Program-made: the position numbers and the translations under genes
Origin: an uncultured Verrucomicrobiota bacterium
GTDB lineage: Bacteria; Verrucomicrobiota; Verrucomicrobiia; Opitutales; Seribacteraceae
Reading direction: 5' to 3'
Length of the DNA stretch: 64,000 nucleotides
NCBI GenBank assembly: GCA_902618175.1
Contig: CACMZN010000003.1
Span: 1 to 64,000 of the forward strand
The notes under the pieces: generated by a model
Told to the model about the DNA's origin: nothing
Database searches by the model: none
What the model saw: the letters and a program-made list of their open reading frames with translations, nothing else
Part shown: in pieces, positions 1 to 64,000 of the stretch
Layout of the letters: every line of letters begins with the position of its first letter
Position numbering within the stretch: the stretch's first letter is position 1

Positions 1-640
1 CGAGCGGGCTTGAGTCATGCTGACGGTGGTGATGGGTGCGTTTGCGTCAGTAACCCCTTCCCCCGACCAGCCGGTGAAAACGTACCCCTCGTCCGGGATT
101 GCGGTAATGGAAGCGAAGTTCCCATGAGCGAAATTCCCAGCCCCTGAAACCCCACCGCCATTTTCCGCAGACAGACTTAAGGGATAGGCGTTCAAAGAAA
201 AAGTTGCGGAGACCGAGCGGGCTTCGGTCATGCTCACAGTGGTGATTGGTGCGTTTGCATCAGTAACCCCTTCCCCCGACCAGCCGGTGAAAACGTAACC
301 CTCGTCTGGGATTGCGGTAATGGAAGCAAGGGAACCGTGAGCGAAATTCCCAGCCCCTGAAACCCCTCCGCCATTTTCCGCAGACAGACTTAAGGGATAG
401 GAGTTGATGGAGAAAGCGGCGGAAACGGAGCGGTCTTGTGTCATTCTGACCAAAGAGGAGGAATTATTGGCGTCGGTCACTCCTTCCCCTGACCATCCTG
501 CAAAGGAATAACCGGTGTCTGGTATTGCGTAAATGGAAGCAAGTACCCCATGTTTGAAATCTCCCCCGTTCGAAGAAGTCCCACCAATCCCTGACGTTAC
601 TGTAAGGTCGTAGGAAGTGAGTTCTAAATTGGCAGTCAAA
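1..640 (-). repeat. Tandem coding repeat, 213-bp period (71 codons), InlB B-repeat type
   Basis: cgagcgggct... at 1 recurs at 214 (near-identical) and at 427 (diverged); exact 213-bp spacing. Confidence 0.9.
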
Positions 641-3600
641 TTAAGGTCTGAATCAACAACTAAGACAAGGGGATTGTCTGATCCAATTGTTCCATTTGAC
701 CAATGATCGAAGACGTATCCCAGTTCATTATTGGGAAAGATGGACAACGTAGCTGTAGCACCCTGATTGTAGATTCCAGCTCCGATTGCATATCCTGATC
801 CGTCAGGGGAAATCATAATTCGTACCGAGTAACTAGGCCAAGCACCATCTCGTCGAGAGTTGCGCTGAAATTGGGGCCAATCCGAATCGGCGGAGCTTGT
901 GCCAACATTAAGGGAATAAAGTTTTGAATCATAGGATCCGAAATAGAGGTTACCATCTTTATCCAAGACCAAGGATGAATCGACGATGGAGCCGATTTCA
1001 AAAGGACAAGAGGTGTCGTTGGAGTCCCAAGCTTTGGTACCATCGGATTCGAAGGCAAAGATATGATTTTCGCCCCCGCCAGTGTAGGCGACGACATACA
1101 CTCTACCATTTGCATCTATTACTGGAGAACTGTAAAAGACGTCCCCGACCAGGTTGTACCAATTCGGAGACCCGCTATTGCTCATTGTAAGAGTGTCAAA
1201 GGAGTACAGGTAACCATCTCTGGAAACGAAAAAGACTTCATAATCGAGTCCGAGAACGGGAGATACGTCGACCCGGTCGTTTGTCAGATATTTCCAATTC
1301 AAAGAGGCATTGCCTCCAAGATCGGACAAGGAATAGCAGTATCCGTTGCCACTTCCAAAATATATATTCCCAGAGAGATCCAAGGCAGGCGAAGAAACAA
1401 TGGAATTGTTTGTATCGACGATTTCGTCTACGGAGTAAATCCATTTGCTTGAACCGTCTGGATTGACGGCATGAAGAGTTCCATTTTCATCACCAAAATA
1501 TAGAGTTCCGTTCTGGCTGATTGCAGCGGAGGATGAAATGGGTTGTCCTGCAAAATATTCCCATGCTTTGGAACCGTTTGGCTCAATTGCGTAGAAAAAG
1601 TAATCGTGTGAGCCTACGTAGATTCTACCGTCTTGTCCGATGGCAGGACTTGCCGTAATACTGCTGCTGGTGTTGAAGTCCCATAATAGAGATCCATCGT
1701 TTGAATCAATTGCATATAGTTTGTTGTCCCATGATCCGACGTAGACTTTTCCGTCTTTTCCTACCGATGGAGACGAATCGACCCAGTCTCCAGTTTCAAA
1801 CGTCCATTTGGAAGTGCCATCCGAATTGAAGGCATGTAGTTTCTTATCACTAGAACCAACGTATATGCTGCCATCCGGTCCGATCGCAGGGGAAGAAAAA
1901 ATGACTCCACCGGTTGATGCATTCCATTCCAAGGTTGCATGAGGAAAAGAGTTTGCAGAGAAGGTTGCCGTCAAAGTCGTGTCTTGTGTCATATGTACAG
2001 AGTTGGAGAGAGAATTCGGATTCGAAGTAGTGGCACCAGTCCATCCGCTGAAGGAATACCCAATACTCGGATTCGCGGTAATTTGAACCATGGTTCCATG
2101 AGAGTGCATGCCACCCCCGGTAACGGTACCTCCCCCAACCACGTTCAAGCTCAAAAGATAGGACTTGAGGGTAAAGGAAGCGGTAAGATTTCGATCGTCC
2201 GTCATGGTCACTGTTGTGGATGAGATATTGGAATCGGTCACTCCTGAACCCAACCAGCCCGAGAAGTCATATCCTGGGTTTGGAATTGCTGTAATGGGGG
2301 ATTCTTCTCCGTAGGTGAAATTTCCTTCTCCAGCTACGGATCCACCGGTTTCGGAAGAAATGGATAGTTGAAAAGTATTCTTCGGAGAGGGAACGGCAGC
2401 GGCGGAAGACCAACCATTTCCTCCTTGAAGCAGAGTAGAGAGATTGGATTCTATTTCTGAGTAAGCAGGGCTACCTGCAAGATTAACAGCCTCGTTTGGA
2501 TCCGTCTCATAATCATACAATTCATACATTTCGGGTGAACTAAAGAGTTTGACATCTCTATCCGTATATACCTTCTGCGCATTGCTGTTCGAGGATTCTG
2601 TTCTCCACCATTCGGTATATCTATAGCGGCGGGTCCTGATGGAATAACCCATGCCATTTCCAGAATTATTGATCTGAACCGTGTCTCCCATGGAGAGATT
2701 TCGCCAAATATTTCTTTGATACTGGCTGAAAACACCCTTTTTCCAAGATTGAGTGGGGTCTTCAATGAAAGGAAGAAGGCTTGTACCTTCAAGAAATAAA
2801 CCATTAGGCTGCTTGGGATAAGGGAGAGAGCAGAGGTCCAGCAAGGTTGGAAAAACATCGATCAATCCAACGGGTGTATCGAAATTTCCCGTCCTTGGCA
2901 TTCCTGGAACCCTTATGATTAATGGTGTTCTGGTCGCATTTTCAAAATTCGAATGCTTTGCCCAGAAAGCTCCGTGATCGGCAAGATGAAAACCATGATC
3001 GCCAAATAGAACTACAATCGTGCTGTCCGCTAATTCCAGTCTTTCAAGTTCATCGATGATTTTGCCTACCTGTTGATCTACGTAGGATACACAGGCCATG
3101 TAGGCATGGATCAGTCGACGGGCCTGCGAGGCGGTGGGAGGGTCATCAACTCCACTGTAAGAGCTTTGTTCTCCTCCATAGGGGGCAGCGAAAGCGTTCG
3201 TCCCAGTGGGCATGACCTTAGTCCCGTTGTAACCCGTCAGATCGATGTCGTTATCAGCATCATATAAGTCCCAATAAGTCTTGGGAGCTGTGAAGGGCAA
3301 ATGAGGCTTGTAGAAACCGACTCCGAGAAAGAATGGCTTGGCGTTGTTGACGTAATCGTCCTTGTATTGAGAAAGTTTTGCATTTGCCAAATTAGCGATG
3401 ACACCTGCTGAATAGTCAGAATCTCCGACTGGGGTTACTCCATCTCTGAGGAATTCACCTTTGTCTGTTGCCGGAAGCGGAGAATCCTTTTCGTCTTCCA
3501 TGATTGCGTGGCTGGTCTCATGGTATTTGTACAAGGAGTTTCCTTCTTCCCAGTCATCAAATGATTTTTCAACATCTTGCATTGCCCAAGAAGATCCGTG

Positions 3601-5730
3601 AAAAATTTTTCCGATTCCATGGCTATTGTATCCATTTTCCTTAAAATGCTGAGGAATGGTCACTACGTCAGGCAAGATGTCTCTAAAATGAGCTCTTAGA
3701 TCCCAAACCTTCGTGCTGTCAGGCCGCAGGCCTGTAAGATAGGACGCTCTTGACGCCGTGCAGATCGCTTGTTGACAATGAGCATTGGTGAAGTTCATGG
3801 AACTGGAGCTTAACAAATCCAATTTGGGAGTCTTAATCGTTGGATTTCCGAAAGATCCAATCATTGGCTTCAAGTCATCCACATTGATGAACAAGACATT
3901 GTAGTTGGAAACAGGTAATTGACGGCTTCTTTCGATCATTACGCTTGAAATCTCGGACCATTGAGAATCACCATATAAATTTCTCGCCTTGATTCTGTAG
4001 TACCAGGTTTCTCCACGATCAACCTGCTGGTCAGTTGCGATCACTGAGTTTGCAGGCAAGGTGGATAAGGTGGTCCACCCGGAATCCCCAGTAGAACTTT
4101 TCTCAATAATGAAATTTGTTTCGTCAGCGGAGTTGTCGTCCCATTGAAAATTCACTTGTTCAGTGCTTCTTGCAGATGCGATGAAATTGCTTGGGGTGGC
4201 AGGAGGAGGTGGACGATTGAAATACTCTCGTATGATCTCTTTCAGGTTGTCATCTAAAGTATGATCGGAATTTCCCTGAATATGAACGACTTGTTCATTC
4301 AAATAAGAAAATTTGTAAATCCCTTCTTGTATGAATTGACCTGAATCATTGGGGATTTGCACTCCGGAAAATCCTTGGCTTTTTGCCATGGCGAAAGCAG
4401 AAAGCTGAGAATCCATGAAGTTGGTACGAAATTTGATTCCCCCAGAATAGGGAATTGTTTCGTCGTTTGAGTTTGTAATGGCAAGAATTCTTCGTCCGGT
4501 TGTGGGATTTTTCTGAGAATCATAGCCTTTGTCTTCGCCAAAAGAATCACCTGTGTTTTGTTCGTTGCTGGGAAAGTAAAAAGTACCATCGCGGTAATTA
4601 CCGCTATGCATTTGGGAAAAGAGAGGACAGAAAATATCGATTCCCGGATCATCGATTTCTATGAAAGCTCGATTGGTCAATCCGGAGCCGTTGGAAGTTC
4701 CGACTATCCGTATTCGATTAGAATCAACGTTATCGTAGGTTTTCAACTTGGTCGTAAGATCCTTCAGAAAGGATATGTCGGGCAGATCTGATGATTCATC
4801 AACAACATTCCATGAATTCTGATACCCGGTCGGACCAACTAAAATGTGATTGTCGAGTATGTTGCGAAAAGTGGAAATGGCATTTCCGCCGTTATCACCA
4901 TTTCCATGAAGAACAATTGCTACGGGCATTGGCGAAGTTATTCCGGATGGGACTTCAATGGAGATGGGATAGGTGTATCCCTCTGGTACTGAATTCGAGC
5001 TTTTGGTTATGCTGATCACCGATGAATTGTTCAGGTTATTGATGACCTCGACGACCTCCGTTGCAATGATTTCCAGGTCATCAATTCTCAACTGTGATGG
5101 AGTTGGGGTTGGATCAAGATCGGGCAAAGACCATCTTAGAGTGACTGAACCAACTTCTTCAATTTCCGATAAGGAAGACAAATCCATAGACCACTCGTTA
5201 TTGAAACTGGTATTGTTGGGAAGAGTAAGGTTTGCGTTTGGAACAGGTTGGTATCCATTTCCCGCATCGTATTCGAAGGCAGAGAAAGCAGTCACTAGGT
5301 TACCCCCAGTCATTGTGCTGTTGTTTCTGAATTTAAACCTGACCGAAAAATCTTTAAGTCTCGTCGAGTCGAATCTGATCTGGAAGGAGTTCCCCGTCGA
5401 GCCCGATTGACCATTCCAAGTTGCTGCCCTGCCAGGTTGCCAAGTCGTGCCGTCGAATGCAATGAATGGATTACCACGATTCCCCCAATTTCCGAATGCT
5501 GAGCCATGTCCACTGAAGACTGGATTGCCTGAAGGAAGATTGTGCGAACTTACTTCTATGGTGTAGTTGAAGTCATCTCCTGCAGGTGCAGTTTGAAAAG
5601 ACCAGTACGCTCCGCTCGAAAAGAGGTCGGAGGATGTGTTGCACAAAAGAAAAAGGCAAAAAATCCATAAGATTTTTTGTAAGCTGGCAAAATAATTAGG
5701 AGCCGTGGAGCAAAGGAAAAACCTGATAAT
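1..5730 (-). CDS. Giant secreted multidomain protein, truncated by window edge: esterase-like + FN3-like + sulfatase + InlB-type repeats + PQQ-like propeller + InlB-type repeats
   Basis: Reading minus-strand codons at phase 3k+1, no stop from 5730 to 1 (stop TGA at 5731-5733). Translated pieces: GYTYPISIEVPSGITSPMPVAIVLHGNGGN (esterase), NVLFINVDDLKPMIGSFGNP / CQQAICTASRASYLTGLRP / ENATRTPLIIRVPGMPRTGNF (sulfatase), repeated GxVYVGSxDxxLYAI (PQQ-like), GYVFTGWSGEGVTDANAPITTVSMTEARSVSATF (InlB/Flg_new-type repeats). Absent from the ORF track because it leaves the window. Confidence 0.9.
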   Translation of the reverse strand, partial: MIRFFLCSTAPNYFASLQKILWIFCLFLLCNTSSDLFSSGAYWSFQTAPAGDDFNYTIEVSSHNLPSGNPVFSGHGSAFGNWGNRGNPFIAFDGTTWQPGRAATWNGQSGSTGNSFQIRFDSTRLKDFSVRFKFRNNSTMTGGNLVTAFSAFEYDAGNGYQPVPNANLTLPNNTSFNNEWSMDLSSLSEIEEVGSVTLRWSLPDLDPTPTPSQLRIDDLEIIATEVVEVINNLNNSSVISITKSSNSVPEGYTYPISIEVPSGITSPMPVAIVLHGNGDNGGNAISTFRNILDNHILVGPTGYQNSWNVVDESSDLPDISFLKDLTTKLKTYDNVDSNRIRIVGTSNGSGLTNRAFIEIDDPGIDIFCPLFSQMHSGNYRDGTFYFPSNEQNTGDSFGEDKGYDSQKNPTTGRRILAITNSNDETIPYSGGIKFRTNFMDSQLSAFAMAKSQGFSGVQIPNDSGQFIQEGIYKFSYLNEQVVHIQGNSDHTLDDNLKEIIREYFNRPPPPATPSNFIASARSTEQVNFQWDDNSADETNFIIEKSSTGDSGWTTLSTLPANSVIATDQQVDRGETWYYRIKARNLYGDSQWSEISSVMIERSRQLPVSNYNVLFINVDDLKPMIGSFGNPTIKTPKLDLLSSSSMNFTNAHCQQAICTASRASYLTGLRPDSTKVWDLRAHFRDILPDVVTIPQHFKENGYNSHGIGKIFHGSSWAMQDVEKSFDDWEEGNSLYKYHETSHAIMEDEKDSPLPATDKGEFLRDGVTPVGDSDYSAGVIANLANAKLSQYKDDYVNNAKPFFLGVGFYKPHLPFTAPKTYWDLYDADNDIDLTGYNGTKVMPTGTNAFAAPYGGEQSSYSGVDDPPTASQARRLIHAYMACVSYVDQQVGKIIDELERLELADSTIVVLFGDHGFHLADHGAFWAKHSNFENATRTPLIIRVPGMPRTGNFDTPVGLIDVFPTLLDLCSLPYPKQPNGLFLEGTSLLPFIEDPTQSWKKGVFSQYQRNIWRNLSMGDTVQINNSGNGMGYSIRTRRYRYTEWWRTESSNSNAQKVYTDRDVKLFSSPEMYELYDYETDPNEAVNLAGSPAYSEIESNLSTLLQGGNGWSSAAAVPSPKNTFQLSISSETGGSVAGEGNFTYGEESPITAIPNPGYDFSGWLGSGVTDSNISSTTVTMTDDRNLTASFTLKSYLLSLNVVGGGTVTGGGMHSHGTMVQITANPSIGYSFSGWTGATTSNPNSLSNSVHMTQDTTLTATFSANSFPHATLEWNASTGGVIFSSPAIGPDGSIYVGSSDKKLHAFNSDGTSKWTFETGDWVDSSPSVGKDGKVYVGSWDNKLYAIDSNDGSLLWDFNTSSSITASPAIGQDGRIYVGSHDYFFYAIEPNGSKAWEYFAGQPISSSAAISQNGTLYFGDENGTLHAVNPDGSSKWIYSVDEIVDTNNSIVSSPALDLSGNIYFGSGNGYCYSLSDLGGNASLNWKYLTNDRVDVSPVLGLDYEVFFVSRDGYLYSFDTLTMSNSGSPNWYNLVGDVFYSSPVIDANGRVYVVAYTGGGENHIFAFESDGTKAWDSNDTSCPFEIGSIVDSSLVLDKDGNLYFGSYDSKLYSLNVGTSSADSDWPQFQRNSRRDGAWPSYSVRIMISPDGSGYAIGAGIYNQGATATLSIFPNNELGYVFDHWSNGTIGSDNPLVLVVDSDLNLTANLELTSYDLTVTSGIGGTSSNGGDFKHGVLASIYAIPDTGYSFAGWSGEGVTDANNSSSLVRMTQDRSVSAAFSINSYPLSLSAENGGGVSGAGNFAHGSLASITAIPDEGYVFTGWSGEGVTDANAPITTVSMTEARSVSATFSLNAYPLSLSAENGGGVSGAGNFAHGNFASITAIPDEGYVFTGWSGEGVTDANAPITTVSMTQARS

Positions 5731-5914
5731 TCAATCTACTCCATTTTTGTCGAAAAATACAACAAATATCTTTGGATTCACTGATGGATTGGAGAACTTT
5801 CTGGGAGTGCAAGGTAGAATTTGAAACAGGGAAAATTCATGAAATTAAAACTACAGCCATCACCTTGTTTATCCATGACCAGCAAAAACTTACCATAGGC
5901 ATAAGTTTTGAAGC

Positions 5915-7255
5915 TCACCTGGGAAGAGCACTGAATTTCAAGGAGAAAACGGTACCTATCTCGGTGCTTTCCTCCATTTGTAAGGTTGCATTAAAGCTTT
6001 CCGCCAACTGGTGCGACAAAGCAAGTCCCAAACCCGTACCTTGAGACTTGTGACTTGCTGTGGGAGAAAAAAGTTCTTTCCTCCTTTCATCCGAAATTCC
6101 ACCTGATTGATCCGTGACGGAAATTTTTAAGGATTCCTCTTCTCTGCTGATTGATAATTGAACTTTGGTTTTGGTTGAAGCTTCAAAGGAATTTTCCATA
6201 AGGTTTCTCAATATGGGAAGGATGAGGTTTGCTCTAAGGTTATCAATTCTAACTTCCAGTTCGGGGTTAGGCATAATCCTTACAATCCTCTTTGGATGTA
6301 AATCGGAGATATTTCCCTGAGCGATTTCGAAAATTTCTTGAATGCTCAAGTCATAAAACTCTTTTTTTCTTCGAATCTCCTGTAGTGTGCCCAGTGCTTC
6401 TGAAACCAAACTTTGAATCTGAATGGCCGAGGAATTCATTAATTTTTTAGATGAATCATCGATATTACCGTCTTTCGAAGTGATTTCCCTAAGGTTCGTT
6501 AGAGGACTTTTAAGAGCATGCATTAAATGACCTGTAAGTGCACCGAGACCTACAGATTTGTAAGCCCTTGCAAGTCTCAGGTTTGTTTCTTGCAGACTGG
6601 CGGTCTTTTCCAATAGGTTCTTTTCTGTAAGGGAAAGCCTGTAGAGAAATAAAAAAAAGATAAAAAAGGATAAAACTGACCCGGCTGCAAAGGTCCAAAG
6701 TCCTTGAGCAATCATTTCTTTTTCGATGATGGTCATTTCATTGATGATCATGGTTGGATCCACCAATAACTCGATAATTCCAAAATCTTCTCTCCCTTGA
6801 ATTGCAAACAGAACCGAGAAATTTGTTTTGTTCTCAATAACGAAACTCAGCAAGTCTTCCTTTTCTCTGAGTTTGATGACTCTCTTTGCTGGGGCGAATA
6901 GACTACTTGAATTGGTGGGCAAATCGATGGCTGAACCATTCTGTTCGAAAAAGAAGACACTTTTCACTTTTGGGATTTCCAAAGATCTCAGAGCCACTTG
7001 TTTCTTCAGATCAATCGAATCATGAACAAGTTCTTCCATTCCCAACTCAATGAAGTTCAAATCTTCCTCTAGGAAATACTCTTCCACCTCCTTTAAAATA
7101 AGAATGACCTTTGACTTCATGGCATTTGCCTCTCTCAACATTGCAAGTTGGTGAAGTTTGAGCGAAGACGAGAATTGAAGAAATGAGGTCAACACAGCAA
7201 TTATTCCAATTACGACGGCAAATGCCATCCATCCCTTTTTCCTCGTTTTGCTCAA
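5915..7255 (-). CDS. Sensor histidine kinase with N-terminal extracytoplasmic sensor region
   Basis: Two TM segments flank ~150 aa; H-box-like LTGHLMHALKSPLTNLREI; N box NLMENSFEASTKT; G boxes DQSGGISDERR and GTGLGLALSHQLAESFN. Confidence 0.88.
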   Translation of the reverse strand: MSKTRKKGWMAFAVVIGIIAVLTSFLQFSSSLKLHQLAMLREANAMKSKVILILKEVEEYFLEEDLNFIELGMEELVHDSIDLKKQVALRSLEIPKVKSVFFFEQNGSAIDLPTNSSSLFAPAKRVIKLREKEDLLSFVIENKTNFSVLFAIQGREDFGIIELLVDPTMIINEMTIIEKEMIAQGLWTFAAGSVLSFFIFFLFLYRLSLTEKNLLEKTASLQETNLRLARAYKSVGLGALTGHLMHALKSPLTNLREITSKDGNIDDSSKKLMNSSAIQIQSLVSEALGTLQEIRRKKEFYDLSIQEIFEIAQGNISDLHPKRIVRIMPNPELEVRIDNLRANLILPILRNLMENSFEASTKTKVQLSISREEESLKISVTDQSGGISDERRKELFSPTASHKSQGTGLGLALSHQLAESFNATLQMEESTEIGTVFSLKFSALPR

Positions 7256-7277
7256 TTTATGAAGTAAGTTTTAAAAT

Positions 7278-8558
7278 CTAGGGATGCCAGCGAGCTCCCA
7301 GAGAAAAGAAATTCGAGAAATATTCAAAGCTCTGTTCATTGGAGATGTCTTCCTCTCTATTCCACTTTAGATACACGCTCCAATCTTCTGTCAGGAGATG
7401 GGCAAGTTCAATGCCATTTGCAAAACTCATTTTCTCAAATCGATCGCCCTGATCGCTTGATCTTCTGGGATAGAGAGCATTGCTCAAGCTCAAATCCAAT
7501 CCTAGATTCCAATCCTGCCAACTGAGCAAAGTTGAAGTTCTGAGAATGTATTTATCATAGTTGTAGTAACCACCTCCATTATCAGTCAATTCTTCGTATT
7601 TTAATTCAAGCTTGATTTCCTCCAAGGGCTTGGAGTCCCAATTTCCTTCCATGGCAACTGTTATTCCGTATTTTGAAGTATCAAGTATTTTATCTACTTG
7701 GCTGATTCCTTGGTCGTTTCTGAGAGTGCGATGTTTGTAGTTTTTCAAACTTCCATAAAGGCCGCCGTAAAAAGAAATCGACTTATGATCCCGCCATTCC
7801 AACTTAAAGCTTGCTCTGTTTTCTTGGTTATTTTCCGCTTCTTTTTGATATACCTCTTTCCCCATGGATGCCTGCATAAGTAACGATATTTGGTTGGTCA
7901 ATTCCTTGGAAAAATGAGGTATGAATTCAGATTTATTCGATCTGATGTGCAAAGAATATGGCAAACCCAGATCAGATAAGTCGAAAACTTGGTCAAAATA
8001 AGTGTGTCTAAGTCGGATCCCCAAATCCATTCCCAATTGTACGGAATTATAAGTGTGTTCGGCTTGTGCAAGTAGAATCCCAGACAAGTGATGTTCTGGC
8101 AAATTCGTAAAGCGTTTCCCTTCTCCGAATAAGTAGAAGTAAGTCATCGAATTCGGCTTGCCCTGACTAAGAAGGAAGAATTCGCTTTCGAGCTCCCAAT
8201 AGGTCGAATCCTCTCTTATTTGAGATCCATACTTGGGGTTATCCGAATACCCAAGACCGATTTTTCCTGAATATGAAGGTATCCATAGAGGAAGCTTTTC
8301 CTCCTCAATGAACTGATACCAGTTTGACTCCTCGCCAAAGAGAAGTTTTCTGATTTCATCATCGGAAATCTCAGATTCTTCTGTTGTCGGATTTAAAATT
8401 GAATTTTTTTCTTGAGCCTCCCCGCCTTGTCTTTCTTCAAATGTTTTTAAGCCAAGAAGATGAGAACTGGAAAACATAACCGAAGCAAAAGCAAAAATCT
8501 TAAGTTTGGAATTGAGTTGGGTACCCGGGAATAATGAATAGCTGAACTGGATATCCAT
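7278..8558 (-). CDS. Hypothetical outer-membrane beta-barrel-like protein
   Basis: 426 aa with many alternating aromatic/polar strand-like segments ending ...FFSLGARWHP; sits inside the two-component cluster. Confidence 0.6.
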   Translation of the reverse strand: MDIQFSYSLFPGTQLNSKLKIFAFASVMFSSSHLLGLKTFEERQGGEAQEKNSILNPTTEESEISDDEIRKLLFGEESNWYQFIEEEKLPLWIPSYSGKIGLGYSDNPKYGSQIREDSTYWELESEFFLLSQGKPNSMTYFYLFGEGKRFTNLPEHHLSGILLAQAEHTYNSVQLGMDLGIRLRHTYFDQVFDLSDLGLPYSLHIRSNKSEFIPHFSKELTNQISLLMQASMGKEVYQKEAENNQENRASFKLEWRDHKSISFYGGLYGSLKNYKHRTLRNDQGISQVDKILDTSKYGITVAMEGNWDSKPLEEIKLELKYEELTDNGGGYYNYDKYILRTSTLLSWQDWNLGLDLSLSNALYPRRSSDQGDRFEKMSFANGIELAHLLTEDWSVYLKWNREEDISNEQSFEYFSNFFSLGARWHP

Positions 8559-8620
8559 ATTTTATTTTATTTTATTTCTCAACTTTCCAATTTGCACTCA
8601 ACTACTTCTTTAACTACGAC

Positions 8621-8657
8621 AAAAGAGAGACGGAATTATCCGCCTCTCCTTTTTTTC
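8621..8657 (-). terminator. Possible bidirectional intrinsic terminator
   Basis: GAGAGACGG-aattat-CCGCCTCTC (9 bp, one A-C mismatch) with T-tracts on both strands, in the gap between 8722 and 8558. Confidence 0.6.
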
Positions 8658-8721
8658 GTTGTTAAACCGGAGGTTTAGAATGATGGAGATTATAACAAGA
8701 GAATCTCCGTGAGAAAATTTT

Positions 8722-9588
8722 CTACCTGTCCGAAGTACGTGTGGCTTCAGTTTCGACCATGGCTTGAGCTCGAATTTCCTCCTTTAATTCCTTGGCTTGT
8801 AATTTAACCTCTTCGTGCTTGATTTTATTTGCCTCCTTGAATTCGGCAATCATCAATTCCCTGTCCTCCTCGGTCGCATCTTTCAAGTTCTCATGAAGTT
8901 GTTTCCGAGCATTGTGCAATTCATCCTTTTTCTCCTTTAACGCATCGGCTTTTGCCTTAAGTTCAGCTGATAACTCCGGCCGCATTGGTTTGGGAGGACG
9001 GGCATCCCTAATTGACGAGAAAATTTCCCTCTGAGCCTCTTTTATGGCATCAATTCTTTCCTTATTTTGTTCTTGGAAAGAACGGATCGCTTCGCGTCTC
9101 TCTTCCTTTGATGCGTTTTCACCCAATTGAGCTTTCATTGTGGCCTTCATTTCTTCTGCCAAAGCATCCTGAAGACCTTTTATCTGGTCAAGTGACGCTT
9201 TCACGCTTTCATCGAGTTCTGGCTTCATAGGGCGAACCGGGGGTCGGAATCCATTTGGTTTTCCGTCCTTCATGAAATTACCGGGCGTTGGTTTCGGACC
9301 TTTTTTTTCCATTCCTGGAACCATTCCTGGAACCATTCCTGTCCTAAGAGGATCAGGCAGTATTTCACCAAGTCTTTCCCTTCCTTCTTCTGGTGTGATC
9401 TCCCCACTTTGAATTCGTTCGATAATTTCAGCTTCTGCCGCATTAGGTAATGGGGGTCTTGTTTGACTTGGTAAACTCTCACTACTTTCGAAATCGATTC
9501 CAGCAGGAGGTCTTGGTGGGCGAGGTTGCCCAAAAGAAGATAAGCCGGAAAGACTTGCAGTGATTAAAAGTATACTTGTTTTTTTCAT
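8722..9588 (-). CDS. Exported helical/coiled-coil protein, hypothetical
   Basis: Signal peptide-like MKKTSILLITASLSGLSSFGQ, Pro-rich segment, long charged helices. Confidence 0.65.
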   Translation of the reverse strand: MKKTSILLITASLSGLSSFGQPRPPRPPAGIDFESSESLPSQTRPPLPNAAEAEIIERIQSGEITPEEGRERLGEILPDPLRTGMVPGMVPGMEKKGPKPTPGNFMKDGKPNGFRPPVRPMKPELDESVKASLDQIKGLQDALAEEMKATMKAQLGENASKEERREAIRSFQEQNKERIDAIKEAQREIFSSIRDARPPKPMRPELSAELKAKADALKEKKDELHNARKQLHENLKDATEEDRELMIAEFKEANKIKHEEVKLQAKELKEEIRAQAMVETEATRTSDR

Positions 9589-9623
9589 GATTTTGATTTG
9601 GTAAATGATTTACAAAGATCGAG

Positions 9624-9640
9624 TAACATTAAATGTGCCA
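9624..9640 (-). promoter_or_regulatory. Imperfect sigma54 -24/-12-like element
   Basis: Minus strand TGGCACATTTAATGTTA: GG-N10-GT (consensus GG-N10-GC), about 36 nt upstream of the start at 9588. Confidence 0.3.
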
Positions 9641-9824
9641 CTTTCAAATTCTTTAACTAAGTCCTTCAATGATAGAAAGTAAGGTAATTTCATAATTGTT
9701 TTTTTTAACTAGAAGAAACAAGGGAGTGAGAAATATTCCCAAATTCCTTGCACCATTCTGGTGAATATTTACCAAAGAAAAAATAAGTGTTTTTCTGGTT
9801 TTCGTGTTTAGGAAGAAAACATTT

Positions 9825-10739
9825 TCAAAGATCATCTGATCTTAGGGCACCAGTCTCCACGATCGATCTCGCCTCTTTTTTGATTGATTTATTTTTTGTC
9901 TTGATCAGCTCGTATTTACTTTTTGTCTCTGAACGATACTGGCGATGTAGTTCCCTTCTAATTTCTTGTGGAACACCTAAGATTGAAGAAGAGAGACTAT
10001 TTTTGGATTCGACGAGCTCTTGATTCAATGAAGTCAATTCATCCCTAATCGAACTCATATTATCAGTCACCTCAAACCTAGATGGTCGATCCGTTTGGTA
10101 AGACTCCAATTTTTGATGAGCGTCCATTCGAAGTTGGTTGATTTGTTCCAGACGCGAATGATTAGAAGTTTTGAAATTTTCTATGGTGACGCGAATGCTC
10201 TCGTAACTCGGATCGTTTCCGAGGGATTGAATTTGTATTTGCAGATCATTTCTCAAGGATCGCTCTTGGGAGCGAACTTCTTCGATCTGGTCCATGAGTG
10301 AGGAAGGAATAACTGGTCTTTCAGCCCTGTAGGACTCTGACAAATCGCCCCGCTTTACCAAAAGCTTTCTTATTTCCAACAATGGAATGATTGCATCTTC
10401 ATAGGAAATTGAACCGTTTTCGACAGCGTTCAATATGTCTCTTTCAGCAGCAACAGGATCGAGTTTTTGATTGGCACTTAGAATAGACTCTGCGTTTTGT
10501 TCCTGTGGTTCGGTTTTGCTGTTCAACCAATAATCCAGAGAGTAGGAATTGATGATAGGCTGGAAGGAGGGGGGAGCGGAATCAGGATTGTCAAGTGGAG
10601 CATTTGGTGGAAGTTCGAGAGGTTGAGCACTTAAGATGGAGATGGGGAATGGAAGAGCAAAGAAAATACGATTACATCGAAACAGTGAGTGGAAGACTTC
10701 GATAAAGTCTTGAAGGAATTTGATTAAATTCATTTTCAA
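9825..10739 (-). CDS. Exported coiled-coil hypothetical protein, possible distant relative of the 8722..9588 product
   Basis: Hydrophobic N-terminal segment, long helical repeats; shared layout (ERDILNAVENGSISYEDAIIPLLEI vs EAEIIERIQSGEITPEEGRERLGEI). Confidence 0.6.
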   Translation of the reverse strand: MKMNLIKFLQDFIEVFHSLFRCNRIFFALPFPISILSAQPLELPPNAPLDNPDSAPPSFQPIINSYSLDYWLNSKTEPQEQNAESILSANQKLDPVAAERDILNAVENGSISYEDAIIPLLEIRKLLVKRGDLSESYRAERPVIPSSLMDQIEEVRSQERSLRNDLQIQIQSLGNDPSYESIRVTIENFKTSNHSRLEQINQLRMDAHQKLESYQTDRPSRFEVTDNMSSIRDELTSLNQELVESKNSLSSSILGVPQEIRRELHRQYRSETKSKYELIKTKNKSIKKEARSIVETGALRSDDL

Positions 10740-10742
10740 ACA

Positions 10743-12167
10743 CTACCTTAATAACACATGATTTGCAACCTGTCCCTTGATACTTTTTTGGAGCCTATAC
10801 CGGACGTAATCCCTAGGTACTCCGAGAATCCGGGCAGCCTCGGATACATTTCCATTTGTTTGATCGACTGCCTGCCGGATCAGGCGCAGAATTTCCTTTT
10901 CCAAATCAAATCCGGACGATGGAAAAGAGAAGGAAGTATTGAGCCAATCGTCCGCAACTGCATCGCCCGGATCTTTTTTGTTTTGAAAGTTCAATCTTGA
11001 TATTTCCAGTTCTTTCCCACTTCGGCTCATGACAAGTGCACGTTCAAGTTCGTGAATGAGTTCACGTGAGTTGCCTGGCCAAAGATGGGTAAGCAGATAA
11101 TCCTCACTTGATTTTGAGAGTTGGGGCACGGGTAACTTGTATTTCTTGCAAAGTCCGTTAAGAAAATGCTTAGCCAGACAAAGTATGTCTCTTCCCCTGT
11201 CATGTAGAGGAGGTATATTGATTCGCAGGAGATCCAGACGGTGAAACAAATCTTCGCGAAAAGTACTTTCGCATACCATTTTGCGGAGACTTTGGTTTGC
11301 TGCCACAATAATCCTCGCGTCCACTAAGATTTCTTTGGTTCCTCCTAACCTTCGAATGCTTCCTTTTTCAATTGCGAGTAAGATCTTGGCTTGCGCGGGC
11401 AAAGACAAACTTGCGACTTCATCAAGAAAAAGTGTTCCTCCATGGGCTGCCTCAAAAAGTCCGATTCGAGCACTTTTAGCATCAGTAAATGCACCTTTTT
11501 CATGTCCGAAAAGTTCCGACTCAATCAAATTGTCAGGAATTGCAGAACAATTTACTTCAACAAATGATTGTTCCGATCTTGCTCCGTTTGCATGAACCCA
11601 TCGCGCATAGGTGGATTTACCTGATCCAGTTGGTCCTTCGATCAGTAGAGGAGGGAGATGGGCGGAAAGTCTACGATCCGCTTCGAGGATTTTTTCAAGC
11701 TCCTTCAAGTCTTGGTCGAGAGATCCTCCAAAAAACAGGCTTTCCGATTTTTTCTTTCTCTCTTCCATGTCGTGTTGGCGGATGCGAGTTTTTTTTCTGC
11801 GATTACTGGATTGAGAAAAAATGAGAGGCAACTCTTCCAGATCGAAGGGTTTGCTAAGATAATCCACTGCTCCCAAACGCATCGCTTCCACAGCGGGACG
11901 AATACCGCTTTCACCAGTCATTAGAATCGTCAAAACATTTTCCGGAATGAACTGATCACCAAGCAATTCCAGGCTAACTCCATCGGGCAGATTGAGGTCG
12001 AGTAGTGCAGCATCAAAAGAAAAGCTGTTCAAGGCGTTTTTGGCTTCTTGGATCGTTGAGCAATGCACGACTTCTCCTCCTTTATCCTCAATGCATGCTG
12101 AAATTCTTTTCGCAAGCAAGAGATCATCCTCCAAGAGGAGTACTTCCTGTTTATGAAAAAAATCCAT
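10743..12167 (-). CDS. Sigma54-dependent NtrC-family response regulator (receiver + AAA+ + Fis HTH)
   Basis: Receiver LLEDDLLLAKR...ALLDLNLPDG; GPTGSGKSTYARWVH; ESELFGHEKGAFTDAKS; GTLFLDEVASL; Fis-like NVSEAARILGVPRDYVRYRL. Confidence 0.95.
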   Translation of the reverse strand: MDFFHKQEVLLLEDDLLLAKRISACIEDKGGEVVHCSTIQEAKNALNSFSFDAALLDLNLPDGVSLELLGDQFIPENVLTILMTGESGIRPAVEAMRLGAVDYLSKPFDLEELPLIFSQSSNRRKKTRIRQHDMEERKKKSESLFFGGSLDQDLKELEKILEADRRLSAHLPPLLIEGPTGSGKSTYARWVHANGARSEQSFVEVNCSAIPDNLIESELFGHEKGAFTDAKSARIGLFEAAHGGTLFLDEVASLSLPAQAKILLAIEKGSIRRLGGTKEILVDARIIVAANQSLRKMVCESTFREDLFHRLDLLRINIPPLHDRGRDILCLAKHFLNGLCKKYKLPVPQLSKSSEDYLLTHLWPGNSRELIHELERALVMSRSGKELEISRLNFQNKKDPGDAVADDWLNTSFSFPSSGFDLEKEILRLIRQAVDQTNGNVSEAARILGVPRDYVRYRLQKSIKGQVANHVLLR

Positions 12168-12255
12168 TAGACCTATTTTTGCATGAATTCCTAAAATTCA
12201 TTGCTTACACACCTCGGGAAAAAGAAAAAACTTTGCAAATCCTTTTTCAGAGGAC

Positions 12256-13503
12256 ATGGTTTGGGTATTGAATCTTCTTAAGTTGATTAGTTTCTTTTGC
12301 TTGTTCGTTTCTTTGGTTCAAGCGAAGGTCTCGTCCCTTGCGGACCGCCCAGATTGGAGCGAGTTGAACGAGTTTCAAAAAAAATGGACAAAGGAGCAAT
12401 TTGAATCAACTCTAAGAAATCTCTATTGCCCCAGAGAATCCTGGTGGAAACCCTGGATTGACCTAGATGAAAACCATGTGCGGATCAAGAAAGCAAATGA
12501 AAAGGACGCCTGGTACAAACTCAATTTTGCCGACTCAGATACTGAAGTCCCTAACGAAGTTTCTTTTCCAACCTCTCTTAAGAAAATGAAAATTGCCTTG
12601 GACCCTGGACATCTTGGTGGAGCATTTTCGGAGATGGAGGGGCGACATTTTTCAATTGGTAATGACAAACCGGTCAAAGAAGGGGACTTGACACTGGAAG
12701 TTGCATTGAAAACGAAAGTTTTACTTGAAGCAGAGGGGGCAGAGGTATTTGTCACCCGAAATGTAGGAGAACCGGTCACTGAGAAACGGGAATGGGATTT
12801 TATGGTCGAGGCTGAGTCTTGGATAAGCCAAAGATCCCTGAATCCTCCTTTTACCTCTTCAGCCGAGAGAGAAAAAATGATTAGGAAAAGAAGAGAAATG
12901 CTGTTTTACCGAGTCAGTGAAATTTATGCCCGCAGTACTTTGTTGCAGGAACGCTTTCAACCTGATCTCACGATTTGCATTCACTTAAATGCGGCTCCAT
13001 GGAGAGACCCTGATAATCCTCAACTGGTTGAACGGAATGATTACCATGTTCTAGTAAATGGTTGCTATATGGGGGGGGAATTGGCGTACGAAAACCAAAG
13101 ATTCGAAATGCTCAAAAGACTTCTTAATGGTTGGGGGAAGTTCGAACAGAAATCAGCAGAATCAATGGCCTTGGCTTTTTCTGAAGTTACGAAACTACCA
13201 GCGTTTGTCTACAAGGGGCCAAACGCATTGAAAATCGGAAAGGTGGATGGAGTATGGGCAAGAAATCTTCTTGCCAATAGGATTTATCCCGGACCGGTAA
13301 TTTTTTTGGAGCCATATGTGGCGAACTCAGTGGAGGTGTATCATAGACTAAGGCCAGAATATGACAAAGAAACCAATAAAAGTATAAACAGACTTCTGCC
13401 TCCGCTTACTGATGAATACGCACAAGCTATCCTTCTAGGAATCAAATCGATGTTTCAAGAATTGCAACCATCCACTATTTCCTCAGGCAATCTTCCACCA
13501 TAG
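12256..13503 (+). CDS. N-acetylmuramoyl-L-alanine amidase
   Basis: MKIALDPGHLGG...EGDLTLEVALKTKVLLEAEGAEVFVTRN...FQPDLTICIHLNAAPW; signal peptide. Confidence 0.85.
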   Translation: MVWVLNLLKLISFFCLFVSLVQAKVSSLADRPDWSELNEFQKKWTKEQFESTLRNLYCPRESWWKPWIDLDENHVRIKKANEKDAWYKLNFADSDTEVPNEVSFPTSLKKMKIALDPGHLGGAFSEMEGRHFSIGNDKPVKEGDLTLEVALKTKVLLEAEGAEVFVTRNVGEPVTEKREWDFMVEAESWISQRSLNPPFTSSAEREKMIRKRREMLFYRVSEIYARSTLLQERFQPDLTICIHLNAAPWRDPDNPQLVERNDYHVLVNGCYMGGELAYENQRFEMLKRLLNGWGKFEQKSAESMALAFSEVTKLPAFVYKGPNALKIGKVDGVWARNLLANRIYPGPVIFLEPYVANSVEVYHRLRPEYDKETNKSINRLLPPLTDEYAQAILLGIKSMFQELQPSTISSGNLPP

Positions 13504-14023
13504 TCTTCAATGCTGCCGAATTGGAATCCACCGCATCCTTGGGACCTGTCATCTTGATGAAGATCGCCCCTTCCTTACCTTGTACAATTGCAGCCAACAT
13601 TGCGAAACCCGGTTTGGGTGTTTTGGGACCAAAAGGAGTACCACTTAGGAAGGTTCCATAAGCTTGAGCATATGTAACTTCTGTTTCTCCAATGATTAAG
13701 GTCTTTACGGATTCTCCCTCTGCTTGTTCGAACTGTTTCATCCAACGGTCCACGTTTGCTTTGACTCCGCCAGCTCCACCTGGACCAAAATGGTAGAAAA
13801 CTACCTCCGCCATTTTTTCCTCACCAGGAGCATCAAATTGAGCAACCCTCATGTTGGAGCTTGGTTTTGAAGATTGCCATGTATCAGGCGCCGTGAAGGA
13901 ATAGCCCGTTATTTCGACTTCCTTTCCCATGGAGGAAGTGTAAAACAAAAGAAAGAGGAGTAATGCGTGCGTAAGGTTTTTCTTCATTATTCGTAATAAA
14001 TGCAAAGTCCAGACAACCGGCAA
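13475..14023 (-). CDS. Hypothetical exported protein
   Basis: 182 aa; signal peptide; convergent 29-bp 3' overlap with the amidase gene. Confidence 0.6.
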   Translation of the reverse strand: MPVVWTLHLLRIMKKNLTHALLLFLLFYTSSMGKEVEITGYSFTAPDTWQSSKPSSNMRVAQFDAPGEEKMAEVVFYHFGPGGAGGVKANVDRWMKQFEQAEGESVKTLIIGETEVTYAQAYGTFLSGTPFGPKTPKPGFAMLAAIVQGKEGAIFIKMTGPKDAVDSNSAALKTMVEDCLRK

Positions 14024-14024
14024 G

Positions 14025-14759
14025 CTAAGGTTTTCTAAAAATCATGAAATGCTGCTGAGGAAGAATATTCAAAGTCTTCTCCCAAACAAATCCAACTGCT
14101 TGCATTTCAAGTTTTGCTTGTTTTTGGGTCATTTTGTGAAGTGGTTTGATCCTCACTGATGGATCTTCTTTTCTGTACTCGATTAAAATCAATCGTCCGT
14201 TCCTTTTCAGCGACTTTGAGATCGAGAGCATCATTTCATAAGGATGAGAAAATTCATGATAAGCGTCTACAAGCAGGGCGGCGTCGGTAGATTCGGGTTT
14301 GAGTTTGGTGTCTGTCACAGTGCTTTGCACGGGGCAAACGTTCGAGGTTCCATTTTGTCTTATTTTGGCCCGAACAATGGCCAGCATCTGAGAAGATATA
14401 TCTACTGCGAAAACTCGTCCCTTGGGAACCAAAGGAGCCATCCTGAATGAAAAATAGCCTGACCCTGCACCAATGTCTGCAACTTGGTCCTGAGGTTTCA
14501 ATTCCATATTCTTGATCAGCAGGTCAGTTCGTTCTTCCTGTTCACGCTTCGGACGCTCCAGCCAGGAGGCACCCAGGTGCCCCATTACTTTGGAGATCTC
14601 TCGACCCATGTAAATTTTTCCGATTCCATCTCTTGAGGCTTCAGTCCAATTGTAGACGGTTTCTTCCCGACCTAAAATGTACCAAATAGGTGCGAACAGC
14701 AACTCAAGTATGAGAAGGTTTCTAATCGCATTTGTGCCCACGACGAAATCACACTCCAA
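14025..14759 (-). CDS. Class I SAM-dependent methyltransferase
   Basis: VADIGAGSGYFSFRMAPLVPKGRVFAVDIS motif I. Confidence 0.82.
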   Translation of the reverse strand: MECDFVVGTNAIRNLLILELLFAPIWYILGREETVYNWTEASRDGIGKIYMGREISKVMGHLGASWLERPKREQEERTDLLIKNMELKPQDQVADIGAGSGYFSFRMAPLVPKGRVFAVDISSQMLAIVRAKIRQNGTSNVCPVQSTVTDTKLKPESTDAALLVDAYHEFSHPYEMMLSISKSLKRNGRLILIEYRKEDPSVRIKPLHKMTQKQAKLEMQAVGFVWEKTLNILPQQHFMIFRKP

Positions 14760-14828
14760 TGGTGCGAACTCTTTTGCAAATCAATATTGAACGTATTCGA
14801 ACTTACGGTTAAGAATGAATGTCTGCTG

Positions 14829-15719
14829 ATGAAAGTGATAAGAGCCAAAAGTGCAGGATTTTGTTGGGGGGTCGAGCGTGCTGTTCAGGTTGCCCGTGAA
14901 GAGGCAAAAGGGGGAATGAAGACAGTCTACACTGATGGACCCTTGATTCACAACAAGCAGATGATGCAGGCCTTAAGCCAAGAGGACATTCGAGAAGTGG
15001 GGGATTATCAAAGTAAAAAGGATTTGAATTTGGAAGACAAGGTTGATGGTAGGGAGTCAGTTGTCGTTGTTCGAGCACATGGTATTTCACCCCAAAGAAG
15101 GGAATATCTCAAAAGTCTTGGTTTGCCTTTCAAAGATGGAACATGTCCGGATGTTGGAATTATTGCGGGAAAAGTCAAAATGCATGCTGAAAAAGGATAT
15201 GACATTGTAATTTTTGGTGATCCCGAACATCCGGAGGTCATTGGATTGCTTGGCTATGCCAAAGGGCAGGGGCATGTGATTTCATCTCAAGAAGAAATTC
15301 CTCACCTTCCCAAGCTTGGGAAGAAAGTTGCTATGGTTTCACAGTCTACGATGTTCACTCATGAATTTCGCAATCTTTCAAACGAAATGGCAAGGATTTG
15401 TCCCGAATTAGTCGTCTTTGATACGATTTGCGGAGCTACCAAGGAACGTCAGTCAGATTTGATCCATTTGGTCGAACAGGGTGCAGATGCAATTGTAGTC
15501 ATTGGCGGAAAACATTCCGCTAACACCCGAAAACTTGCTAAACTTGCCTCTTCCCATGGTCGACCAACCTTTCATGTGGAAACCGCTGAAGATCTAAGGG
15601 ATCATGAATTCACCTCTTTTGATGTTGTTGGTGTGACTGCTGGAGCTTCCACTCCGGAATTCATCATTCGGAGCGTTTGCGATAAACTGGAAACCTTCAA
15701 TTCCGGGGAGAATTCATGA
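14829..15719 (+). CDS. ispH: 4-hydroxy-3-methylbut-2-enyl diphosphate reductase
   Basis: MKVIRAKSAGFCWGVERAVQVA; VVRAHGISPQ; TCPDVG; VGVTAGASTPEFII. Start chosen at the internal ATG matching the family N-terminus. Confidence 0.95.
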   Translation: MKVIRAKSAGFCWGVERAVQVAREEAKGGMKTVYTDGPLIHNKQMMQALSQEDIREVGDYQSKKDLNLEDKVDGRESVVVVRAHGISPQRREYLKSLGLPFKDGTCPDVGIIAGKVKMHAEKGYDIVIFGDPEHPEVIGLLGYAKGQGHVISSQEEIPHLPKLGKKVAMVSQSTMFTHEFRNLSNEMARICPELVVFDTICGATKERQSDLIHLVEQGADAIVVIGGKHSANTRKLAKLASSHGRPTFHVETAEDLRDHEFTSFDVVGVTAGASTPEFIIRSVCDKLETFNSGENS

Positions 15720-17140
15720 ACCCTGAACTTCCGAACGTATTGGCTGAACGCTATGCTTCTCCAGCCATGAAATCTCTCTGGTCAGCAAGTGGTAAAATTA
15801 TATTGGAACGAGAATTCTGGATTGCCGTGATGCGAGCTCAAAAAGAACTTGGCCTTAAAATCGAGAAATCTGCCATTCAGCGATCGGAAGAAGTTCGGAA
15901 TCGTGTCAATTTGGACGCTATTAGGAAAAGAGAGGTTGTCACCAAGCACGACGTGAAAGCTCGTTTGGAAGAATTCGCGGAGCTTGCAGGTCATCAACAT
16001 GCTCATAAAGGCATGACCAGTAGAGACTTGACTGAAAACGTCGAGCAATTGCAAATACACCGTTCACTGGGGATCATTCTCGAAAAGGGAATCGCCGCCT
16101 TGATCGGCTTGGCAAAAAAAACTACCGAATATAAGAATATTCCAATAACTGCAAGATCTCACAACGTGCCTGCCCAACTCACTACCTTGGGAAAACGAAT
16201 GGCTAATTGGGGAGAGGAATTGGAGCGTGGCTTGGAGGCAATGAATCGGATGTGCGCCACATATCCCTACCGGGGGATCAAAGGTGCAGTGGGTACCCGA
16301 CTTGATCAAGTGACTCTTTTGGGCAATCCACAAAAAGCGGATAGTTTAGACAAGAAGATCATGGAGCATTTGGGTGCTCCGGCAAATTGGGAAAATGTTG
16401 GGCAGATTTATCCTAGAAGTTTGGATTTTGAAGTGGTTTCTCTTTTGGTCAGATTGTCTTCGGCACCTTCTAGTTTTGCGAAAACGGTCAGAATAATGGC
16501 CGGACATGAGCTTATGGGTGAAGGATTTGCCGAAGGTCAGACCGGTTCTTCCGCCATGCCGCATAAAATGAACAGCCGAAGTTGCGAAAGAATCAACGGT
16601 TTTCAAGCGATACTCAATGGACATTTGACTATGGTTTCACAATTATCGGGAGATCAGTGGAATGAAGGTGATGTTTCTTGCTCCGTGGTGAGAAGGGTTG
16701 CTCTTCCTGATGCTTTCTTCGCTTTGGATGGTCTCCTGGATACCTTCATCACGGTGTTGAACCAAATGGAGGCTTTTCCAGCCGTAATCGAATCCGAGAA
16801 ACAACGTTATTTGCCTTTTCTTCTCACTACAACACTTTTGATGGAATCAATAAAAAGGGGAGCTGGAAGAGAGGATGCACACGAAGCAATAAAGAAGCAT
16901 GCTCTGTCTGCCGTTGAAGATTTGCGGAAAGGCAGGATCAGCGAAAACGACTTGGTCTTGAGATTGTCGAGAGACAAAAAGGTAGGTCTGGACATGAGGA
17001 CGATTCAGTCGATTATCAAGAAGGGCGAAAGGGCATTGGGTTCGTCAAATGAACAGGTGGAATATTTTCTTCTTAGAGCACGATCATGGGGAGAAAGATA
17101 TCCAGAAGCGAAAAATTATTCACCACCTGCAATTCTTTGA
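15716..17140 (+). CDS. purB: Adenylosuccinate lyase
   Basis: TSRDLTENVEQLQI; GSSAMPHKMNSRSCERI signature; ATGA overlap with ispH. Confidence 0.93.
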   Translation: MNPELPNVLAERYASPAMKSLWSASGKIILEREFWIAVMRAQKELGLKIEKSAIQRSEEVRNRVNLDAIRKREVVTKHDVKARLEEFAELAGHQHAHKGMTSRDLTENVEQLQIHRSLGIILEKGIAALIGLAKKTTEYKNIPITARSHNVPAQLTTLGKRMANWGEELERGLEAMNRMCATYPYRGIKGAVGTRLDQVTLLGNPQKADSLDKKIMEHLGAPANWENVGQIYPRSLDFEVVSLLVRLSSAPSSFAKTVRIMAGHELMGEGFAEGQTGSSAMPHKMNSRSCERINGFQAILNGHLTMVSQLSGDQWNEGDVSCSVVRRVALPDAFFALDGLLDTFITVLNQMEAFPAVIESEKQRYLPFLLTTTLLMESIKRGAGREDAHEAIKKHALSAVEDLRKGRISENDLVLRLSRDKKVGLDMRTIQSIIKKGERALGSSNEQVEYFLLRARSWGERYPEAKNYSPPAIL

Positions 17141-17242
17141 TCCAACAAGCAACCTCTGAAACAGAGAAGTGAGTGATTTTTGCGATTGCCAATATCCTTC
17201 AACCAATGTGCATTAAAAGGTTTCATATATCTATTTTAAGAC

Positions 17243-18505
17243 ATGACAGAGGAACTAATAGGAAATTGTTTGGTAGCCCAGTCAGGTGGTCCAACAGCCG
17301 TAATTAACGCAAGCGTAGCCGGAGTTGTTTCGGAGGCGCTGAATCATGTCTGTATTGAAGAGGTTTACGGTGGGATGAATGGAGTGCTTGGCATTTTGAG
17401 AGAGGAATTGATCGATCTGGCAGAAGAATCCCAGCAAAACATAAGAGGTCTTCGCTACACCCCTGCTTCCGCTCTCGGAACCTGCCGGTTCAAATTGAGG
17501 CGAGAACAGGATTATGAACGCATTCTACAAGTTTTCGAAGCCCACAACATTCGCTTCTTCTTTTACTGTGGAGGGAATGATTCGCAGGATACGGCAGACA
17601 AGATTTCCAAACTTGCGCAAAGCAAAGGTTATGCATTGAGGGTTATCGGCGTTCCGAAGACAATTGACAATGATCTGGTAACCACCGATCACTGCCCGGG
17701 CTACGGCAGCGTGGTAAAGTATATTTGTTCTGTGGTTCGTGAAACGGCCCTAGACCATGAAGCTATGGGACAGCACGACCTGGTTTCCATTGTTGAAGTG
17801 ATGGGCAGAAATGCAGGATGGATTGCGGCTGGCTCCACGCTTGCCAAAGCGAAAGACAATCCAAATGATGCACCTCATTTGATTTACTTGCCTGAACGAC
17901 CTTTTTCCAAAGATAAATTCGTCGATGACGTTCAACGAGTTCTCAAGAAAAATCGTTACTGTTTGGTTGTGGTTGGAGAAGGACTTACTGACAAGGATGG
18001 AAATTACATAGCCAATAGTGCAAGTGGACAAGATGCTTTTGGACACCAACAATTAGGAGGCATTGGGGATTTTCTCGCCAATCTAGTGGAGGAAAATCTT
18101 GCCGTAAAAGCACGATCTTCAAAGTTGGGAACAGGACAAAGAGCAGCAGCACACTGCTCTTCTCAAACCGACAACGACGAGGCATTCATGGCTGGAAAAT
18201 CCGCTGTCAAGGCGGCAGTGGAAGGAGAAACCGACAAGATGGTAATACTGGTCCGCGCCGAGGGTGATGCTTATGCCTGTGAAACTAGTTTAGCTCCTCT
18301 GTCTGAGATTGCCAACGGAGTAAAGGATATTCCTGAAGATTGGATAGCCGAAGACGGTGTAAGCATGACTGCAAAATTCATCAAATATTGTCAACCTTTG
18401 ATCCAAGGTGAAGTTAATGTTCCATTTGAAAATGGGGTTCCGTCTTACGTACGACTGTCTAGAAGAAGAATCAGAAAAGTTTTGGATCCTCACGAATTCG
18501 AATAA
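17243..18505 (+). CDS. Diphosphate--fructose-6-phosphate 1-phosphotransferase / 6-phosphofructokinase family
   Basis: CLVAQSGGPTAVINAS; FYCGGNDSQDTADKI; GVPKTIDNDLVTTDHCPGYGS; VEVMGRNAGWIAA. Confidence 0.93.
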   Translation: MTEELIGNCLVAQSGGPTAVINASVAGVVSEALNHVCIEEVYGGMNGVLGILREELIDLAEESQQNIRGLRYTPASALGTCRFKLRREQDYERILQVFEAHNIRFFFYCGGNDSQDTADKISKLAQSKGYALRVIGVPKTIDNDLVTTDHCPGYGSVVKYICSVVRETALDHEAMGQHDLVSIVEVMGRNAGWIAAGSTLAKAKDNPNDAPHLIYLPERPFSKDKFVDDVQRVLKKNRYCLVVVGEGLTDKDGNYIANSASGQDAFGHQQLGGIGDFLANLVEENLAVKARSSKLGTGQRAAAHCSSQTDNDEAFMAGKSAVKAAVEGETDKMVILVRAEGDAYACETSLAPLSEIANGVKDIPEDWIAEDGVSMTAKFIKYCQPLIQGEVNVPFENGVPSYVRLSRRRIRKVLDPHEFE

Positions 18506-18719
18506 CTTTTTTCATTTTTAATCGAAAAGATAAAACCAGCAGGCCATTATCCATTGATCACTCCTTTGCGGGTCGCGATATTTGGATCTTCATCGCATCT
18601 CATGCATCTGCAAGAGTTCCTTTTTAACACTCAATCAAAATCTCCGGGAGACCCACGCAATCCCGGTATCTGCCTTCTTAAGTGCTCTTAGCAAAGGAAA
18701 AGACTGTATCCAAATAGTT

Positions 18720-19982
18720 TCAAGGCACGACTTCGTTTTCGACCATTTGTTCAAATGTCTGCCTTTTTCTTATGATTGCAAGTGTGCCGTCTTTCTTTTT
18801 GATTATTTCAGCAGCTTCAGGGAAAGAGTTGTAGTTTTTGGCGGACATTGAGGAACAATAAGCTCCTACGCTCTCGATCACACAGAAATCGTCTACCTCC
18901 CCACGAAGTAGATTTCTCGGTGCCAAGGTCTCAGGGTCACCAGGTGCAGGAGTAAGCAAATCTCCTGATTCACAGCAGTGTCCGACTACCACTTGATTTT
19001 CTACGGACCGAAATCTCTCCTGAGTAGGATTCGTCACTATTACAATTGGATGTTGTGCTCCATAAAGACTTGGGCGTAAAATTTCAGTCATCCCCCCATC
19101 GACTTTTAAAAAACGATATCCTTCCGATCCAGTCGAAGTCACGTCCTGAACGGAAGTTACCAGACTGCAGGCGTGAGCGAGCAAAAAAGTCCCAGGTTCG
19201 ATTTCGAGAGAAAGTTTTCTACCGGTCTCCTCGGCAAACTTTTGAAACAGTTCCTTAACCGGATTACCTATCTCTTTCAAATCAGTTGCCTCTTCGTTGT
19301 CCATGCGTGCGACTTTATAACCACCACCCAAGTTTAAAGTTTGAACTGAAGGAAAAGCTCTCACCAAATCCAGACTCATTGATGCCACCTTTTTCCAAAC
19401 TTCCGGATCTGATCCCGAACCGATATGGGTGTGAATGCGTTCCACCTTCAAACCATATTCGATGCATAATTTTTTAGCATTTTCCAAATCATCCTTCCAA
19501 ATCCCGAAACTGCTGGAAGGACCCCCCACATTTGTACGGTTCGTTCCTCCGGAACCCACCCCGGGATTAAAACGCAAACCAATTGGTTCATTGATTCGCC
19601 ATTTGGCAAATTTATGGATTTGATGGATGGAACAAAGGTTGATCTTCACTCCATCCTGCAACCAATAACGAAAATCATCCGACAATTCTTGGGAACTCAA
19701 GGAAATCAGTTCGGTACCAAATCCAGATCGAATTGCTCTTTCCACTTCAAAGACCGAACTTGCGTCAACACCTAAACCTTCATCGTTGAATATTCGAAGA
19801 ATCGCACCGGTGGGTGCGGATTTCATTGCATATCTTGCAAAAAGCCCAAATGCATTGGGAAAATCCTGAACCTGCTTGGCATTGGCCCGAAGGATTGCCT
19901 CATCATAAACAAAGCTCGGAGTTCCAAACTCAATGCGTATTTGTTCCAGTTCCTCGTAAGTTAAAAAATTCAGAGAATCCAT
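18720..19982 (-). CDS. lysA: Diaminopimelate decarboxylase family (PLP-dependent)
   Basis: FARYAMKSAPTGAILRIF (PLP lysine); HTHIGSGSDPEVW; LNLGGGYKV; CCESGDLLTP. Confidence 0.85.
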   Translation of the reverse strand: MDSLNFLTYEELEQIRIEFGTPSFVYDEAILRANAKQVQDFPNAFGLFARYAMKSAPTGAILRIFNDEGLGVDASSVFEVERAIRSGFGTELISLSSQELSDDFRYWLQDGVKINLCSIHQIHKFAKWRINEPIGLRFNPGVGSGGTNRTNVGGPSSSFGIWKDDLENAKKLCIEYGLKVERIHTHIGSGSDPEVWKKVASMSLDLVRAFPSVQTLNLGGGYKVARMDNEEATDLKEIGNPVKELFQKFAEETGRKLSLEIEPGTFLLAHACSLVTSVQDVTSTGSEGYRFLKVDGGMTEILRPSLYGAQHPIVIVTNPTQERFRSVENQVVVGHCCESGDLLTPAPGDPETLAPRNLLRGEVDDFCVIESVGAYCSSMSAKNYNSFPEAAEIIKKKDGTLAIIRKRQTFEQMVENEVVP

Positions 19983-20051
19983 GAATTGAGATGTAAACCA
20001 TACAAATCATAACACAAGAGGCAAGCTTTCGAAGAGATGGGATTGCGTCGT

Positions 20052-20537
20052 TTATTTTGCAAAGACAAGAAACTCAAGGCGATAGCCACTCTCACTCGTT
20101 GTCTTACGAGAGATTTCACGATTGAAAAAGCTTTCCCAAGCGGGGAAATGCACATCGCCCGAGAAAGTTTCGTAAATCTTAGTAAGATATAAGTAGTGTG
20201 CAATCGGAAGAGCTTCTTCATAAATCTTCTGCCCCCCGCATATCCAAGCCGTCTTTCTCTCTTCTTCTGCGATTTTTAAGGCAAGACTTAAGGAGGTGGT
20301 TTTGCGAGCGCCGGGAAAGACGATTTTCTTGTTTCTGGACAAAACCAAAACCTCGTGCGAGTCTACATGTGGTTTGAACTCTTCATAGCAGTTTCTTCCC
20401 ATTATAAGTATACCACCTTTAGTGGTGGAGAGAAAATACTCCCAGTCCGCATTGATTCGCCAAGGCAATTTGCCGTCTCGTCCAATTACTCGATTGAGAC
20501 CACAAGCTACGATGATGTTGATTTGATTTGTCCGCAA
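20052..20537 (-). CDS. folA: Dihydrofolate reductase
   Basis: INIIVACGLNRVIGRDGKLPWRINADWEYF; GGILIMGRNCYEEF; AWICGGQKIYEEALP. Confidence 0.93.
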   Translation of the reverse strand: MRTNQINIIVACGLNRVIGRDGKLPWRINADWEYFLSTTKGGILIMGRNCYEEFKPHVDSHEVLVLSRNKKIVFPGARKTTSLSLALKIAEEERKTAWICGGQKIYEEALPIAHYLYLTKIYETFSGDVHFPAWESFFNREISRKTTSESGYRLEFLVFAK

Positions 20538-20614
20538 ATTTTAAATTAGCTTGGATTGTTTGGTTTTAGTCGATTTATCTTTGATTTTGCTTATGCAATA
20601 GGTTTGCGGGACAA

Positions 20615-23122
20615 ATGCAAACCAACATCAATCAGTTCGGAGAAACATTATCTTTGCCCGACTTTTGGCAGAGAAAGGCCTTGAATCTTCTAAGAGAAGA
20701 AATCGATGTCGTTCTGCATGCGCCGACAGGGGCGGGTAAGACCTTTGTTTTTGAAAAGTTGATCGAGTCTGGATGGAAGGGAAAAGCGACTTACACAGTC
20801 CCCACCAGAGCATTGGCGAATGACAAATTTCGAGATTGGCGAGAGCGAGGATGGGATGTCGGCTTGGTTACGGGGGATCTTCGTTACCAACCAAATGCTC
20901 CGATAATCGTTGCAACGATGGAAACACAACGCGGCAACATATCAAAGGGAATGGTTCCTGACATGTTGGTGATTGATGAATATCAACTGCTGGCAGACGA
21001 AAAGAGAGGTGCTGGTTATGAAGTAACTCTTGCGATGACTCCAAACAAAGTGAGGCTCTTATTGATGAGTGGGAGTGTAGGCAATCCTCATGAGGTGGCT
21101 GATTGGTTGAAGAGCCATGGACGTAAAGTTTCTTTAGTTTCGGAATCGAACAGACCAGTTCCCTTAGACGAAGTTTTTTTTGAGGCTCTCTTGAAAAATC
21201 GGTTCCGAGGCCCTAAAGTTCGAGGACAATGGCCCAAACTGGTGGCAAATGCGTTGCGGCTTGGCTTGGGACCCATTTTGATTTTTGCTCCTCGAAGAAA
21301 GGCGGCAGAGGATCTTGCTCTTCAGTTGGCTTCTGAACTCCCTGAGGTCGAATCTTTGGATTTAACCACTGAACAAAGAAAAATAGCAGGAAAAGAGCTA
21401 GGAGGCATCTTGAGGAAAAGAGTGGCTTATCATCATAGTGGATTGGACTATTTGAAAAGAGCTGGTTTGGTTGAACCCCTTGCAAAGGCAGGGCAGTTGC
21501 AAGTAGTGGTTGCAACCACAGGCTTAGGGGCGGGAATAAATTTCTCCATGCGGTCGGTCTTGGTGACTGATCGAGAATATCGAGTTGAAAATAATTTATC
21601 TATGCTTCGGCCAGACGAGCTTTTGCAAATGTTTGGGCGAGCAGGAAGGCGAGGTTTTGACGAAAGAGGTTTTGTGATCGTGGGTCCAAAGCAGACTCGT
21701 TTATCTGATGCCAGACCTGCGAAGTTAAAGCGATCGGAGTCTTTGGATTGGCCGGCTATGCTGAGTGTAATGATTGAGGCACGAAAAAAGGGCAAAGACC
21801 ATCTGAAGGCAGCTAAGTGGCTGGCTCGCAGACTGTTTACAAATGAGAAAGTGAATCTTGGTTTTCAGCAATTCTTGGGAAGACTGGTTGCTCCGCATGA
21901 AGATGAATTTGTACGGGAAACCGAACATCTTTGTGATTCTGATCGGGACAAGGTCATCGAAATGAGGAATTCGATCGGACTGTGGGAAAGAAGGGGGGGG
22001 CAGTCAAAAGCTCGTTTGGGGGAAGCGCTGGTTTTGGAAAAGGGCGAATGGGTAAGAGCATTGTCTTTGCCTGATACCCTAAGCAAAGTAAAAGTAGGAA
22101 ATCCTTGCAGATTTGGAAAAAGAAAAGAAGCGATTTATGGAAGAGAGATCCCTCTTGCCCTTACGGATTTGGAAAACCCTGAAGGGGAGGTGAGATTAAT
22201 CAAATCATTCAGAAAAAAATTGATGCTAGCGGCAACCGGAAAATCTCCTAAAGAAAGGAAAAAGTTTTCTAAGAAAATTTGGAAACGGAAAGGTTTGGAA
22301 AGTGAATTCAAAGAGTTTTTTCCTCTTGTTTCTCAAGGTGGTAGGTTGGAGCAATTTGTTTGCCGAGGGAAGATTTTAAGTGCTCGGTTGCGATATGAAG
22401 AAGCTACGATTCTTGCTTGGCGTGACGCTCGAGGCCGTCTTTTGCTTAATCCACCAATGAGAAGAGTGAAACGCGTTTATGATTCTCCATTCAAGGAAAA
22501 TTCGAGAGATGATCGTAAAGACTTGAGTCGCCTAAGTCCTTCGGAAGCATGGTTGGAACTTGGTCTGATCGATTCTAAAGCCGTGCCCACAAAAAGAGGT
22601 GAAATTTTCTCTATTTTTTCGAGAGGTGAGGGTTTGGCCATTGCGGTTGCCTTGGAGGATTCAACTTATCCCATTCGTGAATTGATTTACGATCTTTCGA
22701 ATCTTAGAGCAGGACATCGCTTCAGGTCATTCGCAATCACTGAATCTAGATTGGCTTTGGTATGTCGAGACGCATTCGGTTTGAAGGATTGTCCAGGTTA
22801 TTTGAAGGAAGGGATGCCTGTTGATTATGGTGAGGGTGCAGTAGAAGTACTCAGAAACTACAAAAATTTGCTTTCCTCAGAAGTTTTTGATTCAGATTTC
22901 AGTATTGGCGATCTCGAAAGAATTCGAATCGAATGGAGGAGCTTGCTTGCTCTTATCTCGCATGCCCCTGAATTGGAGAATTCCCGCTGGTTGGAATTAC
23001 AGAGAGAGGCGACTCGTATAATCGGAAAACATAGAAATGAGGATCAACTTCCGGAAATTCCGGATTTGCCTATTCGACAAAAAAGAAGATTTGAGTCGAA
23101 ACAGGGAGAAGAAGCATTGTAA
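20615..23122 (+). CDS. Ski2-like DExD/H-box helicase
   Basis: HAPTGAGKTFVFE; LVIDEYQLLAD; LLMSGSVGNP; VVATTGLGAGINF; LLQMFGRAGRRGFDE. Confidence 0.88.
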   Translation: MQTNINQFGETLSLPDFWQRKALNLLREEIDVVLHAPTGAGKTFVFEKLIESGWKGKATYTVPTRALANDKFRDWRERGWDVGLVTGDLRYQPNAPIIVATMETQRGNISKGMVPDMLVIDEYQLLADEKRGAGYEVTLAMTPNKVRLLLMSGSVGNPHEVADWLKSHGRKVSLVSESNRPVPLDEVFFEALLKNRFRGPKVRGQWPKLVANALRLGLGPILIFAPRRKAAEDLALQLASELPEVESLDLTTEQRKIAGKELGGILRKRVAYHHSGLDYLKRAGLVEPLAKAGQLQVVVATTGLGAGINFSMRSVLVTDREYRVENNLSMLRPDELLQMFGRAGRRGFDERGFVIVGPKQTRLSDARPAKLKRSESLDWPAMLSVMIEARKKGKDHLKAAKWLARRLFTNEKVNLGFQQFLGRLVAPHEDEFVRETEHLCDSDRDKVIEMRNSIGLWERRGGQSKARLGEALVLEKGEWVRALSLPDTLSKVKVGNPCRFGKRKEAIYGREIPLALTDLENPEGEVRLIKSFRKKLMLAATGKSPKERKKFSKKIWKRKGLESEFKEFFPLVSQGGRLEQFVCRGKILSARLRYEEATILAWRDARGRLLLNPPMRRVKRVYDSPFKENSRDDRKDLSRLSPSEAWLELGLIDSKAVPTKRGEIFSIFSRGEGLAIAVALEDSTYPIRELIYDLSNLRAGHRFRSFAITESRLALVCRDAFGLKDCPGYLKEGMPVDYGEGAVEVLRNYKNLLSSEVFDSDFSIGDLERIRIEWRSLLALISHAPELENSRWLELQREATRIIGKHRNEDQLPEIPDLPIRQKRRFESKQGEEAL

Positions 23123-23285
23123 GGCAAATGAGTGATCTCGCTGCCTTACTTAAGCCTTGATTTCAGGTAGCAGGTAATCGGGTCGTTGTCTGGGTTTCAA
23201 AAGGCTTAAAGCCATAAACTTATGCAGTTTTTAATGTATTGGATTGACCCTAACGAACCTAATACTGAATTCCTTCATCACCCAA

Positions 23286-26030
23286 TCAAGTTTTCAAATC
23301 CTCAACATTTGAAATGGAAGCCCATGAATCCTGGTTTTTCTTAAGTTTTGCTTGGTTTTCAATCAACTGGAATTTTGCTCCTTCGACGATGTGAGGTGGA
23401 GCATTGGCAAGAAAAGGTTTATTGGAAAGTTTTGATTGAATGGTTCCGATTATTTTTTTCAATCCGTCTATCTCCTTTTCAAGCCTAGCTTTTTCAGCCT
23501 CCCGATCAATTTCTGTGGAAAGATCGAGGTAAAAAGAACCCATTCGAGTTACCAATGCCGCTTTCCCGTCGGGTGTTTCTTTAAGTCGCGTCAAACCAGA
23601 TGCTCCTACTGTGGTCGTGATCGAAGTTTCGTTTTGCAAAATTGTCTCTGCGTTCTCATCGTCAGTAAAAAACGAAAAAGCGATCTGTTTATTCTTGGAT
23701 AGATTCCTTTCTGCTTTGAGCCCTCGAAGTTGGGTGACCAGTTCACGAATTTTTTCCATTTCCTGCATTGCTTTTCGATCAACAACGACTCCGCCTGCCT
23801 CAATCGCTTGGATAAAACTCTCTCCACTTTCCGGTTTTGTGAATTGTATGGAATCTCCAGCCGAGAAGCCCAGCTTTGACCAAAGCTCTTCGGTAATGAA
23901 CGGAATGAATGGATGAAGAAGCAGGAGAATTTGCCTCAGGCATAGGTCTTGTATTGCCAAGCAGCTATCCTTGCTAAAATCCTCTTTTATTCTGCTTTTG
24001 GAGACCTCCACGTACCAATCACAGAAATCCGACCAGAAAAGTCGATAAATCGACTGGAGGACGGAATTAAATTCGAATTCTGAATAAATTCTTTCAACTT
24101 CATCCATCGTTTCCGCGACTCTCAATAAGATGGCTTGGTCATTTACGTCCAAGAATTCTGATTGAATTCGTCGGCAAATCATTTCGATTCGTGAGTTGTT
24201 TTCAATGGGTCCCGAATTTCGTCTGAATCTCGAGACGTTCCAAAGTTTGTTGCAAAAGTTTCTACCTTGCTCGATTCTCTCTTCAGAGAAACGTATATCT
24301 TGTCCTTTCGGAGCAATGCTCATTATCCCATGTCGTAATCCATCGGCTCCATATTTTGCTATCAAATCCAACGGGTCGGGTGAATTTCCCAGCGATTTGG
24401 ACATTTTTCTTCCTTTTGAATCTCGGATTATACCCGTAAAACAGACCTTTCTGAAGGGAATTTTTTCAGCGAGTTCGTTTTTGGGAATCCGTTCTTTCCG
24501 CTTGTAGCTTGGGCCTCGGAATTCGAGCCCAGCCATAATCATCCGAGCTACCCAGAAAAAAATAATGTCTGGACCGGTAACCAAAGTGGAAGTCGGATAA
24601 AAATAATCAAGGCCCTTATCCTCCATTTCTTCTTCATCAGGCCATCCTAAGGTCGCCAAGGGCCATAGCCAGGAAGAAGCCCAGGTATCGAGAACATCTT
24701 CGTCCTGTTCCCAGTTCTCCGGATCTGCGGGTCCCCTGACCGAAACATGCAAGTTTGATGGATCCGATCTGTTTTCACCCCTTCGATACCATACGGGAAT
24801 GCGATGCCCCCACCAGAGTTGCCTGCTTATACACCAATCTTGAATGTTGTCTAACCAATGCAAATAGGTTTTCTCCCATCTTTTGGGAAAGAACTGTATC
24901 AATCCTTCCTTAACTACTTGTTTGGCTTCTTCCACTCGAGGATATTTGAGAAACCATTGCTCGGAAAGTCTCGGTTCAACTGGAACGTCTGCTCTCTCAG
25001 AGAATCCAACATTGTTTTCATACTCTTCTTTTTCGATCAAAATCCCTTTTTCCTGCAATTGGTTTGCTATGAGTTTGCGTGCTGAAAATCTCTCAAGGCC
25101 CATAAAATCATAGCCCGCTTTTTGATTGAGAGTGCCGTCAGGATTGAGAATTTCAACAAGCGGAAGATCATGACGCTGAGCGATTTCGAAATCCAATTTG
25201 TCGTGGGCTGGAGTGATTTTAAGTATTCCCGTCCCAAAGTCCTTTTGAACCGCCTTATCAGCAACAATTGGAATAGCCATTGGATTGATTGGCCTCATTG
25301 CGTGTAAACCTTTTAGATTCCTCCATCTTGGATCTTCCGGATGAATCGCGAGTGCCACATCGCCGACTATGGTTTCCGGACGAGTGGTTGAAACCTCAAG
25401 ATAGGAACCCGGAGTTTCGACTATCTCGTAGCGAATCTTGTAGAGGATGCTTTTTTGGGGTTTCATGACGACCTCTTCATCGGAGAGTGCAGTAAGACTG
25501 GACGGACACCAGTTGACCATACGCTGACCTCTGTAAAGATATCCTTTTTTGTAGAGCTTCACGAACGCATGAATTACCGAATCGGAATAATTCTGATCCA
25601 AAGTATGTGCGTTTCTCCCCCAATCGCAGGAGCATCCAAGTTTTTTTAACTGGCGTAGAATGATTCCTCCGTGTTTGTCCCGCCAGAGAGCAGCGTGTTC
25701 GAGAAAATTCTCACGACCGAGTTCTTTCCTGGTACGACCCTCTTTTCTGAGGGATTCTTCAACTTTTGTCTGAGTTGCTATACCTGCATGGTCAGTGCCC
25801 GGTAGCCAAAGGACGGATTTTCCCTTCTGTCTTTCTCGCCGAGCTAAAATGTCTTGAATGGTATTGTTCAAAACATGACCCATGGTAAGAACACCCGTTA
25901 CATTTGGAGGAGGTATGACAATTGAATAGGGCATTTTGCACTTATCAATCTTTGCAGCAAAGCAACCCTTTTCCAACGATTTTTGGTAAAGGCGATCTTC
26001 CACGTCATAGGGAGAATATGTTTTGTCCAT
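23286..26030 (-). CDS. valS: Valyl-tRNA synthetase
   Basis: SIVIPPPNVTGVLTMGHVLNNTIQD (HIGH region); GRKMSKSLGNSPDPLDLI; C-terminal coiled coil. Confidence 0.97.
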   Translation of the reverse strand: MDKTYSPYDVEDRLYQKSLEKGCFAAKIDKCKMPYSIVIPPPNVTGVLTMGHVLNNTIQDILARRERQKGKSVLWLPGTDHAGIATQTKVEESLRKEGRTRKELGRENFLEHAALWRDKHGGIILRQLKKLGCSCDWGRNAHTLDQNYSDSVIHAFVKLYKKGYLYRGQRMVNWCPSSLTALSDEEVVMKPQKSILYKIRYEIVETPGSYLEVSTTRPETIVGDVALAIHPEDPRWRNLKGLHAMRPINPMAIPIVADKAVQKDFGTGILKITPAHDKLDFEIAQRHDLPLVEILNPDGTLNQKAGYDFMGLERFSARKLIANQLQEKGILIEKEEYENNVGFSERADVPVEPRLSEQWFLKYPRVEEAKQVVKEGLIQFFPKRWEKTYLHWLDNIQDWCISRQLWWGHRIPVWYRRGENRSDPSNLHVSVRGPADPENWEQDEDVLDTWASSWLWPLATLGWPDEEEMEDKGLDYFYPTSTLVTGPDIIFFWVARMIMAGLEFRGPSYKRKERIPKNELAEKIPFRKVCFTGIIRDSKGRKMSKSLGNSPDPLDLIAKYGADGLRHGIMSIAPKGQDIRFSEERIEQGRNFCNKLWNVSRFRRNSGPIENNSRIEMICRRIQSEFLDVNDQAILLRVAETMDEVERIYSEFEFNSVLQSIYRLFWSDFCDWYVEVSKSRIKEDFSKDSCLAIQDLCLRQILLLLHPFIPFITEELWSKLGFSAGDSIQFTKPESGESFIQAIEAGGVVVDRKAMQEMEKIRELVTQLRGLKAERNLSKNKQIAFSFFTDDENAETILQNETSITTTVGASGLTRLKETPDGKAALVTRMGSFYLDLSTEIDREAEKARLEKEIDGLKKIIGTIQSKLSNKPFLANAPPHIVEGAKFQLIENQAKLKKNQDSWASISNVEDLKT

Positions 26031-26087
26031 AATAGTATTTCCTAGGGCAGTGTCGCGACAGCTTTCAGATTGACTGCAGATAAGATT

Positions 26088-26831
26088 TCATTTTCTACGA
26101 AACCTACGCGATTTGCGAGCAAAAGAGCGAGTGAGTCCTTTTTGAAACAATGGAACCCCCCTTTTTTTGAAAACAGGCGTCATTAGAATTCCAAATCCAA
26201 AACCACCCAAATGGGCTGCAATGGCTACGCCTCCGGCTCCTTTCATTGATTCAGGGAGAGCAAGAAATTGTTCGATTACCCAAAAGCCAAGCAATAGGAA
26301 TGCGGGGAGATTTATTGTGCCTACGAATATGAAAAACCAGTAGAAAACCCTAATGTTTGCTCTTGGGTAGACCAAAAGATATGAACCTATCACTCCAGAT
26401 ACGGCTCCTGAAGCACCTACCATTGGAATGTTTGAAGATGGAGAGGAAACGCCTTGTGTGAGTGCTGCAGTCGTTCCACAACAGAGAAAAAAAAGCAGAT
26501 ACCTTGACCTACCCATTGCATCCTCCACATTATCTCCAAAGAGATATAAGAAAAGCATGTTGCCCAAGAGGTGAAGAACTCCTCCATGACTGAACATGGA
26601 AGTAAATATGGTTGTCCATTCCCAGATGGATTTTTCAAAGCTAAAGTTGGATACTTGTCCGAAGAAAGTATGGGGAATGAAACCAAAGGTTGAAAAATAA
26701 GCCTCTTGTTGCGAGGAATCACGTGCGAATTGATAGGCAAAAAACACCCAGACATTGAGTGCGATCAAAAACCAGTTAAACAATGGAAATTTCTTGGTGG
26801 GATTATCATCCCGATAAGGAAGTACAAACAT
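26088..26831 (-). CDS. Rhomboid family intramembrane serine protease
   Basis: SMFSHGGVLHLLGNMLFLYLFGDNVEDAMG; VGASGAVSGVIG (catalytic GxS). Confidence 0.93.
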   Translation of the reverse strand: MFVLPYRDDNPTKKFPLFNWFLIALNVWVFFAYQFARDSSQQEAYFSTFGFIPHTFFGQVSNFSFEKSIWEWTTIFTSMFSHGGVLHLLGNMLFLYLFGDNVEDAMGRSRYLLFFLCCGTTAALTQGVSSPSSNIPMVGASGAVSGVIGSYLLVYPRANIRVFYWFFIFVGTINLPAFLLLGFWVIEQFLALPESMKGAGGVAIAAHLGGFGFGILMTPVFKKRGVPLFQKGLTRSFARKSRRFRRK

Positions 26832-26919
26832 ATTTACTTCTCGTTAAGCATTTTTTAGGACTACTTCAATGCCATTGAAGAAAGATACCAATTTGGAAAA
26901 AAAAGAATAAGTCTGCACC

Positions 26920-27165
26920 GTGTCGCGAACTCAAAGAAGATTGGGGATTTTCAGAAGTGAATTGGGAATAACTCTTACTTTTGGAGAAGAGACTTTTTTC
27001 ATAAGTGCAGGGGAACCTTTTTACAACATTGGCGTGAAGTCCCTTGAGAACGACGATTTCATTCCATTTTACGTTGAAATCGCCAGACGAAAAAACCTTG
27101 GGACAGAGTTTGTTGATTCACTTCGAAGACGGATCGAAGAGCATACCGAGAAAGAGTCCGAATAA
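26920..27165 (+). CDS. Hypothetical small protein
   Basis: 81 aa ORF filling the gap between rhomboid and lipoprotein genes. Confidence 0.5.
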   Translation: MSRTQRRLGIFRSELGITLTFGEETFFISAGEPFYNIGVKSLENDDFIPFYVEIARRKNLGTEFVDSLRRRIEEHTEKESE

Positions 27166-27166
27166 C

Positions 27167-27586
27167 TTACCGTTTAATTTTCTTGAGAATGGGATTTTTT
27201 GGGAAAAAAGTAGATTCAGGTTCTGTTGGGACATACCTTGCTCCTGGACCGATGGTTCTGGAATGAATTGCTAGGACCTCCAGTACTTGTTTCTTTGTCT
27301 CATAAGCAATTCTGAGTTTGAAGTTTTTGTCTTGAGGACCGAAGAAAACCAAAGTATCAACAGGCTTACCCTTCAGTGAACCACGTTCATATTCACCCAA
27401 AAGTGGTTCAGTCCAATAGCAGCTTAATTTAACATCATTGCCCTCGAGAAACTCTATTTGTACTTCCTTTTTATTACCTATTTGACCAACGAATTTTCCA
27501 TCAAGACCACTTCCCCCACAATTCGTTACCAATAAAACAAAGAGAAAGACAGAGACCCTGCTAAACGTCGATGACGTCATCATCAT
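27167..27586 (-). CDS. Putative lipoprotein, hypothetical
   Basis: Signal sequence ending ...LFVLLVTNCGGSG (lipobox-like). Confidence 0.6.
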   Translation of the reverse strand: MMMTSSTFSRVSVFLFVLLVTNCGGSGLDGKFVGQIGNKKEVQIEFLEGNDVKLSCYWTEPLLGEYERGSLKGKPVDTLVFFGPQDKNFKLRIAYETKKQVLEVLAIHSRTIGPGARYVPTEPESTFFPKNPILKKIKR

Positions 27587-27992
27587 TGCTTTTGAAGCTA
27601 GAGGTAGAGCGACTGAAATTTTGGGAGGTCTGAACGGATTTGGAAAAATTGACCTGAAATTTCTCAGCTAGGGACGTTCTTATGCGGGGAACCAGAAGAG
27701 CAAAACCAAACAGATCAGTCATGATTCCGGGTGTGAGTAGCAGAATGCCACCAATTACAATCATCGCACCTTCGATCATCTTGAGTGCTGGTGGTCTACC
27801 CGAGCGAAGTTCGGATTGTATTTTGCTGAGAGTCGACAGTCCTTGTTGCCGCGCCAAAGCTGCACCAAGAAAACCCGTGAGAATGATAAGGCCAAGAGTG
27901 GGCATTAGACCAATCCGAGCCCCAAGTTGAAGAAATAGATACAGTTCTGCGATGGGTATTGTAATGAAAAGAAATAAGAGGCGACCAAACAT
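27561..27992 (-). CDS. FxsA family membrane protein
   Basis: LFLFITIPIAELYLFLQLGARIG...GFLGAALARQQGL...IVIGGILLLTPGIMTDLFGFALLVP. Confidence 0.9.
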   Translation of the reverse strand: MFGRLLFLFITIPIAELYLFLQLGARIGLMPTLGLIILTGFLGAALARQQGLSTLSKIQSELRSGRPPALKMIEGAMIVIGGILLLTPGIMTDLFGFALLVPRIRTSLAEKFQVNFSKSVQTSQNFSRSTSSFKSNDDDVIDV

Positions 27993-28079
27993 AATCTTAA
28001 ATAATTACTTTAGGATACGAAAACCACCTCCAATTGCAAAGGATATCCTCTATTCGGCTTAAGAATCCATCCCCATAAG

Positions 28080-30188
28080 CTACATGCTCATTCGCCAAGA
28101 CTCAAGAATCGAGTCGAAGAAATGCCATTTCTTGTTTTTTCCTCGCCATGCATCAATGGATTCAAGGTTTTTTAAATAATACCATTCCCCACTCTTCGGA
28201 TCATATAAGAACGGCAAATTGTGGAAAAGCCATTTTTCCTTCAAGTTGGATATTTTGTATTCACTCCAACTTTTTGTTTGCTCGCTGAAAGTCAATAAGT
28301 TTGCATCTCTTAGGGAGATAAAGTTCCAGTTATCCTCCACAGGAGAATAAATCCACGGAAGATCATGAAAATGCCAACCGTAATCAAGGAAAATTCTCTT
28401 TGCCGTCGCTAACTCCAGAGCATTTTTCGCGTTGACGATTCCACCCGAAAGAATCTTGTTCTGCAACCCTTTGACCGGGGTGACAGACTCAAGCAATATT
28501 TCCCGCAACTCGCTGATCAGTAACTCCGGACGGTGAGACAACAGAAGAGCTGCCACTCCTGAAACCATTGGAGCAGCAAAAGAAGTGCCGCTTACAAAGG
28601 TATATTTTTCCATGTCTTCTTCAAAGGAGGAAACTCCGGAAATTTCAACGTCGTCCAGATAAATGCCGTCGGCATTTTGAAAATTGTCTGTGATGAGCCG
28701 AAATCGTAGGTTGATTCTTTTTCCTTCATACTTTGATAGATCGAATTGATAAAGAGATCCGCCCCACATGCTGCGACCGTAGATTCGGCCAATGGTTTCC
28801 CATCTTGTATCTCCTTCTTCTGCGACTTCTATTTTGAGGATATCATAGGATCGAAAAAAGAAAACCTGAGCTAAATCATGATAGATTTTAAAACTCAGAG
28901 TTGGTGATTTCAGTCCAGACAAATCAAGAAGTGGGCTCAAAAGCGAGGAGTCGCTGTTGAATTGGTAATCAAGAAATCCACCGGTCGAATCAAGACCGCT
29001 GTCGGTTACCCAGTTGTTGTTTTTGTCATCAACAAAGATTTCCCACGGTGTTCCGTTCTGGTTCGAACTGCCTTCGGTTTTCCATTTCCCCAAACCTTCC
29101 TCAAAGTTTTCGAAATAAGCTCTTTTTCTCGACAAATCAGGCACGAGTACGTTGGAGCCAGGCGCTGCCAGGTCAACGGATATCTTTCCAAAGTTTGAAA
29201 AGGGCGAGAGCTCATTATTTTGATCGGTTGAAGCTACGGACATGATCGAATTTCCTTCATAGGAAGCAGGATAAAAAGGAAAGTTGTCCAAATTTATTCC
29301 GCGTCCGTCAACGCCCCCGTTACCTGCAGCGCAGACCATAAGCACGTCATAGTCTTTTTCCAGGACATAGAGAGATTCCTGCAAAGGATAGGAAAAGGCT
29401 GATCCCTTGCCAAGACTTAGATTTATAATGCGTACGCCACCTCTTATCGAATAGCCAAGCGCCGAAAGGATTCGATCGTCTGTTGCGCCACCTCCATATT
29501 CGTTGAATACTCTCATCGGCAAAATCACTGCGTTTGGAGCGATTCCTGAAATTCCCATCTTATTTTCCGAGTGTGCCGCTATGATTCCCGCTACTTGAGT
29601 ACCATGACCGTTAAGATCAGCTGGATCATTGTCGTTTTCAATAAAATCCCATCCGTACTTATCGTCCACATAGCCCATCCCGTCATCATCGATGCCAACC
29701 GAACCTTCGACTTCCGCCGGCATGTAGGCCAACTTGTCGATAAGTTCGGGATGATCAGCCGATATTCCCGTGTCGATGACTGAAACCACAATTCTTTTCT
29801 TTCTGGCGTCCAGTGATTGAATGGCGGATTCCCAAGCAATGTCCGCCCCATTGGTTCCACTTTGGTAGTTGACCATTAATCCGTGGTTTTTCAAATACCA
29901 TTGTTGTGAAAGGAGGGGTTCATCCAAAGACTGTGACAAAAGAGAATGTTTTCGATTATAGTCGGCGAATTCAACCACTTCCTCTTTTCGCAGTGCGGGT
30001 ACCACGTAAGACGCATTCCAATCTTCATCAATGGAATAAAGTTTGGCTTTCGTAAGCAAGAAGGAACGAATTTCAACTAGTCCGAACTTTTTTTCTATCC
30101 TGATTTTGTCTGTTTGGGATGATTGGTTGGTGAATCGGACAAAGCATTGCTTTTCTTCATAAGCGGCGACATGGAAAGCTGACCACAA
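28080..30188 (-). CDS. Secreted subtilisin-like (S8) serine protease with inserted beta-sandwich-like domain and C-terminal aromatic repeats
   Basis: VVSVIDTGISADHPE (Asp), LNGHGTQVAGIIAA (His), SGTSFAAPMVSGVAAL (Ser). Confidence 0.93.
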   Translation of the reverse strand: MWSAFHVAAYEEKQCFVRFTNQSSQTDKIRIEKKFGLVEIRSFLLTKAKLYSIDEDWNASYVVPALRKEEVVEFADYNRKHSLLSQSLDEPLLSQQWYLKNHGLMVNYQSGTNGADIAWESAIQSLDARKKRIVVSVIDTGISADHPELIDKLAYMPAEVEGSVGIDDDGMGYVDDKYGWDFIENDNDPADLNGHGTQVAGIIAAHSENKMGISGIAPNAVILPMRVFNEYGGGATDDRILSALGYSIRGGVRIINLSLGKGSAFSYPLQESLYVLEKDYDVLMVCAAGNGGVDGRGINLDNFPFYPASYEGNSIMSVASTDQNNELSPFSNFGKISVDLAAPGSNVLVPDLSRKRAYFENFEEGLGKWKTEGSSNQNGTPWEIFVDDKNNNWVTDSGLDSTGGFLDYQFNSDSSLLSPLLDLSGLKSPTLSFKIYHDLAQVFFFRSYDILKIEVAEEGDTRWETIGRIYGRSMWGGSLYQFDLSKYEGKRINLRFRLITDNFQNADGIYLDDVEISGVSSFEEDMEKYTFVSGTSFAAPMVSGVAALLLSHRPELLISELREILLESVTPVKGLQNKILSGGIVNAKNALELATAKRIFLDYGWHFHDLPWIYSPVEDNWNFISLRDANLLTFSEQTKSWSEYKISNLKEKWLFHNLPFLYDPKSGEWYYLKNLESIDAWRGKNKKWHFFDSILESWRMSM

Positions 30189-30300
30189 ACAAAAACCAAT
30201 AAAAATCCATGGAAAAAATTGAGGTATGCGCTTTAAGATGAGGATGTCGTAAATTTAATCGCAAATTATTCTAAAATCAATAATGTGATAACTTTTAATT

Positions 30301-31047
30301 ATGCATAAATTAGTACTTCTTCGTCATGGCGAAAGCCAATGGAACCTCGAAAACCGCTTTACAGGATGGCATGACGTCAATCTTACTGAGCAAGGTGAAA
30401 AGGAAGGGAGAGAAGCCGGTCGTCTGCTGAAGGCAGAAGGTTTTGCTTTCGATGAAGCCTACACCTCCGTATTGACTAGAGCGATTCGCACTTTGTGGCT
30501 TACTTTGGAGGAAATGGACCAGGTTTGGATCCCAGTTCATCGTGAATGGCGCCTGAACGAAAGGCATTACGGTGCATTGCAAGGTTTGAATAAAGCAGAG
30601 ACCGCTGAGAAGCATGGTGACGAACAAGTTTTGATATGGCGTCGAAGTTACGACATTCCCCCGCCTGCAATGAGTACAAGCGACATTGCATACGCTGGTA
30701 AGGATCGAAGATATTCTGGTTTGAACGAGTCAGACATTCCATTGACGGAGTGCTTGAAAGATACCGTGGCTCGCTTTCTTCCCCTTTGGGAAAAGGTAAT
30801 CGCACCTCGGATCAAGGCGGGAAAAAAAGTTTTGATCACAGCTCACGGAAATTCTCTGCGGGCTTTGATCAAATATCTCGACGGGGTCAGCGAAGAAGAA
30901 ATAATCGGCATGAATGTCCCTACGGGCATGCCTTTGGTCTACGAATTAGATGAATGTCTGGTGCCACTAAATCGGCGCTACCTAGGAGATCCAAATAGAG
31001 TTGCCAAGGCTATGCAGGCAGTTGCGAATCAGGGAAAAGCAAGGTAA
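30301..31047 (+). CDS. gpmA: 2,3-bisphosphoglycerate-dependent phosphoglycerate mutase
   Basis: [65 protein letters not shown]. Confidence 0.96.
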
Positions 31048-31081
31048 AAAGAGAGATTAGAGCATCTTTCGCTCGTAATGG

Positions 31082-32056
31082 ATGGGAACTAATCAAACTT
31101 ACACAATGGATACATCAAGCAAACATTCAAAATCGTTGAAGAAAACCTACGATCGTTCATTTGTTGTGACGCCCGAATACCGTGCTTCTCTTCCTGACGT
31201 TCAAAACTCAGGAGTTTCCGAATTGCAGGGTGCGAGGGTTCCTATTCTACAGGTCGGCATCTCCGGATTTAAATTGCCTTTGCGTCTCGTCGGACCAGAT
31301 GGAGAGGACTTGGCTTTGGAGACTAAAGTAACGGGAACCGTCAGTCTGGACGCTGATAAGAAAGGTATCAACATGTCGCGCATCATTCGTCTTTTCTATG
31401 AATACCGTGAAGATACCTTTTGCTTGGAAATTCTTTCCCAGATTTTACGGCATTACAAATCCAAGCTAGGTTCGCAAGAAGCTCGGATAAAAGCAGATTT
31501 TTCATATCCTATGGTTCAACAGAGTTTGAGAAGCGGCCTTGAGGGTTATCAATACTATGATTGCAGTTTTGAAGGAATCATGGATCGGGCTGATCGAGTC
31601 AGAAAAATCATTCATTTCGATTTTGTTTATTCCTCTGCTTGTCCTTGTGCTTCGGAGCTTTCTGAACACGCACGCGAAAATCGAAACTTACTGGCCATTC
31701 CTCATTCTCAGCGTAGCAAGGCTCGCGTAAGCGTTGAAGTTCATCCGGAAAGAGAATTATCACTACTTGAATTACGCGACATGTGCGTCAATGCATTGAG
31801 TACGGAGACTCAGGTAATGGTCCGTCGGGAGGACGAACAAGCATTTGCGGAATTGAACGGAGCTAAGGTTAAATTTGTGGAAGACGCCGCTCGACTTCTA
31901 TTTACGCAATTAAACGAGGATCATAGAATCATCGATTTTCGAGTTGTTTGTTCGCATTTTGAATCCCTGCATTCTCATGATGCTGTTGCTGTTTTGTGCC
32001 GCGGCATTGATGGAGGATTCAGAGCTGAGTACGAGGATTTTACAAACTTGAACTGA
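31082..32056 (+). CDS. folE2: GTP cyclohydrolase FolE2
   Basis: [40 protein letters not shown]. Start could be 31106. Confidence 0.92.
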
Positions 32057-32097
32057 TAGCTACGGGTCTTTCAAATCCATCGAATGCGTAAGTAGAT

Positions 32098-33252
32098 TTG
32101 TTCGTGAGGGACGGGCATTTGACCTATCATGTGATTAGAAATCCTGATTTTCTGATTTCCCATGCGGAGGAACTCAAAGACTTGGCTGAGAGAGCTCGAT
32201 GGTTTAATCCTTATTTTACCAAAGAGTGGCTTTGGACCTGGTGGAAACGTCAGTCAAAAGGTTCGAAATGCGTTTTCATACTCGCTAGAACAAAGGAAAA
32301 ACGTTTGGAGGGCTTTTGGCCTTTTGTGGAGAAACCTGGTCTGCTTGGAACCAAAGGTCTTTGGCCTTTCGTATATGACGAAGCAAATTATTTTCATCCC
32401 TGTTCAACTTCTTTCGCGGTGGATTCACTGGTTGAAGGATTGGAATCGCTGCTGGATGAATTTCTTTTTTGTTGGTTGCCCCTGATACCTGATTTGTTTT
32501 GGAACGAATACCTTGAATCATTGATTGAGAAAAAAAAATTTCTTACCTTCAGTCGTTCTCCTCGAAAAACTACTTTAATTCATCCTCAACATGATCAATC
32601 CTTTGAAGATTTCTGGAATCAGAAAATGGGTTCCAAAAGCCGAAAGTCTTTTCGTTATGACCAAAGGAGTCTTGAAGCTAGAGGAGAAGTTTCATTTGAT
32701 TCATTTCATAAATTTGAAGAAATTCGATCCAATTTGGCAACTGCTTGCATGGTGGAAGTCGAATCCCGTAAATCGATTGAGGGAGTAGGATTGTTTTCCA
32801 TCAAAGGAAAAAGGGGGTTTTTCTTCGAATTACTTCCTGAGTTGGGAAAGCAAGACAGTGTCAGGTTGTCGATTCTTAAAGTGGGTGAAAAACCTATTGC
32901 GTGGCAACTCGATCTTCTTGGTAAGAATTGTCTCTGGATTCATCATTTGGCCTATGATCAGGAATGGAAAAAGTTTTCTCCCGGAAAACAGTTGCTTAAT
33001 CATTCACTTGCCGACGCTTGGAAAGAAGGAAGAATCATTGATTTTCTACCCCTTAACTTCGAATACAAAGAAAAAATCTCCACCTCGGTTGAACCGGTTC
33101 GAGAATTTCACTGGTTTTGTAGAAGCCTTCGAGGACGCCTTGCCCGAAGACTGATAATGTGGAATATTCGTGCAAGGAGTAAAATTCGCAAAAGAAAAAT
33201 TGCTCTCGAATCCAATTACAACTCTATCCTGGAAAGGAAAACTTCAAAATGA
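32098..33252 (+). CDS. GNAT/CelD-like acetyltransferase domain protein
   Basis: KSRKSFRYDQRSLEARGEVSFD...LLNHSLADAWKEGRIIDFLPLNFEYK; TTG start. Confidence 0.72.
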   Translation: MFVRDGHLTYHVIRNPDFLISHAEELKDLAERARWFNPYFTKEWLWTWWKRQSKGSKCVFILARTKEKRLEGFWPFVEKPGLLGTKGLWPFVYDEANYFHPCSTSFAVDSLVEGLESLLDEFLFCWLPLIPDLFWNEYLESLIEKKKFLTFSRSPRKTTLIHPQHDQSFEDFWNQKMGSKSRKSFRYDQRSLEARGEVSFDSFHKFEEIRSNLATACMVEVESRKSIEGVGLFSIKGKRGFFFELLPELGKQDSVRLSILKVGEKPIAWQLDLLGKNCLWIHHLAYDQEWKKFSPGKQLLNHSLADAWKEGRIIDFLPLNFEYKEKISTSVEPVREFHWFCRSLRGRLARRLIMWNIRARSKIRKRKIALESNYNSILERKTSK

Positions 33253-33298
33253 ATATCCTTTGCCGTTTTTGGATTATCGGCTAAGATATAATTCATTT

Positions 33299-33952
33299 AT
33301 GAATACTATATCAGCAAACCTTCAGGCAATGCGCGAGCAGTATGACCAACCTCCACTACGTCGGTCGGATTTGAAAGTTTGCCCATTCGAACAGTTTTCC
33401 AAATGGTTGGAAGATGCGGTTGATGCCAAAATCTATGACCCCAATGCCTGCAGTCTGTCAACGGTTGATTCTTATGGTCGGCCTTTCGCCAGAGCCGTTT
33501 TGCTTAAAGGATTGGAACAGTCGAATTTTGTTTTCTACACCAATTACAACAGTAGGAAAGCCGCTCACCTTCATGATAATCCGAATGCCTGTCTCCACTT
33601 TCCTTGGTTTGCTCTGCAAAGACAAGTGATGGTCAGTGGCGAGGTTGTCAAACTGGAGGAAAAAATGGCTGAGGAATACTTTAATTCTCGTCCGTCGCTT
33701 AGTAAGTTAGGAGCATGGGCATCTCATCAGAGCAAAGATTTGGATTCGCGAGAGACTCTCGAAAAAGCCTTTCTGGAAGCGCAGGAAAAATGGGGAGAAA
33801 ATCCTCCGAAGCCACCACATTGGGGGGGATACTGCTTGTCTGCCGATATGATTGAATTTTGGCAGGGAGGACCCAACCGGTTGCATGATCGGTTTGTTTA
33901 TCACCGAGTTGACAAGGTTGGAGACTGGCTCATTAAGAGACTCAATCCATGA
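33299..33952 (+). CDS. pdxH: Pyridoxamine 5'-phosphate oxidase
   Basis: MREQYDQPPLRRSDL; GRPFARAVLLKGL; FYTNYNSRKAAHL; C-terminal [17 protein letters not shown]. Internal ATG preferred over 33170. Confidence 0.95.
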   Translation: MNTISANLQAMREQYDQPPLRRSDLKVCPFEQFSKWLEDAVDAKIYDPNACSLSTVDSYGRPFARAVLLKGLEQSNFVFYTNYNSRKAAHLHDNPNACLHFPWFALQRQVMVSGEVVKLEEKMAEEYFNSRPSLSKLGAWASHQSKDLDSRETLEKAFLEAQEKWGENPPKPPHWGGYCLSADMIEFWQGGPNRLHDRFVYHRVDKVGDWLIKRLNP

Positions 33953-34152
33953 ATCCCGAGAAACCTGTCTCTCCTTCCGTTGACTTGGATGCATTACTTT
34001 CCATGAGAGGAAAACCCTTCGTTGACTGGCAGGAAGAACGTAAATATCTCAGAGACAAATGGGGCAAGCAGGGCGAGGAATTAACTCTGGAAAAAAAGAT
34101 AAACTCCAAATTTACTTCGGTGACAAGCCGGGAGAAGGAGGAAGAGACATGA
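33949..34152 (+). CDS. Hypothetical 67-aa protein between pdxH and menB
   Basis: ATGA overlaps with both neighbours (33949-33952 and 34149-34152). Confidence 0.55.
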
Positions 34153-34976
34153 GTTGGGAAACCGCCGAACAATTTGACGACATACTTTATCAAAAATGGG
34201 GCGGGGTTGCTAAAGTAACTATAAACCGCCCTGAAAAAAGAAATGCCTTTCGCCCAAAGACGGTCAGTGAAATGTACCAAGCCTTTCTTGATGCCCGCGA
34301 GGACAGTTCGATTGGTGTAGTTCTACTTACGGGGGGCGGTCCGCATACCGACGGCAAGTATGCTTTTTGCTCGGGTGGTGACCAGAGCGTACGCGGAGAC
34401 GCTGGGTATGTGGACGAACAGGGCGTTCCCCGCCTCAATGTTTTGGATTTGCAAAAACTGATTCGTAGCATGCCTAAGGTAGTGATCGCATTGGTTGCGG
34501 GTTATGCCATCGGAGGGGGGCATGTCTTGCATGTGGTTTGCGATCTGACCATCGCTGCAGAGAATGCTGTTTTTGGACAGACCGGGCCGAAGGTCGGTAG
34601 CTTCGACGGAGGTTTTGGTTCTAGTTACCTAGCCCGGATCGTTGGTCAGAAAAAGGCCCGTGAAATTTGGTACCTCTGTCGTCAGTACAACGCTGAGGAT
34701 GCCTTGGATATGGGCCTGGTTAACAAGGTGGTTCCCGTGGAGCAACTGGAAGCGGAGGGTTTGCAGTGGGCCAGTGAGATTATGGAAAAAAGTCCGCTGG
34801 CGATCCGTTGTCTGAAGTCTGCATTCAATGCCGAACTTGATGGACAGTCAGGCATTCAGGAACTTGCGGGCAACGCCACCCTGTTGTATTATTTATCCGA
34901 GGAAGGCTCGGAGGGGAAGAAAGCTTTTCTCGAGAAGAGAAAGCCCGAATTCGGAAAGTATCCTTGGCTTCCCTGA
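34149..34976 (+). CDS. menB: 1,4-dihydroxy-2-naphthoyl-CoA synthase
   Basis: [80 protein letters not shown]. Confidence 0.95.
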
Positions 34977-34991
34977 CCGGTTCCCGATTGA

Positions 34992-36350
34992 CTACCTGCG
35001 GTCTTTGCAGAACTCAGCCCTATGGCCACGACAGTCCATCTGCACTTGTCCCAAGTGATACGCAACCTGTCCTGAAACGACGGTGGTTTCGACGGAGTGG
35101 GTGAAAGTCAAATGCGAGAAGGGTGACCATCCGCATTTACTGAATAGCTCCGTATCCTTGACCGCAGTCTTCCCTTCAGGATCCACCACGACTAAGTCCG
35201 CCCAATAGCCTTCGCGTAAATAGCCCCGGTCTTTCACCTGAAATAAACGGGCTGGCGCGTGGCAAGCCCGCTCCACAATCAATTCGGGAGAGAATTCGTT
35301 TTGTTGGCACATCTCCATCATCATAAGCAGGGTATGCTGGATTAAAGGTAACCCGGACGGGGCATTGAAATAAGTTCCCTGTTTTTCTTCCCAGGTGTGC
35401 GGGGCATGATCGGTTGCGAGAATCGAAATTCGACCATCCGTAACTGCTTGGCGGACCGCATCCCGATCGCTCACTTTTTTGATCGCAGGATTGCATTTGA
35501 TCTGCGAGCCGAGGGTCACGTAACTACTTTCTTCGAACCATAGGTGATGGACGCAAGCCTCTGCAGTTATACGATCATGTCCGGATTCAAAAAGGTCGAG
35601 TTCTTCCTCAGTGGTAATATGAAGCACATGGAGCTTGGCATTCTCCCGGCAGGCGAGTTCCACGGCCATGGACGAGGATTTGAGGCAAGCTTCGCGCGAG
35701 CGGATATTTCCATGCTCAGAAAAAGGGACATTCTCTCCATATTTTCTCCGGGCCTGCTCTTCATTAGCCAGAATCATCGGAGTGTCTTCACAATGAGTCG
35801 CAATGATGGTCGGGGCGTTGCGGAAAATTCCTTCGAGTACGGATTCCTCATCAACCAGCATGTTTCCTGTGGACGAGCCCATAAACACCTTGATACCGGC
35901 AATCTTTTCGGGATTTGCCGACTTGACCGCTTCCAGGTTTTCATTACTTGCTCCAAGAAAAAACCCGTAATTTGCCAAAGAGTCACGCTGGGCGATTGCA
36001 CACTTTTCTTCAATCCGCTCCATGTCTAGGGTAGGAGGGAAAACATTGGGCATTTCAAAATAGGTGGTCACCCCGCCGGCCACAGCTGCTTTGGATTCGG
36101 AATGAATGCAGGCTTTGTGGGTGAGTCCTGGCTCACGGAAATGTACCTGATCGTCGATCAGACCGGGTAGAATGAGTTTGCCTCCGGCATCCATCACCTC
36201 GGTTCCCGGAGGGGGTGAAATCGAAGAGTCGATGCGTTCGATCCTGCCGTCTTTAATCAGCAGATCCTGTTCCGAGATGGTTCCCTCGTTGACGAGCTTC
36301 CCACCCGTGAGGAGCAGGTTCGCCATGTCGGTTGAACTTCCTATTTCCAT
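34992..36350 (-). CDS. pyrC: Dihydroorotase (class I amidohydrolase)
   Basis: LILPGLIDDQVHFREPG; AVAGGVTTYFEMPN; KVFMGSSTGNML; ATHCEDTPMI; ILATDHAPHTWEEK. Start could be 36326. Confidence 0.9.
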   Translation of the reverse strand: MEIGSSTDMANLLLTGGKLVNEGTISEQDLLIKDGRIERIDSSISPPPGTEVMDAGGKLILPGLIDDQVHFREPGLTHKACIHSESKAAVAGGVTTYFEMPNVFPPTLDMERIEEKCAIAQRDSLANYGFFLGASNENLEAVKSANPEKIAGIKVFMGSSTGNMLVDEESVLEGIFRNAPTIIATHCEDTPMILANEEQARRKYGENVPFSEHGNIRSREACLKSSSMAVELACRENAKLHVLHITTEEELDLFESGHDRITAEACVHHLWFEESSYVTLGSQIKCNPAIKKVSDRDAVRQAVTDGRISILATDHAPHTWEEKQGTYFNAPSGLPLIQHTLLMMMEMCQQNEFSPELIVERACHAPARLFQVKDRGYLREGYWADLVVVDPEGKTAVKDTELFSKCGWSPFSHLTFTHSVETTVVSGQVAYHLGQVQMDCRGHRAEFCKDRR

Positions 36351-37612
36351 TGGCCGGTGCCAATGATTTGGTACTTGTAGGTACAGAGTTCCTCAAGTCC
36401 CATCGGACCACGAGCATGGAGACGATCGGTGGATATTCCGATTTCCGCACCCAATCCGAATTCGAAACCATCAGTGAAACGGGTGCTCGCATTCCAGTAG
36501 ACCGAGGAGGCGTCTACTTGGTTGAGGAACTGTTCGGCCCGGGCACGTTCCGCGGTCAGGATGGACTCGCTGTGTCCGCTTCCGAACCGATTGACGAACT
36601 CGATGGCTTGTTCGATCGAATTCACCACCGCAATGGAGAGACGAAGATCAAGAAACTCCTCATGAAAATCGTCGTCCCCCGCTGGGCTCACCTCAAAGTC
36701 TTGGAGGATGGATCGGGTGCGTTCGTCTCCCAGCAGAGTACAACCTTTCTCCGTCAAGTCTTTAGCGCAGGAAGGGAGGAATTGTTCGGCAACGGATTGT
36801 TCAACGATCAGGTTCTCGATCGCATTGCACACTCCGGGTCTTCCGCATTTGGATGAAACCGTGATTTTCTGAGCCTTCTTCAAGTCTGCACTCGCATCAA
36901 CGAAGAGGTTGCATACGCCCTTGTAGTGCTTGATCACTGGAATGCGGCTGTTTTCGGCAACTAAACGGATCAGACCTTCACCTCCGCGCGGGATGATGCA
37001 GTGGATGTATTCATCTAGGGTTAGCAAGTGATTGAGAGCTTCCCGTTCGACGGTGGGAATTAATTGCACCGCGTCTTCGGGTAGGGCAGAGGCGGTCAGC
37101 GCCTCGGAAATGATCGTGGCCAGGGCTTGGTTTGAGTGCAGTGCTTCCTTACCTCCGCGGAGAATCGAAGCGTTTCCCGATTTCAGGCAGAGTCCGGCAC
37201 AATCGATGGTGACGTTGGGGCGGGATTCGTAAATGATCCCGATCACCCCGATGGGCACCCGGACCTTGAGAATTTCCAGACCGTTGGGGCGGTTCTTCTT
37301 TTCTATGACTGCACCCACCGGATCAGGAAGGTCGATCAATTGCCTCAAGCCCTGGGCCATTCCATCGATGCGTTCATGGGTAAGGCGCAACCGGTCCACC
37401 ATGGAGTTGGATAAGCCGTTTTCCTCGGCCGCATTCAAATCCTTCTGGTTTTCCTCGAGAAGGATTTTACGGTTGGATTCCAGCCCGCAAGCAATCGCTT
37501 CCAATGCGTCGTTTTTTTCTTCAGATGAAGCACTGTTCATGGCAAGTGATGCCTGCCGGGCACGTTGAGCCAAAGATTCGATGAGAGTGGGTAAGTCAGA
37601 GACCATTCGCAA
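36341..37612 (-). CDS. proA: Glutamate-5-semialdehyde dehydrogenase
   Basis: VPIGVIGIIYESRPNVTIDCAGLCLKSGNASILRGGKEA; KCGRPGVCNAIENLIV; NASTRFTDGFEFGLGAEIGIST. Confidence 0.96.
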   Translation of the reverse strand: MRMVSDLPTLIESLAQRARQASLAMNSASSEEKNDALEAIACGLESNRKILLEENQKDLNAAEENGLSNSMVDRLRLTHERIDGMAQGLRQLIDLPDPVGAVIEKKNRPNGLEILKVRVPIGVIGIIYESRPNVTIDCAGLCLKSGNASILRGGKEALHSNQALATIISEALTASALPEDAVQLIPTVEREALNHLLTLDEYIHCIIPRGGEGLIRLVAENSRIPVIKHYKGVCNLFVDASADLKKAQKITVSSKCGRPGVCNAIENLIVEQSVAEQFLPSCAKDLTEKGCTLLGDERTRSILQDFEVSPAGDDDFHEEFLDLRLSIAVVNSIEQAIEFVNRFGSGHSESILTAERARAEQFLNQVDASSVYWNASTRFTDGFEFGLGAEIGISTDRLHARGPMGLEELCTYKYQIIGTGQWK

Positions 37613-37672
37613 AGTATAGGGAATTACCCCATCGGGGTGAAGAGTATTCGATTCCGAATTCTTTCATTATAC

Positions 37673-37702
37673 AAAAAAAGAGCCCCGCGGACGGGGCTTT
37701 TT
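37673..37702 (-). terminator. Rho-independent terminator, bidirectional-looking
   Basis: AAAAAAAGAGCCCCGcggaCGGGGCTTTTT: GC-rich stem with A/T tracts on both sides, 3' of the EF-hand gene. Confidence 0.9.
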
Positions 37703-37723
37703 GGAATTAAAATCTAACTGAAA

Positions 37724-38188
37724 TTAGTCTTGGGTCTTTTTTTTCTTATCCCCGTCTTTCTTACCCTTGCCTTCAGGCTTTTTCCCTTCACCGGGCTTGG
37801 GTCGGGCAGCCATGGCAGCCCTACGCTCTTCTGGGTTAAGCTTCCCGTCTCCATCCTTGTCGAACTTCTCCATCATTTCCTGCCGGCGGGCTTCCATACC
37901 TTTACGGGCTTCCGCTCTTTCGTCTTCGTTGAGTTTTCCGTCACCATCCTTGTCGAACTTTTCCATGAGATGGGGAGGCAATTTACGTCCTCGCGATGCC
38001 ATGACTTTGCGCAATTCTCCTTTTTCCTCTTCGCTGAGTTTGCCGTCTCCATCCTTATCAAATTTCTTGAGCATTTCCTCTCTCGAAGGCCGTCCTTCGG
38101 AGCCGCCTTTTTTGCCCTTCCTTTCAGGCTCGGCGGAAAGTCCGACGCAAAAAGAAAGGTAGAGGATGATTGTGGATATGATTTTCAT
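37724..38188 (-). CDS. Secreted EF-hand calcium-binding repeat protein
   Basis: Three KFDKDGDGKL(S/N) loops after a signal peptide. Confidence 0.9.
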   Translation of the reverse strand: MKIISTIILYLSFCVGLSAEPERKGKKGGSEGRPSREEMLKKFDKDGDGKLSEEEKGELRKVMASRGRKLPPHLMEKFDKDGDGKLNEDERAEARKGMEARRQEMMEKFDKDGDGKLNPEERRAAMAARPKPGEGKKPEGKGKKDGDKKKKTQD

Positions 38189-38266
38189 TTAATCTTGGGT
38201 TATAGGGTTTTAAAAGTTGATTCCTGTACGCTTGAATGTGTCGTTTTGTGAAAGTTTCGCTTTGCT

Positions 38267-39676
38267 TTAGGACAAAACTCCCAGTTTGAGAAACTCCTTG
38301 GCATTTTCGAAGCAAATTCTTTTTGCAAGATCGCCGATCAGTTCGAAGTTATCCGGGACGAATCCCTGTTCCATCCATTCGCCGAGCAGGTTGCAGAGGA
38401 TTCTGCGAAAGTATTCGTGTCTGGGGAAGGAAAGAAACGATCTCGAATCGGTCAGCATGCCAACGAACCGTGAGAGCAAACCGACATTGGCCAAAGTCTT
38501 CATTTGTTCGGCCATGCCATCTCTTTGATCCAGGTGCCACCAACCCGAACCGAATTGCATCTTTCCGGGGATCTCCCGCTGGAAGTTTCCGAGCATGGTG
38601 GCGATGGTGAAATTGTCTGCGGGATTGACATTGTAGACGATGGTCTTGGGCAGGGAATTTTCCTGATCAAGCTTGTCGAGAAACCTCGACATTCTTTCTG
38701 CTTGCGGACGATCTCCAATCGAGTCGGTTCCTGCATCCGTTCCGAATTCCTCGAGCAACCGGTTGGAATTGTTTCTCAGGGGTCCAAGGTGTACCTGCAT
38801 GGTCCATCCCTTGGATGCGTACAGTCGGCAGAGATAGAGCATGATGAAGGCCCCGAAACGCTCCTCCTCTTCGGCCGACGCATCGGCTCCGTTCAGGGTC
38901 TGGTCAAATAATCTGCGGGCTTCCTCCTGGTTGGGGAAATCGCAATAAAAATGGGGGAGACTGTGATCCGAAAGCCTTGAGCCCAATTCATGGAAATGGT
39001 TCATTCGTTTGGCCATGGCTTCCAGGAAATCGTTCAAATGTTCGATTTCCTTACCGCTCTCCTGTTCCAGCCCCGTCAACCAGTCGAGGAATGGTCCGGA
39101 CTTGGAGATCGCCCAGGACTTGTCGGGACGAAAGGTCGGATAGACCTGAGTATTTAGGTTTGTATCCTTCAGAATGGTGTGGTGGTCCTCGGTCGAGTCC
39201 GCGGGGTCGTCCGTCGTACATAGGGCCTTCACTTTGAATCGCCGAAGCATTCCCCGGGCGGAAAAGGAAGGATCTCCAAGTTGGGAGTTGACCTGTTCCC
39301 AAATCTCTTCGGCGGTGTCGGGACCGAGGAGTAAATCGATGCCGAAGCAACGCTTGAGTTCAAGGTGCGTCCAGTGATAGAGGGGGTTGCCCAATGCATG
39401 GGGGATGGTTTCCGCCCACGCCAGGTACTTGTCCTTGGGGTCGCCGTTTCCGGTGACCAGTTCCTCCGGTGTTCCGTTGGCCCGCATCGCCCGCCACTTG
39501 TAATGGTCCGCTTCCAGCCAAGCTTCGGCCAAGTTTTCGAACCTTCGGTCTTGGGCGATTTCGTGTGGGGACAAGTGGTTATGAAAATCGAAAATGGGTT
39601 CGTCCTGAGCGTATTCGTGATATAGGCGAATGGCCTGTTCATTTCCCAACAGAAAATTGTCGTGAATAAAACTCAT
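38267..39676 (-). CDS. uxaC: Glucuronate isomerase
   Basis: EPIFDFHNHLSPHEIAQDRRFENLAEAWLEADHYKWRAMRANG; ALCTTDDPADS; MQVHLGPLRNN; GSGWWHLDQRDGM. Confidence 0.96.
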   Translation of the reverse strand: MSFIHDNFLLGNEQAIRLYHEYAQDEPIFDFHNHLSPHEIAQDRRFENLAEAWLEADHYKWRAMRANGTPEELVTGNGDPKDKYLAWAETIPHALGNPLYHWTHLELKRCFGIDLLLGPDTAEEIWEQVNSQLGDPSFSARGMLRRFKVKALCTTDDPADSTEDHHTILKDTNLNTQVYPTFRPDKSWAISKSGPFLDWLTGLEQESGKEIEHLNDFLEAMAKRMNHFHELGSRLSDHSLPHFYCDFPNQEEARRLFDQTLNGADASAEEEERFGAFIMLYLCRLYASKGWTMQVHLGPLRNNSNRLLEEFGTDAGTDSIGDRPQAERMSRFLDKLDQENSLPKTIVYNVNPADNFTIATMLGNFQREIPGKMQFGSGWWHLDQRDGMAEQMKTLANVGLLSRFVGMLTDSRSFLSFPRHEYFRRILCNLLGEWMEQGFVPDNFELIGDLAKRICFENAKEFLKLGVLS

Positions 39677-39683
39677 TTAAAGA

Positions 39684-41855
39684 TTAGTTGATTTTGATTC
39701 TTACCCTCTTGATCTTACCATCAAACGCGAATGATTCCATGTCCTGTCCAACCATGCCGCCCTCATCCCGTCCGACCTGCAAGCCATCAGCGGGCATCTC
39801 CTTGACCAAACCACTCACTTTTCCACTTCCGAGTTTACGATCTTCGGAGTATAGATTCACCATACCTTTGGAATCCAGCTTTGCGGAGACTCTTAATTCC
39901 TTGTTGCCAAGTTTTTCGCTGGCCACCACTTTTTCGACTTTCCCTCCCAATCGAATGGTGAATTGAGCATAGCCCTTATTCATAAACAAGTTCCATCCGT
40001 GAGCATCTCCACCCTGTGCAACGAGGATTCCATCGCCCTGCTTTTCAAGCTGCACTTCCACCTCGAATGTTTTCTTTGCAATCATCGGAGCCACCCCCAT
40101 AGGCAGATTCGCATCGGGTTTTAGGTTGAAGACCTGCTTTTTGCTGAAGTTGTTCTTCTTCCGATTCCATGGCCAAGGTTTTGCCTTGGCCTCGATGGCC
40201 CAGGCTTCCCATCGGTCCGCCATTTCCTTGGTCCGCTCTGGGTGTCTTTCAGAAAGATCATTGAGCTCCGAACGGTCCGCATTCAAGTCATACAACTCCC
40301 AGGCTCCATTGGCTCCCTTGGCCACCAGTTTCCATTTTCCCATTCGAATCGCCCGGTTTCCTTCATGTTCCCAAAAGATTGGGTTTTCGCGGCCAAGTCG
40401 CTTGCCTGAAAATGCAGGTTTTAAAGATACCCCCTGCATCGGGACGATTTTTTGTCCATTCGCTTCCTTTGGGTACTCCGCGAGGCCTAAATCCACACAT
40501 GTTGCCATCAGATCGATCAGGTGAGCGGGTTGATGCTCAAACTTACCACGAAGTTGGGGTGCGATTCCCTTGGGCCAATGAGCGACCAAAGGCGTACCGA
40601 TTCCCCCCTCATGCACCCAATGCTTGTATTCCCGGAAGGGCGTGTTGCTGACGTTTGCCCAGGCCCGTCCGTACCCATGATAGGTGTCGGGGCCGCCCGG
40701 CATGACCCCGGTGCCTTGTTTGATGACCACTCCCTCACGAGTCCTCTTGGGGATCATGTCCATTTGTAAATCGGTTGCCTTCATCGGTTTGAGAACATCG
40801 GGATCCGAGTCTTTGTACTGAATGCCTTCTTTTCGTCCCATACCTTCGGCGCATCCGCCGTTATCGGCAATGAATAGAATCAGGGTATTGTCTATCATTT
40901 CTCTTTTTTCAAGGGCTTCTATCACCCGGCCAAGGCCCTGATCCAAACGGTCGACCATCGCGGCATACACCTCCATCAGACGGATTTCCCACTTCTTGTT
41001 CCTGACTTCGCTCCAAGGCTCCGCATCCCTTGGGGACAATTTCCATTTTGGATCGATCAACCCCATCTCCAGTTGCCTCTGATAGCGGCCTGCACGGATC
41101 ACTTCCCAGCCCGCGTCGTAGCGACCCTTGTATTTTTCAATATCTTCGGGCAAGGCATGCATCGGCCAGTGGGGAGCAGTGTGTGCGATATACAGAAAGA
41201 AGGGATTGTTGCCTTTGTGTTCCGTAATGAAACGGGTCGCGTGGTCATTGATCGCATCGGTGTAGAAAAACTCCTCTGGCTTGTATTCAGGGTCGGCGTA
41301 GGGGGAAATCAAAGTATTCTGCCTAGTCAGGGAATTTGGGTCGAAGAAACTGCCCGCTCCGTGAATCGTCCCGTAGAAACGATCAAATCCCCGTTGCCTC
41401 GGCCAATTGTGTTGGGAGGAACCGGGATGAATCTTTGGGGTTACATGCCATTTTCCGGAAAGATAAGTCGAATACTTCGCCGGTTTCAGAACCTCGGCTA
41501 TGGTTTGCACATCGCTTCCTAGATCTCCCATGTATCCGGGAAGTCCGGTGTCGTTCATCATGTGTCCGATTCCTGCCTGATGTGGGTAAGTGCCGGTCAG
41601 CAGACTTGCGCGGGTGGGGCAACACCGGCCGGTGTTGTAGAACTGAGTGAATCGTAACCCGTTTTCCGCCAACCTGTCGAGATTTGGAGTCTCGATCTCG
41701 CTTCCATAACATCCAATGTCCGACCATCCCATATCGTCTGCCATAACGATGATGATATTCGGTTTGCTTTGTCCCGATGAAAAATGGAATGAGTGGGCTA
41801 GTAAAAGAAATTGAAATAAGGGTCGGTACATTTCGATGCAAGAGATGTTTGGCAT
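39684..41855 (-). CDS. Arylsulfatase (alkaline-phosphatase-like superfamily)
   Basis: KPNIIIVMADDMGWSDIGCYGSEIETPNLDRLA; GRCCPTRASLLTGTYPHQAGIGHM; true start 41855 or 41831, since the listed 41984 start reads through a tRNA. Confidence 0.95.
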   Translation of the reverse strand: MPNISCIEMYRPLFQFLLLAHSFHFSSGQSKPNIIIVMADDMGWSDIGCYGSEIETPNLDRLAENGLRFTQFYNTGRCCPTRASLLTGTYPHQAGIGHMMNDTGLPGYMGDLGSDVQTIAEVLKPAKYSTYLSGKWHVTPKIHPGSSQHNWPRQRGFDRFYGTIHGAGSFFDPNSLTRQNTLISPYADPEYKPEEFFYTDAINDHATRFITEHKGNNPFFLYIAHTAPHWPMHALPEDIEKYKGRYDAGWEVIRAGRYQRQLEMGLIDPKWKLSPRDAEPWSEVRNKKWEIRLMEVYAAMVDRLDQGLGRVIEALEKREMIDNTLILFIADNGGCAEGMGRKEGIQYKDSDPDVLKPMKATDLQMDMIPKRTREGVVIKQGTGVMPGGPDTYHGYGRAWANVSNTPFREYKHWVHEGGIGTPLVAHWPKGIAPQLRGKFEHQPAHLIDLMATCVDLGLAEYPKEANGQKIVPMQGVSLKPAFSGKRLGRENPIFWEHEGNRAIRMGKWKLVAKGANGAWELYDLNADRSELNDLSERHPERTKEMADRWEAWAIEAKAKPWPWNRKKNNFSKKQVFNLKPDANLPMGVAPMIAKKTFEVEVQLEKQGDGILVAQGGDAHGWNLFMNKGYAQFTIRLGGKVEKVVASEKLGNKELRVSAKLDSKGMVNLYSEDRKLGSGKVSGLVKEMPADGLQVGRDEGGMVGQDMESFAFDGKIKRVRIKIN

Positions 41856-41908
41856 TTTTGCTTGCTCGAAGGGGTGGAAGTCAATACTTATCCCAACTTC
41901 CAAGGATG

Positions 41909-41983
41909 GGCGCGGTAGCCAAGTGGTAAGGCCGGGGACTGCAAATCCTCTATTCGCCGGTTCGATTCCGGCCCGCGCCTCCA
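41909..41983 (+). tRNA. tRNA-Cys (anticodon GCA), CCA encoded
   Basis: GGCGCGG/CCGCGCC acceptor stem; GGGGA-CTGCAAA-TCCTC anticodon arm; GCCGG-TTCGATT-CCGGC T arm; TCCA end. Confidence 0.97.
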
Positions 41984-41996
41984 ATCTTTAAACAAA

Positions 41997-42097
41997 TTAC
42001 CTGAGTGGAATAAACAACATACATTTGCCTAATTGGTCAGGCAATTGTAGCTATTCTTAAAAAAAAGCACTGAAACTCAATCAGTGAACTCAGGTAA
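41997..42097 (+). other. Candidate structured element (three-way-junction-like inverted repeats)
   Basis: 10-bp outer pair TTACCTGAGT (41997-42006)/ACTCAGGTAA (42088-42097) enclosing hairpins TTGCCT/AGGCAA (42025-42044) and CACTGA/TCAGTG (42068-42086). Confidence 0.4.
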
Positions 42098-42164
42098 ATG
42101 ATCGATGTCCTCTTCGTCAATTTGAAAATAAGTCATGCCATTAGAACGAAATTTTTTTTTTACT

Positions 42165-42212
42165 GGATCACATTATCTCCAGGTTTGCAGTAATTTTGTT
42201 GGTCTGTGATCC
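42165..42212 (+). promoter_or_regulatory. Inverted repeat upstream of ABC operon
   Basis: Perfect 8-bp GGATCACA (42165-42172)/TGTGATCC (42205-42212), 35 nt before the ATG at 42248. Confidence 0.3.
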
Positions 42213-42247
42213 TTGTAGTTTTGGGTGTCAGACGATAGAGACATGAT

Positions 42248-42946
42248 ATGTTCGATAAAACAGTCACTGACAATTATCACGACAAAATTGCCCTTCAAGT
42301 TAGGGAAGCAAGAAAAGACTTCGGCAAGGTGCCTGTTTTGAAAGGAATCAACCTTGAAATACAGGTAGGTGAAAGGGTCGCTCTTATGGGTCCGAGCGGA
42401 AGTGGCAAATCTACCTTGTTGAACTGTATTTGCGGAATCGAACCACTCGATTCAGGGGAAATCTCTTTGGGAGGAAACTCCCTAAGTAATTTATCTAATC
42501 ACGAATTAGACAAACTGAGACGCGAAAAAATCGGTTATGTCTTTCAATCTTTTCATCTCCTTCCAACACTTAGTGCATTTGAGAACATTGAATTTTCGGC
42601 TCAGCTGGTCGGTATTAAAAAAAATCAACGGCTCGAGTTGGTAAGTCACTTGCTCGAACGAGTGGGTCTAAGCAATCGGGCAAGTCATTTTCCCGATGCT
42701 CTAAGTGGAGGAGAGCGACAGAGGGTTGCCTTGGCTCGAGCGCTAATTCACAAACCTCGGTTGATTCTTGCAGACGAACCAACTGGAAGTCTGGACACTG
42801 CCAATGGCAATCAAGTGCTTGAACTGTTGAAAAGTTTGTCCGAAGAACATGGGGTATCACTTCTCTTAGTTACTCATGATCATACTTCGACTCAAATTTG
42901 TGATCGTGTGATTACCATGAAGGATGGAAATTTGGAAATTTTTTGA
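42248..42946 (+). CDS. ABC transporter ATPase (LolD/MacB type)
   Basis: MGPSGSGKSTLLNCICGIE; LSGGERQRVALARALIHKPRLILADEPTGSLD. Confidence 0.95.
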   Translation: MFDKTVTDNYHDKIALQVREARKDFGKVPVLKGINLEIQVGERVALMGPSGSGKSTLLNCICGIEPLDSGEISLGGNSLSNLSNHELDKLRREKIGYVFQSFHLLPTLSAFENIEFSAQLVGIKKNQRLELVSHLLERVGLSNRASHFPDALSGGERQRVALARALIHKPRLILADEPTGSLDTANGNQVLELLKSLSEEHGVSLLLVTHDHTSTQICDRVITMKDGNLEIF

Positions 42947-45535
42947 ATGAAACGGTTGCCAACGGTCTTCAAACTTCTCTGGCTTCTTTTTTCCATCACG
43001 ACTTTTCGTCATTTTCGAGCTAAGGTAGGACATTATTTCTTACTGGTCGCGATTGTTGCTGTCGGAGTGGGAGCGTTCAATGGTATAAGACAGGCGAGTC
43101 GTGCAGCATCCGCCAATTTCGGTCTCTTCAATCAAGCGGTTTCCGGAAGAAGTGACTTTTTAATTGAGTCACCCTCTCAACGCATTCTTGAATCTAGCCT
43201 TCTGGACTTGCAAATCCTAAACGAAGATCCTGACTGGCATCTGGTTCCAGTAATCGAGGGGTCGATTACCACTCTTGGAGAAGATAAAAATCCTGAAAAG
43301 CAAATCCGTTTGATTGGTCTGGATTTGCTGGCTTTGGGAAACTTGCCGAATGTCCTTGAACAAAATCTCGAATTTGCTGAAAAAGACGACAAGTGGCACG
43401 AATGGCTTGGTAGTGAGCGAGATGTTTGGATCGGTCGGAAAGGAGCAGAAGCTCTGGGTGCCCAAGTGGGAGATGAGATTCCCATCCTTGCCAGTGGAAG
43501 AAGAATGAAAATGAAAATTCGCATGATTCTTGATGATCCAGATGGGAACTTACCCGAGGATTTAGCCTTAGGAGACATACCAACCATTCAAAATCTACTT
43601 AGTCGGAAAGGTGAAATCAACCGAGTCGAAGTTATCCTCGATCAAATCGAGAAAAGAGAAGATCTCGAATATTTGAAGAAAATTGAGAATCGCTTGGCTG
43701 CCGTTCTTCCAAAGGAATTAATTCTTGGACCTACGGAAAATCGAGCGGCTGAACGTGCGGCGATGACTGCCGCATTCCGTCTCAACCTTTCAATTCTTTC
43801 TCTGATTGCCATTCTTGTTGGAGCGTATTTGATTCTGCAAGCTTTGGATGCCGCAGTTGTTCGAAGAAGAGTTGAAATTGCTACCTTGCGGTCTTTGGGA
43901 ATCGACCGATCAATCCTTTTTTTGGCTTATTTGCTTGAAGCTTTGCTTTTGGGTCTATTGGGATCGATCGCAGGGATCGGTGTTGGATATCTGCTTGCCT
44001 TTGCTTCCGTAGGTATGCTCGCTGATACGGTTAACGCACTTTACTTTTCCACCTCAATCGAAGCCTTGACCATAACTTCTCTTGATTTGGGAATCGGAAT
44101 CGGATTGGGTCTGGTTTTTAGTTTTCTCGCGGGATGGCTTCCGGCTCGAGACGCTACTCAAACCCCTCCTGCTCAAATACTTGCCAGAGGGGACTGGTCG
44201 CCGGGCTTTTCTTTGTTGAAAAATCCTAAGATTGGTCTGTCTCTGATAGCAGTGGGCATTCTAAGTCTTCTTTTACCCCCCTTTGTGATGGAGGGTGGAT
44301 CAAACATGCCACTTGGAGGATTCATTGCAGCAGGTTGTTGGATACTTGGTCTTGCTTTTCTTTCCGGTCATTTTCTCGTCCTGATTGCTGGTTGGATGCG
44401 TCCTTTATGCATTACTCCGTCTTCGCGTCTGGCATGCAGTCGACTGCAAGACGGGTCCAGTCGTCATCGCTTGGCAGTTGCCGGATTGGTCGTGGCAGTC
44501 GGGATGGTTACTGGAATGTTTCAGATGATCGATAGTTTTCGGGGAACTATTCAGGAATGGTTCGAAGTTCGTTTCCAAGCTGATCTTTACGTTTCCGAGC
44601 GTGGAGTCACCGGTGCTGGCAATCTGAACGGAATTGATCCCGAATTGATGGATGAATTACTCAGTGATTCAACGATTCGTTTTGCCGACGTCATGCATTT
44701 GTGCTACGCGAAACCCAAAACAGGTATTACAATTCTTGCCGGAGTGGACCTTGATGCTTGGAATGACCGCGTTCAGCAAATCTGGCTGAAACCACCGGGC
44801 TCGCTTAAATCACGAGAGGGAGTGGAGCCTGCCTTGATCAGCGAAGCATTCGCAAGACGATTCGATTTGCTGGAAGGAGGGGTGATGGAATTGGACTTGC
44901 CAAGTGGTCGAAAGTCGATTTCCCCTTATGGAATTTTTTCCGACTACGGGAACGAATTCGGTACTGCAGCGATTGATTCAGAAACTTGGAAATCCTGGAC
45001 CGGATCTCGTCGTCCGGTAAACGCAAGTTTGTACTTAAAAGATGAATTCGAAGTCAATGCAGCGCGGGATCGCTTGCGTGTTGCTTTTCCAGGTTTGGAT
45101 GTTCGTAACGGAAAAGAACTGAGGGAAGTGGCGCTTGGTATTTTTGAACAAACATTTAAGGCAACCGATGCACTCAGCCTCATTGGACTTGCCGTTGCCT
45201 TTGCAGGGTTACTTTTGGGTTTGCTTTCTATTTTTGATGAATCAAATCGTACTTGGCAAACTCTTCGCCATCTTGGATTTTCAACCCGACAATTCCTTTG
45301 GTCAGCGAGTTTTGAAGGAGCTGGCATCGGATTGACTGCTTGGGTAAGTGGCAGCATTGCCGGTCTTGCCATGGGATGGCTTTTGGTTCATGTAATAAAT
45401 GTTCAATCTTTCGGTTGGACTTTGATATGGAACATACCCATTGGTGAGTTTTTACTTTTTGGAATTCTCCTGATTGGAGTGGGATTTTTTTCCGGTTTCA
45501 TATCTGCAAACTACTGGAATTTTCGAAGAAAATGA
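42947..45535 (+). CDS. ABC transporter permease, FtsX/MacB-like (two FtsX domains)
   Basis: 862 aa; VVRRRVEIATLRSLGIDRSILFLAYLLEALLLGLLGSIAGIGVGY; second ...TLRHLGFSTRQFLWSASFEGAGIGL near the C-terminus. Confidence 0.9.
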   Translation: MKRLPTVFKLLWLLFSITTFRHFRAKVGHYFLLVAIVAVGVGAFNGIRQASRAASANFGLFNQAVSGRSDFLIESPSQRILESSLLDLQILNEDPDWHLVPVIEGSITTLGEDKNPEKQIRLIGLDLLALGNLPNVLEQNLEFAEKDDKWHEWLGSERDVWIGRKGAEALGAQVGDEIPILASGRRMKMKIRMILDDPDGNLPEDLALGDIPTIQNLLSRKGEINRVEVILDQIEKREDLEYLKKIENRLAAVLPKELILGPTENRAAERAAMTAAFRLNLSILSLIAILVGAYLILQALDAAVVRRRVEIATLRSLGIDRSILFLAYLLEALLLGLLGSIAGIGVGYLLAFASVGMLADTVNALYFSTSIEALTITSLDLGIGIGLGLVFSFLAGWLPARDATQTPPAQILARGDWSPGFSLLKNPKIGLSLIAVGILSLLLPPFVMEGGSNMPLGGFIAAGCWILGLAFLSGHFLVLIAGWMRPLCITPSSRLACSRLQDGSSRHRLAVAGLVVAVGMVTGMFQMIDSFRGTIQEWFEVRFQADLYVSERGVTGAGNLNGIDPELMDELLSDSTIRFADVMHLCYAKPKTGITILAGVDLDAWNDRVQQIWLKPPGSLKSREGVEPALISEAFARRFDLLEGGVMELDLPSGRKSISPYGIFSDYGNEFGTAAIDSETWKSWTGSRRPVNASLYLKDEFEVNAARDRLRVAFPGLDVRNGKELREVALGIFEQTFKATDALSLIGLAVAFAGLLLGLLSIFDESNRTWQTLRHLGFSTRQFLWSASFEGAGIGLTAWVSGSIAGLAMGWLLVHVINVQSFGWTLIWNIPIGEFLLFGILLIGVGFFSGFISANYWNFRRK

Positions 45536-46662
45536 AATTTATTCCTTTTATGTTTTTGCTCATACATCTTTTTTCCCATGGAGAATGGATCCAACCACCT
45601 CTTCGAACCTCTACCGGCTTTCGGGTTCCTTCACCAGATCATTATCCGAACTTTCCTCGCGATCATGGAGCTCATCGCGAATATGCTTTGGAATGGTGGT
45701 ACTGGATTGGTCATCTGCGATCCGTTGAAGACAAGAGGGAGTTTGGTTTTCAAGCGACTGTTTTCAGAGTTGCTGGTGACCCTACTGATGCCAACAAACT
45801 TGAAACCAGCTTGTTTGGCAGTCGGCAACTACATCTTGCTCACTCTGCTCTGAGCGATTTGAACTCTGGAGAATACATTCATTGTGAACGAATTTTGCGT
45901 GAGGGTTGGCAGGCTAAGGTTTCAACAAAGACATTGTCGATGAAGGTGGGTGGCATCGAAGCCGGACTGCTTACGAAGAAGGAAGGCCATAAAATTTCGG
46001 TTCGCTATCCAAATGGAGCAGTTCTACGGCTTGCTCTTATTCCATCCAAGCCATTGGTTCGTTTTGGAGATCGTGGACTAAGCAGAAAAGGAAGCGAACC
46101 AGCCTCCGTCAGCTGGTATTGGACCTACACTCGTCTAGAGGCCAAGGGAACACTTTTTTATCGGGGTGTGGAAAGAAAAGTGGAAGGTCTGGCTTGGATG
46201 GATCACGAAATTTCATCCAGTCAATTGGGTAAGGGTCTGGTCGGATGGGATTGGACTTGTATGCACTTGAACGATGGGACTGAACTCAAAGCGTATCGTC
46301 TTCGAACGGAGGAGGGCAGTTGCGATCCATGGTCTGCAGTGTATTGGATTAACTCCGACGGATCGACAACATCCGTAAAGTCGGAGAATTTTAATTGGCT
46401 CACTGAAAAGTTTTGGAAAAGCCCCAAAACAAAACTCGAATATCCAACTTCAGTCAAAATTATCGTACGCCATCCCACTCGTGGAGTATGTACTTACCGG
46501 ATTAGACCTCTTATTGAAAATCAGGAATTCCATGGAAATCGTGCAGATAATGCTTATTGGGAAGGGGCTTGCGAAGTACTGGATTCTACTAACAAAAGAA
46601 TTGGTAAAGCATATCTTGAACTAGCTGGCTATGGAGGTGGGTTGGGAGCCAGACTCAACTAG
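45532..46662 (+). CDS. Secreted lipocalin-like hydrolase (AttH/CrtC-type lipocalin superfamily)
   Basis: PRDHGAHREYALEWWYWIGHLRS...GLAWMDHEISSSQLGKGLVGWDWTCMHLNDGTELKAYRLR; ATGA coupling to the permease gene. Confidence 0.85.
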   Translation: MKFIPFMFLLIHLFSHGEWIQPPLRTSTGFRVPSPDHYPNFPRDHGAHREYALEWWYWIGHLRSVEDKREFGFQATVFRVAGDPTDANKLETSLFGSRQLHLAHSALSDLNSGEYIHCERILREGWQAKVSTKTLSMKVGGIEAGLLTKKEGHKISVRYPNGAVLRLALIPSKPLVRFGDRGLSRKGSEPASVSWYWTYTRLEAKGTLFYRGVERKVEGLAWMDHEISSSQLGKGLVGWDWTCMHLNDGTELKAYRLRTEEGSCDPWSAVYWINSDGSTTSVKSENFNWLTEKFWKSPKTKLEYPTSVKIIVRHPTRGVCTYRIRPLIENQEFHGNRADNAYWEGACEVLDSTNKRIGKAYLELAGYGGGLGARLN

Positions 46663-47240
46663 ATTCGCTTTTTCGCTGCAATAAGTTTTGGAACCCAATG
46701 CAATGGGCGAACCCGTTTTCAAAAACATCAAATTAGATATATTAAAAAACACTCGCAGTTATTGAAAAGCGCTTTTTTTTAATTTTACTAACATGAGAAA
46801 ATTTTCGAATAACTGAAGTTTATTCCACTGCAGGTTATGAGACCAAATTAGGAATCAATTTGACCATACATAAAATATTGTTTATCAGATAGATAAGTTT
46901 CAAAGGTATGTTTATGTCTTTATTTGCGGACTGAAAATATTTCACACGAGAGTTCAATAATTTTCCGATATAGGCTATAGAATGAAATCCTGTGATAAAA
47001 ATCTCATGAAATTTAAATTTTGACAAGCAATGCAAAAACAAGATGATTTGAACTGTTTGACATGCTACCCCATAATTTTGCAATACTTCGTACCTTGGCG
47101 AAAGGTCTTTCTCATTTAAGACGATTACCCTACCAATGAGTTTTCACCATGCAAATTCTCTTTCCTTCAATCCGTACTGCCCCGTTTTCGAAACAGAATG
47201 GGTACAAACTGAAAGAAACTAACCACAGAAATATATCACC

Positions 47241-48071
47241 GTGAAAATAAAATCCACCTATCTCCTAATCCTCACCCTAATGCTTTCCCCGCTCTTAGCG
47301 TTTGGGGACAATCACGACGCTGACGCATCGGCTGTTGCAGCAATGAGTTACGACGGTTCTCTGGACCCCAATGATTTCGTTGGCATCAGCTTCTGGCTTG
47401 CCACCGCGATCATGCTTACGGCAACCGTTTTCTTCTTCATTGAACGCGACCGAGTCAAAGGCAAGTGGAAAACTTCTCTCTCCGTTGCAGGGTTAGTTAC
47501 GGGTATTGCTTTCTGGCACTACTTGTATATGCGTGACGTCTGGGTGAATACAGGCGAAAGCCCGACCGTATTCCGTTACATCGACTGGTTGATTACCGTA
47601 CCTTTGCAGATTGTGGAATTTTACCTCATTTTGGCCGCAGTTACCATGGTGAAGGCCGATCTTTTTTGGAAATTGCTTATTGCATCTCTTGTTATGCTCA
47701 TTGGAGGCTACATGGGTGAAGCAGGATACATGGAACCAAATCCCGCTTTTGTCATAGGCATGGCAGGATGGTTCTATATCATTTGGCAAATTTTCAAGGG
47801 TGATGCCGCGCAGATTAACGAAGCTAGCGGTAATCCTAACTCTCAGATGGCGTTTAAAACCATCCGCAACATCGTGACATTTGGATGGGCGATCTATCCT
47901 CTTGGCTATTTCTTGGGTTACATACAAGGCGACGGACCTATGAGTCCCGAAAACCTTGCCAATCTGAATATTATTTACAACCTCGCCGATTTAATTAACA
48001 AAGCGGCTTTTGGATTGGCAATTTGGGTTGCTGCTACTAATGACAGCGAAACCGAGCAGCCACAGTCTTAA
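47241..48071 (+). CDS. Proteorhodopsin-type light-driven proton pump, predicted blue-absorbing
   Basis: FRYIDWLITVPLQIVEFYLIL: D115/T119/E126 (= D97/T101/E108 of green PR) and Q123 (= 105); helix G LADLINKAAFG with Schiff-base Lys; GTG start with signal peptide. Confidence 0.97.
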   Translation: MKIKSTYLLILTLMLSPLLAFGDNHDADASAVAAMSYDGSLDPNDFVGISFWLATAIMLTATVFFFIERDRVKGKWKTSLSVAGLVTGIAFWHYLYMRDVWVNTGESPTVFRYIDWLITVPLQIVEFYLILAAVTMVKADLFWKLLIASLVMLIGGYMGEAGYMEPNPAFVIGMAGWFYIIWQIFKGDAAQINEASGNPNSQMAFKTIRNIVTFGWAIYPLGYFLGYIQGDGPMSPENLANLNIIYNLADLINKAAFGLAIWVAATNDSETEQPQS

Positions 48072-48094
48072 GGCTTAACCACGGCAGGTTCTTG

Positions 48095-49006
48095 ATGAAC
48101 CAAGTTTCTTTGAGCCTGAGCCGTCTAAACAGGCGGCTCAGGCATCATTTTTCAAAGGATGCCGTTCTGTGCGAGTATCTGAAGGATTCCTATTTTTGGA
48201 CTGGTCAGGGTATTCGTGGAAAAATCTGCCTATGGACAGGCAAATCCTTTCGAATTGAAGATGATATCGTTTTGGACGTAGCTTGCTTCACTGAGCTTCT
48301 TCACAATGCAAGCCTAATCCACGACGATATCATTGATGATGATACCGAACGAAGAGGTGGTGAGACCTTCTGGAAAAAACAAGGACGTGCCAAAGCTTTG
48401 CTGGTGGGGGATCTTCTCATTGCAAAAGCTTTTGAGGTCGCATCCAGCGTTGATTGTGATCCTAAGATCAAAACTAGCTGGGTTGGCATTTTAGCGAATA
48501 CAGTTTCACATGCTGTTCGCGGCGCGACAACCGAACTAAGTTTTTTTGTTCCAGAAAATGAATGTATCCTTTCCGCATATTCCAAAATGGCCGCAGACAA
48601 AACTGGTGTCTTGTTTTCGCTTCCTATTCGATGCTTAGCATTAGTCGCATCCTTGGATGAAGAACAAACCGCATCCTTGGCTTCCATCTTTTCTGATCTT
48701 GCCGTTGCTTATCAAATACGCGACGATCAAGCTGATTTTCTTGGAGATAAATTGGGTCGATCCCATTCTTCCGATATCCTTAATGGCAGACCCAATATCT
48801 ATCATTTGATGTCTACCTCAGAAACGATTGAAGAATCTTTATTTTCCTCCATCGAATCCCACCAGAAATTGTTGATTGATTCGGCTGTGCGTACCTCTTT
48901 ATCCTTCCCCTACGAAATCCAAGATTTGGTAGAAAATCTCCTTTTGCCCTTCGTCCGCTTGAAACCCTATTCGCCCTCGCGTTTGGAAGTTCCTCTCGCG
49001 GGGTAA
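48095..49006 (+). CDS. crtE: Polyprenyl (probably geranylgeranyl) diphosphate synthase, divergent
   Basis: LIHDDIIDDDTERRGGETFW (first Asp-rich motif), QIRDDQADFLGD (second). Confidence 0.85.
   Translation: MNQVSLSLSRLNRRLRHHFSKDAVLCEYLKDSYFWTGQGIRGKICLWTGKSFRIEDDIVLDVACFTELLHNASLIHDDIIDDDTERRGGETFWKKQGRAKALLVGDLLIAKAFEVASSVDCDPKIKTSWVGILANTVSHAVRGATTELSFFVPENECILSAYSKMAADKTGVLFSLPIRCLALVASLDEEQTASLASIFSDLAVAYQIRDDQADFLGDKLGRSHSSDILNGRPNIYHLMSTSETIEESLFSSIESHQKLLIDSAVRTSLSFPYEIQDLVENLLLPFVRLKPYSPSRLEVPLAG
48114..48143 (+). promoter_or_regulatory. Strong hairpin (possible attenuator) at proteorhodopsin/crtE boundary
   Basis: Perfect 10-bp stem GCCTGAGCCG-tctaaacagg-CGGCTCAGGC followed by ATCATTTTTC. 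Confidence 0.5.
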
Positions 49007-49042
49007 CTTTTGAACCTTTTGCGAACCAGCCGTTGTTGAACC

Positions 49043-51358
49043 TTGTTCGACAGTAGTTCATCGGCAACTAAAAAAGCACTTGTTGTTGGTGCCGGCTTCG
49101 GGGGCCTTGCCATGGCTCTTCGGCTCCGCCGACTTGGATACGCAGTTAGTATTCTCGACAACAACCCTAAGGCTGGCGGACGAGCGCAGGTTTACGAAAA
49201 AGACGGTTATAAATTTGATGGGGGTCCGACAGTGATCACCGCTCCTTTTTTATTCGACGAGCTTTTTTCACTCTTCGGTAAGAAACGGTCCGATTACGTT
49301 GAATTCCTCCCGGTCGAGCCTTGGTACCGATTTGAATTCTCAGACGGTGAAAAACTCGATTATGGAGGTAAGCTTGAGGATACGATTGAAGAAATCAATC
49401 GTCTATCGCCTGGAGAGGGAAAAGGGTACGAGGATCTGGTTAATTTTTCCAAGAGAATCTTTCGGATTGGTTTTGAGAAATTAGCCGACCAGCCTTTTCA
49501 TCAATTCGGCATTATGCTTCTGCAAGTTCCTGCTCTTCTTGCCTTAAGGAGTTACTTGTCGGTGTATTCATTGGTCAGCAGTTTCCTGAAGGACAACAGA
49601 CTCCGTCGTGCATTCAGCATCCATCCTTTGTTGGTTGGAGGAAATCCTTTGAACACCACCTCCATATACTGTTTGATTCATTACTTGGAAAGAAAGTGGG
49701 GTGTTTGGTTCCCCAGGGGAGGAACTGGTGCATTGGTCGAAGCCTTGGTTCGATTGATTAAGGAAGAAGGAATCCAAATCGATCTCAACTCACAAGTCGA
49801 ACAAGTGCTGGTTGAAAAGGGGGCGGCTCGCGGAATTCGGCTCGCAGATGGTTCGGAGAGAAAATACGATCTTTTGGTTTTCGACGCCGATCCTCCCAAG
49901 GTATACCGCGACTTGATCGATGAAAAGCACCGTAGTAAGTGGACCAATAACCGTATCAATCGTCTGTCTTATTCCATGGGCTTGTTCGTTTGGTATTTCG
50001 GAACTTCCAAGTCTTATCCGGAGGTTGAGCATCATACCATTCTAATGGGGGAGACTTTTAAGGAACTGCTTCGAGAAATCTATGACCAGAAGGTTCTTTC
50101 TGATGACCTCAGTCTTTATCTCCATCGTCCTGCCGCAACTGATCCTTCCATGGCTCCCGAGGGAGGGGATGCTTTTTACGTGCTTGCTCCAGTACCTAAT
50201 CAGCAGGCCAATATAAAATGGAAACAGGAAGGAGAAAAAGTCCGGTCGCAAATTGAGAAGCAACTGGCAGATACCCTTCTTCCTGGACTCGGCGACTGCC
50301 TTGAGGTGTCATTCTTCGTCACTCCCGACGACTTTCGAACCCGGTTCAACACTCACTTGGGCAGTGGGTTTTCAATTGCCCCGATTTTTCGCCAATCCGC
50401 TTGGTTCCGATTTCACAACCGCTCCGAAGAGTTGAAAAACCTCTACTTTTGCGGAGCAGGTACCCATCCAGGGGCGGGAGTTCCCGGCGTGGTTTCTTCC
50501 GCACGAGTAGTGGAAAAACTCGTACCTCCATCAAGAGGGGGAAACGAGCAAGAATTTCAAAAACTTTTCCGTTCGAAAAGCAGGACTTTTTCCCTCGCTT
50601 CCTTTCTTCTTCCGAAAGATCAAGCGGATGCGATTGTTCGTCTCTATTTCGTTTGTCGGACACTTGACGATTGGGCGGACGAGGGACATGAAGAAGATTT
50701 AACCGGAGCTATGGAAAGTTGGACACAGCACAAGCCGCATCCTCTGCTCGATCACTATCGTTTTCTACAAGCCCGATGGGGACTCGATTCCCAGCCCATG
50801 ACTGATTTGCTTACGGCAATGATCAAGGAGCAAAAAGGAGTCCTCATTCAAACCAAGGATGAACTTCTTGAGTATTGCCACGGGGTTGCAGGGACCATTG
50901 GACTGATGACCAGTCCAATTTTCGGGGTTACGGATCCTGCGGCCATGAAACATGCCGATGACTTGGGAATCGCGATGCAATTGACCAATATTTGCCGAGA
51001 TGTTTTCGAGGATGCCCGAAACCAAAGGATTTACTTGCCTGCTGATTTGTTCGAATCTCCATTTTCGGCCGAAGATATCACTTCTTGCGAATGTTCCGTT
51101 CGTCAGAAAGAAATTTCCTTGGTCAAGAATCAACTTTTGCGTTTGGCAGATGAGCATTATGCGAGCGGTGAGTCGGGAATCAAATACCTTCCCTGGCGAA
51201 TGCGGATCGTGATTCGTTGGGCCGGTCGAATGTATCGCGAAATTGGCGAAGTCATTCGCAAGGACCCGGATACCTACCACAAAAAACGAGCTGTGGTCAA
51301 AACACTGAAAAAACTTAAGATTCTCGCCCCTTGTCTAAGCCGTTCCTTTCTTTCCTAG
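49043..51358 (+). CDS. Bifunctional phytoene desaturase (CrtI)-phytoene synthase (CrtB) fusion
   Basis: N-terminal KKALVVGAGFGGLAMALRLRRLGYAVSILDNNPKAGGRA and CGAGTHPGAGVPGVVSSARVVEKL (CrtI); then SRTFSLASFLLPKDQADAIVRLYFVCRTLDDWADE and LTNICRDVFEDARNQRIYLP (CrtB) in one 771-codon frame. Confidence 0.96.
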   Translation: MFDSSSSATKKALVVGAGFGGLAMALRLRRLGYAVSILDNNPKAGGRAQVYEKDGYKFDGGPTVITAPFLFDELFSLFGKKRSDYVEFLPVEPWYRFEFSDGEKLDYGGKLEDTIEEINRLSPGEGKGYEDLVNFSKRIFRIGFEKLADQPFHQFGIMLLQVPALLALRSYLSVYSLVSSFLKDNRLRRAFSIHPLLVGGNPLNTTSIYCLIHYLERKWGVWFPRGGTGALVEALVRLIKEEGIQIDLNSQVEQVLVEKGAARGIRLADGSERKYDLLVFDADPPKVYRDLIDEKHRSKWTNNRINRLSYSMGLFVWYFGTSKSYPEVEHHTILMGETFKELLREIYDQKVLSDDLSLYLHRPAATDPSMAPEGGDAFYVLAPVPNQQANIKWKQEGEKVRSQIEKQLADTLLPGLGDCLEVSFFVTPDDFRTRFNTHLGSGFSIAPIFRQSAWFRFHNRSEELKNLYFCGAGTHPGAGVPGVVSSARVVEKLVPPSRGGNEQEFQKLFRSKSRTFSLASFLLPKDQADAIVRLYFVCRTLDDWADEGHEEDLTGAMESWTQHKPHPLLDHYRFLQARWGLDSQPMTDLLTAMIKEQKGVLIQTKDELLEYCHGVAGTIGLMTSPIFGVTDPAAMKHADDLGIAMQLTNICRDVFEDARNQRIYLPADLFESPFSAEDITSCECSVRQKEISLVKNQLLRLADEHYASGESGIKYLPWRMRIVIRWAGRMYREIGEVIRKDPDTYHKKRAVVKTLKKLKILAPCLSRSFLS

Positions 51359-51365
51359 AATACGG

Positions 51366-52064
51366 ATGACTTATCTGGACTTTCTCTTTCGTTTTCTGGG
51401 AATTCCCCTTCTTTTATGTATTTTGGTTGCCTGGAAAAAGTCCAGACTTGGAAAATCTCAAGCTTATGGAATTTTACTTATGGGTGTAATCGCCCTTCTC
51501 TACACAACTCCTTGGGACAATTACCTGATCATGCGAGGAGTCTGGAGTTACCCCGACGGCGTGGTTCTTGGAACCTTCGGATATGTCCCATTCGAAGAGT
51601 ATGGATTCATGCTTTTGCAAACTTTTCTGGCCGGAGCCTTGTGGTCGATGTATCCCCGAATTTCCGGTAAATATGCTCTTAGTTTTTCACCTCTTGGACT
51701 TCTTCCGGCAGTTGCAATTGGGATAGTCGGAGCATTTTGTCTGTTCGTTGACAGCGGAACCTACGCAGGTCTAATTCTCTTGTGGGCATTCCCACCCCTT
51801 GCCCTGCAGTGGGGATTGGGATGGAAATGCCTCCATAAATCAATGAAGACTTGGCTGATGCCTTGGGCCGGACTCACTATCTATTTGTGCCTTGCCGATT
51901 CCTATGCCATTTACAAGGGAATCTGGTCTCTCACGCCCTCAACTCGTTCTGGTTGGGATCTTGGAAACTTACCCGTGGAAGAAGCTCTCTTTTTTGCCGT
52001 CACTAATTTATTCGTTTTTCAAGGCCTTTGTTTATGGGATATTTGGAAAGGAACTTCGTCGTGA
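51366..52064 (+). CDS. Lycopene beta-cyclase, fused CrtYc-CrtYd type membrane protein
   Basis: Duplicated halves: TTPWDNYLIMRGVWSYPDG..PFEEYGFMLLQT and LADSYAIYKGIWSLTPS..PVEEALFFAVTN. Confidence 0.93.
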   Translation: MTYLDFLFRFLGIPLLLCILVAWKKSRLGKSQAYGILLMGVIALLYTTPWDNYLIMRGVWSYPDGVVLGTFGYVPFEEYGFMLLQTFLAGALWSMYPRISGKYALSFSPLGLLPAVAIGIVGAFCLFVDSGTYAGLILLWAFPPLALQWGLGWKCLHKSMKTWLMPWAGLTIYLCLADSYAIYKGIWSLTPSTRSGWDLGNLPVEEALFFAVTNLFVFQGLCLWDIWKGTSS

Positions 52065-53128
52065 AGTGGATTGAATGGAATCCGGTTCCTTTCACTCTCA
52101 AATCCAAGGAATCACTCCCCTCTAAATATTCCTTTGGTCTTACGCAACTCAGCTTGACCCTGCTTCTGCCAATGGGGGTTTTGGGCTACCTCAGTCATGA
52201 TTGGCCGGTCGCCTGGAAGCTTCTTCCGCTTTACCTAAGTCTTTTTATTTTCGGAATGCCCCATGGAGGTGCTGATCATCTGCTTATTTGGGGAATGATC
52301 AAGAACAGTTCATTTGGATTCCGCATCGGCACCCTGCTCGCATACCCGATACTATCGATGATTTATCTGGCAGTATGGAATCTTCAACCTCTTCCTTCCG
52401 CCCTCTTTTTCCTCGGTCTGACCGTTTTTCACTGGGGACAGGGGGACCATTACCTCAGTGTCAAACTGCACCAAGCAATCTACCTCGAACGATCCGGCTT
52501 ACTCAAGTGGTTGCATGTTTTTTCACGTGGAAGCATCCCGATTCTTCTTCCTGGATACTTAGGCAACGAGACCTACCGCGAATTTGCCGAAGCCATCGTC
52601 CGCCAAGGCGGACAAGTTCAACACGAACTGGTGTGGATATCACAAAACCCCCACTTTTTTCTGTTTGTCCCCCTCGGTTTGACTGCACTTCAGTTATTGC
52701 TCTCGCTACTTAGGCTGGAGAAAGGGGAGGGCAAGGCACTTCGTTTCGACGCCCTTGAAGCAGGTATACTTTTTCTTTGGTTTCTCTTTGTTCCACCTCT
52801 CTGGGCGATTGGTTCCTACTTTGCTCTTTGGCACAGTCTCCGTCATGGTCTACGCATTCTATGGATTGATCAAGAAGGACGGATCCAACTTCAAAGCAGT
52901 CAGTTTCTGAAACTCAAGTTCCGCTGGCTTCAGCTTACCGGATTGATGACCCTACTCGCTCTAGTCGGACTGTGGTTCATCCTTGCTCTTCCGCTTAATT
53001 TTCGGGGCATCCAACTCGACTGGCTTGGAAAGGCCATGCTGGGAATTTCCATCCTCACTCTTCCTCATACTGTGGTGGTCTGTTTCATGGACAAGCTGCA
53101 ATTGAACCGAGTAAAATCCTGCTGTTGA
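52028..53128 (+). CDS. blh: Beta-carotene 15,15'-dioxygenase, Brp/Blh family
   Basis: IFGMPHGGADHLLIW; LTVFHWGQGDHYLS; ALWHSLRHGLRIL; LPHTVVVCFMD. A start near 52062 (GTG) is possible. Confidence 0.94.
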   Translation: MFMGYLERNFVVKWIEWNPVPFTLKSKESLPSKYSFGLTQLSLTLLLPMGVLGYLSHDWPVAWKLLPLYLSLFIFGMPHGGADHLLIWGMIKNSSFGFRIGTLLAYPILSMIYLAVWNLQPLPSALFFLGLTVFHWGQGDHYLSVKLHQAIYLERSGLLKWLHVFSRGSIPILLPGYLGNETYREFAEAIVRQGGQVQHELVWISQNPHFFLFVPLGLTALQLLLSLLRLEKGEGKALRFDALEAGILFLWFLFVPPLWAIGSYFALWHSLRHGLRILWIDQEGRIQLQSSQFLKLKFRWLQLTGLMTLLALVGLWFILALPLNFRGIQLDWLGKAMLGISILTLPHTVVVCFMDKLQLNRVKSCC

Positions 53129-53140
53129 ATGTTTTGAAAT

Positions 53141-54949
53141 TCATTTGGGTTGGTCCTTTTTCGCATGCAAGTAGGCTCGCCATCCGGCAAACTCGGTGAT
53201 GTCCATTTTCTCTTTGGCGCCAGCGGAATCACAAGAAAAACCATAAACTTGGGAACCGTCCTCAAGAACAACCTGTGAGATACCCAGCGGATATAGTATT
53301 GTCTTGAGTAGGAAACCAAAATTTTTCGAATCCATTCTCCACAATTCTCCGGGCAAAGGTCGAGTTTTTTCCGACACCCGGACCAATCCGGGACGCTCCG
53401 GCAAGGAGCCGCGTGCAGGCAACACGAACATCCGATACTCAGGTCCTGTCAAGACTTCCTCGACAAATTCCGCTCCCAGTTCAATCAACTGTTGATTCAG
53501 TGACAAGCCGGTCATATGGGCTCCGCAGACAAACAAATCCAAAGTGTTCTCAGGTGCATCGTAATGGAGTGATTGAGGTGTGAATCCTCTCTCTATGCCA
53601 GCGCCTGTTTTTGCAGAAAGATGAATTTTATCTGACCATTGAAGAACTTGTTGGTCATGAAAAGCAGGTCCGAAAAGAGTAATTCCAGCAGGCAACCCAT
53701 CCCCTCTGAAGGAAGTGGGCAACGCGCAGCCGCAGAGGTCCAGCAAATTCATGAAATTAGTGTAATGTCCGAGGTTTGAATTCATTTGGATTGAATTGTG
53801 TTTGATTTCTTCCGTACGGTAAATCGTACCGGTAGTGGGCAGAGCGAGAAAATCAAAGTCTTTCCAGAATTCAACCAATTGATTTTGATAATCTGCCAAT
53901 TCGTACTGGGCTTTGTAGGCATCCAACGCTTTTGGGTGCTTGCCTGCTTCAATGATCGTGCGAGTTTCGGGCAACAAGGAACCAGTTGATTTTTCAATTA
54001 GTGGCGAGGTTGCGAGATACCTCTCCGCAATCCACGGTCCGTCATAAAGAAGTTTGGCCACTTCATGGAATAGCCTTAGGTCGACAGGCTTGGTCTTCAT
54101 TCCGGCAGTATTGAGAACCTGAATGCTTTCTTGATAAGCAGCCTGAGCTTGTTCATCGCCAAAAAATTCCCATTGATCAAGATTCATCAATGCGACCCTT
54201 GGAGATTTGGGTATCTCACCGGACCATTCAGTTTGAGTTTCCCTCGAAAACGGATCTTTAGGATCCCACCGATCAAGAATTTTCAATACTTTGGAAACAT
54301 CCCGAATTTGAGACGCGAAGATTGATACGCAATCCAAACTCTTGCAGGCGGGAACGACCCCTCGGCAACTAATTTTTCCACGCGTTGGTTTGAAGCCGAG
54401 CAGGTTGTTGAACGAGGCGGGCACCCGGCCCGAGCCAGCGGTGTCGGTACCTAGGGCGAAGGAAACCAGTCCTTTCGCCACTGCCGTCGCCGATCCGGAA
54501 CTTGAACCGCCAGGAATAAATTCAGGATTGAAAGCATTGCTCGGAATTCCATAGGGGCTACGCGTACCCACCAGTCCGGTGGCGAATTGATCCATGTTTG
54601 TTTTGCCCAGCAGAAGGGCACCAGCCTCCAGCAGCAGCTCGACTACTCTTGAATGAAAATCGGGTATGTAGGAAAAATCGGGACAACCGGCAGTGGTTGG
54701 ACAACCGGCAACGTCTATGTTGTCCTTGACTGCAAACGGAATTCCATAAAGGGGAAGATCTTCGGGTGAGAATTTTTCCAATTCCTTCGCTCGCTTGCGA
54801 AGATCCTCTTGGGGAATCCGATGGATCCAGATTGCAGGATCCTCATCCTCGATTTGACTTGTGAGGATATCGACGACCCTCGAAGGCCTCAGTCCACCCG
54901 TCTGGTACTGATTTTTTAATGAACTTATGGATCGAACCTGTAATTCCAT
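53141..54949 (-). CDS. atzF: Allophanate hydrolase (amidase-signature + C-terminal domain)
   Basis: GIPFAVKDNIDVAGCPTTAGCP; FIPGGSSSGSATAVAKGLVSFALGTDTAGSGRVPA; C-terminal cyclotransferase-like domain. Confidence 0.95.
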   Translation of the reverse strand: MELQVRSISSLKNQYQTGGLRPSRVVDILTSQIEDEDPAIWIHRIPQEDLRKRAKELEKFSPEDLPLYGIPFAVKDNIDVAGCPTTAGCPDFSYIPDFHSRVVELLLEAGALLLGKTNMDQFATGLVGTRSPYGIPSNAFNPEFIPGGSSSGSATAVAKGLVSFALGTDTAGSGRVPASFNNLLGFKPTRGKISCRGVVPACKSLDCVSIFASQIRDVSKVLKILDRWDPKDPFSRETQTEWSGEIPKSPRVALMNLDQWEFFGDEQAQAAYQESIQVLNTAGMKTKPVDLRLFHEVAKLLYDGPWIAERYLATSPLIEKSTGSLLPETRTIIEAGKHPKALDAYKAQYELADYQNQLVEFWKDFDFLALPTTGTIYRTEEIKHNSIQMNSNLGHYTNFMNLLDLCGCALPTSFRGDGLPAGITLFGPAFHDQQVLQWSDKIHLSAKTGAGIERGFTPQSLHYDAPENTLDLFVCGAHMTGLSLNQQLIELGAEFVEEVLTGPEYRMFVLPARGSLPERPGLVRVSEKTRPLPGELWRMDSKNFGFLLKTILYPLGISQVVLEDGSQVYGFSCDSAGAKEKMDITEFAGWRAYLHAKKDQPK

Positions 54950-54959
54950 GAACTTAAAA

Positions 54960-57900
54960 TCAGTCCTCGAGCAAGAGCAGGCATTCTCCTGGTCTCACAA
55001 GTTCTCCCTCTTGTTTGAGGATTGAATGTACTTTTCCAGGACCTGGTGATTCCAAAGCAATTTCCATTTTCATTGATTCAATAATTCCCAATCCCTGTCC
55101 ATGTTCAACACGGTCTCCTTCGGACACTTCCCATTTCCAAAGATTTCCCGCCACCATGCTTTCAACCGAAGTTGTTCCCTCAGGAGGAACATCGGAATTT
55201 TCCTGCTTCGAATCTTTCGGTTTTATGATAATCGACCTGTCTTCCGACTTCCAGCGTTCGCGCTCTTCGCGAAAAGCCTGTTTTTGTTTTTTTTGAAAAA
55301 TAGAAATTTCATTGGTATGATCGTCGAGAAATCGTTGGTACTTCTCAAGATCGAAGGTGGAATCCTCGGTTCTGAGTGAGAATCTGCCTAGCGGAAAATC
55401 CCTGCGGATTTCTTCCAGTTCGGAAGAAGAAACTTCGTAGAATCGAATTTGATCGAAGAATCGGAGCAGCCACGGCTGACCGTCGGAGAAGTCATCCGAA
55501 CCGCCATAAGTGTTCCACATTTGCAAAGTTCGGCCAAACAATTGATACCCCCCAGGTCCTTCCATTCCATAAATGCAGAGATAAGCCCCCCCGATTCCCA
55601 CTGCATTCTCAGGAGTCCAGGTTCTTGCCGGGTTGTACTTGGTGGTGACCAATCGATGTCGGGGATCCATTGGAGTTGCCACCGGAGCTCCTAAATAGAC
55701 ATCGCCTAATCCGAGTACGACGTAACGAGCCTCGAATATAATTTTTCGTACTTCTTCGATGCTGGATAATCCATTGATTCGGCGGATGAACTCGATGTTG
55801 TCCGGACACCAAGGGGCATCTGGGCGGACCGATTGCCTGTATTTTTCAGTAGCAAGGCGCGTTGTCGGGTCATCCCATGAAATGGGGAGTGATACGATCC
55901 GGGAAGCAACTGAGCGTTTACTCTCCAACTCCAGCCCTTCAATGGCTTCAGTGATCCAATCAAGCAATTGTTTTCGAGGAGCAACGAGCGGGTTAAAGTG
56001 AACTTGAAGGGATCTTATTCCCGGAGTCAAGTCGACCACTCCCGCAATCTTTTTTCGCTGGAGGACTTGATGAAGAAGGTGGATCTTAAAGCGAAGGCCC
56101 AAGTCAAGAATGGGTTCACCGAACTCCACAAGTAGATTGCTGTCGCCCGCTTGCCGAATCATCCATTTCTCAATCTTGTTTTTTCCAGTTGCAAGGATAC
56201 AAGATTGCTGGGTCGGATAAATCATTGGAAAGGACGCAGTGTTCATTCCAATTCTTTCAAATTCCTCAATCCTTTTTTCCTGTTCTTGCATCAACTGTGT
56301 GGATTGTTCATGTGAAATTAAGGAAAACTGTAACAGGTCCCCCGGTTTGAGCTGACCAATTTTCCATAGGTCTGCCGCTACAACGGTGACGGGACAGACG
56401 AAGCCCCCAAGGCTTGGTCCATCGGGTCCTAGGATTACAGGCATGTCACCGGTAAAATCCACCGCTCCCACCGAATAGGCATTGTCGTGAATATTTGACG
56501 GATGAAGACCGGCTTCGCCACCATCCTTTCGGGCCCATTCAGGTTTGGGACCCTCCAGGCGGACACCAGTTCGGTCGGAGTTGTAATGCACTTTCCACTT
56601 CGATTCAAAAAAGGCTTCAAGGTAGTGTTCGGTAAAATAGTCTGGGGCTCCATGCGGACCATACAATACCCGGATTGACCATTCCTTGTAAATTTTCGGT
56701 ATGATACCTGGATCGATCGAAGGATAGAGATCCGTGAAAGAATCGTCTCCAATCGGCAGGTGATCTCCAGTGACCAAAGCCCTTCCGCAATGTCCACCGA
56801 ACTTTCCCAGGGTAAAAGTTGAACCACTTCCCAAGTACTCCGGAATTTTCAATCCGCCTGAGATCAGCAGGTAACATCTCATTCCATACGGATTGATCCG
56901 TCCCACTTCGAGAAAATCACCGATTTTAACTTTAATCGCCTGCCAAAATTCTACAGGTTGCTCATTTAATCTAGCTTCTCCAGAAGCCCCGCAGAGTGCC
57001 ACGACGCATGCATGGTTGAATTTGATTTTTGGACCGTAGGCGGTGATTTCCAGTCCTTTGGCGTAGGGCTGGTTTCCTACGATTCGATTGCCCATACGGA
57101 AGGAAAGACTATCCATTGGGCCAGATGGGGGCACTCCAACATCCCAATATCCGAGCCTGCCGGGAAAATCCTGCACCGTGGTCTGAGTGCCTGAACGCAG
57201 AATTTCAAGAGTTCTTGAAGAAGTTGAAAATCCTTGCAGGCTCTTGGTGTGAAAAGGAGTTTTACCCGTCCATTCGTTCTCCACTACCTGCTCGAGGTAT
57301 TCCAAATTGGTCTGGATTCCATGGATTTCCGTCTCCGACAGTGCACGGGCAAGTGAACGAATGGTTTGTTCGCGGTTCTTCCCATAAACCATGATTTTTG
57401 CAAGCAGGGGGTCGTAATAGGGGCTTACTTCGGTTCCATTCTGAACCCAGGTGTCGCAGCGGATCTTTTCAGGAAAGGCAACTCGGGTAATTAATCCAGT
57501 GCTTGGTTCGAAATTTTTGGCTGGATTTTCAGCATAAATTCTCGCTTCTGCAGAATGGCCCCTCGGACGACAGGGAGGATGTTCAAACATGCTCGCATCC
57601 CCGTAAGCCAGGCGAATCATCCATTCGACCAAGTCAATCCCGTTGATCAATTCAGTGATTCCATGCTCCACCTGCAGGCGGGTATTAACTTCAAGAAAAT
57701 AGAACTTTTCCTGAATTTCGTCATAAATAAATTCAACCGTACCGGCGGAGCGGTAGCGAACACCTCTGGCGAGGGCAACCGCAGAGGCTTCCAGTTCTTC
57801 GAGAACATTTTTTTTAACACCCATAGGAGGAGTTTCCTCCAGCACTTTTTGGTTGCGCCGCTGGGCAGAGCAATCACGAACCCCCAAGGAAAATGCGCCC

Positions 57901-58559
57901 CCTTGACCATCTCCAAATATTTGCACTTCCAAGTGACGAGCTTCGATGAAGTACTTCTCCAGAAACAATCCGTCATTTCCAAAATTTGACTGTGCCATTC
58001 GCCTTACCTGTCGCATCGCACCTTTCAATTCGGATGAGGAGGAACATAGAGACATTCCAATTCCACCTCCACCCGCAGTGCTTTTCAACATCACTGGAAA
58101 TCCGATTTTCTCCGCCTCTCGAATCGCTTCCTCCCAACTCTTTACCAACCCGGATCCCGGGGGGAGCGGAACCCCGGACTTTTCGGCGAGAGTACGCGCC
58201 CGGTGTTTTAATCCAAACTTCCGAATCTGATCGGGCCGCGGGCCAATGAAGACGAGGTTCTTGGACTCACAGCTCTCCGCAAAATTCGCATCTTCACTCA
58301 ACAGTCCATATCCCGGATGAATGGCATCAACTCCGAGTCGTTGTGCGCAAGCAAGAATTTTCGGGCCTACCAAATAACTTTGGCCGACTGGGGAGTTACC
58401 GATACATTCGGAGAAGTCGGCCATTTCCACATGGAGAGCTCCCCGGTCGGCTTCAGAAAAAACCGCGACCGTTTCCAATCCCATTTTCTTTGCCGTTCGA
58501 ATGATTCGCACCGCGATTTCTCCGCGGTTTGCAACCAAGATGCGGGTGAAAGTCGCCAT
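54960..58559 (-). CDS. Biotin-dependent urea/guanidine carboxylase
   Basis: ANRGEIAVRIIRTAKKMG; MLKSTAGGGGIGM; FLEVNTRLQVEH; AHS1/AHS2-type carboxyltransferase region; IIESMKMEIALESP biotinyl site. Confidence 0.95.
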   Translation of the reverse strand: MATFTRILVANRGEIAVRIIRTAKKMGLETVAVFSEADRGALHVEMADFSECIGNSPVGQSYLVGPKILACAQRLGVDAIHPGYGLLSEDANFAESCESKNLVFIGPRPDQIRKFGLKHRARTLAEKSGVPLPPGSGLVKSWEEAIREAEKIGFPVMLKSTAGGGGIGMSLCSSSSELKGAMRQVRRMAQSNFGNDGLFLEKYFIEARHLEVQIFGDGQGGAFSLGVRDCSAQRRNQKVLEETPPMGVKKNVLEELEASAVALARGVRYRSAGTVEFIYDEIQEKFYFLEVNTRLQVEHGITELINGIDLVEWMIRLAYGDASMFEHPPCRPRGHSAEARIYAENPAKNFEPSTGLITRVAFPEKIRCDTWVQNGTEVSPYYDPLLAKIMVYGKNREQTIRSLARALSETEIHGIQTNLEYLEQVVENEWTGKTPFHTKSLQGFSTSSRTLEILRSGTQTTVQDFPGRLGYWDVGVPPSGPMDSLSFRMGNRIVGNQPYAKGLEITAYGPKIKFNHACVVALCGASGEARLNEQPVEFWQAIKVKIGDFLEVGRINPYGMRCYLLISGGLKIPEYLGSGSTFTLGKFGGHCGRALVTGDHLPIGDDSFTDLYPSIDPGIIPKIYKEWSIRVLYGPHGAPDYFTEHYLEAFFESKWKVHYNSDRTGVRLEGPKPEWARKDGGEAGLHPSNIHDNAYSVGAVDFTGDMPVILGPDGPSLGGFVCPVTVVAADLWKIGQLKPGDLLQFSLISHEQSTQLMQEQEKRIEEFERIGMNTASFPMIYPTQQSCILATGKNKIEKWMIRQAGDSNLLVEFGEPILDLGLRFKIHLLHQVLQRKKIAGVVDLTPGIRSLQVHFNPLVAPRKQLLDWITEAIEGLELESKRSVASRIVSLPISWDDPTTRLATEKYRQSVRPDAPWCPDNIEFIRRINGLSSIEEVRKIIFEARYVVLGLGDVYLGAPVATPMDPRHRLVTTKYNPARTWTPENAVGIGGAYLCIYGMEGPGGYQLFGRTLQMWNTYGGSDDFSDGQPWLLRFFDQIRFYEVSSSELEEIRRDFPLGRFSLRTEDSTFDLEKYQRFLDDHTNEISIFQKKQKQAFREERERWKSEDRSIIIKPKDSKQENSDVPPEGTTSVESMVAGNLWKWEVSEGDRVEHGQGLGIIESMKMEIALESPGPGKVHSILKQEGELVRPGECLLLLED

Positions 58560-58562
58560 TGG

Positions 58563-59198
58563 TTACCAAATGAAAACCTGAACTGGAGTGGGGTTGTAGG
58601 CGTTGCAGGGGTTGTTGATTTGAGGACAATTTGAAATCAGGCAGAGCACATCCACTTCGGCCCGCATCTCAACATAACGACCGGGAGCGGAAATTCCATC
58701 CTCGAAAGTAAGTTTTCCCCCGGGTGTGACCGGTACGTTCATGAAGAAGTTGATGTTGCAGGGAAGGTCGCGTTTTCCCAAATTCGGACTCCAATCCTGC
58801 AAGCCCCTGAGAAAACTGTCCCGGCAGGCATGGAAATGTTCCTTGTCGAATGAATAGCGCATCGTGTTACTCTCTCGGGAGCAAGCTCCTCCCAGCGTAT
58901 CATGGCGCCCGCAGGTATCTGCAGTGAGAGTGAGTAAGTGAGTTTTCCGATTCGAGAGCAACCGAGAACCTGTTGTGAGATAAAGGTTTTGCTGACTTTG
59001 AATGGTGTCACTTGCGCTGTAGCGGTCGGCCGGATCATTGCCATGATAGAACAAAGTATCCACCGCCTGGTTTCCCTCCAGGTCGAGAATTCGAAAAATC
59101 TGCCCTGCTTTCAATCTTCGCATCCAATGGTCCCCTGCAGCAATTACCTTCGTATACTCAGCTGCTTGGGGGTCTTGATTGCTTTCGGTAATTTTCAT
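58563..59198 (-). CDS. Urea carboxylase-associated protein (DUF1989)
   Basis: [73 protein letters not shown]. Confidence 0.92.
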
Positions 59199-59206
59199 GA
59201 GTCAAT

Positions 59207-59941
59207 TTAGAATCTTAGGTTGTTGTAATCCACAGTGTTTTGATAAGCCCGCTGGTTTTCCGGGCAACAAAGCAGGCACGGATCTTTGGAAGTGGGAACG
59301 GGTGTGTTCCGTACGCTTAGTTTTACCGGATGATTTTCATAATCAACCGAAGGATCCATAGGGTGACTGCAGGTATTTAGCACTACCAAAGTATCCATTT
59401 CCATCCTTAATTCAAGAGAGTCTCCAGGCTTGCTGTTTTCGGGAACAAACTTCAAATTTCCTTTGTTGTCAGCGGTTACTTTGCTGAACCAGTTCAAATT
59501 CGGAACGAGGTCGCGCTCTCCCAAATCCCACTTTCCCAGTTCAGTGAGGAAACAATCTCTTCCATTTCGATGCCAGTGGTTGCCAGCTTCCTGATAGTTC
59601 TTGGATCCGAATTTTTTCTCTACCCCTGATGCATCGGAAAATCCACATACTGTGTCGTGCCATCCGCAAGTGTCCATGGTAATCGAAGAAAATAACCGGC
59701 CCATGTCCGAATGAAGGCAGTAAGGAGATCGGAGAAAGAAAATTTGCTGTCCCTTTAAGGTATCAGGCATGTTGTAACGCTCCTGTTTTTCATAGGCGTT
59801 ATAAAGCAACATCCCAACATTGGCGCCTCCCTCGAGGTCTTCAATCCGCAGAGTCTTTCCACGCCCGATCACTTTTGACCACATGCCTGCACCGGTCAAT
59901 TGCACCGAATAAAATGCTTCATTTGAACTACCGGCGCTCAT
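59207..59941 (-). CDS. Urea carboxylase-associated protein (DUF1989), second paralog
   Basis: [53 protein letters not shown]. Confidence 0.92.
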
Positions 59942-59969
59942 GATGTGAAAATTTCATCTATCACTATTC

Positions 59970-60869
59970 TCATTCCACCTCATCCCCGATTTCAGTCAAG
60001 CGAATCATCGGGACCGTTTCATTGGAGTTCGAGTCCGCCGGACGGATTAAATCTTCCAGTCTTTTTTTGGTGGCAAGAAATTCTGGTGATAAAAATTGCT
60101 CGGGACTTCTAGGTCGTGGAACTGGCACTTCGATCAATTCGTCGATCTCTCCAGGATTCGCTTTAAGAACAATGATTCGATCGGATAGGTAAACCGCTTC
60201 ATCAAGGTCATGAGTGACAAAAAAAATGGTAACGTCTACGTTACGCCAGATTTTCAAAAGGTAGTCTTGCATTGATGCACGGGTTTGCGCGTCCAGAGCG
60301 CCGAATGGCTCATCAAGAAACAGGATTTCAGGACGGTTGGCGAGGGAACGTGCAATTGCTACCCTTTGTTTCATTCCTCCCGAGAGCTGGCTCGGATAGA
60401 CCTCTGCGAACTTGGAAAGCCCAACGATCTCCAACCACTCCATCGCTTCCGATTCCGCTTTCATTTTACCCATGCCTTTCACCTCGAGTCCGAACATGAC
60501 GTTTTTCTTTACCGACAACCAGGGAAACAGAGTGTAGTCTTGGAAGACCATGCCCCTTTCCGCGCTGGGTCCTTTCATGCTTTTTCCATCTAGCATGACT
60601 TGTCCTGAAGATGGAAAGTCCAAGCCGGCAAGAATTCGAATCAAAGTGGTTTTCCCACATCCTGATGGTCCGATCACAGTTATGAACTCACGCCGGTGAA
60701 TTTGAAAATTCAATTCACGCAGTGCATTAACTTTTCCTTTGGGTGAATGGAATTCTTTACTCAATTGATGGACCTGCAGTTTGATCGGTCGGTTATGCAA
60801 TTTTCGAAAACGGTCTGCAACGGCCGTCGATTGCTCGAGATAGGATGGAAGTTCAAAGGGAGAGCTCAT
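59970..60869 (-). CDS. ABC transporter ATPase (nitrate/taurine/urea-type importer)
   Basis: [59 protein letters not shown]. Confidence 0.95.
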
Positions 60870-62257
60870 GCCTTGGTTCGGTCTGCGTAAGAGCTGTGAT
60901 TACTCATCCGTAGAATAAAACGGGTTATGGGACCCTTGGCTCCGGTTTGCGCCTCCTCAGTCCATGGAAAAAGTAGGTCTCTTAATCCATGAAAAAAACG
61001 ATCTGTGAAGAATCCGGTAAATCCTATCAATATGATAACTGGAAAAACCCGATCGAAATTATAGCGAGTTCCTTGGGTATCGATGAATCCGGTAAGTCCG
61101 GTTTTTTCACCGATCAACTCTGCGATTACCAGCCATGTCCACGACCACCCCAGAAGAATGCGCAGGTCGTTGTAGAGATTGGGGAGAATGCCAGGAACAA
61201 TTACACGCTTGAGGAGCTGTCTGCGATTCGCACCTAAGGTCTGTGCTGCCTCCAGCAAGGATTTTTCCAACAATCGGGTGGTGTTGGCAATTACTAGAAC
61301 CAATTGGAAAAAAGTGCCAACGAATACCAACATGATCTTGGGAGCATCGGAAGTTCCCAAGAAAGCGACGAATAGAACACTGAAGGTAGGGGCGGGCATG
61401 TATCGGAAAAAATCAATGAATGGCTCATGAAGTTTCGAGAAAAAATCCAGCGAACCACAAAGAATGGCAAGCGGGATCCCAAGCAAGCAGGAATAGGTGA
61501 ATCCCCAGAAGATGATTGTCAGGGAATGACGGTATCTTTCCCACATAGTGGGCATGTCGTTGTCCGGTTTGGTGGTAAAGTCACGCCAGCCTGCTTGAAT
61601 AACTTCATGAGGTGCAGGTAAATAGACCGGGTTTGAAGAAACCCCCTGTGGAATTAACTTGAGCATGGCTTCCGTTGGGTATCGCTTGGAATCATAAGTG
61701 GGAGCGTAGGCGGACAATAATCTCCAATTACTGCGGATAACCTCAATATTTTCCTCGGTCAATTCCACCTCGGTTGACTTTAGGCTACCTTCAGCCAGCC
61801 CTTTCCAGACTCCATACAACTTTTCGTCATTTTGCTGTTCTTTGACTTCCAACCATCCGTTCGCCACAGCCAAAGGTGCAAGGTGTCTTAGTTTCTTAAG
61901 GTTGTCCCTCCTTGAACCTATAATTGGTTTGTTTTGCTCACGGGCTTCCATGATGGCTTGGTTTTCGACTCGGATCGCTTCAGAGAAAGTGGGAAAAAAT
62001 TCCTTGCTTACACGATCACCTGCGGTGAATACGGTAGTAACTCCAGACCGGTCGGCCGAGACTTGAAGTTTGATGTCGGGATGCCAGATGAAGGGAGCGT
62101 AGCTAACAATCGTCCACAAGAACAAAGGTATAAGAAAAGACCCTGTAGTGAGGAGAGATTGCTTCCCGGGACTTAAATCCTTTCGAATGTGCAACCATCG
62201 ATTTAATTTTTTTGGTTCCAATGAAGACATCAACTTGGAGTAGCGAAAACCAAGCAA
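60866..62257 (-). CDS. ABC transporter permease with large N-proximal insertion
   Basis: SsuC/TauC-like core [48 protein letters not shown]; 463 aa. Confidence 0.92.
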
Positions 62258-62309
62258 GCCGGGCGATCAAGCCCCATCTGTAAATTTGCAGAGGCTGGTT
62301 CGAAATGAA

Positions 62310-63305
62310 CTATTCCAACGACTCGGCGTAATTCAAGGTGAACGAAGGATCGAGATATTTGTCCGTGTCCAGAGGTTCTCCGTAAACTTCAAATTTGACG
62401 TTAAACTCATCCACGATCTCGGTGGATCCATATACCGAGTCAAGACCTTTACCTTCCTCCCAAAATCCCAAAGCTTCTTCGAGAGTTAGAATCTTTGTAC
62501 CCTTGAAAAAAGGTTCGTATTCAGCTGGCTCTAGGGAGACACGAGCGGAAAGAATTTTTAAAGCGTCGTCTATATTGTTCTCGTCCATCAGATAATCCAC
62601 GATCCGATACCACACCTTGACTACTTTTTCCCAGTCTTCTTTGTTTGCTTCCAAACTTTCTGAGGATACACAAAGCAAATCGTATATGATGCCAGGTGCA
62701 TCAGCTGAAGTAAAGATTGGTTTGGAGCCTTCGACTGTCTTGAGTGCCTGACCGGAATTCGGCTGCCATGCAGCGATTGCGTCAACGTCACCCGATGCTA
62801 GGACTTGGGCTGTTTCATCCGTCGGAGTATTAACTATCGTGACGTCCTCCGCAGACATCCCGTTTTCTTCCAAAGCTTTAAGAAGAAGCAGATGGCACAC
62901 GAATCCTTCTTCGACTCCTACCTTCATGCCTTCCAAACCCTTAACAGTATCAATTCCCGGCTTGGCAACCACCATATCATTGCCATTGGAATAATCATTT
63001 ACAATTATTCCCACCGAGGGCTTGCCGGTCGCTCCTGTTACCAAAGCGTCTCCATTGGTCATACAAACTGCATCCACTTGTCCGGCGACATAAGCATCCA
63101 TCGAGGCCACGTAGTCAAACCAAAGAAATTCCACATCCACGCCTTCTTCATCGAACCAATCTTTTTGAATGCCAATTTCCCATGCAACCCATCCTGGCCA
63201 GTCACTGTAGCCGATCTTCAAGGTTTTGGAGAAAAGTGAGGATGATCCAAGACAGAAGAAAAATATTAATGCGAAAAAAACAGGTGTTTTTGTTGTTGAA
63301 GACAT
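62310..63305 (-). CDS. ABC transporter substrate-binding protein (NMT1/TauA-like, urea-carboxylase-linked)
   Basis: [60 protein letters not shown]; internal Met gives a proper signal peptide. Confidence 0.92.
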
Positions 63306-63377
63306 GATGATGAACCTTAAGGGGTGAAGATTGGATTGATCTGAAGATCGTGGTTGTAGCCAAGAGGTCAAAAAGTT

Positions 63378-63394
63378 TGCATATCTCGTGCCAA
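63378..63394 (-). promoter_or_regulatory. Sigma54 (-24/-12) promoter of the carboxylase/transporter operon
   Basis: Minus strand TTGGCACGAGATATGCA versus YTGGCACGRNNNTTGCW: GG-N10-GC spacing exact, one mismatch; ~70-90 nt upstream of the start at 63305. Confidence 0.7.
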
Positions 63395-63609
63395 GGAAAC
63401 CCTTTTGGGAAAAAACGTTCAATTGTCGCCCTCACCAACCCATGATATCTCACCTAATATTATTTACTGATTAGCTTCTTGTATCTTGAAGAGTAGGCCG
63501 ACAGAGAAATTATGATGTTCTGAATTCGATGACCAATTCTTGAGATTTCTGAATGCTTTCCGAAGGATGCATTTGCAAGTAGGCACAGTCTCCATTAACC
63601 TATGACATT

Positions 63610-63870
63610 ATGTATCATCCTGGAGGATTTGGAGGTGGAAATGATGACCCCCCGTTACGCTCTCCCAAGCGCAGGGACCCTTCCGTTTGGAAACCCATAT
63701 TTTTCATGGTTTCTTTTTTGTTTGGTTGGGTGTTTTGTTTTCTTGTAGGCATAAATCTTGGACTTGGTTGGTATGCATGGCCATTCGGATCCTTGATGCT
63801 TGCATCTGGGTTTATCGTCTATGTCTTTTTTCTTTACCGAGATCGAAAAATTTCCGGAAGAGAGAATTAA
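63610..63870 (+). CDS. Small membrane protein, AtpZ/AtpI-like
   Basis: 86 aa, two TM segments; WKPIFFMVSFLFGWVFCFLVGINLGLGWYAWPFGSLMLASGFIVYVFFLYRD. Confidence 0.45.
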   Translation: MYHPGGFGGGNDDPPLRSPKRRDPSVWKPIFFMVSFLFGWVFCFLVGINLGLGWYAWPFGSLMLASGFIVYVFFLYRDRKISGREN

Positions 63871-63910
63871 ATCTGAAATCATTTCAATTTCCCAAATTCC
63901 TGAAAGTCGG

Positions 63911-64000
63911 ATGCGAGTGAACCTTTCTTTTTTCAATCCAATTTTCTTTAAGTTAATTTTACTGCTTATTCTTTCGAATATATTGTTTTCTTCAGCTGAT
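63911..64000 (+). CDS. 5' end of a membrane/secreted protein, truncated by window edge
   Basis: MRVNLSFFNPIFFKLILLLILSNILFSSAD..., open to the end. Confidence 0.4.
   Translation, partial: MRVNLSFFNPIFFKLILLLILSNILFSSAD

Follow-up and report, generated by a model that had tools for sequence, protein, structure and literature searches.

A fused phytoene desaturase-phytoene synthase gene, crtIB, in the proteorhodopsin-retinal operon of an uncultured Verrucomicrobiota bacterium

The window, i.e. the whole stretch of 64,000 nucleotides from an uncultured Verrucomicrobiota bacterium that was analysed, carries an operon in the order proteorhodopsin, crtE, crtIB, crtYcd and blh. The spacing of successive frames, as listed by the program, is 20, 36, 7 and -37 nt. 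Coordinates and family matches are given in Table 1. The rhodopsin contains the motifs RYIDWLITVPLQIVE and LINKAAFG; on the basis of RYIDWLITVPLQIVE we take it to be a proton pump of the DTE type whose spectral-tuning residue is Q, and the retinal lysine lies in LINKAAFG. For crtE, the ATG at 48095 is a more likely start than the TTG at 48092, and blh probably begins some codons further in than the TTG listed for it. The product of crtYcd shows the two CarR-type repeats described by TIGR03462, in agreement with the original prediction, which had placed a cyclase of the CrtYcd type 7 bp downstream of crtIB.

Table 1. Features of the proteorhodopsin-retinal operon in the window
Feature	Position	Strand	Remarks
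proteorhodopsin	47241..48071	+	PF01036 E 2e-44
crtE, geranylgeranyl diphosphate synthase	48095..49006	+	PF00348 E 2.5e-40
terminator-like hairpin	48114..48143	+	within the 5' part of the crtE frame; about 40 nt past rhodopsin stop; covarying in clade
crtIB, fused phytoene desaturase-phytoene synthase	49043..51358	+	771 aa
CrtI domain	49076..50530	+	residues 12-496; TIGR02734 570 bits; PDB 4dgk E 2e-137
inter-domain linker	50531..50560	+	about 11 residues, length constant in clade
CrtB domain	50570..51301	+	residues 510-753; PF00494 199 bits; both Asp-rich motifs
crtYcd, single-chain CrtYcd-type lycopene cyclase	51366..52064	+	TIGR03462 E 2e-36; PF18916
blh	52028..53128	+	PF15461 E 4e-45; TIGR03753 202 bits; overlaps crtYcd

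The crtIB frame is open across its 771 codons. Of the possible starts, the TTG at 49043 alone leaves the Rossmann motif intact; a TGA stands in the same frame upstream, at 49037, and the distance from the start to the CrtI domain is similar in most relatives. The first half scored 568.6 bits with TIGR02734 (crtI_fam; cut-off 238.1) and has both the Rossmann motif and the C-terminal motif of CrtI, the latter (GAGTHPGAGVPGV) at residue 471. The second half matched PF00494 (SQS_PSY) with 195.4 bits against a cut-off of 26, and shows the two Asp-rich motifs expected of a CrtB with this fold, DDWAD at residue 542 and RDVFEDARNQRIYLP at residue 652. The reading of this locus as a complete CrtI and a complete CrtB in one frame was thus confirmed; the short linker was found as well, but the 16 residues noted for it were too many, since the gap between the domain envelopes comprises 11 residues inside those 16. 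CrtIB scored below the cut-offs of the NCBIfam CrtB equivalog models, so that the C40 specificity of the CrtB half rests on context. By sequence, the closest solved structures were Pantoea CrtI (4dgk) for the CrtI half and CrtM-type synthases for the CrtB half, and AlphaFold2 confidently modelled the full-length protein as one unit (pLDDT 87, pTM 0.88), with a predicted fold matching 4dgk and the CrtM-like structure 8is6. In the window frame, GTG codons 16 and 23 residues ahead of the CrtB domain may serve as internal starts of minor use; no such start was conserved clade-wide.

Judging from what is known of each family, the operon would encode a complete route from geranylgeranyl diphosphate (GGPP) to retinal. 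CrtE would produce GGPP, a chain length deduced from context because its best NCBIfam matches lie below equivalog cut-offs. From two GGPP the C-terminal CrtB domain would then form 15-cis-phytoene, the CrtI domain at the N-terminus, which is FAD-dependent, would turn phytoene into all-trans lycopene via desaturation and isomerisation, CrtYcd would cyclise lycopene to beta-carotene, and Blh would cleave beta-carotene to yield retinal for the pump. Both the sole PF00494 match and the sole full-length CrtI of the genome (67% complete) correspond to crtIB, which plausibly makes lycopene from GGPP; in the literature on such fusions, no demonstration of CrtIB enzyme activity was found.

CrtI and CrtB are usually encoded by separate genes. 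Previous work on cultivated photoheterotrophic Verrucomicrobiota has already reported a CrtIB fusion, in a cluster type named "PR-1" of which the authors consider it the distinctive feature (PMC10284914, ISME J 2023). Ca. Pelagisphaera phototrophica and the other PR-1 Verrucomicrobiota of that study share with the window the phylum, the fusion and the operon type pr-crtE-crtIB-crtY-blh; the window belongs to a different genome of the phylum, and no anatomical difference was found. Since the window has the one-frame fusion within a verrucomicrobial rhodopsin-crtE-crtIB-crtY-blh cluster, with both halves monophyletic with verrucomicrobial fusions, its CrtIB is a further member of the published PR-1 type and is not new as a kind.

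Relatives were gathered from class, order and phylum searches together with a scan of GTDB genomes. A search for the domain architecture across Verrucomicrobia, as had been proposed with the original prediction, recovered the fusion repeatedly: it was present in Opitutales MAGs, in single-cell-named (AG-/AH-) assemblies and in a 4.09-Mb single-contig genome (G213). Over the full length, window CrtIB was 61-75% identical to its relatives (87% in the case of one same-genus relative), the nearest named ones belonging to Opitutales/Opitutia. All 18 verrucomicrobial fusions compared have a linker of 11 residues, the sequence of which varies, and the gene order PR-crtE-crtIB-crtYcd-blh is kept across the clade, whose monophyly received a support of 100 (CrtI), 99 (CrtB) and 100 (concatenated). 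In verrucomicrobial pairs with measurable dS, dN/dS values were 0.03-0.11 for CrtI and 0.08-0.16 for CrtB, and both halves are under purifying selection. That an assembly artefact or a frameshift joined two separate genes has a next to negligible probability: the window comes from one MAG and the frame is broken inside CrtI in one relative (G106, L013/L043), but an identical junction is seen in many independent assemblies, including the single-cell ones and the one-contig genome. Because the fusion recurs with an identical linker length across the whole clade examined, CrtIB is more than a product of chance or assembly error.

Two observations concern the distribution of PR-1. Within the window's genus the operon is patchy, being present in about 10 of 23 genomes, and several genomes that lack it are >90% complete. 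At about 8240-8275 of L043 (G106), a break in the CrtI part of a PR-1 crtIB frame reflects either a pseudogene or a sequencing error.

The unfused verrucomicrobial relatives offer a view on how the fusion formed. Their crtI and crtB genes mostly meet in ATGA or TGATG overlaps or are a few nt apart, and because of these overlaps they are probably translationally coupled. In the nearest unfused loci by CrtB (L015, L019 and L153), the protein tails at the junction sum to 9-11 aa, near the 11 residues of the linker. Since the tails of such coupled junctions add up to about the linker length, a small indel or the loss of a stop would be enough for fusion, and the present-day junctions point to one of these as the route. 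We consider it very probable that crtIB is the lycopene-making gene of the proteorhodopsin-retinal operon and that it was fused once, in the ancestor of the Opitutales operon type, from an adjacent and coupled crtI-crtB pair. In two betaproteobacterial loci, L222 (G1045) and L223 (G1133), crtI and crtB lie in one frame with a single TAA between them, one substitution away from fusion.

CrtIB fusions were also detected outside this clade. The GTDB scan yielded six betaproteobacterial loci (L067, L091, L093, L098, L100 and L106), of which L067 is the named strain Polynucleobacter brandtiae UB-Domo-W1, and a genome of the same order (G986, L221) carries a likewise fused gene. These freshwater bacteria resemble the window in having a CrtI-CrtB fusion in a rhodopsin cluster but differ from it by a longer linker (22-33 residues), a FAD-type CrtY and, according to the AU test, a separate origin. 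G291, which belongs to the window's order, carries a third type, in which the gap measures 14 residues and CrtY is of the FAD type. In both the CrtI and the CrtB trees the betaproteobacterial fusions are interspersed with unfused genes from betaproteobacteria and Verrucomicrobia, and the unfused L026/L028 form the sister of G291.

A single origin of all bacterial CrtIB, with all fusions forced into one clade, was rejected by the AU test on CrtI (p 8e-6), CrtB (p 0.001) and the concatenation (p 2e-54), values which come from trees built by 'quick' searches, with a simpler model for the concatenation. Grouping the verrucomicrobial fusions with the betaproteobacterial ones was rejected on CrtI (6e-5) and the concatenation (8e-15), and grouping them with G291 was rejected on the same two datasets (0.002 and 0.005, respectively); CrtB alone rejects neither pair (0.225 and 0.34, respectively), so that the case against the pairs comes from the other two datasets. 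The best reading of these comparisons is that bacterial CrtIB has at least three independent origins. No mention of betaproteobacterial CrtIB fusions was found in the literature, which weakly suggests that they are unreported so far; what is new here are these fusions, that of the third lineage and the rejection of a single origin.

Several other candidates were discarded. An apparently archaeal CrtIB (L065, in the Euryarchaeota SAT1390 bin with an archaeal S6e protein) was rejected, as the tetranucleotides of its contig match Verrucomicrobia and not its own bin; the contig was probably misbinned rather than transferred, and the same probably applies, less sharply, to L057, a contig with the verrucomicrobial cluster in a SAR92 bin (NIOZ-UU62). 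The long open frames of G110 and G173 do not contain CrtB and were rejected as fusions. No viral copies of CrtIB were found in IMG/VR, and among the matches listed for PLSDB plasmids crtI and crtB occurred as split pairs.

Unfused marine proteorhodopsin-retinal clusters, such as those of SAR92, SAR116 and Colwellia, share the gene order of the window, with CrtI about 50-54% and CrtB about 31-40% identical, but have separate crtI and crtB genes and a FAD-type CrtY instead of CrtYcd. The fungal CrtYB, CarRP and AL-2 proteins, like the window locus, combine a phytoene synthase with a CrtYcd-type cyclase; there, however, the two are fused to each other, without CrtI (see also PMC2889829). Thraustochytrid (Aurantiochytrium) CrtIBY and the CrtI-B-Ycd-Blh protein of Thecamonas trahens (PMC5924542, PMC10016063) share with the window the order I-B followed by a CrtYcd-type cyclase, but in them the cyclase is fused too and the domains belong to another lineage according to published trees. 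In the window the cyclase is not part of the fusion: the crtIB frame stops at 51358 and a separate crtYcd begins at 51366.

The original prediction had also raised a kinship between the window fusion and the eukaryotic CrtIBY, and this part found no support in an indirect comparison. Rius et al. 2023 (PMC10016063) placed the CrtB, CrtI and CrtYcd domains of CrtIBY inside an Actinobacteria/Bacteroidetes/Archaea lineage, where the thraustochytrid CrtB falls within Actinobacteria, its CrtI branches as the sister of Bacteroidetes and its CrtYcd lies near Rhodothermaceae and halobacteria, and discussed fusion after transfer. In our CrtI and CrtB trees, which are without eukaryotic and Bacteroidetes sequences and in the case of CrtI include some very long reference branches, both window halves grouped with proteobacterial-type rhodopsin clusters and not with such a lineage, the Streptomyces and Halarchaeum references lying outside those clusters, across starred branches. 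Because the halves join proteobacterial-type clusters to the exclusion of the actinobacterial and haloarchaeal references, a common fused ancestor with CrtIBY is unlikely. Such an ancestor, which would make a bacterium the donor of the eukaryotic fusion, might be suggested by the same domain order, I-B and then Ycd, by the T. trahens protein, whose I-B-Ycd-Blh order is that of the window operon, and by the fact that the text of PMC10016063 names no Verrucomicrobia. The published placement of the eukaryotic CrtB and CrtI, the independent recurrence of CrtI-CrtB fusions and the commonness of the I-B-Y order in unfused operons all count against it, and we regard it as very improbable. The I-B-Y order is in fact generic, as it is also found in ordinary rhodopsin operons and in actinobacterial ones (PMC10016063), and the case cautions that a shared fusion architecture need not mean shared descent.

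The fusion fixes synthesis of the two enzymes at 1:1 and brings them together; any gain in flux or channelling by CrtIB is presumptive. The view that CrtIB channels phytoene from CrtB to the active site of CrtI has been argued in PMC10284914 from synthetic fusions, and would suit a linker that is short and constant in length as well as the high pTM of the predicted whole-chain model. The pTM, however, says nothing of active-site geometry, and phytoene is membrane soluble, so that proximity alone may suffice; channelling seems doubtful. It is quite conceivable, if short of an even chance, that CrtIB arose neutrally, as a by-product of the adjacency and coupling of crtI and crtB, and brings no kinetic benefit: a single small mutation would fuse the genes at the junctions of unfused relatives, L222/L223 among them, and many rhodopsin clusters are still unfused. 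At least three independent fusions, all of them in rhodopsin-linked clusters where the flanks are readable, and a linker length long conserved in one clade weigh on the other side, yet both are compatible with neutrality. A broader proposal, namely that selection has repeatedly favoured CrtI-CrtB fusion in rhodopsin-retinal operons, with at least three bacterial origins, because the joined unit would supply the precursor of retinal from few enzyme copies and hand phytoene directly between sites, appears to us rather unlikely. The three apparent origins together with their close unfused relatives form a ready-made set for testing flux gain or phytoene channelling, a question approached so far with synthetic fusions.

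The hairpin that follows the rhodopsin gene is perfect and GC-rich, lies within the first crtE codons and is followed by T's. All 17 fused clusters in which the region could be examined have a hairpin, at -19.5 to -31.9 kcal/mol; in control stretches of crtIB the median was -10.5 and the strongest value -19.0 kcal/mol. In an alignment of 15 sequences, 95.9% of cells pair, a percentage that arises partly by construction because the sequences were cut around hairpins from the folding scan; sliding the hairpin partner lowered pairing to 31-51%. Six of 13 pairs changed on both sides, and these double-sided changes are better evidence for the hairpin than the percentage paired. No Rfam family matched near it, and a limited search of the literature found no description of a rhodopsin-crtE hairpin. 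Most of the other rhodopsin clusters sampled (L015-L031, L067, L069-L126), including most unfused ones, likewise have a strong hairpin soon after rhodopsin, mostly before crtE and often with T-runs, which suggests that it is a general feature of rhodopsin-carotenoid operons. The simplest reading of these sequences is that of a candidate attenuator between the rhodopsin and the crt genes: many transcripts would end after rhodopsin and few would continue into the crt genes, which would suit an operon that has to supply much of the pump but little of the enzymes.

Upstream of the operon, positions 42248-46662 of the window encode an ABC transporter ATPase, an FtsX-type permease and a CrtC/Lipocalin_9 protein. 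The last (45532-46662), despite its match to PF07143, was rejected as the carotenoid enzyme CrtC, as it comes after the ATPase and the permease; it probably is a lipocalin-like transporter partner for which the name CrtC is misleading. This lipocalin gene was also found near the cluster in L066.
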